DNA from: Flavobacteriaceae bacterium
Lineage (GTDB): Bacteria; Bacteroidota; Bacteroidia; Flavobacteriales; Flavobacteriaceae
Length of the DNA: 54,819 nt
Direction: 5' to 3'
Assembly (NCBI GenBank): GCA_002725015.1
Contig: PBQM01000062.1
Span: forward strand, 1 to 54,819
Positions within the stretch are counted from its first letter, which is position 1; every line of letters begins with the position of its first letter. Both the position numbers and the translations under genes were made by a program. The notes below the pieces were generated by a model. The model was not told the DNA's origin and did not search any database. It saw nothing but the letters and a program-made list of their open reading frames with translations. Below, one piece after another: positions 1-54,819 of the stretch.

Positions 1-163
1 AGAACTCCAGTTCCTCAGGCATGGGGATTGCATATACATTATAGTCTAAAATAACAGCTGCAGAATGGGTTTTATCAGTTGATGATCTATCAATAGAAAA
101 AGATAAAAATGTAAATGAAATTAATATTGAAAGGAAGATGATGGTGTATTTTAAGCTTGGCAT
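1..163 (-). CDS. Partial CDS (N-terminus only), secreted protein, possibly a lytic murein transglycosylase
   Basis: Reverse strand reads MPSLKYTIIFLSILISFTFLSFSIDRSSTDKTHSAAVILDYNVYAIPMPEELEF... and runs off the window start. Signal-peptide-like N-terminus. The VYAIPMPEELEF segment resembles the start of the mature part of flavobacterial MltD-like proteins (from memory, not searched). Confidence 0.55.
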   Translation of the reverse strand, partial: MPSLKYTIIFLSILISFTFLSFSIDRSSTDKTHSAAVILDYNVYAIPMPEELEF

Positions 164-288
164 TTAGAGAATATTTTAGGCTTTCTAAATTATGAAAAAT
201 AGTTCAATTTAAAATTTTTTAAAATCTAAAAATCATAAAACTGTAATTGAAAAAGTGTTAAAGTTCACAGAATCAGATGTTTTTTTCG

Positions 289-296
289 TAAATTTG
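289..296 (+). promoter_or_regulatory. Bacteroidota -7 element TAAATTTG upstream of GNAT gene
   Basis: Exact TAnnTTTG match followed by ATG at 333. Confidence 0.55.
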
Positions 297-332
297 CAAC
301 AATCTTTTTCTATCAATCAAATCTTTAAACCA

Positions 333-629
333 ATGTTATCAACTTCAAATCTTGTAGACAACCCCTTTCTGCGTCAGTACGAAATCAAAATTGGCAGCGA
401 TATGGCGACTATTGAATACTCTCAACAAGACCGAAAAATTTTCTTAACAAAACTAATCATTCCCGAGGTCCTTGATTCCAATGGTTTTTCTGAAGATTTT
501 ATCAAAGTAGTTCTAGATAACATCAGTGAAAAAAATATAAGTGTGGTTCCAACAAGCCCACCCATTGCTAAATTCATCAAACGCCACCGACGCTATAAAA
601 AAATGCTTCCGGTAGGCATTAGAATTTAA
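333..629 (+). CDS. GNAT-like N-acetyltransferase (YjdJ/NATD1-type small GNAT)
   Basis: NPFLRQYEIKIGSDMATIEYSQQ...PTSPPIAKFIKRHRRYKKMLP matches the small Gcn5-like family. The track's GTG start at 255 lies upstream of a TAAATTTG -7 element (289-296), so ATG 333 is preferred. Confidence 0.75.
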   Translation: MLSTSNLVDNPFLRQYEIKIGSDMATIEYSQQDRKIFLTKLIIPEVLDSNGFSEDFIKVVLDNISEKNISVVPTSPPIAKFIKRHRRYKKMLPVGIRI

Positions 630-1960
630 ACAAGTACCCTTGTTTTTGTAGATTCAAATCGCAACAATCCATCATCCCCTATTTCAGTAAGTTTCACTTC
701 GTGTGTTGTGTTGACCAAGTCAGGATTCCATGGGGCCTTTACTTTTACATAATTCTCGGTAAACCCATGGATATATCCCAATTTATTTTCACTTTCAAAT
801 AATACAGTTCGCGTGGCTCCGAGTTGACTTTCGTAAAAAGCTCTTCGCTTTTTAACGGAAAGCCCGCGCAATAATTTACTGCGCTTCATTCTTGTTGCCT
901 TTGGCACTGAATTGTCCATGACGGCCGCCTTGGTATTGGGGCGCTCAGAGTAGGTAAAGACGTGTAAATAGGAAACATCCAGAGTGTTTAAAAAATTGAA
1001 AGTTTCCAAAAATAATTCATCTGTTTCACCTGGAAAACCAACAATCACATCAACCCCAATACAGGCATCCGGCATGGTTTTTTTGATGTGTTGAACACGA
1101 TCCACGTATAATTCTCTCATATAGCGCCTTCGCATTTTCTTTAAAAGTAAATTACTACCGCTTTGGAGAGGAATGTGGAAGTGCGGAACAAAACTGTTGC
1201 TGTTGGAAACAAAATCTATAGTTTCATTTTTTAATAAATTAGGTTCTATAGATGATATTCTCAGTCGCTTAATGTCCTGAATCTTATCTAATGCTTGAAT
1301 CAATTCTAAAAATGTATGTTGGTGTTTTTTATGACCAAATTCGCCTTTTCCGTAATCTCCGATATTAACACCGGTGAGTACAATTTCACGAATGCCCTTT
1401 TTAGAGATTTCATGGGCATTTTTTAAAACATTTTCTAAGGTATCACTCCGTGAAATACCCCGAGCCAGTGGAATGGTGCAATAAGTACACTTATAGTCGC
1501 AACCGTCCTGTACTTTTAAAAAGGCACGGGTCCTATCCCCTATGGAATAACTGCCAACATAAAAATCAGCTTCCTGAATTTCACAAGAATGTATGGCTGC
1601 AGTTGTTTGCTTTGACAGGTCATTTAAATAATCTGTAATTTTAAACTTTTCCGTAGCACCCAAAACCAAATCTACTCCGTAAACATCAGCCAATTCTTTG
1701 GGCTGTAACTGTGCATAACATCCAATCGCAATGATAAAAGCGTCTGAATTGGTTTTCAAAGCTTGCTTGACTATGGTTTTAAAGCGTTTGTCAGCATTTT
1801 CAGTCACTGAACAAGTATTGATCACATAAATGTCTGCAAAGTCTGAAAAATCAACACGTCGAAAACCTTCCTTATCAAAGCCTCTGGCGATGGTAGAAGT
1901 TTCAGAAAAATTTAATTTGCAGCCCAAAGTGTAAAAAGCTACTTTTTTAGTTGCTGTCAT
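626..1960 (-). CDS. mtaB: tRNA t6A37 methylthiotransferase MtaB (radical SAM)
   Basis: N-terminal YTLGCKLNFSET, radical-SAM motif CDYKCTYCTIPLARG, TRAM-like C-terminus. Confidence 0.93.
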   Translation of the reverse strand: MTATKKVAFYTLGCKLNFSETSTIARGFDKEGFRRVDFSDFADIYVINTCSVTENADKRFKTIVKQALKTNSDAFIIAIGCYAQLQPKELADVYGVDLVLGATEKFKITDYLNDLSKQTTAAIHSCEIQEADFYVGSYSIGDRTRAFLKVQDGCDYKCTYCTIPLARGISRSDTLENVLKNAHEISKKGIREIVLTGVNIGDYGKGEFGHKKHQHTFLELIQALDKIQDIKRLRISSIEPNLLKNETIDFVSNSNSFVPHFHIPLQSGSNLLLKKMRRRYMRELYVDRVQHIKKTMPDACIGVDVIVGFPGETDELFLETFNFLNTLDVSYLHVFTYSERPNTKAAVMDNSVPKATRMKRSKLLRGLSVKKRRAFYESQLGATRTVLFESENKLGYIHGFTENYVKVKAPWNPDLVNTTHEVKLTEIGDDGLLRFESTKTRVLV

Positions 1961-1982
1961 TCTTGTACATTTACAGGTGAAA

Positions 1983-1990
1983 CAAAGTTA
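1983..1990 (-). promoter_or_regulatory. -7 element TAACTTTG for mtaB
   Basis: CAAAGTTA on + strand, 22 nt upstream of the mtaB ATG. Confidence 0.5.
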
Positions 1991-2005
1991 CAACGAACGA
2001 TCTTA

Positions 2006-3625
2006 ATGACAAAACAAGCTTCTTATATCGCAGTCCTAAATATCAGAGTCTTTTTTTTAAGCTGTATTTTGATGGGCTGCAACAGAGAAAATAACAAAAG
2101 GCTAGATCAGCAAGTTTTTCGTTACAATGAACACAAGAACATCAGCAGTCTCGACCCGGCATTTAGCAAAGACAATGCCAATATTTGGGCGGTTCATCAA
2201 TTGTTCAATGGATTGGTTGAATTGGATAAAAATATGCAAATTCAACCCAGCATAGCCCATGATTGGAAGATTTCTGAAAATGGCAAGCTTTACACATTTT
2301 ATTTGAGAAATGATGTCTTTTTTCATTCGCATGAAAAATTTGGCCCTGCCAAAACAAGGTTGGTAACTGCCGCAGATTTTGAATACAGTTTAAACAGATT
2401 GCAAGATCCAAAACTCGCCTCCCCTGGGAGTTGGGTATTGAACTCCGTTGATGAATTTTCAGCCAAGGGACCGCATACATTTCAAATCAAATTAAAACAT
2501 CCTTTTCCGGCTTTTCTTGGATTGCTAAGTATGAAATATTGCAGTGTGGTGCCAAGGGAAATCGTTAAATTTTATGGCGTAGATTTTAGAAGCCACCCAA
2601 TAGGAACAGGCCCTTTTTTATTTAAGCGTTGGTCTGAGAATAACAAATTGGTATTTCGTAAAAATAACCGCTACTTTGAAAGTGATTCTAAAGGGAATAA
2701 ACTCCCATACTTAGAAGCAATTGCCATCACATTCCTGAGAGATAAACAATCCGAATATTCCCAATTTTTACAAGGTAATATTGATTTTATTTCAGGCCTA
2801 GATGGGTCTTACAAAGATGACATCTTGACCCCCCAAGGGCAACTTAAAGACAAGCATATGGGCAGTATAAAAATGCTCAAAAGCCCATACCTAAATACTG
2901 AATACCTAGGGTTTTTTATGAATCCTAATATGAATAAAGACAGCAGCCGTCTTTTAAGACAGGCATTTAATTATGGTTTTGACCGCAAAAAAATGATTGC
3001 TTTTCTGAGAAATAACATTGGAAACCCTGGTTATGGTGGCATCATTCCAAAGGGATTGGCTGGTTATGATGGTTCAATAGGATTTGAATACAACCCAAAA
3101 AAAGCAAAAGCACTCGTGTCAAAATATAAAAAACAGTCCAATAATGAAATGCCCAATCTAAAGATTTCAACAACTGAAAATTATTTAAGTTTTTGTGAAT
3201 TCATCCAAAGAGCATTGCAAGACATTGGCTTATTTATAGAAATTGATGTGATGCCAGCCTCTGCGCTGAAATCTGCAAAAGCGAATGGAAAAACAACTGT
3301 TTTTAGAGCCAGTTGGGTAGCGGATTATCCTGATGCACAAAACTATTTATCACTCTTTTACAGTGAAAACTTTGCACCAAAAGGCCCTAACTACACCCAT
3401 TTTAAAAACGAAAAATTTGATCGTTTATACAAATCAGCGATGAAAGAAACCAATGATTCTATAAGGACTGTTCTTTATAAAAAAATGGATAAAATTATTA
3501 TGAGTGAGGCGCCTGTTGTCGTTTTATTTTATGATGAAGCACTGCGTTTCGTTCACAAAAGCATTGAGGGTCTCGAAATCAATCCCACAAATCTTTTAGA
3601 AATTAAAAGAGTGAGAAAGTATTAG
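2006..3625 (+). CDS. ABC transporter substrate-binding lipoprotein (peptide/nickel type, SBP family 5)
   Basis: Lipobox-like ILMGC; FRYNEHKNISSLDPAFSKDNANIWAVHQLFNGLVELD is typical of SBP_bac_5. Confidence 0.88.
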   Translation: MTKQASYIAVLNIRVFFLSCILMGCNRENNKRLDQQVFRYNEHKNISSLDPAFSKDNANIWAVHQLFNGLVELDKNMQIQPSIAHDWKISENGKLYTFYLRNDVFFHSHEKFGPAKTRLVTAADFEYSLNRLQDPKLASPGSWVLNSVDEFSAKGPHTFQIKLKHPFPAFLGLLSMKYCSVVPREIVKFYGVDFRSHPIGTGPFLFKRWSENNKLVFRKNNRYFESDSKGNKLPYLEAIAITFLRDKQSEYSQFLQGNIDFISGLDGSYKDDILTPQGQLKDKHMGSIKMLKSPYLNTEYLGFFMNPNMNKDSSRLLRQAFNYGFDRKKMIAFLRNNIGNPGYGGIIPKGLAGYDGSIGFEYNPKKAKALVSKYKKQSNNEMPNLKISTTENYLSFCEFIQRALQDIGLFIEIDVMPASALKSAKANGKTTVFRASWVADYPDAQNYLSLFYSENFAPKGPNYTHFKNEKFDRLYKSAMKETNDSIRTVLYKKMDKIIMSEAPVVVLFYDEALRFVHKSIEGLEINPTNLLEIKRVRKY

Positions 3626-4797
3626 GCGGTTCTTAGCCCTTTTGTGTCTTCAAAAATAGATTCTAAGATACGAGCCTCTTGTTCTGTAAAATCCAAGCCG
3701 CGCCGCCTAAAAACTGCCTTTGCTACTTCAAATGCCTTTTTGGTCAAATAAGTACTAAATCCTTGACTGCCCCCCCAACTAAAACTCGGTATATAGTTTC
3801 TGGGAAACCCACTGCCAAAAACATTGACGCATACGCCTACAACAGTCCCCGTATTAAACATGGTACTGATACCACATTTACTGTGGTCCCCCATCATTAA
3901 TCCACAAAATTGAAGGCCAGTCTTGGCAAAAGATTCTGATTCAAAATCCCAAAGGCGGACCTCAGCATAGTTGTTCTTTAAGTTTGAAGTATTGGTACCA
4001 GCCCCTAAATTACACCACTCTCCTATGACAGAATTTCCTAAAAATCCGTCGTGGGCTTTGTTAGAATAGCCAAAAATTACAGAATTATTTACCTCACCAC
4101 CTACTTTTGAATGCGGACCAATGGTGGTGGAACCATAAATTTTTGAGCCCATTTTTAGTGTCGAATTTTCACACAATGCAAAAGGACCTCTAATCAAGCT
4201 TCCCTCCATAATTTCAGTGTTTTCACCGATGTAAATTGGACCATCGGTCGCGTTTAAAACACAGTGATCAAGCTTTGCGCCTGCTTCAATGAAAATACGT
4301 TCGGAATGAATTGTACTGACAGATTTAGGAATGGGTTCGGAAGTTTTACCTTTTGTAATAAATTGAAAATCTGCTTCAATTGTAGCGCCATTTAATTCAA
4401 ATATATCCCAAGTATTTTTTATACTAATTGTAGACGCTGGACATCTGTGAATTTTAAACTGACTGAAATCAATTGTTTCTTGGGTTTCAGAAACTCTAAA
4501 AGCGACCGTCTGCTCACCCTCAAAAACAGCTTCATTTTCGCCTAAATTTTGAATTAATTCTACAAGTTTAAGATTGGGAAGATAGGCCGCATTGATCATG
4601 ATATTGTCTGAAAACTCAACCATTGGAAATTTCTCAGATAAATAATCTTCTGTGATGGTTGTGGTTGTTAAACCTAGATAAGCCTCCCATTTTTCGCGAA
4701 TGGTAAAAATTCCCATGCGGAGGTCTGCCACTGGCCTGGTATAGGTAAAAGGCAGTAAGGCATTTCTGTTAGGGCCATCAAATAGAATGTAATTCAT
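3622..4797 (-). CDS. GlmU-family protein (putative sugar nucleotidyltransferase with left-handed beta-helix)
   Basis: Hexapeptide-type repeats in the C-terminal half (GENTEIMEGSLIRGPFALCENSTLKMGSKIYGSTTIGPHSKVGGEV). Confidence 0.8.
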   Translation of the reverse strand: MNYILFDGPNRNALLPFTYTRPVADLRMGIFTIREKWEAYLGLTTTTITEDYLSEKFPMVEFSDNIMINAAYLPNLKLVELIQNLGENEAVFEGEQTVAFRVSETQETIDFSQFKIHRCPASTISIKNTWDIFELNGATIEADFQFITKGKTSEPIPKSVSTIHSERIFIEAGAKLDHCVLNATDGPIYIGENTEIMEGSLIRGPFALCENSTLKMGSKIYGSTTIGPHSKVGGEVNNSVIFGYSNKAHDGFLGNSVIGEWCNLGAGTNTSNLKNNYAEVRLWDFESESFAKTGLQFCGLMMGDHSKCGISTMFNTGTVVGVCVNVFGSGFPRNYIPSFSWGGSQGFSTYLTKKAFEVAKAVFRRRGLDFTEQEARILESIFEDTKGLRTA

Positions 4798-4825
4798 CTG
4801 GCTAATTTTTTTGTAAAAATAACAA

Positions 4826-4854
4826 AAAAGCCTTTCATAGTATGAAAGGCTTTT
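4826..4854 (-). terminator. Rho-independent terminator of rpmE2
   Basis: Near-perfect inverted repeat AAAAGCCTTTCATA-G-TATGAAAGGCTTTT, with a T-rich tract on the minus strand downstream of rpmE2. Confidence 0.85.
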
Positions 4855-4875
4855 GTAATGCTTGCTAACGCGTCG

Positions 4876-5127
4876 TTATTTTTTAAACTTGGCATATTTT
4901 GTTTTAAACTTATCAATTCGACCTGCAGTGTCAACCAATTTGGATTTACCAGTGTAATAGGGATGTGAGGTTCTTGAAATTTCAAGTTTAATAAGAGGAT
5001 ACTCGACACCATCAACTTCAAGGGTTTCGTTGGTATCTGCAGTTGACTTTGTTAAAAAAACATCATCGTTGGACATGTCTTTAAAAGCTACAAGTCTATA
5101 ATTTTCAGGGTGGACTCCTTTTTTCAT
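4876..5127 (-). CDS. rpmE2: 50S ribosomal protein L31 type B (cysteine-free)
   Basis: [29 protein letters not shown]...[28 protein letters not shown]; no CxxC zinc motif. Confidence 0.95.
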
Positions 5128-5279
5128 CGTTTAATAGTTTCGATTTTTCGAGTGGTAAATTTAAGTATTTTTTAGAAAATCGCAACTGTTTATAATTTTT
5201 TTTATTTTTATAACTCTTGTAACATTTTTAAATAATTTGTAACTAATTAGATAAATAATAATCTCTAAAAAAAATAATT

Positions 5280-5810
5280 ATGGAAACAACTTCAAAATCT
5301 AACGCTATAAATCTTGGCTTGTACCTTGGAGCAGCACTGTCGGCTATCGTCGTTTTAATCTACGCTGTAAATTTGGATTTATTCATCGAGTGGTGGTTGG
5401 GAATATTGCTGTTTTTATTGGTGATAGTGTTTGGCATTGTTTCATCAGTAAAGGCCAGAAAAATACAAAATGGATTTATCAATTTCAAAGCTGCTTTTTC
5501 AAATTATTTTATCACTGTTGCAGTTGGTACAGGGATCGCCACTATTGTGAGTATACTGATTTTCTCATTTATTGATACAGATGCTGCTGTTTACCTCAAC
5601 GAACAAGTGCTTTTGGTTACAAAACAGTCTATGGAGCGCTTTGGTGCATCTCAAGAAATTATTACTCAAGCCCTAGCTGAAGCAAGTACAAAAGATAATT
5701 TTTCAGTTGTAAATCAATTGGTTTCCTATGCCTTTAGGTTGGCCTTTTATGCACTTACAGGACTTGTTGTGGCATTGATCCTTAAAAAATCCGATACAAA
5801 CCAAGCATAA
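5280..5810 (+). CDS. DUF4199 domain membrane protein
   Basis: METTSKSNAINLGLYLGAALSAIVVLIYAVNLDLF with multiple TM segments; typical DUF4199 layout. Confidence 0.75.
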   Translation: METTSKSNAINLGLYLGAALSAIVVLIYAVNLDLFIEWWLGILLFLLVIVFGIVSSVKARKIQNGFINFKAAFSNYFITVAVGTGIATIVSILIFSFIDTDAAVYLNEQVLLVTKQSMERFGASQEIITQALAEASTKDNFSVVNQLVSYAFRLAFYALTGLVVALILKKSDTNQA

Positions 5811-5816
5811 ATTCGC

Positions 5817-5824
5817 TATTTTTG
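5817..5824 (+). promoter_or_regulatory. -7 element TATTTTTG upstream of GT2 gene
   Basis: Exact TAnnTTTG, 20 nt before ATG 5845. Confidence 0.45.
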
Positions 5825-5844
5825 GGGCTATCTAAGATAATTAA

Positions 5845-6795
5845 ATGGACATTTCAGTTGTCATACCCCTTTTAGACGAACAAGAGTCTCTCGAAGAACT
5901 ATTCGATTGGATTGCCAAAACAATGCAGTCTAGTGGGCTAACTTATGAACTCATTTTTATTGATGATGGCAGTAAAGACCAGTCTTGGGAGATTATCAAA
6001 GCTTTAAGCGATAGTAACCCAGCGGTTGTTGGCATTCGATTTTTAAAAAACTTTGGTAAATCACAAGCCCTTCATGCTGGTTTTGAAAAGGCAAGTGGGG
6101 ATGTGATCATTACCATGGATGCCGATTTACAAGACAGCCCAGATGAAATCCCCGCCCTATTTAAGCTTATTAACAACGAAAAATACGATGTTGTTTCAGG
6201 CTGGAAAAAGAAACGCTATGATCATTTTTTTGCGAAAAATCTTCCCTCAAAATTATTTAATTGGGCAGCAAGAAGAGTCTCAGGACTTGCATTACACGAT
6301 TTTAACTGTGGCCTAAAGGCCTACAGAAATGAAGTGGTTAAAACCATTGAAGTTTATGGCGAAATGCACCGCTATATCCCAGTTTTAGCAGTCAATGCAG
6401 GCTTTAAAAAAATTACCGAGAAAGTTGTGGCACACCGAAAGCGAAAATATGGTAAAACAAAATTTGGTATGGAAAGGTTTATCAATGGGTTTTTAGATTT
6501 GATTACAATTTGGTTTACCTCAAGATTTGGAAAACGCCCTATGCATTTTTTCGGATTACTTGGTGTTCTAATGCTCATCATAGGCTTTGGTTTTGCAGTT
6601 TATTTGGGGGTTGAAAAAATGTATTTTAATCCTTCTGGCCGCTTGATTGCACAGCGACCTGAGTTTTTTATCGCACTGACAACCATGATTATTGGAACGC
6701 AATTTTTTGTGGCTGGGTTTTTAGGTGAAATTATTTTACAATCCCGGAGTCACAAAGAACGCTACCAGATCTCAGAAGAAACCTGTGGTAAATAA
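5845..6795 (+). CDS. Glycosyltransferase family 2 (DPM1/bactoprenol-glucosyltransferase-like)
   Basis: MDISVVIPLLDEQESLEEL, MDADLQDSPDEIP, C-terminal two-TM region. Confidence 0.9.
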   Translation: MDISVVIPLLDEQESLEELFDWIAKTMQSSGLTYELIFIDDGSKDQSWEIIKALSDSNPAVVGIRFLKNFGKSQALHAGFEKASGDVIITMDADLQDSPDEIPALFKLINNEKYDVVSGWKKKRYDHFFAKNLPSKLFNWAARRVSGLALHDFNCGLKAYRNEVVKTIEVYGEMHRYIPVLAVNAGFKKITEKVVAHRKRKYGKTKFGMERFINGFLDLITIWFTSRFGKRPMHFFGLLGVLMLIIGFGFAVYLGVEKMYFNPSGRLIAQRPEFFIALTTMIIGTQFFVAGFLGEIILQSRSHKERYQISEETCGK

Positions 6796-6830
6796 TGTGA
6801 ATAAATCAAGGCCTTAATCTTGGAAATAAT

Positions 6831-6838
6831 TAAATTTG
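6831..6838 (+). promoter_or_regulatory. -7 element TAAATTTG upstream of phospho-sugar mutase
   Basis: Exact TAnnTTTG match, 16 nt before ATG 6855. Confidence 0.5.
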
Positions 6839-6854
6839 TAATCAAAATTAATCA

Positions 6855-8588
6855 ATGAAACCCCTCCTAGATAAAGAATTACTATCCAGAATATCAACAT
6901 GGCAAGTTGATTTTTTTGACTCAGAAACCAAAAATGAAATTAAAAGACTTCAAAACCACCCCGAAGAACTTGAAGATCGCTTTTATAAAGATCTAGAATT
7001 TGGCACAGGGGGTATGCGTGGAGTTATGGGGGTTGGGACCAACCGCATCAATAAGTATACTTTGGGAAAAAACACCCAAGGCCTTTCCAATTACCTGAAG
7101 GAACTCTACCCTAACGAAAATCTAAAAGTAGCCATAGCCTATGACTGCAGGCACAACAGCAAGTCATTTGCTAAAGTCGTGGCGGATGTATTTTCAGCCA
7201 ATGAAATTGAAGTGTTTTTATTTGAAGAGCTTCGGCCTACTCCAGAACTGTCATTTGCAGTCAAAGAACTGGAATGTCATTGTGGTATTGTATTAACTGC
7301 TTCTCATAACCCCCCAGAATACAATGGCTATAAAGTATATTGGAAAGATGGTGGGCAATTGGTTCCACCCCATGACAAAGCGATCGTAAATAAAATCAAT
7401 GACACAGATTATACCGCAATAAATTTTAATGCCAATCTGAGCCTAATTCACAGCATCGGAAAAGATATTGACGATGTTTTTGTCAGTGCTGCTGTCAAAA
7501 ATGGAGTCCTTAAACTCAATTCAAACGAAAACAGAGATAATTTATCCATCGTTTTTACCCCCTTGCACGGGACTTCTATTACTGCAGTTCCAGCAACACT
7601 CAAAGAAGCAGGCTACAAAAACGTTCATATCGTTGAAGAACAAGCCATCCCAAATGGCGATTTTCCGACCGTAAAATCACCCAATCCCGAAGAGCCGGAT
7701 GCCCTAAAAATGGCTTTGGACTTGGCCGAGAAATTAAAGGCTGATATTGTTATTGGAACCGATCCGGATTGTGACAGGCTTGGGATTGCAGTTAGAAATA
7801 ACAATGGTAAACTCAAACTGCTAAATGGAAATCAAACCATGGTAATCATGGCAAAATTTTTATTGGATCAGTGGAAAAACCAAGGCAGAATCAATGGCCA
7901 TCAATTTTTAGGATCAACCATTGTTTCAACTCCAATGCTTCCAAAACTCACAGCCCATTACGGGGTAGATTGTAAAATTGGACTTACAGGATTTAAATGG
8001 ATTGCCAAAATGATTGAAGAATTTCCAGAGATGGACTTTATTGGTGGAGGAGAGGAAAGTTTTGGATTTATGGTTGGAGATTTTGTTCGCGATAAAGACG
8101 CTGTTACCTCTACCCTGCTCGCCTGTGAAATTGCAGCTTTGTCAAAAGCTTCTGGCAGTTCATTTTTTAAGGAGTTAATTGATTTGTATTGCACCCATGG
8201 CTTTTATAAAGAAAAACTTGTTTCAATTACAAAAAAAGGCAAAAGTGGTGCTGTGGAAATTCAAAAAATAATGCAAGATGCACGCACCACACCCCCAACA
8301 AAAATCAATGGCTCAACTGTTATATGTATTGACGATTACCAAGCTTCAATATCTCACAACACAATAAAGGATAAATCCTTGGAAATCAAAACCCCCAAAG
8401 CCAATGTGCTTATATTTACTACCGAAGATGGTAGTAAAATTGCCCTGCGCCCCAGTGGAACAGAACCTAAAATAAAATACTATATCAGTGTGAACACAGA
8501 GATAAAAAAAGCTTCTGACTATCTCAATATAAATCAACAATTAGATGTTAAAATTGAGGGGATTCTCAAAGCATTGGAACTAAAATAG
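6855..8588 (+). CDS. Phospho-sugar mutase (phosphoglucomutase/phosphomannomutase)
   Basis: TASHNPPEYNGYKVYW, GTDPDCDRLGIAV, RPSGTEPKIKYY motifs. Confidence 0.95.
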   Translation: MKPLLDKELLSRISTWQVDFFDSETKNEIKRLQNHPEELEDRFYKDLEFGTGGMRGVMGVGTNRINKYTLGKNTQGLSNYLKELYPNENLKVAIAYDCRHNSKSFAKVVADVFSANEIEVFLFEELRPTPELSFAVKELECHCGIVLTASHNPPEYNGYKVYWKDGGQLVPPHDKAIVNKINDTDYTAINFNANLSLIHSIGKDIDDVFVSAAVKNGVLKLNSNENRDNLSIVFTPLHGTSITAVPATLKEAGYKNVHIVEEQAIPNGDFPTVKSPNPEEPDALKMALDLAEKLKADIVIGTDPDCDRLGIAVRNNNGKLKLLNGNQTMVIMAKFLLDQWKNQGRINGHQFLGSTIVSTPMLPKLTAHYGVDCKIGLTGFKWIAKMIEEFPEMDFIGGGEESFGFMVGDFVRDKDAVTSTLLACEIAALSKASGSSFFKELIDLYCTHGFYKEKLVSITKKGKSGAVEIQKIMQDARTTPPTKINGSTVICIDDYQASISHNTIKDKSLEIKTPKANVLIFTTEDGSKIALRPSGTEPKIKYYISVNTEIKKASDYLNINQQLDVKIEGILKALELK

Positions 8589-8589
8589 C

Positions 8590-10419
8590 ATGAGAGAAAT
8601 TATTGTACAATTATGGCCCTTTATTAGGAATTACAAAAAACACGTGGTTCTAAATATTGTCTTTAATTTACTGTATGCCGCTTTCAGTACCCTGGCATTT
8701 GTTTCTTTGATTCCCATGCTTAATGTTTTATTTGACAAAACTCAAAAAATCACAAAAGCGCCCCATTGGAAAGGGTTGGCAGATCTTAAGAACTATGCCA
8801 ATGATACCCTAAATTACAAGCTTACTGCATTTTTGGAAGCTGGCAATGCTCAAATGGCATTGTTGATCGTAGTTGGGATTGTTATCAGTACTTTTTTTCT
8901 TAAAAATCTATTTGGATACCTTTCCATGCAACATGTCATGTATCTCAAGAATGGAGTTTTGACAGATTTGAGAAAACACATGTACAAACACATCATTGAA
9001 CTTCCTGTAAGTTTTTATGCCAAACGGAAAAAAGGGGATATAATGGCCAGAATTTTAGGCGATATTAATGAAATGCAAAATTCCTTTTTTATCATTCTAG
9101 AACTCATCATCAGAGAACCCTTAACTATTGTATTTTCATTGGTAGTCATGTTCACTTTGAGTTGGCAACTGTCTATTTTTGTACTGTTTTTTATCCCGAT
9201 TACAGGATTTTTAATTTCTCAAATTGGAAAGCGACTAAAGCGACAATCTCTCAAGGCACAACAAGAATCTGGTCAGCTTATTTCAACAGTCGAAGAAACA
9301 CTCTCGGGCCTAAAAATTATAAAGAGTTACAATGCAGAATCCAATTTCAAAAAACGTTTTTCAAATTCAGCCGACACCATTTTAAAATTGATGAACAAAA
9401 TTGGTCTAAAAAATAATTTAGCAGGACCCTTAAGTGAGTTCTTAGGAATCATCACCATCGCAGTACTTTTGTGGTATGGAGGCAAACTGGTACTCATTGA
9501 AGAAGTGATTCAAGGCACTACATTTATTGGGTTTATGGGACTGGCTTATGGAATTTTAACACCTGCAAAAGCCATCAGCAAAGCTTCATACAAAGTTAAG
9601 AATGGGATTGCCGCTGCCGATCGAGTGTTTGAGGTTTTAGAAACTGAAGACAGCATGCCAAATCATAAAAATGCCAAAGAGTTGTCAGATTTTAAATCTG
9701 CCATTGAACTTAAGGATGTGGTGTTCAAATATGAAAATGAAAATATTTTGACAGGGTTTTCTTTGGCTGTAAAAAAGGGGCAAACCGTGGCCTTGGTTGG
9801 ACAATCTGGAAGTGGTAAATCTACAATAGCAAGTTTGCTAACCCGTTTTTATGACCTTGAAAAGGGTTCCATACGCATAGATGGAACTGATATTAAAAAA
9901 TTCAGCAAATCTTCCCTTAGATCTCAAATTGGCTTGGTAACTCAAGATTCCATTTTATTTAACAACAGCATAAAAAACAATTTAAAAGTTGGAAATGAAA
10001 ACGCCACTGATAAAGCACTAATTGAGGCGCTCAAAGTGGCCAATGCGTGGGAGTTTGTAAAGGATTTGCCCGACGGTATAGAGACGAATATTGGAGATGC
10101 TGGCAACAGCCTTTCTGGTGGACAAAAACAACGTCTAAGCATCGCCAGAGCTGTTTTAAAAAATGCACCCATTATGATTTTGGATGAGGCCACCTCCGCT
10201 TTGGATACAGAAAGCGAGCGATTGGTACAACAAGCCCTTGAAAATATAATGAAAAACCGCACTTCAATCGTGATTGCACACCGGCTCTCAACGATTCAAA
10301 ATGCCGACCAAATCATCGTAATGAAAGCTGGAAAAATTGTTGAACAGGGCCAACACAAAGAACTCCTAAAAAAACAAGGTATGTACCATAAATTGGTGCT
10401 AATGCAGTCTCTAGATTAA
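8590..10419 (+). CDS. ABC transporter, fused permease/ATP-binding (MsbA-like)
   Basis: Six-TM domain, Walker A GQSGSGKST, signature LSGGQKQRLSIARA, Walker B MILDEATSALD. Confidence 0.95.
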   Translation: MREIIVQLWPFIRNYKKHVVLNIVFNLLYAAFSTLAFVSLIPMLNVLFDKTQKITKAPHWKGLADLKNYANDTLNYKLTAFLEAGNAQMALLIVVGIVISTFFLKNLFGYLSMQHVMYLKNGVLTDLRKHMYKHIIELPVSFYAKRKKGDIMARILGDINEMQNSFFIILELIIREPLTIVFSLVVMFTLSWQLSIFVLFFIPITGFLISQIGKRLKRQSLKAQQESGQLISTVEETLSGLKIIKSYNAESNFKKRFSNSADTILKLMNKIGLKNNLAGPLSEFLGIITIAVLLWYGGKLVLIEEVIQGTTFIGFMGLAYGILTPAKAISKASYKVKNGIAAADRVFEVLETEDSMPNHKNAKELSDFKSAIELKDVVFKYENENILTGFSLAVKKGQTVALVGQSGSGKSTIASLLTRFYDLEKGSIRIDGTDIKKFSKSSLRSQIGLVTQDSILFNNSIKNNLKVGNENATDKALIEALKVANAWEFVKDLPDGIETNIGDAGNSLSGGQKQRLSIARAVLKNAPIMILDEATSALDTESERLVQQALENIMKNRTSIVIAHRLSTIQNADQIIVMKAGKIVEQGQHKELLKKQGMYHKLVLMQSLD

Positions 10420-10453
10420 AGTTGAAACGGCCTTGATCGTTACTTTTTTGAAA

Positions 10454-11473
10454 TTACTTGAAAGATAATTTTGAAATTCTACCGCTTCCAGCTGCAAATG
10501 CTACACTGTCATTTAAAAAGCGAATGGTGTAGTAACCCTGATCACTCAAGTGTTTCCAACGCTTTCCAGCATCTGCGGAATAATCTATACCCTGAAATCC
10601 CAAAGCAACCATCCCTATTGCCTTTGAATTGGGAATAAATTGAATACAACTTCTATATGAGGGGACATTTACGCCTTGTATCGGCTGCCAAGTTTGTCCT
10701 CCGTCAGTGGTTTTGACCACCGTATTAAAATTTGCTTTAGGATTTGTATAATCTCCCCCAACAGCAATTCCATTTTTTTCATCGTAAAAATCAATGCTGT
10801 AAATCCCAGTTGTTTGACTGCCTTGCACTATTGGTGTGTTAAAAATACGCCATGTAACTCCTTTATCTTCCGAATAAAGTATGCGGCTGACCGCGCCCCC
10901 ACTGGCCAACCAAACCTTGTCACCAAAGATCGAAATATTGGTATCACTGGCTGCAAATGCAGCTTCACCCTCAACGGTTTTTGGAAGTTGGCTACAAGGT
11001 ATTTTAGACCATTGCCTGCCAGCATCTCTTGTGATTAATATACTTATACAACCATCAGTAGGATCCCCCATTGCAATGCCCTCTTGGGAATTCCAAAAAT
11101 CAATACTGTCATAAAAAACACTTGGATGTTTCTCAAAATAAACCAAAACTGAGTCTCTGTATAAGACCGCAGGGTTTCCAATACTCAGGCTAAAAAGAAC
11201 CCCATCAACCAAGGCTATGGATCGGATGTTAAAGGTGTCCTTAGAAAAGCGACTCTTAACTAGTGATTGTTTTTCTAGGTTATAGCGATAAACATCTCCA
11301 AGAGACGAAACCGCTACAACATTTTTTTGAGTCAACTCTAGAGCTCTGATATTCATAAGGGAATCCGCTGCAAGGGTTTCAATTTCAAGTTTATTGAAAG
11401 GGGATAAATTTTTGTCTAGAGAACTGCAATTCAAGAAAAGTACAGTACTTAAAAACCCTAAAAAATAGCGCAT
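10454..11473 (-). CDS. YCF48/BNR-repeat-type beta-propeller protein, probable lipoprotein
   Basis: Start set at MRYFLGFLSTVLFLNCSS; repeats such as GDPTDGCISILITRDAGRQW and VVKTTDGGQTWQPI. Confidence 0.78.
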   Translation of the reverse strand: MRYFLGFLSTVLFLNCSSLDKNLSPFNKLEIETLAADSLMNIRALELTQKNVVAVSSLGDVYRYNLEKQSLVKSRFSKDTFNIRSIALVDGVLFSLSIGNPAVLYRDSVLVYFEKHPSVFYDSIDFWNSQEGIAMGDPTDGCISILITRDAGRQWSKIPCSQLPKTVEGEAAFAASDTNISIFGDKVWLASGGAVSRILYSEDKGVTWRIFNTPIVQGSQTTGIYSIDFYDEKNGIAVGGDYTNPKANFNTVVKTTDGGQTWQPIQGVNVPSYRSCIQFIPNSKAIGMVALGFQGIDYSADAGKRWKHLSDQGYYTIRFLNDSVAFAAGSGRISKLSFK

Positions 11474-11538
11474 TGTTATTAAATTTAATTGGAAAATCAA
11501 TATACATATTTATATAATGTCAAACCGTTTATTAAATG

Positions 11539-11546
11539 TAACTTTG
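11539..11546 (+). promoter_or_regulatory. -7 element TAACTTTG upstream of RsmB-like gene
   Basis: Exact TAnnTTTG, 19 nt before ATG 11566. Confidence 0.5.
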
Positions 11547-11565
11547 TCAAAGTAATTAACAGTTT

Positions 11566-12783
11566 ATGCGTTTACACAGAAATTTATGCTTTGCCGTTAT
11601 TGATGGAATATTAGAAGTATTTAATGATGCTAAATATGCTGATAAAGTAATTCAATCCCTATTAAAACGCGACAAGCGCTGGGGAAGTCGCGATCGCGGT
11701 TTTATAGCAGAAACAACCTACGACATTGTGCGCTGGAAACGCCTTTACGCAGAAATTGCAGAAGTTAAAGCGCCATTTAGCCGCGTTGATGCCTGGCGGC
11801 TGTTTGCTGTATGGGCTACCTTGAGAGGTATTAAACTTCCAGATTGGAAATATTTTGAAAACACCCCTACAAGAAAAATCAAGGGTCGATTTGATGAAGC
11901 CTGTAAAACAAGAAAGCTCAGAGAGTCAATACCTGACTGGATTGATGAGCTTGGAGTCAAAGAATTGGGAAAAATAACTTGGACAAAGGAGTTGGCCAAA
12001 CAAAATGAACAAGCCGAGGTTATTTTAAGAGTAAACACGCTCAAGACAACCAAAGAAGCACTTCAAAAAGCATTGCTTTCGGAAGATATTGAAAGCCTTG
12101 AAATTAAAGGCTACCCCGATGCGCTTAAATTGGTTAAACGCCACAATGTATTTAGAACTGAGGTCTTTAAAAAGGGATGGTTTGAAGTGCAAGATGCCTC
12201 CTCACAACTTGTGGCTGCCTTTTTGGAAGTTCGTCCCGGAATGAAAGTTGTAGATACTTGTGCAGGTGCTGGCGGCAAGACATTGCAGCTGTCAGCATTG
12301 ATGCAAAATAAAGGATCCCTTATTGCAATGGACATATACGAAAGTAAACTTAAAAAATTAAAAATTAGGGCAAAACGAAATGGTGTCCACAATATAGATT
12401 TGCGGCTTATAGAATCCACCAAACCCATCAAAAAATTAAAAGAAAAAGCGGACCGTCTCTTGATTGATGCGCCATGCTCAGGCTTGGGTGTATTGAGGCG
12501 AAATCCAGATACTAAATGGAAACTACAGCCTGATTTTTTTGAAAATATAAAAAAAATACAGCAACAACTGTTACAAGACTATTCTAAAATATTAAAACCT
12601 GGTGGAAAAATGGTTTATGCAACATGTTCTGTACTGCCCTCGGAAAATCAAGATCAAATCGCAGCTTTTTTAGCATCTGAAAAAGGCCAAGCATTTAGAT
12701 TTGTTAAAGACAATAGTATCTTGGCACATCAAAGTGGTTATGATGGTTTTTATATGGCGCTCCTTGAAAAATTTATCTTATGA
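11566..12783 (+). CDS. RsmB/NOP-family RNA (cytosine-C5) methyltransferase
   Basis: VVDTCAGAGGKTLQLSALM, LIDAPCSGLGVLRRNPDTKW, YATCSVLPSENQDQI. Confidence 0.92.
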   Translation: MRLHRNLCFAVIDGILEVFNDAKYADKVIQSLLKRDKRWGSRDRGFIAETTYDIVRWKRLYAEIAEVKAPFSRVDAWRLFAVWATLRGIKLPDWKYFENTPTRKIKGRFDEACKTRKLRESIPDWIDELGVKELGKITWTKELAKQNEQAEVILRVNTLKTTKEALQKALLSEDIESLEIKGYPDALKLVKRHNVFRTEVFKKGWFEVQDASSQLVAAFLEVRPGMKVVDTCAGAGGKTLQLSALMQNKGSLIAMDIYESKLKKLKIRAKRNGVHNIDLRLIESTKPIKKLKEKADRLLIDAPCSGLGVLRRNPDTKWKLQPDFFENIKKIQQQLLQDYSKILKPGGKMVYATCSVLPSENQDQIAAFLASEKGQAFRFVKDNSILAHQSGYDGFYMALLEKFIL

Positions 12784-14633
12784 AACAACCTATCACATTA
12801 TTTTTAATATTTTCCCTCTCTTTGGCATTTGCACAAATTCCCAATGGATATTATAACAACGCCACAGGAAATGGCTATCAACTTAAAACACAACTTTATA
12901 ATATAATAAATCAACAAAACGATCAGGGTTACAGTGCGATTGATGGTTTTTTTAGAGAATATGACCTAGATAATTATTACGAAAATAATTACAGCATTCT
13001 AGACATTTATTCAGAAAATCCCAACGGTCAAGACCCCTACAATTTTACGCCAAATATTGACGAATGTGGTAGTTATTCTGGGGAGGGTGATTGTTATAAT
13101 AAAGAACATATCATTCCAAAATCTGTTTTTAATGAAAATCCGCCCATGCAAGGAGACGCCCACCAACTCTTGCCAACAGACGGCCGGGTCAATGGTCTTC
13201 GGGGCAACTTTCCTATGGGACGTGTTGATGACAACAACCTGGCCTCTCAATCTGGAATTTCAAATCCTACACAAAATGGATCAAAATTGGGTTACAACCT
13301 AGACATTGGTTATTCTCAGGGATACTCAGAAACTGTTTTTGAACCCATTGATGAATTTAAAGGGGATGTAGCACGCATTTATTTTTATTTTGCTACACGC
13401 TATCAAAATCAAATTTCTAACTGGGATGACTATCCCATGTTTAACGGCAGTAGCAATCAAGTTTTTGAAACTGTTTTTTTAAATATTTTACTTGAGTGGC
13501 ACAATATGGATCCTGTGTCCCAAAAAGAGATTGATCGAAATGATGCTATTTACTACCACCATCAGGGCAATCGCAACCCTTTTGTAGACCACCCAGAATA
13601 TGTCAATGTTATTTGGAATCCTCAAGATGATGACCAGGCTCCCAGCAGTCCTACCAATCTGGAAGCATTTAACCCCTCACCCAGCAGTATTGATTTAAAT
13701 TGGGATGCATCCACGGATAATATTGGTGTAAGCAGTTACGATATTTATATTGCCGGAGGGTTTTACAGCAATATAAATTCCACATCAGCCACTGTAATTG
13801 GACTGAGTTCAGAGACCAATTATTGTTTTACAGTCACCGCTAAAGATGCGAATAACAACAGCTCATTGCCTTCAAATCAAGCTTGTGAAACTACAACAAA
13901 TGGAAATTCAGGCAATCCAGACCTTTTCTTCTCTGAATATATGGAAGGGAGTGGCAATAACAAAGCCTTGGAGATTGCTAATTTTTCAGGAAACTATATT
14001 GATTTGTCAAATTACGAACTAAAGCTGAGCTCCAATGGAAATAGTGGTTGGACCATAAATTACAGTTTCCCAAACAATGCGGGTGTTGACAATGCTGATG
14101 TATATGTCGTTATGAATGGAGGCGCTTCAATATGTACCGATGTAGATGATAATTTAAATAACAGCATCACTGGATTCAATGGGAACGATGCAATTGGACT
14201 GTTTAAAAATGGCGTTTTGATTGATATATTAGGGACCCTTGGAAACAGCAGTGATTATGCAAAAAACACCACCCTAGTTCGCAATGCAGATATCGCAGTC
14301 GGCAGTACTGTTTTTAATGCAACTGAATGGAGCAATTATCCTATTAATACCTGCGAAAATTTAGGATCCCATACACAAACACTTGGAAATTTTATAACAG
14401 ACAATAATATTGTGAATTTATATCCAAATCCGCTGTCAAAAAACACACTTTATATCAAAACTTTGGAAGCTATAAAACTTGAAATCTACGCCATTAACGG
14501 ATTAAAAATATACGAGAGCAGGCTTCAAGCTGGAGAAAACAGACTTTTATTTGATGATTTAAAATCTGGTATTTATATTTTTAAATTTCAAAGCGCTTTA
14601 AAATCTTGGGTACATAAAATTATTAGATTATAA
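12780..14633 (+). CDS. Secreted endonuclease I family nuclease with fibronectin type III, lamin-tail and T9SS sorting domains
   Basis: Signal peptide; CYNKEHIIPKSVF...GDAHQLLPTDGRVNGLRGNFPMG (EndA fold); SPTNLEAFNPSPSSIDLNWDAS FN3; FFSEYMEGSGNNKALEIANF LTD; NIVNLYPNPLSKNTLYI...W sorting tail. Confidence 0.92.
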   Translation: MKQPITLFLIFSLSLAFAQIPNGYYNNATGNGYQLKTQLYNIINQQNDQGYSAIDGFFREYDLDNYYENNYSILDIYSENPNGQDPYNFTPNIDECGSYSGEGDCYNKEHIIPKSVFNENPPMQGDAHQLLPTDGRVNGLRGNFPMGRVDDNNLASQSGISNPTQNGSKLGYNLDIGYSQGYSETVFEPIDEFKGDVARIYFYFATRYQNQISNWDDYPMFNGSSNQVFETVFLNILLEWHNMDPVSQKEIDRNDAIYYHHQGNRNPFVDHPEYVNVIWNPQDDDQAPSSPTNLEAFNPSPSSIDLNWDASTDNIGVSSYDIYIAGGFYSNINSTSATVIGLSSETNYCFTVTAKDANNNSSLPSNQACETTTNGNSGNPDLFFSEYMEGSGNNKALEIANFSGNYIDLSNYELKLSSNGNSGWTINYSFPNNAGVDNADVYVVMNGGASICTDVDDNLNNSITGFNGNDAIGLFKNGVLIDILGTLGNSSDYAKNTTLVRNADIAVGSTVFNATEWSNYPINTCENLGSHTQTLGNFITDNNIVNLYPNPLSKNTLYIKTLEAIKLEIYAINGLKIYESRLQAGENRLLFDDLKSGIYIFKFQSALKSWVHKIIRL

Positions 14634-14670
14634 AAATTTTAAATCTGAGCCAATATCAGCTGTTCAAAAC

Positions 14671-14680
14671 TTGTGGATAA
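14671..14680 (-). promoter_or_regulatory. Candidate DnaA box (TTATCCACAA)
   Basis: TTGTGGATAA on + strand in the endA-like/purL intergenic region. Confidence 0.35.
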
Positions 14681-14729
14681 TACACAAAAATCGCTGTAAA
14701 AAAGCATGTAAAATCAATACAAAAAAATT

Positions 14730-14737
14730 TAATTTTG
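14730..14737 (+). promoter_or_regulatory. -7 element TAATTTTG upstream of purL
   Basis: Exact TAnnTTTG match, 28 nt before ATG 14766. Confidence 0.45.
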
Positions 14738-14765
14738 TAGGGATTCTTAATCCAACCTCCAGCGC

Positions 14766-17700
14766 ATGATTCACTTTTTTGGTAATGCTCAAAACAGCGT
14801 CTTTGCCGTGCAGGCATCAAAAGCATTTTCAAAACAAACCGTCGCTAAACTCATATGGCTTTTTGGAAATCAACCCAAAATTGAAACCATGGCTATTGAG
14901 ACCCCATTTATTGGACCAAGAGCCGCCATGATCACGCCATGGAGCACCAACGCCGTAGAGATAACGCAGAACATGGGTATTACAGGCATTCTTCGCATCG
15001 AGAAATTTCAGGCTATAAATGAAAATTTCAAAGGCTTTGATCCAATGATATCAGAAAAATTTAAGGCCTTAAATCAATCTATTTTTGATATTGATATCAC
15101 TCCTGAACCCATCCTAAAAATCAATGATATTGGAGCCTATGACAAACAACAAGGCTTGTCTCTAAGCGAAGAAGAAATCGATTACCTTGAAAAAATAAGC
15201 GAAAAGATTGGACGCCCACTAACCGATTCAGAAGTTTTTGGATTTTCCCAAGTCAATTCTGAACACTGTCGACATAAAATTTTCAATGGCAGTTTTGTAA
15301 TCGATGGTGAGGAACAACCTACTTCCCTGTTCAAACTCATCAAAGAAACCTCCAAACTAAACCCTGACAATATAATTTCAGCCTATAAAGACAATGTTGC
15401 TTTTATCAAAGGTCCTGTAGTTGAGCAATTTGCCCCAAAAAGAGCTGATATGCCTGATATTTACTCTACAAAAGATTTTGAGTCGGTGATTTCACTAAAA
15501 GCAGAAACCCACAACTTCCCAACAACTGTAGAGCCCTTTAACGGAGCGGCTACAGGATCGGGTGGTGAGATCAGAGATCGACTGGCGGGTGGAAAAGGGT
15601 CTTTGCCGTTGGCGGGAACAGCGGTTTATATGACTTCTTATTCGAGACTTTTAGACAACCGCCCTTGGGAAAGTGGCTTTAAAGAAAGGACTTGGCTTTA
15701 CCAAACCCCGATGGATATTTTAATCAAAGCCTCAAATGGGGCTTCCGATTTTGGAAACAAATTTGGGCAACCCCTTATTTGTGGCTCCATACTCACCTTT
15801 GAACACAGTGAACAGGCCATGCGGTTGGGTTTTGATAAAGTCATCATGCAAGCTGGTGGAATTGGCTATGGTAAATTAGATCAAGCCTTAAAAGACACCC
15901 CAAAAAAAGACGATAAAATTGTCATATTAGGAGGCGATAATTACAGAATTGGTATGGGTGGTGCAGCAGTATCTTCTGCCGATACAGGAGAATTTTCGTC
16001 GGGCATTGAACTCAATGCGGTTCAACGCTCCAACCCAGAAATGCAAAAACGAGCCGCCAATGCGATTCGTGGAATGATTGAGAGTGATGAAAACTTTATT
16101 GTTTCCATTCACGATCATGGAGCTGGAGGCCACCTCAATTGCTTGTCGGAATTGGTCGAAGATACAGGGGGGCATATCAATCTAGATGTTTTGCCTGTTG
16201 GAGACCCCACACTTTCTGACAAAGAGTTGGTTGGAAATGAATCCCAAGAACGCATGGGATTGGTCATTGCTGAAAAACACCTTGAAACCCTTCAAAAAAT
16301 TGCGGAACGCGAACGCTCCCCAATTTATAAGGTCGGAACCGTAACCAACGACCATCGTTTTGTATTTCAATCCGCTAAAAATGGCAATAAGCCCATGGAT
16401 TTTAATCTGGAAGATATGTTTGGAAGCTCTCCAAAAACAATCTTAGAAGACCAGCGATTGAAAAAAAACTACAAGCCCATTGACTATCAAGTTGAATTGG
16501 TGAAGTCATATATCGAACAAGTTCTTAAACTTGAAGCAGTGGCTTGCAAGGATTGGTTGACCAATAAAGTAGACCGCTGTGTCGGTGGAAAAGTGGCAAA
16601 ACAGCAATGTGTGGGCCCTTTACAATTGCCATTAAACAACCTCGGCGTCATGGCACTGGATTACAAAAGCGAGCACGGAGTGGCTACCAGTATCGGTCAT
16701 GCCCCCATAGCAGCACTCATTGACCCCACAGCAGGCAGTAGAAATGCCATAACCGAAGCCTTGACCAATATTGTGTGGGCACCTTTAGAGGGTGGGTTAA
16801 AAGGGGTCTCGCTGTCGGCCAACTGGATGTGGCCTTGTAAAAATCCTGGTGAAGATGCCAGACTTTATGAAGCGGTCAAAGGGGTTTCGGAATTTGCAAT
16901 AGGCTTGGGAATTAATGTTCCTACAGGAAAAGACTCTCTATCCATGAAACAAAAATACCCAGATGGAGATGTACTGTCTCCAGGAACGGTTGTCATATCT
17001 GCAGCAGCCCACTGCGATGGTATTTCCAAAGTTGTCGAACCGTTGTTTAAAAAAAATAAAGGGCCCATTTATTATATCAATATCTCTCAAGATGCCTTAA
17101 AATTAGGCGGCAGTTCTTTTGCGCAGATTCGCAACGGCATTGGACAAGAAGCCCCAAAGGTACAAAGTGCCGAATATGTGAAAGTGGTCTTTGACACCAT
17201 TCAAAAGCTAATTCGAGAGGAACAAATTGTCGCTGGACACGATATTGCATCAGGAGGCTTGATAACAAGTTTATTGGAGTTGTGTTTTTCAGACAATGAA
17301 TTAGGGGCAAATATTGATCTGAGTCTTCTAGGTGAAAAAGATCTGGTAAAAGTGCTGTTTTCAGAAAATCCCAGCTTGGTTATTCAATCCAAAGACCGCA
17401 GTGTTGAAGCGGTGTTTAAAAACAACGGAGTTGAGGCTATTCGCATAGGAAATGTCTTGAAAAACAGTAGACTGAAATTAAAAAATCATGACTCTGAATT
17501 AGAATTAAACATTGAAACTTACAGAGATTTCTGGTATGAGACCTCTTACTTACTAGATGATAAACAAACCGCCAATGGTCTTGCAAAATCACGCTTTGAA
17601 AATTATAAAAATCAAGCTTTAAACTATGTTTTCCCAACGAGCTTTGACGGGATACGGCCCAGTGAAAAGAATAAAAAAATTCGACCCAAAGCCGCGGTTA

Positions 17701-18440
17701 TAAGGGAGAAAGGTAGCAACTCCGAACGCGAAATGGCCAATGCCATGTACCTTGCTGGATTTGAAGTCAAAGATGTCCATATGACCGATTTAATTTCGGG
17801 CCGAGAGACTCTAGAAGACATCCAATTTATTGGGGCAGTTGGAGGCTTTAGCAACAGTGATGTTCTTGGATCGGCAAAAGGCTGGGCGGGCGCTTTTAAA
17901 TACAATGAAAAAGCTAAAAAAGCCCTTCAAAATTTCTTTTTAAGAAATGATACCTTATCGGTTGGTATTTGCAACGGCTGTCAGCTGTGGATGGAGTTGG
18001 ATTTAATCAATCCAGATCACAAACAACACGGTAAAATGACTTATAACGACTCCAAAAAGCACGAAAGTGCTTTCACTTCAGTCAGCATTCAAAAAAACAA
18101 TTCTGTGATGTTGTCTTCTTTTGAGGGGACTACTCTTGGTGTATGGATCTCACATGGAGAGGGAAAATTTACTTTGCCTTACCAAGAATCAAACTATAAT
18201 ATTGTAGCTAAATATGCCCATAAAGACTATCCACATAACCCCAATGGTTCCGACTTTAACACCGCCATGCTATGCGACTCAACAGGCAGACACTTGGTAA
18301 CCATGCCCCACATAGAACGGTCTATTTTTCCTTGGAATTGGGCCTATTATGCTGATGACAGAAAAGATGATGTTTCGCCATGGCTTGGAGCCTTTGAAAA
18401 TGCACGACAGTGGATTGAACAGTACAATGCTAAAATCTAA
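14766..18440 (+). CDS. purL: Phosphoribosylformylglycinamidine synthase (large, PurLQ fused)
   Basis: 1224 aa; QVNSEHCRHKIF, AETHNFPTTVEPF, C-terminal class I glutaminase GICNGCQLW. Confidence 0.96.
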   Translation: MIHFFGNAQNSVFAVQASKAFSKQTVAKLIWLFGNQPKIETMAIETPFIGPRAAMITPWSTNAVEITQNMGITGILRIEKFQAINENFKGFDPMISEKFKALNQSIFDIDITPEPILKINDIGAYDKQQGLSLSEEEIDYLEKISEKIGRPLTDSEVFGFSQVNSEHCRHKIFNGSFVIDGEEQPTSLFKLIKETSKLNPDNIISAYKDNVAFIKGPVVEQFAPKRADMPDIYSTKDFESVISLKAETHNFPTTVEPFNGAATGSGGEIRDRLAGGKGSLPLAGTAVYMTSYSRLLDNRPWESGFKERTWLYQTPMDILIKASNGASDFGNKFGQPLICGSILTFEHSEQAMRLGFDKVIMQAGGIGYGKLDQALKDTPKKDDKIVILGGDNYRIGMGGAAVSSADTGEFSSGIELNAVQRSNPEMQKRAANAIRGMIESDENFIVSIHDHGAGGHLNCLSELVEDTGGHINLDVLPVGDPTLSDKELVGNESQERMGLVIAEKHLETLQKIAERERSPIYKVGTVTNDHRFVFQSAKNGNKPMDFNLEDMFGSSPKTILEDQRLKKNYKPIDYQVELVKSYIEQVLKLEAVACKDWLTNKVDRCVGGKVAKQQCVGPLQLPLNNLGVMALDYKSEHGVATSIGHAPIAALIDPTAGSRNAITEALTNIVWAPLEGGLKGVSLSANWMWPCKNPGEDARLYEAVKGVSEFAIGLGINVPTGKDSLSMKQKYPDGDVLSPGTVVISAAAHCDGISKVVEPLFKKNKGPIYYINISQDALKLGGSSFAQIRNGIGQEAPKVQSAEYVKVVFDTIQKLIREEQIVAGHDIASGGLITSLLELCFSDNELGANIDLSLLGEKDLVKVLFSENPSLVIQSKDRSVEAVFKNNGVEAIRIGNVLKNSRLKLKNHDSELELNIETYRDFWYETSYLLDDKQTANGLAKSRFENYKNQALNYVFPTSFDGIRPSEKNKKIRPKAAVIREKGSNSEREMANAMYLAGFEVKDVHMTDLISGRETLEDIQFIGAVGGFSNSDVLGSAKGWAGAFKYNEKAKKALQNFFLRNDTLSVGICNGCQLWMELDLINPDHKQHGKMTYNDSKKHESAFTSVSIQKNNSVMLSSFEGTTLGVWISHGEGKFTLPYQESNYNIVAKYAHKDYPHNPNGSDFNTAMLCDSTGRHLVTMPHIERSIFPWNWAYYADDRKDDVSPWLGAFENARQWIEQYNAKI

Positions 18441-18486
18441 ACTTTGTATGAGTTATTTTACATAATTTACAATTTATCCTTTCTAA

Positions 18487-18516
18487 TTTGTTAAGTTTTT
18501 AAAAATCCTTACTTTG
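18487..18516 (+). promoter_or_regulatory. Putative promoter TTTG-N18-TTACTTTG for the AMP-ligase gene
   Basis: -33 TTTG (18487-18490) and near-consensus -7 (18509-18516), 22 nt before ATG. Confidence 0.45.
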
Positions 18517-18538
18517 CAGACTAAGAAATCCCAATAAA

Positions 18539-20308
18539 ATGGCGGACATTAGCAGGCTTTTTGATTTTCCTTATTACCAATTAAAAAAGCACAATCTCGA
18601 TGCGGCATTGGTAAGTAAAAAAAATGGAGAATGGGTTGAAACCTCAACCAAAGAATATCTCAATAAGGCCAATGCCTTAAGCCGCGCTTTGCTAAAGCTA
18701 GGCGTTCAAAAAGATGATAAAATCGCTGTCATTTGTACCACCAACAGAACTGAGTGGTGTATTGTAGATATTGCAGTTCTTCAATTAGGGGCGCAGACCG
18801 TTCCAATTTACCCCAATATTTCTTCTGAGGATTACCAATATGTACTGAGCCACAGCGAGGCCAGTTATTGTTTTGTTTCAGACCGAGAAGTTTTTGACAA
18901 AGTCTTAAAAGTAAAGACCAAGACAAAACTAAAAGACATTTATAGTTTTGATGAATTAGAAGATTGTGAAAATTACAGCAATCTGTTTGAAATGGGTAAA
19001 GACAAATCGAATCAAAAAGATTTGGAAACCCGCAAAGCCAATGTCAAGGAAACCGATTTGGCAACCCTGATATACACCTCTGGAACAACTGGAAAACCCA
19101 AAGGGGTCATGCTGTCACATCGGAATATCGTACAAAACGTTCTGGCCAGTATTCCAAGATTACCACTGATTGAAGGGGCTTCTCGAGTTTTGAGTTTTTT
19201 ACCACTCTGTCATATTTTTGAAAGGGTATTGATTTATGTATATCAACATGCTGGGGTCAGCGTATACTTTGCTGAAAGCCTGGAGACCATTGGCGCTGAT
19301 GCCCAAGAAATAAAACCCAACCTAATGAGTGTGGTCCCGCGTCTGCTAGAAAAAGTGTTTAATAAAATTTATGCCAAGGGCTCAGAGCTCAAGGGTCTCA
19401 AGAAAAAACTGTTTTTTTGGGCAGTTGCCCTAGGAGAGCGCTTTGAACCCTACAGGGCCAACGGTTGGTGGTATGAAGTTCAACTTAAAATTGCCAAAAA
19501 ACTTATTTTTAGCAAATGGAGATCAGGGCTTGGCGGAGAATTACACACCATGGTTTGTGGCAGCGCCGCTTTACACCCAAGACTGTCAAGAGTTTTCTGC
19601 GCTTCAGGAATGATGGTGATGGAAGGCTATGGACTGACGGAGACCTCCCCTGTTGTCAGTGTTGGTATGGAGGCCAATAAATTTTTTAAAATTGGAACCG
19701 TTGGCAAACCCATTCACAATGTAGAGGTAAAAATTGCCGAAGACGGTGAAATCCTTATCAAGGGTCCCAATGTAATGCAAGGCTATTATAAAGACCCCCA
19801 ACGTACCGCTTCGGTAATGACAGCTGATTACTTTCACACTGGTGACAAAGGGGAATTGGACCGTGAAGGATTCTTAAAAATTACTGGACGTAAAAAAGAA
19901 ATGTTTAAAACTTCTGGAGGTAAATACATCATCCCAACACTGATCGAAAATGCGCTTAAAGAATCCAATTTTATAGAACAAGTCATGGTCATTGGAGAAA
20001 ATCAAAAGATGCCTGCGGCGCTTATACAACCTAATTTTGAGTTCTTGCTAGAATGGATTGAACGCAAAAATCTAAAGATTGATAAAACACCAGAGTCAAT
20101 TGTCAGTTCAGCTGAAGTTCAAAAACGCATTCAAAAGGAAGTCGATGACTGCAACAATCGCTTTGGTAAATGGGAACAAGTTAAACGATTTGAATTGACC
20201 TCGGATGAATGGTCTATCGACAGTGGACACCTCACTCCAACAATGAAAATGAAGCGCAGTGTGATTTTAAAAATCTATGCATCTTTAGTACAAAAAATCT
20301 ACGGTTAA
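18539..20308 (+). CDS. Long-chain fatty acid--CoA ligase (AMP-forming)
   Basis: LIYTSGTTGKPKGVMLSHRN, GYGLTETSPVVS, FHTGDKGELDREGFLKITGRKKEMFKTSGGKYI. Confidence 0.94.
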   Translation: MADISRLFDFPYYQLKKHNLDAALVSKKNGEWVETSTKEYLNKANALSRALLKLGVQKDDKIAVICTTNRTEWCIVDIAVLQLGAQTVPIYPNISSEDYQYVLSHSEASYCFVSDREVFDKVLKVKTKTKLKDIYSFDELEDCENYSNLFEMGKDKSNQKDLETRKANVKETDLATLIYTSGTTGKPKGVMLSHRNIVQNVLASIPRLPLIEGASRVLSFLPLCHIFERVLIYVYQHAGVSVYFAESLETIGADAQEIKPNLMSVVPRLLEKVFNKIYAKGSELKGLKKKLFFWAVALGERFEPYRANGWWYEVQLKIAKKLIFSKWRSGLGGELHTMVCGSAALHPRLSRVFCASGMMVMEGYGLTETSPVVSVGMEANKFFKIGTVGKPIHNVEVKIAEDGEILIKGPNVMQGYYKDPQRTASVMTADYFHTGDKGELDREGFLKITGRKKEMFKTSGGKYIIPTLIENALKESNFIEQVMVIGENQKMPAALIQPNFEFLLEWIERKNLKIDKTPESIVSSAEVQKRIQKEVDDCNNRFGKWEQVKRFELTSDEWSIDSGHLTPTMKMKRSVILKIYASLVQKIYG

Positions 20309-20360
20309 GTATTTCCAACTGTTTTAAATAAGCAAAATTTTACTTTTTTTTTAAAAATAT

Positions 20361-20405
20361 ACTATGCATGCATAATTTTTTAATTATTTACTATGCGTGC
20401 ATAAT
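20361..20405. promoter_or_regulatory. Tandem MarR-type operators: ACTATGCATGCATAAT (20361-20376) and ACTATGCGTGCATAAT (20390-20405)
   Basis: Two 16-bp direct repeats (one mismatch) centred on the palindrome TATGCATGCATA, 29 bp apart, immediately upstream of the -7 element of the marR gene. Confidence 0.75.
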
Positions 20406-20414
20406 AAAAATTTA

Positions 20415-20422
20415 TATATTTG
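20415..20422 (+). promoter_or_regulatory. -7 element TATATTTG of the marR-fad operon
   Basis: Exact TAnnTTTG, 15 nt before ATG 20438; rules out the track start at 20420. Confidence 0.65.
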
Positions 20423-20437
20423 ATTAACCAATTAAAT

Positions 20438-20869
20438 ATGAAAGAGAAAACAATAGATTACGTATTGAGAACAACCTGGCTTGCTGTACAAAAAATGTAC
20501 AATGAAGAAGCCGCTAAATTTGAGGCGACCATGGCCACAGCCTTTACACTCTTAAGCATCGATCCCAAAAAAGGAACGCCTTCCACTTCGCTGGGACCTA
20601 AGATGGGAATGGAATCTACCAGTCTGTCAAGAATCTTAAAGACTTTGGAAAGCCGCGAATTGATAAAGCGAAGTCCAAATCCAGAAGATGGCCGCGGGGT
20701 GCTTATAAATTTAACGGCCTTAGGGCTGGAAAAAAGGGAGGATTCAAGACAGCGCGTTTTTAAATTTAACAATACCATTAGAACGGAAATTGATTCAGAA
20801 AAATTAGACCATTTTTACGATGTCACTCAATCTATTATGAATCTCATCAATGACAAAAAAATATTTTAA
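20438..20869 (+). CDS. MarR family transcriptional regulator
   Basis: MKEKTIDYVLRTTWLAVQKMYNEEAAKFEATMATAFTLLSID...TSLSRILKTLESRELIKRSPNPEDGRGVLINLTALG (wHTH and wing). Confidence 0.92.
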   Translation: MKEKTIDYVLRTTWLAVQKMYNEEAAKFEATMATAFTLLSIDPKKGTPSTSLGPKMGMESTSLSRILKTLESRELIKRSPNPEDGRGVLINLTALGLEKREDSRQRVFKFNNTIRTEIDSEKLDHFYDVTQSIMNLINDKKIF

Positions 20870-20874
20870 AGTTC

Positions 20875-23277
20875 TTGAACTCTATGAAAAAAAGAAGAAT
20901 TAATAAAATTGCCATTATTGGCTCAGGAATCATGGGAAGTGGGATTGCCTGCCACTTTGCCAACATTGGTGTGGAAGTGCTCTTACTGGACATCGTTCCC
21001 AAATCGCTGAACGAAAAAGAAAAAACACTGGGGCTTAGTCTTGAAGACAAAGCCGTAAGAAATCGACTGGTAAACGATGCTTTAAAAACTGCGCTCAAAT
21101 CTAAACCCAACCCCATTTACAGCCACAAATTTATCCAACGCATCAAATGTGGTAATTTAGAGGATGATATTTCAAAAATCAAAGATGTAGACTGGATCAT
21201 GGAGGTGGTCGTTGAGCGCTTGGATATAAAAAAACAAGTCTTTAACACCCTTGAAAAACACCGCAGCCCAGGGACCCTTATTACTTCTAATACCTCGGGC
21301 ATTCCCATTAAATTTATGAGTGAAGGTCGCAGTGAAGATTTTCAAAAACACTTTTGCGGAACCCACTTTTTTAATCCCGCCCGTTATTTAAAATTATTTG
21401 AGATTATTCCCGGACCAAAAACCGATAAAGGAGTGTTGGATTTTTTAAACGGCTATGGCGAACAATTTTTGGGGAAAACCTCAGTGGTCGCTAAGGATAC
21501 ACCAGCCTTTATAGGGAATCGGATTGGGATTTTTGGAATTCAAAGTTTGTTTCATCAAGTTAAAGAATTGGGTCTTAGCGTTGAAGAAGTAGATAAACTC
21601 ACAGGCCCTGTGATTGGAAGGCCCAAATCAGCCACTTTTAGAACGGTTGACGTTGTGGGTTTAGACACCCTTGTTCACGTGGCCGACGGGATTTTTGAAA
21701 ATTGCCCAGATGACGAAGCACAGCAGTTATTTATACTGCCTGATTTTGTCAAAAAAATGATGGAAAACAAATGGTTGGGCAGTAAGTCTGGACAGGGTTT
21801 TTACAAAAAAGAAGGAAAAAACATTCGAGTGTTAGACCTATCCACACTTGAGTATAGAGACAAAAAACGGGCTAAGTTTGAAACACTTGAATTGACAAAA
21901 TCAATCGACAATGTTATCGATCGCTTTAAAGTTTTAATTGATGGCAAAGATAAAGCCGCTGAATTTTACCGCAAAAATTTTGCGGCGATGTTTGCCTATG
22001 TATCCCACAGAATTCCAGAAATTTCTGATGAATTATATAAAATTGATGATGCCATGAAAGCGGGCTTTGGCTGGGAACACGGCCCTTTTCAAATATGGGA
22101 TGCCATAGGGATCGAGCGTGGTTTGGCGCTTTTAAAAACCGAAGGTCTTGAGCCTGCTCAATGGGTTTTGGATATGTTGACATCTGGAAATGATAGTTTT
22201 TACAGCGTTCAAAATGGAGCCAGTCATGCCTATGATATACAGTCTAAAAAACAATTGCGCATCCCGGGACAAGAATCCTTTATTATTTTGGACAACATTC
22301 GAAAATCCAATGAAGTTTTTAAAAACCAAGGAGTTGTTATTGAAGATCTTGGAGATGGTATTTTAAATTGTGAGTTCCGCTCTAAAATGAATACCATTGG
22401 AGGGGATGTACTTTCAGGACTCAACAAAGCCGTGGATTTGGCAGAACGAAATTTTGAGGGCTTGGTGATTGGTAATCAGGGCGCTAATTTTTCTGTAGGT
22501 GCCAATATTGGAATGATTTTTATGATGGCTGTTGAACAAGAATACGACGAGCTTAACACGGCTATAAAATATTTTCAGGACACCATGATGCGGATGCGAT
22601 ACTCCTCTATTCCAACCGTAGCAGCCCCACATGGCATGACCCTTGGTGGTGGATGTGAATTGTCACTGCATGTAGACAAAGTTGTAGCTGCGGCTGAAAC
22701 CTATATTGGACTTGTTGAATTTGGCGTAGGATTGATCCCCGGCGGTGGAGGTTCTAAAGAAATGGCAATGCGCGCATCAGACTCGTTTAGAAAAAATGAC
22801 GTAGAACTCAACATCCTTCAAGAATATTTCTTGACCATTGGAATGGCGAAGGTCGCTACCTCTGCCTATGAAGCTTTTGATTTGGGGATTCTTAAACATG
22901 GAAGAGATTCCGTTATTGTCAATAGAGACCGACAGATTGCAACCGCCAAAGCCCACGCAAAATTAATGGCTAAACAAGGCTATACCAAACCCGTAAAACG
23001 CAAGGATGTGAAAGTCTTGGGAAAACAAGCTCTAGGAATGTTTCTCGTTGGTACCGACGCTATGCAGGCCAGCAATTACATCAGTGAACACGATCAAAAA
23101 ATAGCCAATAAATTGGCTTATGTGATGGCTGGTGGAGATTTGTCTGAACCCAGTTTGGTGAACGAACAATACCTTTTAGACATTGAGCGAGAAGCCTTTT
23201 TGAGTTTGTGTACAGAGCGCAAAACATTAGAGCGCATTCAACATATGTTAAAAACCGGAAAACCGCTTAGAAATTAA
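20875..23277 (+). CDS. fadN: 3-hydroxyacyl-CoA dehydrogenase / enoyl-CoA hydratase (FadN-type domain order)
   Basis: N-terminal IAIIGSGIMGSGIACHFANIGVEVLLLD (3HCDH) and C-terminal enoyl-CoA hydratase region (GVGLIPGGGGSKEMAMRA). 800 aa; the track start may be a few codons upstream of ATG 20884. Confidence 0.9.
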   Translation: MNSMKKRRINKIAIIGSGIMGSGIACHFANIGVEVLLLDIVPKSLNEKEKTLGLSLEDKAVRNRLVNDALKTALKSKPNPIYSHKFIQRIKCGNLEDDISKIKDVDWIMEVVVERLDIKKQVFNTLEKHRSPGTLITSNTSGIPIKFMSEGRSEDFQKHFCGTHFFNPARYLKLFEIIPGPKTDKGVLDFLNGYGEQFLGKTSVVAKDTPAFIGNRIGIFGIQSLFHQVKELGLSVEEVDKLTGPVIGRPKSATFRTVDVVGLDTLVHVADGIFENCPDDEAQQLFILPDFVKKMMENKWLGSKSGQGFYKKEGKNIRVLDLSTLEYRDKKRAKFETLELTKSIDNVIDRFKVLIDGKDKAAEFYRKNFAAMFAYVSHRIPEISDELYKIDDAMKAGFGWEHGPFQIWDAIGIERGLALLKTEGLEPAQWVLDMLTSGNDSFYSVQNGASHAYDIQSKKQLRIPGQESFIILDNIRKSNEVFKNQGVVIEDLGDGILNCEFRSKMNTIGGDVLSGLNKAVDLAERNFEGLVIGNQGANFSVGANIGMIFMMAVEQEYDELNTAIKYFQDTMMRMRYSSIPTVAAPHGMTLGGGCELSLHVDKVVAAAETYIGLVEFGVGLIPGGGGSKEMAMRASDSFRKNDVELNILQEYFLTIGMAKVATSAYEAFDLGILKHGRDSVIVNRDRQIATAKAHAKLMAKQGYTKPVKRKDVKVLGKQALGMFLVGTDAMQASNYISEHDQKIANKLAYVMAGGDLSEPSLVNEQYLLDIEREAFLSLCTERKTLERIQHMLKTGKPLRN

Positions 23278-23280
23278 AAA

Positions 23281-24471
23281 ATGGAACAAGCCTATATAGT
23301 CAAAGCCTACAGAACCGCTGTTGGCAAAGCACCCAAAGGAATCTTTCGATTCAAAAGAGCCGATGAACTCGGAGCCGAGACCATCCAATATATGATGAAG
23401 GAACTTCCAGATTTGGAAGTATCTCGAATTGATGATGTTATTGTTGGGAATGCCATGCCAGAGGGTGCGCAAGGTCTGAATATGGCCCGATTTATATCGC
23501 TTATTGGTCTAAATTCTGTGGACGTCCCTGGAGTCACAGTCAACCGCTTTTGTTCTTCTGGACTTGAAACCATAGGAATGGCCGTTGCAAAAATTCAAGC
23601 TGGTATGGCAGATTGTGTCATAGCTGGCGGGGCCGAAAGCATGAGTGCTGTACCCATGACAGGATTTAAACCTGAACTCAATTATGATACGATAAACGCT
23701 GGGCATGAGGATTATTATTGGGGCATGGGAAACACTGCAGAAGCCGTTGCAAAAGAATATGGTGTTTCCAGAGCAGATCAAGACGAGTTTGCATTTAACT
23801 CTCATATGAAAGCGCTAAAAGCTCAAGCTGAAAATCGTTTTCAAGATCAAATTGTACCCATTCAAGTTGAACAAACCTTTGTGGACGAAAACGGAAAACG
23901 AGCCACTAAAAAATATACAGTGAACAAAGATGAGGGGCCAAGAAAAGGTACAAATTTAGAGGCACTTTCTAAATTGCGAGCTGTATTTGCGCAAGGCGGT
24001 AGTGTAACAGCTGGAAACGCCTCACAAATGAGCGATGGGGCTGCTTTTGTTTTGGTGGTAAGTGAAAGCTTGCTCAAAGAACTAAAATTAGATCCAATTG
24101 CAAGAATGGCAAGCTATGCGGTGGCGGGTGTTGAGCCAAGAATAATGGGGATTGGTCCAGTAAAAGCCATTCCAAAAGCTTTGCTAAAAGCAGGTTTAAA
24201 ACAATCCGACTTGGAACTGATTGAACTCAATGAAGCTTTTGCATCACAATCATTGGCCGTTATCAGAGAATTAGGATTAAATCCAGAACTTATTAATGTC
24301 AATGGAGGCGCCATTGCTCTGGGACATCCATTGGGCTGTACGGGTGCAAAATTATCGGTACAATTGTTTGACGAGATGCGAAAGAGAAAGATGTCATCAA
24401 AATACGGAGCCGTGACCATGTGTGTTGGTACAGGACAGGGCGCTTGTGGAATTTTCGAATTTTTAAATTAA
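23281..24471 (+). CDS. fadA: Acetyl-CoA C-acyltransferase (thiolase)
   Basis: VNRFCSSGLETIGMA, NVNGGAIALGHPLGCTGAKL, MCVGTGQGACGIFE. Confidence 0.95.
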   Translation: MEQAYIVKAYRTAVGKAPKGIFRFKRADELGAETIQYMMKELPDLEVSRIDDVIVGNAMPEGAQGLNMARFISLIGLNSVDVPGVTVNRFCSSGLETIGMAVAKIQAGMADCVIAGGAESMSAVPMTGFKPELNYDTINAGHEDYYWGMGNTAEAVAKEYGVSRADQDEFAFNSHMKALKAQAENRFQDQIVPIQVEQTFVDENGKRATKKYTVNKDEGPRKGTNLEALSKLRAVFAQGGSVTAGNASQMSDGAAFVLVVSESLLKELKLDPIARMASYAVAGVEPRIMGIGPVKAIPKALLKAGLKQSDLELIELNEAFASQSLAVIRELGLNPELINVNGGAIALGHPLGCTGAKLSVQLFDEMRKRKMSSKYGAVTMCVGTGQGACGIFEFLN

Positions 24472-24491
24472 AAAACTCAAATTTATAACCT

Positions 24492-26288
24492 ATGGAAGTA
24501 AAAGAATTATTAAGAGGCGGACAGTTTTTAGTCAAAGAAAGTCCCTGCGACAGTATTTTTACCCCTGAAGACTTTTCAGAAGAACAGCTGATGATGAGAG
24601 ATGCTGTTAAAGAATTTAATGACAGAGAAGTTATTGCCAAACGCGATCGGTTTGAAGCCAAGGACTACGCCTTAACCGAGGCGGTCATGCGCAAGGCTGG
24701 AGAAATGGGATTTCTTGGAGTTTCAGTCCCCGAGGCCTATGGGGGTTTAGAAATGGGGTTTGTCTCTAGTATGTTGGTCTGTGAATATATTTCCAGCGGT
24801 ACTGGATCTTTTAGCACCGCATTTGGCGCCCACACCGGAATTGGAACCATGCCAATTACTCTCTATGGGACAGAGGCCCAAAAACAAAAATATGTTCCAA
24901 AGCTCGCCTCTGGACAGTGGTTTGGCGCCTATTGCCTGACAGAACCTGAGGCTGGAAGTGATGCCAATTCTGGTAAAACCACAGCCACATTATCAAAAGA
25001 TGGCAGTTACTACAGTATCAGTGGTCAAAAAATGTGGATATCAAATGCAGGCTTTTGCAATGTATTTATCGTCTTTGCGCGCATTGAGAACGACAAAAAT
25101 ATTACTGGGTTTATCGTAGAGAATGACCCTTCAAACGGCATTACATTGGGCGAGGAAGAACACAAACTAGGGATCAGAGCATCTTCAACAAGACAAGTAT
25201 TCTTTAACGATACTAAAGTCCCAATTGAAAATATGCTTTCCGATAGACAAAATGGATTTAAAATTGCAATGAATGCCCTAAACATTGGTCGTATTAAATT
25301 GGCCGCAGCCTGTATTGATTCACAACGAAGAATTACCACGGATGCAATTGTTTATGCCAATGCACGAAAACAGTTTAAAACGCCCATCGCAGAATTTGGA
25401 GCCATTAAACACAAATTGGCAGAGATGGCCACCAATACCTATGTAAGTGAATCGGCTTGTTATAGAGCTGCCAAAGAGATTGAGGACCGCATTGCAATGC
25501 GTATTGAGAATGGAAATTCTCATCAGCAGGCCGAGCTGAAGGGCGTTGAAGAGTATGCGATAGAATGCTCCATATTAAAAGTAGCCGTTTCAGAAAATGT
25601 ACAAAATTGTGCCGATGAAGGTATTCAAGTCTTTGGTGGCATGGGGTTTTCTGAAGAAACCCCTATGGAGGCTGCTTGGAGAGACGCTAGAATTGCTAGA
25701 ATTTACGAAGGAACCAATGAAATAAATCGAATGATTTGCATCGGGATGTTGATTAAAAAGGCCATGAAAGGCCATGTTGATTTATTGGGACCTGCAGTGA
25801 AAGTAAAGGAGGAGTTAATGGGCATACCATCATTTGAAACCCCTAATTATACAGCTCCACTGTCACAAGAAAAAGCGGTATTAAAAAATCTTAAAAAAGT
25901 TTTTTTAATGGTCGCTGGAGCCGGGATTGAAAAATATGGTCCGCAAATTGAGGAACAACAGCAGTTGCTTTTAAATGCAGCTGATATTTTGATACAAATT
26001 TATATGGCTGAATCTGCGATTTTAAGAACAGAAAAAAATATTTTTCGCTTTGGCGAAGCCGCTCAAAAACATCAAACAGAAATGAGTCAATTGTACCTTT
26101 ACAACGCAGTAGACATCATTACAAAAAGTGCAAAAAATGGAATCGTATCGTTTGTAGAGGGGGACGAACAGCGGATGATGTTGATGGGCTTAAAGCGTTT
26201 TACAAAGTACAGCCATTACCCCAATGTAGCAGCGCTCAGGGGCAACATCGCTGACAAAGTAAATAAAGAGAATGCGTATTGTTTCTAA
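24492..26288 (+). CDS. fadE: Acyl-CoA dehydrogenase (FadE-type, 598 aa)
   Basis: YCLTEPEAGSDANSGKTTA, KMWISNAGFCNVFIVFARI, QVFGGMGFSEETPMEAAWRDARIARIYEGTNEINR. Confidence 0.94.
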   Translation: MEVKELLRGGQFLVKESPCDSIFTPEDFSEEQLMMRDAVKEFNDREVIAKRDRFEAKDYALTEAVMRKAGEMGFLGVSVPEAYGGLEMGFVSSMLVCEYISSGTGSFSTAFGAHTGIGTMPITLYGTEAQKQKYVPKLASGQWFGAYCLTEPEAGSDANSGKTTATLSKDGSYYSISGQKMWISNAGFCNVFIVFARIENDKNITGFIVENDPSNGITLGEEEHKLGIRASSTRQVFFNDTKVPIENMLSDRQNGFKIAMNALNIGRIKLAAACIDSQRRITTDAIVYANARKQFKTPIAEFGAIKHKLAEMATNTYVSESACYRAAKEIEDRIAMRIENGNSHQQAELKGVEEYAIECSILKVAVSENVQNCADEGIQVFGGMGFSEETPMEAAWRDARIARIYEGTNEINRMICIGMLIKKAMKGHVDLLGPAVKVKEELMGIPSFETPNYTAPLSQEKAVLKNLKKVFLMVAGAGIEKYGPQIEEQQQLLLNAADILIQIYMAESAILRTEKNIFRFGEAAQKHQTEMSQLYLYNAVDIITKSAKNGIVSFVEGDEQRMMLMGLKRFTKYSHYPNVAALRGNIADKVNKENAYCF

Positions 26289-26314
26289 AACATACGCAGT
26301 TTAGTTGGTTAGTT

Positions 26315-26347
26315 AAAAACGCCTTCACGCCTGTGAGGGCGTTTTTT
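26315..26347 (+). terminator. Rho-independent terminator of the fad operon
   Basis: AAAAACGCCTTCAC-GCCT-GTGAGGGCGTTTTTTT: 14-bp stem with one G-T wobble, tetraloop, T tract. Confidence 0.92.
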
Positions 26348-26369
26348 TAACGAAAATAAAAATTAAACT

Positions 26370-26377
26370 TATCTTTG
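26370..26377 (+). promoter_or_regulatory. -7 element TATCTTTG upstream of M1 peptidase
   Basis: Exact TAnnTTTG, 36 nt before ATG 26414. Confidence 0.4.
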
Positions 26378-26413
26378 ATTGAGAATTAATTCTTTAGCAC
26401 AATTAATCTATAA

Positions 26414-28030
26414 ATGAAACGGACGTTAACATTATTCATCTGTCTTTTTTGCATTCAAACAAGCCTAAACGCGCAGAAATACAAACGACAAGACACAATT
26501 CGTGGCAGTATAACTTCAGAGCGAAGTTGGTGGGATTTGACTTATTACGATTTAGAAGTGAGTGTGGATCCAAAATCGAAAACCATAGACGGAAAAAACA
26601 GCATCCACTACAAGGTTTTAAAGACCAATAAAGTCATGCAAATCGATTTGCAGCCTCCCATGCAATTAACCAAAGCAATACAAAACGGAAGAAAACTAAA
26701 AATCAGCCATTGTGGAAATGCCCACTATATTCATTTAGAAAAACCTCAAATAAAATACAATATAGACAGCCTTACTGTCTTCTTCAAAGGCACTCCAAGA
26801 CAGGCCGTTCGCGCCCCATGGGACGGAGGTTTTTCTTGGAAAGAAGATAAAAATGGAACTGATTTTATTGCCACCACTTGTCAGGGAATTGGAGCAAGTG
26901 TTTGGTGGCCTAATAAAGATCATATGTATGACGAAGTTGACAGTATGAAGATTCGTGTAAATGTTCCCAAACATTTGGTAGCAGTTTCCAATGGTCGTTT
27001 AATTGATACTTCAAAAAGTGATAAAAGCAATTCCTACACATGGTTTGTTTCAAACCCCATCAATAATTATGGCGTTAATATAAACATTGGAGATTATGTC
27101 AATTTTTCTGAAATATACAAAGGGGAAAAAGGGAATCTGAATATGAACTATTATGTTTTGAAACACCATCTAGAAAAAGCAAAAAAACAATTTTTAGAAG
27201 CTCCAAAAATGATGAGAGCTTTTGAACATTGGTTGGGCCCATACCCTTTTTATGAAGACAGTTATAAATTGGTAGAAGTTCCCTATTTGGGAATGGAACA
27301 TCAAAGTTCAGTAACCTATGGCAATCAATTTAAGAATGGCTATTTAGGAACAGATCTTTCAGCTACAGGATGGGGCTTAAAATTTGACTTTATCATTGTA
27401 CATGAGTCTGGTCATGAATGGTTTGCCAATAACATTACCAATAAAGACATTGCTGATATGTGGATACACGAAGGATTTACTAGCTACGCTGAAAATTTAT
27501 TCTTGGACTATTATCACGGAAAAGAAGCAGCAGCAGCCTATGTCATTGGAACCCGAAAACGGATTCAAAATGACCGCCCTTTGATTGGTGACTACAATGT
27601 TAACAACGAGGGATCTTCAGATATATATTACAAAGGCGCAAACATGATTCACATGCTTAGACAATTGACAAAAGATGACGAGAAATGGCGTCAAATTCTT
27701 CGGAAAATGAATTCTAAATTTTACCATCAAACAGTGACAACTCAACAGATTGAAGATTTTTTATCAAAAGAAATTGGTCGAGATTTAAATCCTTTTTTTA
27801 ATCAATACCTTAGGGATACTCGAATTCCGGTTTTAGAATATAAAATTACTCAGGGAAAATTAAATTACAGATGGAATAATGTGGTGAGTGGTTTTGATAT
27901 GCCTGTCGAAATCGCAGGAAAACAACGGACATTTTGGATTTACCCAAGAGAATCTTGGAATGCAATAGCTTTCGTTGATTCTGAAATTAAAGTTGATATA
28001 AATTACTATGTAAAAACGAAACAGCTATGA
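26414..28030 (+). CDS. M1 family metallopeptidase, secreted
   Basis: Signal peptide; zinc motif HESGHEWFANNITNKDIADMWIHEGFTSYAE (HExxH-18-E). Confidence 0.92.
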   Translation: MKRTLTLFICLFCIQTSLNAQKYKRQDTIRGSITSERSWWDLTYYDLEVSVDPKSKTIDGKNSIHYKVLKTNKVMQIDLQPPMQLTKAIQNGRKLKISHCGNAHYIHLEKPQIKYNIDSLTVFFKGTPRQAVRAPWDGGFSWKEDKNGTDFIATTCQGIGASVWWPNKDHMYDEVDSMKIRVNVPKHLVAVSNGRLIDTSKSDKSNSYTWFVSNPINNYGVNINIGDYVNFSEIYKGEKGNLNMNYYVLKHHLEKAKKQFLEAPKMMRAFEHWLGPYPFYEDSYKLVEVPYLGMEHQSSVTYGNQFKNGYLGTDLSATGWGLKFDFIIVHESGHEWFANNITNKDIADMWIHEGFTSYAENLFLDYYHGKEAAAAYVIGTRKRIQNDRPLIGDYNVNNEGSSDIYYKGANMIHMLRQLTKDDEKWRQILRKMNSKFYHQTVTTQQIEDFLSKEIGRDLNPFFNQYLRDTRIPVLEYKITQGKLNYRWNNVVSGFDMPVEIAGKQRTFWIYPRESWNAIAFVDSEIKVDINYYVKTKQL

Positions 28031-28115
28031 ATTCCAGTTCAGTTTCTAGAAAAGACATAGCCCTACATATATTTTTTAAGTTTATAAAAAATGCTAACAT
28101 TTTAAATTGCTACTA

Positions 28116-29276
28116 ATGAATCCATCTGCAAGAGGCTGGCTAAAGAAATTAATGAAATTTGCAACTAAAAATTCTGCAAAGCGCTCTACGCTCTCAAACC
28201 TTTATCCAAGTCTAAAGTCCGCTGGTTTTATTTATGGAGCGAATGTATCTATTGCCATTGATGCGCTCAACAATACTGACTTTACACAGGAGGAACGCTG
28301 TAAAATTAATTTTACACTAGCACTTTTGTCAGTTTATGAGGACGCTGATAAAAAGGAATCGGATTTTGAGACCGCTCTAAAGTTGTTTTATAAAAATATA
28401 GAATTTCACAAATCAAGCTTTGTAAATGATTTACTAGGCACGGACATCGAAGCCATACTTCACAAACGCATCCAAACAGATACCAATATTTTATCTAAAA
28501 CTTTTAGTTTATTCGTTACAAATGCATTGTTGTTTATAGATGTTTTGGCATTTGAAGTGTTTTTAAGAGAGCCAAAATATGCTAAAACTTATTTGATCCA
28601 TCTAGAAAATTCGATCCATACCTTGGTTTCCAAGGCCTTAAATTCAAAGACAATAAAAAATAATTATGACGAAGGTTTAATTAAATTATTGGAGTCATCA
28701 CTTCGAACAACCGCCGCAAATAAAACCAGCCATGAGCCGTTAAATTCAGAAAAATTCTCACCCTTGGAACGGATTTATTTACTAGACTTAGCCTGTATGG
28801 CAACTTGGAGTGATTTAAAAATTGACAAAGGTGAAAAAGCATTTTTTAAAGATTTTGAAATTGATTTTAAAGTTTCAAACACAGCAATTAAAAGTGCGAA
28901 TGATGATGTAAATAATTTTTATAAAAAATATAAGAATGAGATTTCGCTGCTCAGTACCCAAAACATTGCAGAACGTTTTTATCAGCGCGCTTCTAGTATT
29001 GTAAAAAAGTTAATTTCTAGAAATAGCAAACGATTATACCAGGAACTGAAAGAAAGTAAGGATTTGGTGAAATTAGTCTCCGAGTCCACTGTTAGAGATC
29101 TCAATAAAGAAGAACAACAACAGATGCAAGAGCAAATGATGGACCTTATTAAATCCATTCCGAGTCTTGCTATTTTTATGCTTCCTGGGGGGGCTATTTT
29201 ACTGCCAATTTTTATAAAATTCATTCCCAAACTCCTGCCCTCAGCTTTTGATGAAAACAGAATAGAAAATGATTGA
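28116..29276 (+). CDS. LETM1-like domain protein (LETM1-related biofilm-associated protein family)
   Basis: C-terminus MDLIKSIPSLAIFMLPGGAILLPIFIKFIPKLLPSAF matches the LETM1 membrane-proximal motif. ATG 28116 preferred over upstream TTG 28107. Confidence 0.75.
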   Translation: MNPSARGWLKKLMKFATKNSAKRSTLSNLYPSLKSAGFIYGANVSIAIDALNNTDFTQEERCKINFTLALLSVYEDADKKESDFETALKLFYKNIEFHKSSFVNDLLGTDIEAILHKRIQTDTNILSKTFSLFVTNALLFIDVLAFEVFLREPKYAKTYLIHLENSIHTLVSKALNSKTIKNNYDEGLIKLLESSLRTTAANKTSHEPLNSEKFSPLERIYLLDLACMATWSDLKIDKGEKAFFKDFEIDFKVSNTAIKSANDDVNNFYKKYKNEISLLSTQNIAERFYQRASSIVKKLISRNSKRLYQELKESKDLVKLVSESTVRDLNKEEQQQMQEQMMDLIKSIPSLAIFMLPGGAILLPIFIKFIPKLLPSAFDENRIEND

Positions 29277-29288
29277 GTAACATTGCAA

Positions 29289-29314
29289 TGTAACAGTTTA
29301 AAAAAAATAACGTC
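29289..29314 (+). promoter_or_regulatory. Putative ECF-sigma promoter TGTAACA...CGTC (AAC-N16-CGTC)
   Basis: -35-like TGTAACA 29289-29295, CGTC 29311-29314, 26 nt upstream of the ECF sigma start. Confidence 0.6.
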
Positions 29315-29339
29315 CTAATATCAAACCAATTTAGAATCT

Positions 29340-29837
29340 TTGAAATCAACAAACGAAAAGGAATTTGTAACACTTATTGAAGAACATCAGAATTTGATTC
29401 ACAAAATCTGTCGTTTGTACACCAAAAGTAATACAGAGCACAAAGATTTATTTCAAGAAATTACAATACAGCTTTGGAAAGCCTATCCGAAGTTTAGAGG
29501 CGATTCAAAATTCAGTACCTGGATGTATCGCGTGGGCATCAATACGGCCATTACACTTTACAGAAAATCCAAACGAAGGATTCAAAGTTTAAGTTTTGAA
29601 GACGTGGCTTATAAAGTCCCTCAGAGCGAATCCTATGACGATACGGAAGACCAGCAAATCAAAGCTATATATCAAGCCATTAAACAATTGAACGATATTG
29701 AAAAAGCCGTAGTTTTTCTTTACCTAGAAGATAAATCCTATAAAGAAATTAGCAACACCATCGGCATCACAGAAGTCAATGCGCGTGTGCGAATGAACCG
29801 CATAAAAAAGAAATTAATAAAACAGTTAAATCCTTGA
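29340..29837 (+). CDS. RNA polymerase sigma factor, ECF subfamily (TTG start)
   Basis: Sigma-70 region 2 (HKDLFQEITIQLWKAYPKFRGDSKFSTWMYRVGINTAITLYRK) and region 4 (LYLEDKSYKEISNTIGITEVNARVRMNRIKKKL). Confidence 0.93.
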   Translation: MKSTNEKEFVTLIEEHQNLIHKICRLYTKSNTEHKDLFQEITIQLWKAYPKFRGDSKFSTWMYRVGINTAITLYRKSKRRIQSLSFEDVAYKVPQSESYDDTEDQQIKAIYQAIKQLNDIEKAVVFLYLEDKSYKEISNTIGITEVNARVRMNRIKKKLIKQLNP

Positions 29838-29839
29838 TT

Positions 29840-30487
29840 ATGGATGAATTAAAACGATTAAAAAAGGACTGGCAAGAAAATCAAAAGTTTCCAAAATTAA
29901 GCCAATTTGAAATATATAAATTTTTACATAAAAAGTCCTCATCATTGGTAAAACGGATTTTTGTGTTGAGTTTGATTGAATTTGGTTTTTGGACCTTTAT
30001 AAGCTTTTTTATCAAAGACAATGAAGCCCAACAAAGGTTTGATCAATACCAAATGGAACATTTCACCATACCTCTGATTGTTATCGGATATGCAGTTCTG
30101 TTGTATTTTTTCTTTTTATTTTATAAGAATTACAAGTCCATTTCAAGTATTGACAGCACCAAAGGTCTGATGCAGCAAATCCTAAAAACCCGACGTACTG
30201 TCAAGAATTATGTAATTTTCAATCTGGTTTTCTTATATATTTCTATTGTGATTGGATTGTTAATTGAACTCAATAACAATCCAGATGTCGTAATGCTGAC
30301 CGCAGAATTTAATTCCACTGGCGACTATTTGATTTTCTATGGAATCATCATAATTCTAACCCTTATAATGATGGCTTTACTGACGGCTTTGTTGCTTGGT
30401 TTCTATTTCCTTGTGTATGGAATTCTTCTGAAAAAATTGAAAAACAACTACAAAGAATTGCAAACTATTGAAGCGGACACTGACTAG
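29840..30487 (+). CDS. Multi-TM membrane protein, possible membrane partner of the upstream sigma factor
   Basis: DELKRLKKDWQENQKFPKLSQFEIYKFLHKKSSSLVKRIF plus four hydrophobic segments; starts 2 nt after the sigma-factor stop. Confidence 0.65.
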   Translation: MDELKRLKKDWQENQKFPKLSQFEIYKFLHKKSSSLVKRIFVLSLIEFGFWTFISFFIKDNEAQQRFDQYQMEHFTIPLIVIGYAVLLYFFFLFYKNYKSISSIDSTKGLMQQILKTRRTVKNYVIFNLVFLYISIVIGLLIELNNNPDVVMLTAEFNSTGDYLIFYGIIIILTLIMMALLTALLLGFYFLVYGILLKKLKNNYKELQTIEADTD

Positions 30488-30489
30488 AT

Positions 30490-31287
30490 TTACCAATTTC
30501 GCTGTTTGTTTAGTTGTTCATTTAACATTAATTCCTCTTGGGGGATCACTTTTAAGAAAGAGTGATGTTGCTCTATAGAGTATTCTATCTTTTCCACAAT
30601 TTGATCAATTGACTCATTTTCGTAATCAATCTCAAGTGGCGGCTTTATTTCCATGGATTGTAAAATATTTTTCTTTTTAATGCGAATGCCTTTTTTATCA
30701 AAGGCGCGTCTAAAACCGTCAATGACTATGGGAACTACGATGGGTTGGTAGTGTTTGATGATGTGGGCTGTTCCCTTTCGAATGGGCTTAAAAGGCGTGG
30801 TAGTACCCTGGGGGAAGGTGATCACCCAGCCATCGTCTAATGCTTTTTTAATGTTTGATATATCACTCATTTTGACTTGTCGATTGACCTCTTTTCCAGA
30901 TGAACGCCATGTTCTCTCTATGCTTATAGATCCTGCATAAGCAAAAATTTTGGGCAGCAAACCAGATTTCATGGTTTCTTTTGCGGCGACATAATATAAA
31001 TTCAACTTTGGATTCCATAAATAGCCAACATTTTTTAAAGTATCATCACGCCCACTCAAGGCCGCGTTAAAAACATGAAACATGGCTACAACATCCGCAA
31101 AATAAGTTTGGTGGTTAGAAATAAATAATACATTTTTTTCCGGAAGCCCTCTGAGTATATCTGATCCCTCTATTTTCAACTCATTAAATCTGTGATAACG
31201 TTGGTGGCTAATGGCGCCAAGGACGCGAATAATCCATTTTTTAATAATTAAATATTGACCGAAAATATTTTTTTTAAACAAGCCCAT
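30490..31287 (-). CDS. 1-acyl-sn-glycerol-3-phosphate acyltransferase (PlsC family)
   Basis: NHQTYFAD (NHxxxxD box), FPQGTTTPFKPIRKGTAHI. Confidence 0.87.
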   Translation of the reverse strand: MGLFKKNIFGQYLIIKKWIIRVLGAISHQRYHRFNELKIEGSDILRGLPEKNVLFISNHQTYFADVVAMFHVFNAALSGRDDTLKNVGYLWNPKLNLYYVAAKETMKSGLLPKIFAYAGSISIERTWRSSGKEVNRQVKMSDISNIKKALDDGWVITFPQGTTTPFKPIRKGTAHIIKHYQPIVVPIVIDGFRRAFDKKGIRIKKKNILQSMEIKPPLEIDYENESIDQIVEKIEYSIEQHHSFLKVIPQEELMLNEQLNKQRNW

Positions 31288-31319
31288 ACAATGGATAAAA
31301 ATAGAAGTACAAACCTAAA

Positions 31320-31967
31320 CTATTTTTTTAAAATTAAATTCAATAAATAAATAATTTCTGTTAAAATCATCGCAGTAGCCCCCCAAACAATATGTCCACT
31401 GAAGTTAAATGCTGGGACAGTGATTGACAAACCGTCAGCAGTTTTTACTTTTACTGAGGTGCGGTATTTGGGATGGATCAAATCATCCAAAGAAATCTCT
31501 ATAATTGATGCGACCTCAGACAATTGAGCTTTAAAAACTGGCTGGGTTTGTGTGATGCCCACAAATGGAAATACATTAAAATTACTTGGTGGGATATAAA
31601 GTTTTGACATTGGAGTTATCAATTCAATAAGCTCAGGATTAACGCCGATTTCTTCATGAGTTTCTCGAACTACGGTTTGTTGAAGGTTGGCATCTCCCAT
31701 CTCAGGCTTACCGCCAGGAAATCCAATTTGTCCAGAATGTACACCAATGCGGGACTGACGAAGTATAAAAACCAAATACGTCTTGCCATTCAATCCAGGA
31801 TAAAACAGTGCTAGGACAGCGGCCAATTTGGCTTTGTCAATTAATTCAGCACTTTGTTTTAGTAGCAGTTCTCTGTAGGGTGGCGCCATTTGTAATTGAA
31901 CTTCCAGTCCTGGAAGTTCATACAAACTAATTTTACTTATAATTTTAGAAAAAGCGTCAAATCTCAT
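31320..31967 (-). CDS. NUDIX hydrolase, CoA pyrophosphatase-like
   Basis: GQIGFPGGKPEMGDANLQQTVVRETHEEIGV. Confidence 0.9.
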   Translation of the reverse strand: MRFDAFSKIISKISLYELPGLEVQLQMAPPYRELLLKQSAELIDKAKLAAVLALFYPGLNGKTYLVFILRQSRIGVHSGQIGFPGGKPEMGDANLQQTVVRETHEEIGVNPELIELITPMSKLYIPPSNFNVFPFVGITQTQPVFKAQLSEVASIIEISLDDLIHPKYRTSVKVKTADGLSITVPAFNFSGHIVWGATAMILTEIIYLLNLILKK

Positions 31968-31994
31968 ATATTACAGCTTTTAAAATAAAAAAAC

Positions 31995-32684
31995 ATGCGG
32001 TTCATTTACTTTGTCATTTTCCTTTTTATGGGCTGTCAAGATACTAAAAGTGTGCCCAAAAAAACACTGCCAAACAAAACTCAAAATCCAGAACATTCCA
32101 GTGCAATTACTCAACAGCCATTGGAAGCACCGTTTTTATTGAATGATGAGAATGTGATGGAGTTTTTTTTGGACTACGACAAGCAATACAAAGAAAATAA
32201 AGTTCGGATCTCAACAGATTACGGCAATATTGATATTAGCTTGTTTGAGGCCACAAAGTTTCACCGCTCAAATTTTATTTACCTGACAAAAAAGCGGTAT
32301 TTTGACAATACACAATTTTACAGAGTTATTGATAATTTTATCATTCAAGGCGGCAACAGTGACGACCAAAAAACACTGACTAAAAGAAAAAAAATAGGGC
32401 GTTATTTATTGCCCAACGATCATAAAAAGGGGTTTAAACACGATCGGGGTACAGTCAGTATGCCCAGCAGTGCCGTAGAAAATCCCTATAAATTGGCTTC
32501 TCCTTTTGAGTTTTTTATCGTTCAAAAGCGCGGAGGCGCTCACCACTTAGACGGCAATTATGCCGTATTTGGTAAGGTCATTCGCGGGATGGATGTGGTG
32601 GATAAAATTGCGGCTGTCCCTACAGACCAAGGGGACTGGCCACAAGCTAATGTGTACATCAATAAAGTTGAAATTATTGAGTAA
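31995..32684 (+). CDS. Peptidyl-prolyl cis-trans isomerase (cyclophilin type), lipoprotein
   Basis: MRFIYFVIFLFMGCQ lipobox; VRISTDYGNIDISLFEA, FIIQGGNSDD, FGKVIRGMDVVDKIA. Confidence 0.9.
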   Translation: MRFIYFVIFLFMGCQDTKSVPKKTLPNKTQNPEHSSAITQQPLEAPFLLNDENVMEFFLDYDKQYKENKVRISTDYGNIDISLFEATKFHRSNFIYLTKKRYFDNTQFYRVIDNFIIQGGNSDDQKTLTKRKKIGRYLLPNDHKKGFKHDRGTVSMPSSAVENPYKLASPFEFFIVQKRGGAHHLDGNYAVFGKVIRGMDVVDKIAAVPTDQGDWPQANVYINKVEIIE

Positions 32685-32755
32685 ATCTAAGCTAATCACT
32701 TAAATTTACCCACTGTTCAACCTATTAAACTCTAAAAATATATAGAGAAAATTTA

Positions 32756-32763
32756 TAACTTTG
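32756..32763 (+). promoter_or_regulatory. -7 element TAACTTTG upstream of oxyR
   Basis: Exact TAnnTTTG, overlaps the track start at 32761 and supports ATG 32779. Confidence 0.55.
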
Positions 32764-32778
32764 TTTAAACTTATTTCT

Positions 32779-33726
32779 ATGACCATTACACAATTGCATT
32801 ATGTCCTCGCAGTTGCTCAATACAAAAACTTCACAAAAGCAGCGCAATTTTGTAATGTCACCCAACCGACTCTAAGCATGCAAGTTCAAAAACTGGAAGA
32901 CGCATACGATATTCAAATTTTTGACCGCAGTAAAAAGCCCATAGAATTAACAGCAGTTGGGCGGAAAATTGTAGCCCAAGCCAAAAAAATTATCGCAGAA
33001 GCTGATCGCATCAACGACATTGTAGATATTGAAAAAGGGTTTATTGGAGGAGAATTCAAATTGGGAATGCTCCCCACCATCATGCCCACATTATTACCCA
33101 TGTTTTTAAAGAGCTTTATTCGGCGCTATCCAAAAGTAAAATTAAAAATTGAAGAGCTCAACACCAATGAGCTCACGAATCGTCTCAAAGATGGACATCT
33201 AGATGCCGCCATTGCCGCAACGCCACTGGGTATTCAACATCTCAAAGAACGCGTTCTTTTTTTTGAACCTTTTGTTGGCTACATTACTCCCAACCACCGA
33301 TTGAATGATAAAACAGCGATTGAAGTTTCAGATCTAGACATCAATGACATATTGATACTAGAAGACGGGCATTGTTTTAGAGAAGGGGTTTTAAATTTGT
33401 GCAAAACTACAAAAGAACAGCAAAAAGAAGCCTTTCAATTGGAAAGTGGCAGCATTGAAATGTTGGTTAAATTGGCCAATGAAGGTATGGGGATGACCCT
33501 ACTCCCTTATTTGAACACCTTGGATTTAAAGCTTGTTGAACAAAAGAACTTGCGCTTTTTTAAAACGCCTTCTCCAGCCAGAGAAGTAAGTCTGATTTAC
33601 AGCAAGACTGAATTGAAAATACATATTATCGATGCCATCCATGAAACAATTTCTGGAATTATTAGGGGGGCTATAAAATTTCAAGACGTTAAAATAATCA
33701 GTCCACTGCCAAAACAGAGCCTCTAG
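32779..33726 (+). CDS. oxyR: LysR family regulator, OxyR-like
   Basis: MTITQLHYVLAVAQYKNFTKAAQFCNVTQPTLSMQVQKLE; LLILEDGHCFREGVLNLCK-like region with two cysteines (DGHCFREGVLNLC). Confidence 0.9.
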   Translation: MTITQLHYVLAVAQYKNFTKAAQFCNVTQPTLSMQVQKLEDAYDIQIFDRSKKPIELTAVGRKIVAQAKKIIAEADRINDIVDIEKGFIGGEFKLGMLPTIMPTLLPMFLKSFIRRYPKVKLKIEELNTNELTNRLKDGHLDAAIAATPLGIQHLKERVLFFEPFVGYITPNHRLNDKTAIEVSDLDINDILILEDGHCFREGVLNLCKTTKEQQKEAFQLESGSIEMLVKLANEGMGMTLLPYLNTLDLKLVEQKNLRFFKTPSPAREVSLIYSKTELKIHIIDAIHETISGIIRGAIKFQDVKIISPLPKQSL

Positions 33727-33917
33727 ACCAAATAAACAGAACAATGGCTGAGTTCTGGATTATTTAAAATTAAACGGCGAATGAAAAGTTTGAGTTCTTC
33801 TTTTTCATAAGGCATCAATCTTTGCATTGCCTTTTTGACTTCAATAGAAAATAAATGAGGGTTAAAACTGACCTTTTTAAGAATTGACTTTGTGTAGTCA
33901 AGCATTGCTCTTGCCAT
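33723..33917 (-). CDS. Small conserved-looking protein, 64 aa
   Basis: MARAMLDYTKSILKKVSFNPHLFSIEVKKAMQRLMPYEKEELKLFIRRLILNN...; clean ORF filling the gap, stop overlaps the oxyR stop. Confidence 0.6.
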   Translation of the reverse strand: MARAMLDYTKSILKKVSFNPHLFSIEVKKAMQRLMPYEKEELKLFIRRLILNNPELSHCSVYLV

Positions 33918-34025
33918 TGTTAATCTGATTTAAAATTTAGAAGGTAATTCTAGACAATATAAAAAGTGAGTTATAACTCTACTAAATTTAGATAAAACAA
34001 ATGTTTTAACCAAAAACATTAACAT

Positions 34026-34481
34026 TTAAAATTTAGTCTTTAAAGTCCATTCAAAAGAAAATTTGGAAACCAAGTCACCAGCCTCGTCATGGCCTTCTGC
34101 TTCTAAAATCAGAGTCTGACCCTGACCCGTTTCTATTGCCTTTTTTAAAGCGGAATCAATGGAAATTCCTTGCTTGCATTCAAATGTAATTCGACCTTTG
34201 GCTTTTTTGGTAAATTGGGCTTCATTTCTAAGCACCAACATGGATATTTTTTGATTTAACTGTTTAATTTTTAATATAATGAGTGCTCCTGTTGACAGTT
34301 CTGCCGCCATGCCTTGTACCGCCCAAAACATAGAACTAAAGGGATTTTTATTGATCCATTTGTGACGTACAGAAACACAGCATCTTTCAGAGTTAATCAA
34401 TTTAACCCTGACCCCACATAAAAAAGCTGAGGGAAGATTAACTGCGAGGAATAGATTGAGTTTTTTGGGAGAGAATAACAT
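34026..34481 (-). CDS. DUF4442 domain protein (hotdog thioesterase-like)
   Basis: NPFSSMFWAVQGMAAELSTGALIILKI is typical of DUF4442 proteins. Confidence 0.75.
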   Translation of the reverse strand: MLFSPKKLNLFLAVNLPSAFLCGVRVKLINSERCCVSVRHKWINKNPFSSMFWAVQGMAAELSTGALIILKIKQLNQKISMLVLRNEAQFTKKAKGRITFECKQGISIDSALKKAIETGQGQTLILEAEGHDEAGDLVSKFSFEWTLKTKF

Positions 34482-34607
34482 AATAAGATTTATTGTACTA
34501 ATATAATCAATATTTAATGGATTGAATTTTGTGAATTGTCATGATTCGTAAACAATTTCTAAATGAGATGGCTTGATTTTTGATTCGTTTTAATAAAAAT
34601 CACAAAC

Positions 34608-34835
34608 GTGGCTTATATCAAACTTTACGAAGGCAGCTTTATCATTGTTCAACTGATTCAAAAAAAATTAGAAAGTCAGGGCATTGTTCCCGTTATCAAA
34701 GACGAAACAGAGTCAGCAAGATTGGCGGGCTTTGGTGTTTTTGGATCCGGAAATCAACAATTATTTATTCACGAAAGTGAAGAAAGGGAAGCGCTAAAAA
34801 TAGTCCAAAAGGCTCTTGCTGGCTTGGGCTTATAA
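34608..34835 (+). CDS. DUF2007 domain protein (GTG start)
   Basis: IKLYEGSFIIVQLIQKKLESQGIVPVIKDETESARLAGFGVFGSGNQQLFI. Confidence 0.8.
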   Translation: MAYIKLYEGSFIIVQLIQKKLESQGIVPVIKDETESARLAGFGVFGSGNQQLFIHESEEREALKIVQKALAGLGL

Positions 34836-34892
34836 GATTCTTCTTGTATTGTTTTAAAATCATTTTGTATTTTAGAACCCTAAAAAAAAAAC

Positions 34893-36380
34893 ATGCAAAA
34901 AATCCTTCTTATTTGTATTGGCCTGTATTTTCATTTAAGTTTTACTCAATCGCTTAAAGTACCCTTAGACACTGTTGTTATCACCAAACATAAAACTGTC
35001 ATAAAAGGGGTTGCAATGAACTACACTGCAGAGACAGGAATGCAGCCCGTTTGGGATGATGATGGAGTTGTAATCGCAAGTTTATTTTATACCTACTACA
35101 GCCGCGATAATGTCAAAAACAGAAACCAACGACCTGTAATAATTTCATTTAATGGGGGGCCCGGTTCCGCCTCTGTTTGGATGCATATGGCCTACACTGG
35201 ACCAAGAATTTTAAAGGTTGATGATGAAGGTTATCCCGTTCAACCCTATGGCTATAAGAGCAATCCGTATTCTATTTTGGATGTTGCTGATATTGTTTTT
35301 GTAAATCCAGTCAATACTGCCTATTCGCGCAGGGTCGCAAACAAAGAAGGTGAGCTTCCCGATCGCGAACAATTTTTTGGTATCAATGAAGACATTGCGT
35401 ATCTATCCAGTTGGATCAATACATTTATTTCCAGAAAAAATCGTTGGGAATCTCCAAAATACCTCATTGGTGAGAGTTATGGAGGAACACGTGTCATGGG
35501 GCTTTCACTGGCACTGCAAAAAAACCAATGGATGTACCTCAATGGGGTGATTTTAGTATCACCAGCAGATTATAAAACGCTTCGAAGTGATGGACCGGTT
35601 GCTTCAGCTCTAAACCTTCCCTACTACACAGCCACTGCTTGGTATCACAAAATGCTTCCAGAAGATTTACAATCTAAAGACCTTTTAGAGATTCTTCCAG
35701 AAGCAGAGGATTTTGCAATCAATTCTCTTATTCCTGTGTTGGCAAAGGGAGGCTTTGTAAGCGATGCTGAAAAAGAAGCCGTAAGCGCTAAAGTGGCATA
35801 TTATTCTGGCTTGAGTCAAAAAACAGTACTGCAGCACAATTTAAACATTCCCAACTCCTTTTTTTGGAAAGAATTATTGCGTGAAACAAGGGGACTTACC
35901 GTTGGGCGTTTAGACTCTCGCTATTTGGGAATTGATAAAAATGAAGCGGGTTCACGCCCCGACTACAACCCAGAATTGTCGTCTTGGGAGCACTCATTTA
36001 CACCCGCTATTAACCACTACCTCAAAAACGAATTAAATTTTAAGACAGATTTAAAATACCATGTGTTTGGACCTGTACACCCGTGGAATAAGGAAAATGA
36101 CAACACACGAGATAATTTAAGATCCGCCATGGCTCAAAATCCCTATTTAAAAGTCCTTAATCAATCTGGTTATTACGACGGTGCTACCACTTACTTTAGC
36201 GCCAAATACAACTTGTCTCAAATTGATCCAAGTGGTAAAATGAAAGATCGTTTTACCTTTAAATGCTACAGAAGCGGCCATATGATGTACTTGAGAAATG
36301 AAGACCTTATTCAGTCCAACGAAGATTTGAGAGCCTTTATAAAAAAGGCTTCCCCCAATGGCAAGGCCGCCAAATACTGA
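34893..36380 (+). CDS. S10 family serine carboxypeptidase-like peptidase, secreted
   Basis: SFNGGPGSASVWMHMAYTGPR, YLIGESYGGTRVMGLS, YRSGHMMYL. Confidence 0.92.
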   Translation: MQKILLICIGLYFHLSFTQSLKVPLDTVVITKHKTVIKGVAMNYTAETGMQPVWDDDGVVIASLFYTYYSRDNVKNRNQRPVIISFNGGPGSASVWMHMAYTGPRILKVDDEGYPVQPYGYKSNPYSILDVADIVFVNPVNTAYSRRVANKEGELPDREQFFGINEDIAYLSSWINTFISRKNRWESPKYLIGESYGGTRVMGLSLALQKNQWMYLNGVILVSPADYKTLRSDGPVASALNLPYYTATAWYHKMLPEDLQSKDLLEILPEAEDFAINSLIPVLAKGGFVSDAEKEAVSAKVAYYSGLSQKTVLQHNLNIPNSFFWKELLRETRGLTVGRLDSRYLGIDKNEAGSRPDYNPELSSWEHSFTPAINHYLKNELNFKTDLKYHVFGPVHPWNKENDNTRDNLRSAMAQNPYLKVLNQSGYYDGATTYFSAKYNLSQIDPSGKMKDRFTFKCYRSGHMMYLRNEDLIQSNEDLRAFIKKASPNGKAAKY

Positions 36381-37390
36381 TGCTAAATCAAAGAGTCAGC
36401 ATCCTTGTCCCCTTTAAGAATACGTCAAACTATTTGTCGGCCTGTCTTGATTCCATCCTAGAGCAAAGCTATACAAACTGGGAGCTTGTCATTGTGGACG
36501 ACCACTCAACCGACCAAAGCTTTAAGATTGTTGAAAACTACGCTAAAAAAGATCCTCGAGTTAAACTTTTAAAAAATAAGGGAATTGGAATTATTAGTGC
36601 CCTGCAAACAGCCTATAAAAATTCTGTTGGAAAATTCATCACACGAATGGACAGTGATGATATCATGCAAAAAAATAAAATCGAGTTTATGGTCAATGAT
36701 TTAAGCCAAAATGGTCAGGGTTTTATCGCACTTGGATTGGTCAAATATTTTTGCGATACAGGGGTTAAAGAGGGCTATAAACGCTATGAAAAATGGCTAA
36801 ATGATTTGATCTCAAAAGGAACAAGCTTTAACGAAATTTATAAAGAATGTGTGATTCCCTCCCCTTGCTGGATGGTATACAGAAGTGATTTTGAAAAAGC
36901 AAATGGCTTTGATTCCAATGTTTACCCTGAGGATTATGACCTAGCATTTCGTTTTTATGAAATTGGTCTTCGTTGCATTCCTACCAAAAACATCCTGCAT
37001 ATGTGGCGAGATTATCCTGTTCGAACCTCCAGAACCAGTCCAAATTATGCCGAAAACAGCTTCTTGGAGCTCAAAATTCATTACTTTCTTAGACTTTCTT
37101 ATGATTCTTTAAAAACATTGGTTCTTTGGGGTGCAGGAAAAAAAGGGAAAAAGCTAGCGGGTTTGCTCAAGTCAGCAGAAATACCATTTGTATGGATTTG
37201 TGACAACCCAAAAAAAATTGGCAAGAGGATTTATGACCACCCCCTTGAGTCATGGGAAAAACTATCGGATCTTACTACAGACTCACAAAGCATTATAACG
37301 GTTGCCAATGAGAATTCTCAAAAAACCATTGAAACCTATTTTAATTCACTGCAAAAAAAACCTATGATGGATTATTTCTTCTTTTGTTAA
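36380..37390 (+). CDS. Glycosyltransferase family 2 with C-terminal Rossmann-like region
   Basis: VSILVPFKNTSNYLSACLDSILEQSYTNWELVIVDDHSTD; C-terminal LKTLVLWGAGKKGKKLAGLL. ATG overlaps the upstream stop (TGATG). Confidence 0.88.
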   Translation: MLNQRVSILVPFKNTSNYLSACLDSILEQSYTNWELVIVDDHSTDQSFKIVENYAKKDPRVKLLKNKGIGIISALQTAYKNSVGKFITRMDSDDIMQKNKIEFMVNDLSQNGQGFIALGLVKYFCDTGVKEGYKRYEKWLNDLISKGTSFNEIYKECVIPSPCWMVYRSDFEKANGFDSNVYPEDYDLAFRFYEIGLRCIPTKNILHMWRDYPVRTSRTSPNYAENSFLELKIHYFLRLSYDSLKTLVLWGAGKKGKKLAGLLKSAEIPFVWICDNPKKIGKRIYDHPLESWEKLSDLTTDSQSIITVANENSQKTIETYFNSLQKKPMMDYFFFC

Positions 37391-37412
37391 CAGACTAATT
37401 GGTTTATATTTG
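37383..37412 (+). promoter_or_regulatory. Bacteroidota promoter TTTG-N18-TATATTTG
   Basis: TTTG 37383-37386, TATATTTG 37405-37412, 16 nt before ATG 37428. Confidence 0.75.
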
Positions 37413-37427
37413 ATAAACCTTTTGTAC

Positions 37428-39341
37428 ATGCAGTTTAGCCATCCAAACTATTTCTTTTTTTTAATTGCATTGTTAATTCCAATTTTGGTGCATTTATTTC
37501 AACTGCGAAAATTTAAAGTTCAAAATTTTACCAATCTTGCAGTTTTAGAGACAATTAAACTTCAAACACGCCAAAGCAAAACACTTAAAAAATGGCTGAT
37601 TTTAAGCCTGAGACTGTTGGCTATAACTTCCTTAGTAGTTGCTTTTACACAGCCTTATTTTTCAAATTTTAACTCTAAAAACGAAAATCCAGAAATTGTA
37701 ATTTATTTGGATAATTCATTCAGTATGCAAGCGCGAGGGACCAAAGGACCCCTTTTAAACCAAGCGGTTCAAAGTCTACTGTCAGAGAGGATTCCATTGG
37801 AAAATATAACTGTTTTTACAAACACGAAAACCTATCCAAATCGCAGTATAAAAGATTTAAAAAGTGAATTACTCGACATTGAATACATAGATCAACAATT
37901 ATCGATAACCGCTCTGTTTGCAAAAGCATCTTCATTGTTTACAAAAAATAAAACAGATCAAAAATATTTATTACTGATTTCCGATTTTCAAAAAAAGAAC
38001 AGTTTTGAACTAAACACAGATTTTAAGTTTCAGACTTTTTTAATTTCCTTAAGGCCTGTTGTCCCCAACAATGGTTTTATTGAAGCTCTAAGTGTAAAGT
38101 CCAAAATAAGTGATTATGAACTGAAAGTTGTAGGAAAAACTGTCAATGAAAGTCAAGACAGTCTAAATTTGAGCTTGTTCAACGGCAAAAAACTTATCGG
38201 AAAATCTGTTTTACTAAAATCAAAAAAATTTACAACAACTTTTAGCATCCCAAAAGACGAGCCCTTTAAAGGGCGTTTTGTTTTAGATGATCTTGGATTG
38301 ACCTATGACGATGTGTTTTATTTTAACATTGACAAGTCCGCAAAAACATCTGTTTTAGCCATTGGCGAAGAGAATAGGGGTTATTTGAGCAGAATTTTTA
38401 CAAAAGAAACGTTTTTGTACAATTTTACTGCTGTCAAGGGACTCAATTATAAGTTCCTTCAACAGCAAGATTTAATCATTATTTCAGAACTCAAAAGGCT
38501 GCCCAATGTCCTCATCAATAATTTGAAATCCTTTGTCAAAAATGGAGGAAGCTTGATCATTATTCCTACTGTCAACGGAGATATCGGTTCCTACAACACA
38601 TTTTTAGAAACTGAAAGTTTAAATTTTAAGACCCTAATTTCACACGAAAAAAAAATCACATACATTAACTTTGACCATCCCATTTTCAAGGAAGCATTTG
38701 AAAGAAGTGTCCGTAACTTTCAGTATCCCAAAATCAGACAGCACTACGAAATCAGTAGTGGTTTTAAAACATTGTTAAAATTTGAGGACAACAAACCCTT
38801 TTTAGTTCAAAAACAAAATCTATTTGTTTTTACAGCCCCCATTGGATCTGAAAATTCTAACTTCACCGAGTCTCCGCTTATTGTACCAACAATGTATGGG
38901 ATGGGTAAATCCAGTCTAAAGATTCCCAAATTATTTTACACCTTGGGAGAAAAAAATGAACTGGGTTTAAGGTTGAACTTTAAAAATGAAAGTGTTCTCA
39001 AACTCAGTCGCGACAAAAAGAGCTTTATTCCACTGCAATCAAAACAAAATTCAAAACTTAAACTATTTTTTGATAACATACCAAAAAAAGCAGGGCATTA
39101 CGCTTTGCATAAGGAATCAGACACCTTGCAATACTTAAGTTTCAATTACGACCGAAAAGAAAGTCTCTTACAGTACCATAATCTTGATAATTTAAAAGAT
39201 TTCAATGTCCTCGATTCCGTAAGCAAAGCACTAGAATCTGTAAAAAGTGAGGTGAATATTAACGAATTATGGAAATGGTTTGTTATTTTTGCGCTAATAT
39301 TTCTAGCAATAGAAATATTAGTATTAAAATTTTTTGAATGA
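37428..39341 (+). CDS. BatA (Aerotolerance N-terminal) / vWA-like domain membrane protein
   Basis: MQFSHPNYFFFLIALLIPILVHLFQLRKFKVQNFTNLAVLE; C-terminal TM. Confidence 0.88.
   Translation: MQFSHPNYFFFLIALLIPILVHLFQLRKFKVQNFTNLAVLETIKLQTRQSKTLKKWLILSLRLLAITSLVVAFTQPYFSNFNSKNENPEIVIYLDNSFSMQARGTKGPLLNQAVQSLLSERIPLENITVFTNTKTYPNRSIKDLKSELLDIEYIDQQLSITALFAKASSLFTKNKTDQKYLLLISDFQKKNSFELNTDFKFQTFLISLRPVVPNNGFIEALSVKSKISDYELKVVGKTVNESQDSLNLSLFNGKKLIGKSVLLKSKKFTTTFSIPKDEPFKGRFVLDDLGLTYDDVFYFNIDKSAKTSVLAIGEENRGYLSRIFTKETFLYNFTAVKGLNYKFLQQQDLIIISELKRLPNVLINNLKSFVKNGGSLIIIPTVNGDIGSYNTFLETESLNFKTLISHEKKITYINFDHPIFKEAFERSVRNFQYPKIRQHYEISSGFKTLLKFEDNKPFLVQKQNLFVFTAPIGSENSNFTESPLIVPTMYGMGKSSLKIPKLFYTLGEKNELGLRLNFKNESVLKLSRDKKSFIPLQSKQNSKLKLFFDNIPKKAGHYALHKESDTLQYLSFNYDRKESLLQYHNLDNLKDFNVLDSVSKALESVKSEVNINELWKWFVIFALIFLAIEILVLKFFE
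39294..39321 (+). other. Perfect 12-bp inverted repeat with GCAA loop, just before the dihydroorotase-like start
   Basis: CTAATATTTCTA-GCAA-TAGAAATATTAG, followed by a T-rich stretch and ATG 39338. Confidence 0.65.
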
Positions 39342-40591
39342 ACGCACTTCTAAAATCGGCTAAAATTCTTGATGAGAAAAGTGATTTTAATAACAAAATT
39401 CAAGACATTTTAATCGCCGATGGTCGCATTCTAAAGATTGGAGACACTCTCAAAAATCCCAAAAAATTTCAAGTTATTGATTTTGACAACCTTCACATCT
39501 CACAAGGTTGGTTTGATAGCAGTGTTTGCTTCGGAGAGCCTGGCTACGAAGATCGTGAAACCATAAAAAATGGGCTAAACGTGGCTGCCAAATCTGGCTT
39601 TACTTCCGTAGCACTTCAAGCCAATACCCAGCCAGTAATGGACCAACATTCGGCCATCGCATTTGCCAAAGCTCAATCTTACAACACCGCTACAAGACTT
39701 TTGCCTGTAGGGGCACTCACAGTCAATTCCGAAGGAACTCATTTGGCAGAGATATATGACATGTCAATGGCGGGCAGTGTAGCATTTGGGGATTATAAAA
39801 AATCAATTTCCAATTCAAATATATTAAAAATTGGATTGCAATATGCTTCAAATTTTGGGGGGCTTATACAATCTTTCCCCCAAGAGTCTAAAATTGCGGA
39901 ATCTGGCGTTATGAATGAAAATATCAGCAGTACAAAACTAGGGCTCAAAGGAAACCCCGAATTGGCGGAGATACTACAAGTTGGAAGAGATTTAGATATT
40001 TTGGAATACACGGGTGGGAAACTTCACATTCCTACAATTTCAACGGCCAAATCTGTTGAACTTTTGAGAGCCGCCAAAGCCAAAGGCTTAGATGTGAGTT
40101 GTAGCGTGGCAATTCACAATTTGATATTCAAAGATTCTGATATTGAAAACTACAATACAAACTTTAAAGTCAATCCTCCTTTGAGAACGTCAACATCAAT
40201 TAAAGCCCTGATTGAGGGGGTCAAGGATGGAACAATTGATATGGTAACTTCGGATCACAATCCCATTGCGATTGAGGACAAAAAAGTGGAGTTTGATTAT
40301 GCTGCTTTTGGAACCATTGGATTGGAAAGTGCTTTTGGAGCCCTAAACGCTGTTTTTTCAACCAAAAAAACCATTGATATTCTCACTAGTGGAAAACGTA
40401 GATTTGGGATTGAAAATGCTTCAATCAATATTGGCAATTCTTGTAACATAACACTTTTTAACCCCGAAATAACATACAAATTTAAAAATGATCATATCGC
40501 CTCAAAATCTAAAAATTCTATGTTTATTGGGAGTCCATTGAAAGGGGCTGTTTACGGTGTTATTGCCAACCGAACGGCTGTTTTAAAGTAA
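39338..40591 (+). CDS. Dihydroorotase-like amidohydrolase family protein lacking key metal-binding residues
   Basis: Family motifs EPGYEDRETIKNGLNVAAKSGFTSVALQANTQPV and KVNPPLRTS present; the DxHxH segment reads DSSVCFG and TDHAPH reads SDHNPI. Confidence 0.88.
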   Translation: MNALLKSAKILDEKSDFNNKIQDILIADGRILKIGDTLKNPKKFQVIDFDNLHISQGWFDSSVCFGEPGYEDRETIKNGLNVAAKSGFTSVALQANTQPVMDQHSAIAFAKAQSYNTATRLLPVGALTVNSEGTHLAEIYDMSMAGSVAFGDYKKSISNSNILKIGLQYASNFGGLIQSFPQESKIAESGVMNENISSTKLGLKGNPELAEILQVGRDLDILEYTGGKLHIPTISTAKSVELLRAAKAKGLDVSCSVAIHNLIFKDSDIENYNTNFKVNPPLRTSTSIKALIEGVKDGTIDMVTSDHNPIAIEDKKVEFDYAAFGTIGLESAFGALNAVFSTKKTIDILTSGKRRFGIENASINIGNSCNITLFNPEITYKFKNDHIASKSKNSMFIGSPLKGAVYGVIANRTAVLK

Positions 40592-40608
40592 CAAGTAAAT
40601 TTATTTGT

Positions 40609-40923
40609 ATGAAATCTGAAAAATCCACAGCTTTTATAAGCTATCTTGGTGTCCTTGGACTGCTTATCGCATATTTGAACAACAAACAACTTAAAAGTGA
40701 TTTTGTAAGTTTTCACACAAGACAATCTTTAGGTCTTTGCATTGGCTTTTTTATGTTGGGATACCCCGTAGGTAATTTTGACAATTGGACGGTCACTTTG
40801 GCTTTCTGGATAGCATTCATTGTTTTAAATATTTATGGCATAGCAACAGCTTTAGCCGGTTCAATAACTGCGGTTCCACTGTTTGGAATTTTTTTTCAAA
40901 AAATTTTTAAAAATATCTCTTAG
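40609..40923 (+). CDS. Small membrane protein, DUF4870/import-component-like
   Basis: STAFISYLGVLGLLIAYLNNKQLKSDFVSFHTRQSLGL, three to four TM helices. Confidence 0.7.
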   Translation: MKSEKSTAFISYLGVLGLLIAYLNNKQLKSDFVSFHTRQSLGLCIGFFMLGYPVGNFDNWTVTLAFWIAFIVLNIYGIATALAGSITAVPLFGIFFQKIFKNIS

Positions 40924-40925
40924 AA

Positions 40926-41579
40926 ATGTCAGAACCATTGCCCCTTGTCTCAGTTGTTCGAAAATCAACCCTGTGTTCGGAAGCTCCCCTCTTGATCCTT
41001 TTACACGGCTATGGCAGTAACGAAAATGACTTGTTTTCATTCGCTGCTGATCTCCCAGAGGAACTCTGTATTATTGCATTGCGTGCCCCCTATCCACTGC
41101 ATCAACAGGGGCATGCATGGTATGCTATAAATTTTGATGCAGATCAAAAAAAATGGAATGATGTGGCCCAAGCAAAAGAGTCTATGAAAATAATTATGGA
41201 TTGTATTGATCGCGCCTGTGAAATCTATAATATTGATGCTAAAAATATAAATCTTTTGGGGTTTAGTCAGGGATGTATTTTGAGTACTGCATTGGCCTTA
41301 AACCATCCTGAAAAATTTAAAAACATCATAGGTTTGAGTGGGTATATATGCAGAGAGTTTTTGGATAAACCCAAAGACAAAAAAGCCTATAAACACTTAA
41401 ACATCTATTGTTCTCATGGGACTTCAGATCCTGTAATTCCGATCGAATGGGCTAGAGAGACTCCAAAATACTTAAACAGCTTGGGCATCAAAAACTACTA
41501 CAGTGAGTTTGGCGTTGGACACGGAGTCGCGGCAGAAAACTTTTTTGAATTTAAAGAATGGCTTCAAGCGAGAGTTTAA
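40926..41579 (+). CDS. Alpha/beta hydrolase, phospholipase/carboxylesterase family
   Basis: LLILLHGYGSNENDLFSFA, LLGFSQGCILSTALAL, GTSDPVIPIEWARE, GHGV. Confidence 0.9.
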   Translation: MSEPLPLVSVVRKSTLCSEAPLLILLHGYGSNENDLFSFAADLPEELCIIALRAPYPLHQQGHAWYAINFDADQKKWNDVAQAKESMKIIMDCIDRACEIYNIDAKNINLLGFSQGCILSTALALNHPEKFKNIIGLSGYICREFLDKPKDKKAYKHLNIYCSHGTSDPVIPIEWARETPKYLNSLGIKNYYSEFGVGHGVAAENFFEFKEWLQARV

Positions 41580-41764
41580 AATCCTGCGGTCATCTTCATT
41601 TGTGTTTTTAATTCGTTGTTTTCATTCTCAAGCCTTTCAATTTTTGATTTAAAAACCTTTATATCCTTTTCGTATTTATCAATGATTTGTTTTGAATTCA
41701 CGTGTTGAAAAATAACGACTAAAATTGTAAAAACTAGAGCGAAAGTTAGAAATTTTAATTTCAT
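41576..41764 (-). CDS. Small protein with N-terminal TM and coiled coil, 62 aa
   Basis: MKLKFLTFALVFTILVVIFQHVNSKQIIDKYEKDIKVFKSKIERLENENNELKTQMK. Confidence 0.6.
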   Translation of the reverse strand: MKLKFLTFALVFTILVVIFQHVNSKQIIDKYEKDIKVFKSKIERLENENNELKTQMKMTAGF

Positions 41765-42526
41765 TTAAATGGTTATTTTAAGTTCATCATAAGCCAGAAA
41801 TACATTTTTTGGCAGTGTTTTTTGCACCTCGTCATGAAATCCTAAATGGTGACTTATATGCGTTAAATAAGCCTTTTTGGGCTTGACAAGTTCTATAAAA
41901 GCCAAAGCTTCCTCTAAATTAAAATGCGAAATATGTGGTTCTTTACGCAGCGCATTGACCACTAAGACTTCCAAGTCTTGTAATTTGTCAATTTCTTCGT
42001 TTGGGACGGTTTTTGCATCTGTAATATAAGCAAAATCATCCGTTCTAAATCCAAAAACAGCAAGCTTGTAATGGTACACTTGGATTGGAATTATTTCTTT
42101 GTTTTTTATTAAAAAGGGAGCATTTTTAATCATTTTAAAATCAAAAGTCAAAACCCCAGGATATTTATTTTCAGTTTTAAAAATATAACCAAAACGTTTT
42201 TCTAATGCTTTTACAACACGTTCGTGGGCGTAGGCGAGAATATCTCCTTGACGGTAGTAAAATGGTCTTAAATCATCAATTCCAGCAGTGTGGTCGCTGT
42301 GCTCGTGTGTAAATAAGACCGCATCGATTTGAGTACAATTAGCTCTAAGGACTTGCTGTCTGAAGTCTGGACCACAATCGATTAAAAGGGTCAAATTTTC
42401 CCATTCTAAAAGCACAGAGACTCTCAAGCGTTTATCCTTTTTATTTTTGCTTAAACAAACGGGGTGATTGCTTCCAATGATTGGAATACCTTGAGAAGTT
42501 CCAGTTCCTAAAAATGTAATTTTCAA
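41765..42526 (-). CDS. MBL-fold metallo-hydrolase (PhnP-like)
   Basis: KITFLGTGTSQGIPIIGSNHPVC, LFTHEHSDHTAGIDDLR, YLTHISHHLGFHDEV. TTG start at 42526 inferred from homology-like N-terminus and the upstream promoter; track start was 42634. Confidence 0.88.
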   Translation of the reverse strand: MKITFLGTGTSQGIPIIGSNHPVCLSKNKKDKRLRVSVLLEWENLTLLIDCGPDFRQQVLRANCTQIDAVLFTHEHSDHTAGIDDLRPFYYRQGDILAYAHERVVKALEKRFGYIFKTENKYPGVLTFDFKMIKNAPFLIKNKEIIPIQVYHYKLAVFGFRTDDFAYITDAKTVPNEEIDKLQDLEVLVVNALRKEPHISHFNLEEALAFIELVKPKKAYLTHISHHLGFHDEVQKTLPKNVFLAYDELKITI

Positions 42527-42543
42527 CCTGTTGAAGCTTTGTG

Positions 42544-42551
42544 CAAAAATA
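42544..42551 (-). promoter_or_regulatory. -7 element TATTTTTG for the MBL hydrolase
   Basis: CAAAAATA on + strand, 17 nt upstream of TTG 42526. Confidence 0.5.
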
Positions 42552-42563
42552 ATGTATTTTTTT

Positions 42564-42592
42564 TTGTAGGCTTGCTTAAAGTTATAACTTTG
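42564..42592 (+). promoter_or_regulatory. Bacteroidota promoter TTG-N18-TAACTTTG, with a 14-bp palindrome AAAGTTATAACTTT over the -7
   Basis: TTG 42564-42566, TAACTTTG 42585-42592, palindrome 42578-42591. Confidence 0.65.
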
Positions 42593-42621
42593 TAATATCT
42601 CAAAAACTACAACTGGTACTG

Positions 42622-44076
42622 ATGGAAATAACACTCAAGGGTGATGCTCAAATGAAAAGCGTACCGTCTTTAAAGGACAAAGCTTTAAGGATTAACCTCA
42701 ACGAAAATATTTACGGAACCTTTGCTGAAATAGGCGCTGGACAAGAAACAGTCAGACAATTTTTTAGAGCTGGGGGTGCATCTGGAACCATTGCTAAGGC
42801 CATGTCTGCCTATGATAAATCTTTTAGCGATGCAATTTATGGAATTGAAAATGATAGGCGATATGTCACTGAAAACCGTCTGAGAAAAATGTTGACGCAT
42901 GAGGTTAGACTTATTGAAGAGCGAATTTCAAGAGATGACAACCCCAATAAAATGTTTTTCAGTTATGCAAATACAGTTTCAACCATTGATTTTGCAAAAC
43001 GCTATAAAGGTCACGGGTGGATGGGGCTAAGATATCAGATTGATCCCAACGAAGCCTACAATGAAATTATTTTACACCTGCGATTTAAAGAAAGTGACGC
43101 CCGTCTTCAACAAGAAACTTTAGGTAAACTGGGAACCAATCTAATTTATGGTGCTTTTTATAAACACAATCAACCCAAAAAATTACTCCGTTATTTATAT
43201 GATCACTTGAGCAAAGATCAAATTGAAATCGATACCATAAACTTCTCAGGACCCGTCTTCAAGGATGTTGACAATCGCCTTATGAGTCTTCAACTTGTAA
43301 AAAATGGGATGACCGATGCAGTGATGTTTGCGCCAGATGGCAATAATGTACTTCCAGCACGTGTGCTCTACAAAAAAAATATTTTGGCGTTTAGAGGAAG
43401 TTTTAGACCAGTGACACGTGTCAATGTGGATATGTATGAAAACTCTTTTGAGATGTTTAAAAAAGAAAACAAAGTTGATATTGAAAAGACGCAAGTTGTG
43501 TTTGAAATTACACTCTCAAATCTTAGAGCTTCAGGGGGTGAAATCGACGAACAAGATTTTATGGACCGTGCGCGTTTGTTGTGTTCGCTAGGACAAACAG
43601 TCCTTATTTCCAATTTTCAAGAATATTATAAACTCGTGGAATACTTCAGTTTATATTCAAAAAAACGAATGGTACTGTCTATGGGGGTTAACAACCTTAT
43701 TGATATTTTTGATCAAAAATACTACCGCCATCTCAGTGGTGGAATTTTGGAAGCTTTCGGGAAATTATTCCACAAAGATTTAAAGGTTTATTTATACCCA
43801 ATGCTTGGAGAAGATGGCGAATTGATTACAAGTGAAAACCTAAAAGTACATCCCAGAATGAAAGAACTTTATAAATACTTTAAATACACTGGGAAGTTGG
43901 TCGATATACAAAACTACAAACCAGAAATTTTAAATATTTTCTCTCGTAAAGTACTCAAGATGATTAATTCTGGTAAAGCGGGCTGGGAACCGTTACTTCC
44001 AGAAGTTGTTTCTGAAATGATTAAAGATAAACAACTCTTTGGGTACTCTAAAAAAGAGGCCCTGACCAAGCCCTAA
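42622..44076 (+). CDS. Large conserved protein of unknown function (484 aa)
   Basis: Long intact ORF with its own promoter; LRINLNENIYGTFAEIGAGQETVRQFFRAGGASGTIAKAMSAYDK. I do not recognise a catalytic motif. Confidence 0.75.
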   Translation: MEITLKGDAQMKSVPSLKDKALRINLNENIYGTFAEIGAGQETVRQFFRAGGASGTIAKAMSAYDKSFSDAIYGIENDRRYVTENRLRKMLTHEVRLIEERISRDDNPNKMFFSYANTVSTIDFAKRYKGHGWMGLRYQIDPNEAYNEIILHLRFKESDARLQQETLGKLGTNLIYGAFYKHNQPKKLLRYLYDHLSKDQIEIDTINFSGPVFKDVDNRLMSLQLVKNGMTDAVMFAPDGNNVLPARVLYKKNILAFRGSFRPVTRVNVDMYENSFEMFKKENKVDIEKTQVVFEITLSNLRASGGEIDEQDFMDRARLLCSLGQTVLISNFQEYYKLVEYFSLYSKKRMVLSMGVNNLIDIFDQKYYRHLSGGILEAFGKLFHKDLKVYLYPMLGEDGELITSENLKVHPRMKELYKYFKYTGKLVDIQNYKPEILNIFSRKVLKMINSGKAGWEPLLPEVVSEMIKDKQLFGYSKKEALTKP

Positions 44077-44078
44077 AG

Positions 44079-44531
44079 TCAGCCTAATATTTGTGTGCTG
44101 TGCTCCTTAGTTTTTACTTTGGTGATGACCGATTCTATGGTTCCATTTTCGTCTATTACAAAAGTGGTCCTGTGAATTCCATCGTACTCCCGCCCCATGA
44201 ATTTTTTTGGTCCCCATACGCCATAAGCATTGATCACAGTCATTTTTTCATCGGCCAATAAATCATAGGGAAATTCATATTTATTTTTAAAATTTAACTG
44301 GCGTTTGGGACTGTCTGCACTGACCCCTAAAACGGCATATCCAGCGGCTTGAAAACGCTTGTAATTATCACTTAAGTTGCAAGCCTCTAAGGTACATCCA
44401 GGAGTGCTTGCCTTTGGGTAAAAAAACAATACCAATTTTTGACCCTTAAAATCAGATAAACAGAGGAAATTACCATCTTGGTTGGGGGTTTTGAAGTCGG
44501 GGGCTTTATCGCCAGCTTTAAGTGCAGTCAT
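44079..44531 (-). CDS. bcp: Thioredoxin-dependent thiol peroxidase (Bcp/PrxQ)
   Basis: LKAGDKAPDFKTPNQDGNFLCLSDFKGQKLVLFFYPKASTPGCTLEACNLSD. Confidence 0.95.
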   Translation of the reverse strand: MTALKAGDKAPDFKTPNQDGNFLCLSDFKGQKLVLFFYPKASTPGCTLEACNLSDNYKRFQAAGYAVLGVSADSPKRQLNFKNKYEFPYDLLADEKMTVINAYGVWGPKKFMGREYDGIHRTTFVIDENGTIESVITKVKTKEHSTQILG

Positions 44532-44535
44532 ATTT

Positions 44536-44561
44536 ATTATATTTGTTCATACAAATATAAT
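44536..44561. promoter_or_regulatory. Symmetric overlapping promoters for bcp (-) and nth (+)
   Basis: Perfect inverted repeat ATTATATTTGT-TCAT-ACAAATATAAT; each arm carries a TATATTTG -7 element (+ 44538-44545; - 44552-44559). Confidence 0.75.
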
Positions 44562-44564
44562 CTA

Positions 44565-45215
44565 ATGACCAAAACAGAAAAGGTAAATTTTGTTATAAAA
44601 ACCTTAAAAAATTTATACCCAGAAATACCCGTTCCATTGGATCATAAAGACCCTTATACTTTACTAATCGCAGTTTTACTATCGGCTCAATGCACAGATG
44701 TACGAGTCAACCAAATAACTCCAATACTTTTTGAAAGAGCAGACAATCCCTATGATATGGTCAAACTCTCTGTAGATGAAATCAGAGCCATCATCCGACC
44801 TTGTGGACTCTCTCCAATGAAAAGCAAGGGTATTTATGGATTGTCGCGTATTTTAATTGAAAAATTCCAAGGCAAAGTACCCCAAAGTTTTGAAGCACTA
44901 GAAGCACTGCCAGCCGTGGGACATAAAACTGCGAGTGTGGTCATGTCTCAAGCCTTTGGGGTGGCTGCATTTCCAGTCGATACACACATTCACCGATTGA
45001 TGTATCGCTGGAACCTTTCCAATGGTAAAAACGTGAAACAAACCGAAAAAGACGCCAAACGCTTGTTTCCAAAAGAGCTTTGGAATGACTTACATCTTCA
45101 AATTATATGGTATGGACGTGAATATTCTCCTGCGCGCGGATGGAATCTTGAAAAAGACATCATTAGCAAAACAATCGGCCGAAAGTCGATTTTGAAACAA
45201 AAGATTAGAGATTAA
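44565..45215 (+). CDS. nth: Endonuclease III
   Basis: LLIAVLLSAQCTDVRVNQ, LEALPAVGHKTASVVMSQAFGVAAFPVDTHIHRLMYRW. ATG 44565 follows the promoter; the track start 44478 lies inside bcp. Confidence 0.93.
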   Translation: MTKTEKVNFVIKTLKNLYPEIPVPLDHKDPYTLLIAVLLSAQCTDVRVNQITPILFERADNPYDMVKLSVDEIRAIIRPCGLSPMKSKGIYGLSRILIEKFQGKVPQSFEALEALPAVGHKTASVVMSQAFGVAAFPVDTHIHRLMYRWNLSNGKNVKQTEKDAKRLFPKELWNDLHLQIIWYGREYSPARGWNLEKDIISKTIGRKSILKQKIRD

Positions 45216-45246
45216 AAAAATCCCAGTCAAATTGAATGGGATTTTT
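45216..45246 (+). terminator. Rho-independent terminator after nth
   Basis: AAAAATCCCA-GTCAAATTGAA-TGGGATTTTT; perfect 10-bp stem. May act bidirectionally. Confidence 0.85.
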
Positions 45247-45255
45247 AAACAAAAT

Positions 45256-45405
45256 TTAATTTATAAACGTTTCAAATAGGATGCTTTGAACAGGCATAAT
45301 TTTTAACGCCTTTGAATAATCTAGTAAAAAACGTATTGTTTTTTTACGGGGCTTTAATCTTTCGTGATTTGAAGTGTTCTCTGAGTAAAGTTGTGCCATT
45401 CGCAT
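45256..45405 (-). CDS. Unannotated small ORF, 49 aa
   Basis: MRMAQLYSENTSNHERLKPRKKTIRFLLDYSKALKIMPVQSILFETFIN; below the track length cutoff, fills the nth-sigma gap. Confidence 0.55.
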   Translation of the reverse strand: MRMAQLYSENTSNHERLKPRKKTIRFLLDYSKALKIMPVQSILFETFIN

Positions 45406-45464
45406 TTTAGTTTTATGGATACAAAAATACTAACGCAGAACTTCTGGATTTATTTTACAAATGA

Positions 45465-46049
45465 CTAATTAATTAAGCTGATGTTGTGTTTGTCAATCAT
45501 CTTTCGAAGGTTGATCAACCCATAACGCATGCGGCCTAAAGCGGTGTTGATACTAACGCCTGTATTCTCAGAAATTTCTTTAAAACTCATGTCTTGGTAA
45601 ATCCGCATTTTAATGACTGTTTTTTGATCCTCTGGAAGTTCTTCCAAAAGAATTCTTACGTGATCTGCAATTTGATTTTCTACAATTTTATTTTCAGCGT
45701 TGGGACTCTCGTCAGAGAGGACTGAAAAAATATCAAAATCTCCCTTATTTTTAAATTTTGGCATGCGGTTATTTTTTCTAAAATAGTCAATTACCAAATT
45801 GTGAGCAATCCGCATAACCCAAGGTAAGAATTTACCTTGTTCGTTATAATTCCCCCGTTTTAAAGTTCGTATAACTTTGATAAAGGTGTCTTGAAAAACA
45901 TCTTCTGTAGCATCTCGGTCTTGAATTTTAGAAAAAATAAAGCCGTAAAGACGTGCTTGATGTCTGTTTATAAGTACTGAAAGGGCTACTTCCTCTCCTA
46001 AAATATAGTTACTGACGAGCTGAGCATCACTTAAGGATTTGATATTCAT
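45465..46049 (-). CDS. RNA polymerase sigma factor, ECF subfamily
   Basis: EDVFQDTFIKVIRTLKRGNYNEQGKFLPWVMRIAHNLVIDYFRK; MRIYQDMSFKEISENTGVSINTALGRMRYGLINLRK. Confidence 0.94.
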   Translation of the reverse strand: MNIKSLSDAQLVSNYILGEEVALSVLINRHQARLYGFIFSKIQDRDATEDVFQDTFIKVIRTLKRGNYNEQGKFLPWVMRIAHNLVIDYFRKNNRMPKFKNKGDFDIFSVLSDESPNAENKIVENQIADHVRILLEELPEDQKTVIKMRIYQDMSFKEISENTGVSINTALGRMRYGLINLRKMIDKHNISLIN

Positions 46050-46144
46050 AACATTACTTTTTTATCACACAAAGAAGGTGATGGTTTAAAATTTATTATT
46101 AAGTAATGTTATTCTATAAGCGAAAAAAAATTTTATTTAGACAT

Positions 46145-46177
46145 CAAATATAAAAAGATTGCATTTAAAATTCCAAA
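46145..46177 (-). promoter_or_regulatory. Promoter TTTG-N21-TATATTTG for the ECF sigma gene
   Basis: + strand CAAATATA 46145-46152 and CAAA 46174-46177; implies a leader of roughly 85-95 nt. Confidence 0.6.
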
Positions 46178-46266
46178 TTTTTTCTTTTTAATTTACTCTT
46201 AACAAGCTGTTAATCTTCTTTTTTTAGCCGTGTAATAGCATTATATTTAGACTTTATTTTTCTTAA

Positions 46267-49062
46267 ATGTCGACTGATTTTTCAAAACTCAACCCCAAAG
46301 AATTTATCTTAATCAAAGGGGCTAAGCTGCACAATCTAAAAAATATTGATGTGGCTATCCCAAGAAATAAACTGGTAGTGCTTACTGGTTTATCTGGGTC
46401 TGGAAAATCAACTTTGGCATTTGATACTTTATATGCCGAGGGTCAACGGCGCTATGTGGAAAGTTTGTCGAGTTATGCGCGTCAATTCTTGGGGCGTTTA
46501 AACAAACCCCAAGTTGACTACATCAAGGGAATCGCACCAGCAGTGGCCATCGAGCAAAAAGTAAATTCTACCAATCCGCGCTCAACTGTTGGAACAACCA
46601 CAGAAATTTATGATTATCTAAAATTGCTCTACGCACGGATTGGAGTGACTTATTCGCCTGTATCAAACAGGATTGTCAAAAAAGACTTTACTTCGGATGT
46701 CATTGACTATGTTAAATCTCAAAAAATTGAGGAAAAACTTTTACTCTTAGCTCCCATAAAATTAGAAGAAGGCCGAAGTCTAAAGGACAAGCTAAAAGCA
46801 TTAAAAAATCAAGGGTATTCAAGAGTTAAAGTTGATGGAGATGTCGGCCGTATTGATGATTTTTTTGAACTGGAAATCGAAACAAGAGCTGTACATCTTA
46901 TTGTTGACCGCATCATTGTAAAGCAAGAAGAAGATTTCTACAATCGACTTGCTGATGCTGTTGAAATGGCTTTTTACGAGGGCAAAGGCCATTGTGCAAT
47001 AGAAAATATCAAGAATTCAAAATATAGTGTCTTTAGTAATAATTTTGAACTAGATGGACACAAGTTTTTAGAACCCAATATACATTTGTTCAGTTTTAAC
47101 AACCCTTATGGTGCTTGTCCTAAATGTGAGGGTTACGGGGATGTTATTGGTATAGACAAAGCCCTTGTAGTGCCCAACACCACATTGTCAATTTATGAAA
47201 ATGCCATATTTCCATGGCGGGGTGAAAGCATGTCATATTATAGAGATTTGTTGGTAAACAACAGTCATAAATTCGATTTCCCAATCCACAAGCCTTATTT
47301 TGAATTAAACGACGCCCAAAAAGAACTCATATGGTCTGGCAATAAATATTTCGAAGGACTCAATGCTTTTTTTAAAGAATTAGAATCCAAATCTTATAAA
47401 GTGCAGAACCGCGTCATGCTGTCACGCTATCGCGGTAAAACAAAATGCAATGCTTGCGAAGGTAAACGGTTGCGGAAAGAAGCGAATTATGTGAAAATTG
47501 ATGGGCGTTCAATCACTGAATTAGTAGCCTTACCCATATGTGAACTCAAGCTATTTTTTGAAAATCTGGAAATCACTGAAAATGAATCTAAAATCGCCAA
47601 ACGCTTGCTTACTGAAATTAAAAATCGCATTGGCTACTTATCAAATGTTGGTCTTGATTATTTAACGCTAAACCGAAAATCCAACACCCTATCAGGCGGC
47701 GAAAGTCAACGCATCAACCTAGCCACATCGTTGGGCAGCAGTTTGGTTGGTTCTATGTATATTTTAGATGAACCCAGCATTGGCTTGCATTCTAAGGACA
47801 GTGAACGTTTAATTTCTGTTCTAAAAGATTTACGTGATTTAGGAAATACAGTCATTGTTGTGGAGCATGATGAAGCCATTATGGAAGCTGCAGATTATAT
47901 CATAGACATCGGGCCTGAGGCCGGAAATTTTGGTGGGCAAGTAGTTGCCAAAGGCGATTATAAATCCTTGCTAAAACAAAAAACACTGACTGCAGAATAT
48001 CTCAACGGAAACCGGTATATTAAAATTCCTAAACAACGAAGAAGTTCTGTGAATTCTATAAAAATAAAAGGAGCACGAGCCAATAATCTAAAAAATATTA
48101 ATGTCGAATTTCCATTAAATATGCTGACCGTTGTTACGGGTGTTTCTGGCAGCGGAAAAAGTACATTGGTTAAAGATATTTTATACCCTGCGCTTCAAAA
48201 AAAACTTATGGGATATGGACCTAAGCCAGCTGAATTTTCAGAAATATCTGGGAACTACAGCGCTCTAAAATTTATTGAATTTGTAGATCAAAATCCCATT
48301 GGGCGGTCTTCAAGATCCAATCCTGTCACCTACATCAAAGCCTATGACGATATCAGGGCTTTATTTTCAAAACAGAAATTAAGCGTTCTAAGAAACTACC
48401 AGCCAAAGCATTTCTCATTTAACGTTGATGGGGGTCGCTGTCCAACTTGTAAAGGCGAAGGGGTTGTCACTATCGAAATGCAGTTTATGGCCGACGTCAA
48501 ATTAAAATGTGAGAGCTGTCAAGGAAAACGCTTTAAAGATTCTATTTTAGAGATTAAATTTAATGGTAAAAACATTGATGATCTGCTCAATATGACCATT
48601 GATCAAGCCCTCACTTTTTTTGAAACCCACCAGTGCCAGAAAATTAAAAAGAAACTACAGCCGCTGCAAGATGTAGGTTTGGGGTATGTAACTCTGGGAC
48701 AAAGTTCATCAACTCTATCTGGTGGAGAGGCACAAAGAATCAAACTGGCCTCATTTTTAGGAAAAGGCAATCAGAGTGAACTGGGCTTATTTATTTTTGA
48801 TGAACCCTCAACAGGATTGCATTTCCACGACATAAAAAAATTACTTAAATCGCTCAATGCACTTATCGATCAAGGGCACTCCATCATTGTCATCGAACAC
48901 AATCTAGAACTTATAAAGTCTGCAGATTACATTATCGACTTAGGTCCCGAAGGCGGTCATAACGGCGGGGGACTAATGGCTTTTGGTACCCCTGAAAAAG
49001 TTGCAAAATCAACCAACTCGGTCTCTGCAAAATATCTAGAAAGCGCTCTAGGGGATCGCTAA
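46267..49062 (+). CDS. uvrA: Excinuclease ABC subunit A
   Basis: LTGLSGSGKSTLAFDTLYAEGQRRYVESLSSYARQFLG, two ABC signatures, CxxC zinc modules. Confidence 0.97.
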   Translation: MSTDFSKLNPKEFILIKGAKLHNLKNIDVAIPRNKLVVLTGLSGSGKSTLAFDTLYAEGQRRYVESLSSYARQFLGRLNKPQVDYIKGIAPAVAIEQKVNSTNPRSTVGTTTEIYDYLKLLYARIGVTYSPVSNRIVKKDFTSDVIDYVKSQKIEEKLLLLAPIKLEEGRSLKDKLKALKNQGYSRVKVDGDVGRIDDFFELEIETRAVHLIVDRIIVKQEEDFYNRLADAVEMAFYEGKGHCAIENIKNSKYSVFSNNFELDGHKFLEPNIHLFSFNNPYGACPKCEGYGDVIGIDKALVVPNTTLSIYENAIFPWRGESMSYYRDLLVNNSHKFDFPIHKPYFELNDAQKELIWSGNKYFEGLNAFFKELESKSYKVQNRVMLSRYRGKTKCNACEGKRLRKEANYVKIDGRSITELVALPICELKLFFENLEITENESKIAKRLLTEIKNRIGYLSNVGLDYLTLNRKSNTLSGGESQRINLATSLGSSLVGSMYILDEPSIGLHSKDSERLISVLKDLRDLGNTVIVVEHDEAIMEAADYIIDIGPEAGNFGGQVVAKGDYKSLLKQKTLTAEYLNGNRYIKIPKQRRSSVNSIKIKGARANNLKNINVEFPLNMLTVVTGVSGSGKSTLVKDILYPALQKKLMGYGPKPAEFSEISGNYSALKFIEFVDQNPIGRSSRSNPVTYIKAYDDIRALFSKQKLSVLRNYQPKHFSFNVDGGRCPTCKGEGVVTIEMQFMADVKLKCESCQGKRFKDSILEIKFNGKNIDDLLNMTIDQALTFFETHQCQKIKKKLQPLQDVGLGYVTLGQSSSTLSGGEAQRIKLASFLGKGNQSELGLFIFDEPSTGLHFHDIKKLLKSLNALIDQGHSIIVIEHNLELIKSADYIIDLGPEGGHNGGGLMAFGTPEKVAKSTNSVSAKYLESALGDR

Positions 49063-49087
49063 AATTAATTGCTTATTTGAAGGAGTT

Positions 49088-50368
49088 CTAAGAGGTCAGT
49101 AGCCGAGCCAAAACTTGGGTGCGAGCGCGGCGTGAATAGTGCTGAACTTGCTTTGGTTTAATTGAAATGGATTTGGTTTCATAGGATTTAAAAAGCTGTG
49201 CTATATGGACCTTGAGTCTGTCTTTATCCCTGTAGTCAAAGTAGGCACCCACAGCGGTATCATTCAATATCGATTCTACATCTGATGGTTTTGGTCCCAT
49301 GGCAACAATAGGACGGCCGGAATTGAGGTATTCAAATAGTTTGGCGGGAATGATATAGGAAGCGGTATCAGTATCGGCCTCAATCAACAACAAGACCTGA
49401 CTGGCTTTCTGAGATAATACTGCATCTCTATGAGGCACAATTCCCTTGTTTTCAAGGTAGGGTTCCAACCCAGATTCACCAATAATATCAAGTACTTCCT
49501 TGCTGATGTTGCCAATTAATACCAATTTAAATTTATCCTTAAAATGGTTTAATTCTTGAGTCAATTCAAAAAGAACTTCCCACAACAAGTTTGGATTTCT
49601 TTGAGGGGTTAACATGCCCACATGTGTGAGGGTAAACATTGTATCCATTTCAACTCTCGTATTAGAAATCTCATCAAAACCGTTGGTAATGACAGAAATC
49701 GGTTGTTTTGAAATGCCTGAAAGTATTTGTTTGGTCCTTGGTGCTGTCACAATGATATGGTCTGAAGACTTTAAGACTTTCGATTCCAATGCCAAATGTT
49801 TTTTTTGTGAGGATTTGCTCAGCTTAAGTTGATTGTGGTATCCAATAGCAGTCCAAGGATCTCTAAAATCTGCAAACCACTTCAGTGAATGTTTGGATTT
49901 CAATCCCAAACCAATCAGGTGGACACTGTGAGGTGGGCCTGTGGTAATGATGGTATCGATTTGGTGTTTTGAAATATAATTTGATAAAAATTTAACTGAA
50001 GGTTTGACCCATAAGACTCGGGCGTCAGGAATAAAAAAATTACCGCGAATAAACAGTAAAAGCCGTATCAAAAAACTCTGTTTTTTAGGGGTTGGAATAA
50101 GCCCTTTGGACAAGGTATTGGCTTTGGATTTTAAAAATCGATTTAAAAAACCCAAGGGTTCTGATATCGGCTGCTTTAAAACTTTGAGTTGTTTTGAAAT
50201 TTCATTGCAAAGACTGGGGTCTGCGGTTGGGTAAGTAGGGTTTTTAGGACAGTAAACAATGGGTTCTATGTCAAATTCAGGAAGGTACTTTACAAATTTA
50301 AGCCAGCGCTGTACGCCAGGACCTCCTGCGGGGGGCCAATAATATGTAATAATTAATACCTTTTTCAT
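49088..50368 (-). CDS. Glycosyltransferase (GT4-like)
   Basis: VLIITYYWPPAGGPGVQRWLKFVKYLPEFDIEPIVYCPKNP; ADTDTASYIIPAKLFEYLNSGRPIVAMGP. Confidence 0.88.
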   Translation of the reverse strand: MKKVLIITYYWPPAGGPGVQRWLKFVKYLPEFDIEPIVYCPKNPTYPTADPSLCNEISKQLKVLKQPISEPLGFLNRFLKSKANTLSKGLIPTPKKQSFLIRLLLFIRGNFFIPDARVLWVKPSVKFLSNYISKHQIDTIITTGPPHSVHLIGLGLKSKHSLKWFADFRDPWTAIGYHNQLKLSKSSQKKHLALESKVLKSSDHIIVTAPRTKQILSGISKQPISVITNGFDEISNTRVEMDTMFTLTHVGMLTPQRNPNLLWEVLFELTQELNHFKDKFKLVLIGNISKEVLDIIGESGLEPYLENKGIVPHRDAVLSQKASQVLLLIEADTDTASYIIPAKLFEYLNSGRPIVAMGPKPSDVESILNDTAVGAYFDYRDKDRLKVHIAQLFKSYETKSISIKPKQVQHYSRRARTQVLARLLTS

Positions 50369-52788
50369 TTACTTTTTTTGCTAAAAACAAGACTCAAAGC
50401 TCCCAAAGATAAGATCAGAAATAAAATTGAACTTATGAGTGAAATTTGAGCGCCAGATTGCACCACTTGCGGCTTAAACTCAAAAACGATGGTATGTATC
50501 CCTTTTGGAATTTTAAGCCCTCTTTGAACATAGTTGACATTGTAATGCGGCACTACTGCATTGTCTATTTGAACCTGCCATCCATTCTTGTAATAGTTTT
50601 CTGAAAAAACAGCAAAGCCATCATTCGTATTAATTGATTTATAAATTAATTTATTTGGAGCATAACCCACGAGTTGTATGCTTGCTGTGGAATCCCGTTT
50701 AAATATTGCATCTGGGTGTGATTTTATATTGACAATAGCCGTTGACTTGGAGTCAAAATCAGAAAGCGCCTTAATTTCAGCATCGGCATCAGCAACCGAT
50801 TTTAAAGTTTCGATAAACCAAGCATTGCCATTAATTTGTTCATTTTCGACATATTGCAATTGACCTTCATCATTTGAATAGATGATATATTTTGTGTTGA
50901 GCATGTTGAAGACCTCTGGATTCCCTTTGTCAATATGAAATTCTATAAGCTCATTAAAACGGCGCATTTTAGCAGCGTGGTAACCACTGATGGAATTGTG
51001 AAAATAGGATGCTTTTGTACTGCCATCCGAGTTGTCATAAATCCTAAAAACAGTAGTATCTCTTAAGATGAGTTTGTCAATTTCATTGGCTTGATAAGGT
51101 TTATCAACTTTAATTGCCGACCTAAAATTATCGTTATTCACATAACGACGGTCAACACCAACCAAATCCAAGAGAATCAAAAGGCCTAAAATAACCACTG
51201 TGATATTTTGATTTATTTTGTGTTTTAAATAGCCCCAAATTACGGCTGCCATAAACAAAATAAACAGCAAAGATCTTAAAGCGTCAGCGGTTAACAATGC
51301 GCTGCGATCTTTTCTCAATGCTTCAACAAAATCTTGACCGAAATAACTTGCATACTGGCCGTCTCTTAGTCCTACAAAATCAAATAAACTATTTTTAAAA
51401 AGGATAAAGATCAAGCAAATCCCTGAAAGCGTCAATACTGCTATTTTTAGCGCCTTAAAACAATTTTTTTTGAAAGCTTCAGGTTTAAATAATTGCGTCA
51501 ATCCAAAAACCGCTAAAATGGGAATACAAAGTTCTATGACAACTTGAATGGAGCTCACGGCTCTAAATTTATTGTAGAACGGAATGTGGTCAATGAAGAC
51601 ATTTGTAAGCCATGGCAGGTTCTTGCCATAAGACAGTAAAAGTGCTAAAATAATGGCCAATAGCAACCACCATTTATGAAAGCCTTTGTACAACAAAAGT
51701 CCTAAAAAACACAAGAAAATTACGGTGGCACCCAAATAAGCTGGTGCCTCCACTATGGGTTGTGCCCCCCAATACATGGGGGCTCTTTTAACTTCGTTGA
51801 GCGCTTGAATGGACGAGGCACCCAAATCCTTATATGCTTTGTAAGTATAGGAATCTTTTCCAAGTTCTTCAGAATTTCCCCCACCCAAGAGTCTTGGAAT
51901 AAATAAATTCAAACTCTCCAGAATACCATAGCTGTATTGAGTAATATAATCTTTATTCAACCCTGTAGTTTGAGGTCTTAGACTGCCATCCGCCAAAACA
52001 GTCAATTCACTTTGACTGCGGGTACTCTGCTTGGCATACTCACTAGTTGTCAAGAGGTTTGTAGCGTTCATTCCAACAGCAAGACCTGCAGCTACAATTA
52101 AAATTAAAGCCGATTTTAAAAAGTTTGGAATTTCATTATCTCTATATGACTTGACTAGCTGTGCAACGCCAAGAAATAAAATGACAAACAATAAATAATA
52201 TGTCATTTGAAAATGGTTGGCAACCAGCTCCAGACCTACAGAGAGAGTTGTAATTATAAAACCGAGTATATAACGCTTTTGAAAAGTAAGAAAAATACCA
52301 GAGAGCACCAATGGCATATAGGCAATGGCGTGGGCCTTAGCGTTATGACCAACCCCAATAATAATGATCAGGTAGGTTGAAAAACCAAAGGCCAAAGCCC
52401 CCAAAACAGCCGTCCTAAAATCGATTCCAAGCGTGAGCAAAAGAATGTAAAAACCCATCAAATAGAGAAATAAATAATCTGCAGGACGGGGTAAAAAACG
52501 CAACTTAAGGTCTAGTTTTTTTATGTAGTTGTGGGGGTATTTTGCCCCGAGTTGATAGGTTGGCATACCACCAAATGCACTGTTGGTCCAATAAGTCTCT
52601 TTTCCGGTTTCATTTTTAAAATCAAGTTGCTGTTTGGCCATACCTGTGTACTGAACAATGTCACTTTGATAAATTTTCTTGCCTTGTAAAACAGGGCTGA
52701 AATAGGTCAGCGATAGCAACAGCGATAGCACGGAAAAGCATAAAAACACCAGCAAAGGTTTGAGATAAGTTTCAAAGGATTGATTCAT
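50365..52788 (-). CDS. YfhO family multi-TM protein
   Basis: 807 aa polytopic; GKKIYQSDIVQYTGMAKQQLDFKNETGKETYWTNSAFGGMPTYQLG. Confidence 0.88.
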   Translation of the reverse strand: MNQSFETYLKPLLVFLCFSVLSLLLSLTYFSPVLQGKKIYQSDIVQYTGMAKQQLDFKNETGKETYWTNSAFGGMPTYQLGAKYPHNYIKKLDLKLRFLPRPADYLFLYLMGFYILLLTLGIDFRTAVLGALAFGFSTYLIIIIGVGHNAKAHAIAYMPLVLSGIFLTFQKRYILGFIITTLSVGLELVANHFQMTYYLLFVILFLGVAQLVKSYRDNEIPNFLKSALILIVAAGLAVGMNATNLLTTSEYAKQSTRSQSELTVLADGSLRPQTTGLNKDYITQYSYGILESLNLFIPRLLGGGNSEELGKDSYTYKAYKDLGASSIQALNEVKRAPMYWGAQPIVEAPAYLGATVIFLCFLGLLLYKGFHKWWLLLAIILALLLSYGKNLPWLTNVFIDHIPFYNKFRAVSSIQVVIELCIPILAVFGLTQLFKPEAFKKNCFKALKIAVLTLSGICLIFILFKNSLFDFVGLRDGQYASYFGQDFVEALRKDRSALLTADALRSLLFILFMAAVIWGYLKHKINQNITVVILGLLILLDLVGVDRRYVNNDNFRSAIKVDKPYQANEIDKLILRDTTVFRIYDNSDGSTKASYFHNSISGYHAAKMRRFNELIEFHIDKGNPEVFNMLNTKYIIYSNDEGQLQYVENEQINGNAWFIETLKSVADADAEIKALSDFDSKSTAIVNIKSHPDAIFKRDSTASIQLVGYAPNKLIYKSINTNDGFAVFSENYYKNGWQVQIDNAVVPHYNVNYVQRGLKIPKGIHTIVFEFKPQVVQSGAQISLISSILFLILSLGALSLVFSKKSK

Positions 52789-52798
52789 TGTTTTAAAA

Positions 52799-53062
52799 TT
52801 AGTCCAGTTCTTCGTAATCTATATACTCCCCAACATCCTTCTTGGAGCGTTGCTTTTTAACAGATTTATCGATACTCACATCCCCCTCATTGCTTGAATT
52901 ATAATTTGATGGGGGTTGGTTGAATTTTTTTGCCATTTTTTTGGCCATGGAACGCAGAATCCAAGGCGCCAAAAGACGTGTTATATATTTAAAAATTGAA
53001 TAGGCTAAAATGATGATGAGAACTGTTTTAACCAAACCTACTAACGATGCTGTTTGAATCAT
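52799..53062 (-). CDS. DUF4834 family small membrane protein
   Basis: One TM then ITRLLAPWILRSMAKKMAKKFNQ and acidic C-terminus VGEYIDYEELD. Confidence 0.75.
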   Translation of the reverse strand: MIQTASLVGLVKTVLIIILAYSIFKYITRLLAPWILRSMAKKMAKKFNQPPSNYNSSNEGDVSIDKSVKKQRSKKDVGEYIDYEELD

Positions 53063-53077
53063 TTATTCAATTTTTTT

Positions 53078-53085
53078 CAAAAATA
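53078..53085 (-). promoter_or_regulatory. -7 element TATTTTTG for the DUF4834-YfhO-GT operon
   Basis: CAAAAATA on + strand, 15 nt upstream of ATG 53062. Confidence 0.5.
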
Positions 53086-53182
53086 CAATTCTTATTTAGA
53101 ATGAAATACAATGTACTTGGGAATCTTAAACTTCAACTAAAACAGATTTTATATTCGGATTCAAAGTTCAATAAAAAATACG

Positions 53183-53190
53183 TAGTTTTG
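53183..53190 (+). promoter_or_regulatory. -7 element TAGTTTTG for the outer-membrane transporter-like gene
   Basis: Exact TAnnTTTG, 15 nt before ATG 53206. Confidence 0.45.
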
Positions 53191-53205
53191 AAGAAAAGTA
53201 ATCTT

Positions 53206-54183
53206 ATGAACTCAAGTTTTAAGTTTATATCTGCACTCTGTACTTTGTTGATAGGATCACATGCATTTGGGCAATATACGGATGTGATCAACTCCAACCG
53301 CCCAGGAGCCTCACAATCGGCTTTTTCTGTGGGTACCAATGTCTTACAATTAGAAGTGGGTCCTTATCTAATAGATGAAAATAGATCCCCTTATCCCAGC
53401 TTTGAAACCAAAGGCTACGGTATAGATTTTGCTCTGCATTACGGTTTTTTTAAAGAGGCTTTTGAGGTCAACATTCAGGGTCGTTTTCAAAGGGACACAA
53501 AAACTTACAATCCACCTCTAAACATTGAGGAGGATCGCTCTAATTTTAAAAACCTAAATTTAGGAATCAAATACTTAATCTACGACCCAAACAAAAATAA
53601 AGAAGAAAAAATCAATATATACAGCTACCATGCCAATAGAGGGTTTAAATGGCGGCATTTGATTCCTGCAGTGGCAGTTTCGGCAGGGTTAAATTTTGAT
53701 TCAAAAAACAATCCCTACACCTCAGCAAGTGTAGAGGGCTTGAGTTATAGAGCAGCATTGATTACACAAAATAATTTTTATGGAGGATGGGTGTTTGTGA
53801 CCAACTTAATGATGGACCGTATCAGCTCTGATCAACAAGATTTTCATTATATACTCACATTAACCCATTCATTCAGTCCTAAATGGGTTGTTTTCGTCGA
53901 AAAGCACGGTATAAAAAGTGATTTTTATGCCGATAATTTAGTCCGCTTTGGTGGTGGGTATTTATTGAGTAAAGATTTACAACTCGATTCTGCTGTTACC
54001 TTTAATTTTAAAGACAGTCCCTCTGTCTTTGGGTTAAATTTTGGAGTTTCGTATAGAATTGATCGGCACAGAGACGAACCAAAAGCAAGCAAGGGCACTT
54101 CCGCAAAAAAAGAAGAAAAAAGACGGGCTCGCGCTCAAAAGAGCGCTAAGAAAAAAAAGGTTGATAATTTTGATGAAAATTAG
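53206..54183 (+). CDS. Outer-membrane beta-barrel transporter-like protein
   Basis: Signal peptide MNSSFKFISALCTLLIGSHAFGQ; NSNRPGASQSAFSVGTNVLQLEVGPYL; alternating beta-strand pattern. Start corrected from 53047. Confidence 0.78.
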   Translation: MNSSFKFISALCTLLIGSHAFGQYTDVINSNRPGASQSAFSVGTNVLQLEVGPYLIDENRSPYPSFETKGYGIDFALHYGFFKEAFEVNIQGRFQRDTKTYNPPLNIEEDRSNFKNLNLGIKYLIYDPNKNKEEKINIYSYHANRGFKWRHLIPAVAVSAGLNFDSKNNPYTSASVEGLSYRAALITQNNFYGGWVFVTNLMMDRISSDQQDFHYILTLTHSFSPKWVVFVEKHGIKSDFYADNLVRFGGGYLLSKDLQLDSAVTFNFKDSPSVFGLNFGVSYRIDRHRDEPKASKGTSAKKEEKRRARAQKSAKKKKVDNFDEN

Positions 54184-54186
54184 ACA

Positions 54187-54819
54187 ATGATTATAGTTCA
54201 AGAGGTTCATTCAAAAAAAATGCGCCGAGAATTTGTAAAGTTTCCCTTTAAATTATACGAAAATTCCCCCTATTGGGTCCCCCCCATTATAAGGGAAGAA
54301 ATGGCTGTTTTTGAGAGTTCAAAAAATCCAATTTTGAAAGATGCCAATTTGAAATTGTTTTTGGCTTACAAAAATCAGAAACTGGTTGGCCGCATTGCAG
54401 CTGTTATTAATTGGATTGAAGTAAATGAACAGAAAAATAAAAAAATGCGCTTTGGATGGTTTGATTTTATTGATGACTTCCAAGTGAGCAAAGCACTGCT
54501 GGCTAAAGTCGCTGAAATCGGAAAATCTCATAATTTAGATTATATGGAAGGCCCAGTAGGATTCTCCAATCTGGACAAGGTTGGGGTGCTGACTTATGGC
54601 TTTGATCAAATTGGCAGCATGATCTCTTGGTACAACCATCCCTATTACAAAAGCCACCTAGAGAACCTGGACTTTAAGGTTGAAAAAGAATACTTAGAAC
54701 ACCAGCATGCCTTTGAGGATATTAAAATTGAAAACTACAACCGTATGGAGTCCATCATCAAAAAGCGCTATGGATTAGAAGCACTGAATTTCAATTCGAC
54801 TGCCCAGATGATGAAATAT
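54187..54819 (+). CDS. Partial CDS, GNAT-like/conserved hypothetical protein, runs off the window
   Basis: MIIVQEVHSKKMRREFVKFPFKLYENSPYWVPPIIREEMAVFESSKNPILKDANLKLFLAYKNQKLVGRIAAVIN...; absent from the ORF track because it has no stop in the window. Confidence 0.7.
   Translation, partial: MIIVQEVHSKKMRREFVKFPFKLYENSPYWVPPIIREEMAVFESSKNPILKDANLKLFLAYKNQKLVGRIAAVINWIEVNEQKNKKMRFGWFDFIDDFQVSKALLAKVAEIGKSHNLDYMEGPVGFSNLDKVGVLTYGFDQIGSMISWYNHPYYKSHLENLDFKVEKEYLEHQHAFEDIKIENYNRMESIIKKRYGLEALNFNSTAQMMKY

Follow-up and report, generated by a model that had tools for sequence, protein, structure and literature searches.

A palindrome conserved at marR-fadN loci of Bacteroidota, the predicted operator of a MarR-family autorepressor of beta-oxidation and ETF genes

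The marR-fadNAE operon and its promoter

The window (the whole stretch of 54,819 nucleotides that was analysed) comes from a Flavobacteriaceae bacterium whose own assembly comprises 1.44 Mb and is 74% complete. It contains a gene for a MarR-family regulator followed on the same strand by fadN, fadA and fadE, with a fadD-like gene upstream and two near-identical 16-bp repeats and a promoter element in the intervening region. The features are as follows.

18539-20308, + strand: AMP-binding long-chain acyl-CoA ligase (fadD-like); AMP-binding 1e-74
20361-20376, no strand assigned: distal operator ACTATGCATGCATAAT; auxiliary copy, candidate MarR site
20390-20405, no strand assigned: proximal operator ACTATGCGTGCATAAT, over the -33 region; the conserved copy, candidate MarR site
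20415-20422, + strand: -7 promoter element TATATTTG; consensus TAnnTTTG, predicted start at about 20427, leader of about 11 nt
20438-20869, + strand: MarR-family regulator, 143 aa, conserved ATG; Pfam MarR 2e-11; proposed autorepressor
20875-23277, + strand: fadN/FadB-type 3-hydroxyacyl-CoA dehydrogenase/enoyl-CoA hydratase, 800 aa; Pfam 3HCDH_N 3e-42, ECH_1 1e-12
23281-24471, + strand: fadA-type acetyl-CoA C-acyltransferase (thiolase), 396 aa; Thiolase_N 3e-64, TIGR01930 above cut-off
24492-26288, + strand: fadE-type acyl-CoA dehydrogenase, 598 aa; NF058590 AcCoDHFadEBacil, 718.6 bits (cut-off 600)

The FadN-type protein also matches the NCBIfam model Staph_FadB (5e-180), under the cut-off of that model. 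Between the end of the fadD-like gene and the distal operator lie 52 bp. Further downstream, positions 28107-29276 and 29340-30487 of the window hold a group consisting of a LETM1-related biofilm-associated protein (NCBIfam NF040639), then an ECF sigma factor and a putative membrane protein, which is probably a unit unrelated to the fad operon.

The two 16-mers, with a start-to-start distance of 29 bp, stand in front of the -7 element exactly as the original prediction had written them. That each is built on a palindrome is true without reservation of the distal copy, which encloses a perfect 12-bp palindrome, TATGCATGCATA, at 20363-20374; the proximal copy, TATGCGTGCATA (20392-20403), is palindromic apart from its central dinucleotide, with one centre base differing from the distal copy. 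The -7 box, the consensus of which derives from Flavobacterium psychrophilum, was mapped in that species at -12 to -5 (PMC9723704), and the start site is therefore predicted at about 20427. Relative to this position, the proximal palindrome spans approximately -35 to -24 and the distal palindrome approximately -64 to -53.

Short repeats arise often in AT-rich DNA such as this region, which is the point in favour of reading the repeats as chance, or as a mobile or structural repeat with no regulatory role. Under a trinucleotide-Markov background, 0.03 copies of TATGCNNGCATA are expected per window, against two observed, and no close pair appeared in any of 60 simulated windows. The two copies are the only ones in the window, with none at the fadD-like neighbour itself; a scan allowing two mismatches was uninformative, since matches as loose as these are frequent. 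In whole genomes, searched for the palindrome by pattern, copies are few, and most of them accompany marR, etfB or lipid genes. The background model, together with conservation of the site between loci at 38-63% protein identity, rules out the chance or repeat-element reading.

Conservation and placement of the palindrome at marR

Orthologues were drawn from 100 related genomes and from GTDB contigs. The main set holds 124 distinct upstream regions of marR orthologues, mostly from Flavobacteriales and 121 of them linked to fadN; a distant set holds 40 marR loci, half from other orders of the class, of which 20 overlap the 124. For the distant set, fadN linkage was scored at a threshold of E 1e-20, and one locus cut by a contig end (L239) has the site but was scored as unlinked. 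Lack of conservation before orthologous marR-fad operons had been named as an observation that would count against the original prediction, and the prediction withstood this check. We found TATGCNNGCATA, exact, upstream of marR in 120 of the 121 distinct fadN-linked orthologues, the sole miss being L222. Among the distant orthologues (38-63% protein identity, other orders of the class included), 33/35 fadN-linked loci have it within one mismatch, compared with 0/40 control stretches taken from inside genes. The consensus of the conserved site is TATGC-NN-GCATA. The surrounding sequence differs widely from locus to locus while the site is kept, which argues that the palindrome is under selection.

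In 107/120 loci, 17 or 18 bp separate the palindrome centre from the first base of the -7 box, which puts the site over the -33 region; the placement proposed for the promoter-proximal copy thus holds at fixed spacing in the orthologues. Most loci with leaders of 76-158 nt keep this spacing as well, and the site is therefore tied to the promoter and not to the start codon. Repressors that keep polymerase off a promoter typically have their operator in this position.

A second, distal site lies 27-30 bp upstream of the proximal one in 34 of the 120 distinct orthologues and in 9 of 11 compared members of the genus of the window; the other 86 of the 120 have one operator. The tandem arrangement in the original prediction is thus present in the window without being part of the conserved core: a single operator is the norm and the pair is a recurrent variant. 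A search of a plasmid collection returned only distant MarR proteins, the best with 34% identity (Pontibacter).

Sites at etfB and in genomes without marR

The original prediction had also suggested a genome-wide scan near lipid genes, which led to the region that separates etfB-etfA from the divergently oriented pdhB in the own genome and in most relatives. In the own genome this site, TTCCTATGCATGCATAGGAA (C82, L115:3969-3982), is a 20-bp perfect palindrome. A third palindrome, TATGCTTGCATA (C77:26448), is inside coding sequence and was treated as chance, as are some single palindromes within coding sequence in relatives. The etfB-pdhB site counts as the sole other intergenic one, which indicates a regulon wider than the fad operon. 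ETF is the electron acceptor of acyl-CoA dehydrogenase, and the function of etfB, which played no part in finding the site, accordingly fits beta-oxidation. The pdhB gene, for pyruvate dehydrogenase E1 beta, may share control from this palindrome, although its own -7-like box lies some 50 bp away.

Fifty-four genomes with etfB were compared, 45 with and nine without marR. An exact palindrome is located 49-227 bp before etfB in 37/45 genomes with marR (own genome included) versus 0/9 without it (Fisher 4.6e-6, not corrected for relatedness). The eight marR-containing genomes without an exact site are mostly outside the family, and one of them (G079) was counted in this class with a near match present at its etfB. 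At etfB, most sites have their centre 25-29 bp upstream of the -7 box, roughly a helical turn more distant than at marR, and the palindrome lies over or adjoins the -33 region of etfB. This larger distance, and the fact that some MarR proteins activate transcription (PMC5487221), would suit an activator or dual regulator. We consider that very improbable: at marR the fixed-spacing palindrome is on the -33 region itself, so a dimer bound there should keep polymerase out, and at etfB the palindrome still reaches the -33 region.

Three genomes keep fadN and have no marR by profile search (G032, G065 and G078); there is nothing marR-like ahead of fadN in the first, and fadN directly follows fadD in the other two. 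The palindrome is absent from the entire genome of all three, from which it follows that the operator goes with marR and not with the fad genes. Second marR paralogues with no fadN linkage (L211, L213 and L216 in G094, G085 and G074) have the palindrome in 0/3 cases; these paralogues are 35-40% identical, lie outside fad operons and come from three genomes of one family. A regulator of lipid metabolism encoded elsewhere might bind the palindrome, with marR as a mere passenger of the operon, and such an arrangement would accommodate one nearly complete genome (G070; L247-L250) in which neither marR nor fadN is clearly present but four palindromes occur, among them one at a gene of alpha/beta hydrolase-like (lipase-like) type and another at a nitronate-monooxygenase-like gene. 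The three genomes that lost the palindrome with marR, the nine that lack both marR and the etfB site, and the paralogues outside fad operons make an unlinked regulator very unlikely. We regard G070 as an exception, which may represent a relic regulon or a replaced regulator. A second genome that appeared to have palindromes but no marR (G025) was set aside, as its contig ends inside fadN, which explains the absence.

Palindromes in relatives also mark other genes. A TonB-dependent receptor has one approximately 72-78 bp upstream in six genomes (L140, L145, L150, L157, L163 and L169) and is a candidate lipid-related outer-membrane importer. Further sites precede nitronate-monooxygenase-like genes (eight sites), ketoacyl-ACP synthase III-like genes (four) and genes for a zinc-type oxidoreductase and a 4Fe-4S (Fe-S) electron-transfer protein. 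At two loci (L162 and L166, from G027 and G029), two palindromes about 95 bp apart are found between a nitronate-monooxygenase-like gene and a recurrent small protein of 166-167 aa that begins like a signal peptide and matches no Pfam family.

The regulator, its relatives and its proposed action

The AlphaFold model of the regulator has a pLDDT of 93.7, and Foldseek matched it with a probability of 1.00 to chains of MepR, MarR, SlyA and CouR, including DNA complexes of the first three and the CouR-coumaroyl-CoA complex. The protein has the features of its family: a winged-helix MarR domain, helical dimerization ends, a length of about 140 aa and, as a sequence pattern characteristic of autoregulation, a palindromic operator of about 16-20 bp at its own promoter in the 120 orthologues described above. 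Recognition-helix residues Ser62, Leu63 and Arg65 are invariant in 40 orthologues, a conservation that matches the hardly changed operator. Sequence and fold searches placed the protein in the general MarR family and singled out no acyl-CoA-binding or other ligand-specific nearest relative; a fatty acid biosynthesis transcriptional regulator (PDB 6jbx) is a weak profile match (2e-7). By these features the system would be an ordinary MarR-family autorepressor, with a predicted beta-oxidation/ETF regulon controlled through promoter occlusion.

In its proposed function it resembles FadR. Proteins of that name, which are GntR members in gammaproteobacteria and TetR members in Bacillus, Thermus and Sulfolobus, are acyl-CoA-relieved repressors of fad and etf genes, and here too predicted operators stand at genes of beta-oxidation and ETF: both marR-fadNAE and etfB carry them, in the own genome as in relatives. 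However, both the protein families and the operators are unrelated, and a regulator with a MarR fold is not a FadR. Closer in fold are CouR, HcaR and FerC, MarR repressors of hydroxycinnamate catabolism, which likewise adjoin the catabolic operon that they control. The CouR inverted repeat overlaps the -35 element of regulated promoters (PMC4737184), comparable to the site on the -33 region here, and CouR and FerC are released by a CoA thioester (PMC4737184, PMC5487221). These proteins act on aromatic acid substrates, though, and are similar in sequence only at the level of the whole family; the CouR box, cATTGA-N5-TCAATg, differs from TATGC-NN-GCATA, which places the present regulator outside the CouR subfamily. 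FabT of streptococci and enterococci shares MarR-family control of a lipid pathway, but it governs fatty-acid synthesis, binding DNA better with acyl-ACP (PMC5487221), whereas the genes linked here are for degradation, and the regulator is therefore not assigned to FabT.

Operator conservation, promoter geometry, pairing with marR and the etfB sites are all established by comparison of sequences. We put the probability that MarR acts at these predicted sites on the fad and etf genes at roughly 0.85, and the palindrome is very probably the binding site of a regulator that turns fat breakdown on and off. As to the mode of action, we infer that MarR physically binds the sites, that it represses, that binding is cooperative, and which molecule acts as the inducer. 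Without fatty acid, a MarR dimer would occupy the proximal operator and cover the -33 region, so that RNA polymerase is blocked and the regulator represses its own operon. Where a distal copy is present, a second dimer would bind there, probably strengthening repression. The same MarR would repress etfBA from the palindrome between etfB and pdhB, in which case the dehydrogenases and their electron acceptor would come under joint control. Release of MarR, and with it induction of beta-oxidation, would be triggered by a metabolite derived from lipid; a long-chain acyl-CoA produced by the adjoining acyl-CoA ligase is the most likely one.

We favour long-chain acyl-CoA as the inducer with some reserve and by analogy, since in CouR and FerC it is the CoA thioester of the substrate that brings about release. 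The same repressor and operators could instead respond to a short or branched acyl-CoA, to a free fatty acid or to acyl-ACP as a corepressor. Free palmitate is present in the crystal of a Paenisporosarcina MarR (PMC8420766), acyl-ACP is the corepressor of FabT (PMC5487221) and the searches singled out no acyl-CoA-binding relative; against this, the regulon is catabolic, catabolic MarR repressors of CoA-activated substrates respond to the thioester, and an acyl-CoA ligase gene adjoins the operon. We judge such an effector a substantial possibility, though at less than even odds.

Regulators of fatty-acid degradation are well known in Proteobacteria and Firmicutes. The literature searched contains none for Bacteroidota, and no description of a MarR regulator of fatty-acid degradation or of this operator in the phylum, with subscription journals mostly uncovered, so that this absence is not proof. 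Bacteroidota are major degraders in marine and soil environments. We consider it somewhat more likely than not that MarR and TATGCNNGCATA are the ancestral master switch of fatty-acid degradation across those members of the class that have beta-oxidation, in the place of FadR/PsrA and with a regulon that includes ETF, lipases and lipid-associated receptors of the outer membrane. The regulator, its operator and its targets are conserved over a large part of the class, and because they are proposed together with an exact, mutable sequence, the control of fat breakdown can be put to a direct test, Flavobacterium johnsoniae being one suitable species. In F. psychrophilum, beta-oxidation genes are induced by fish (host) mucus and plasma (PMC9723704), and the MarR switch could explain this induction if the species has the same marR-operator pair.
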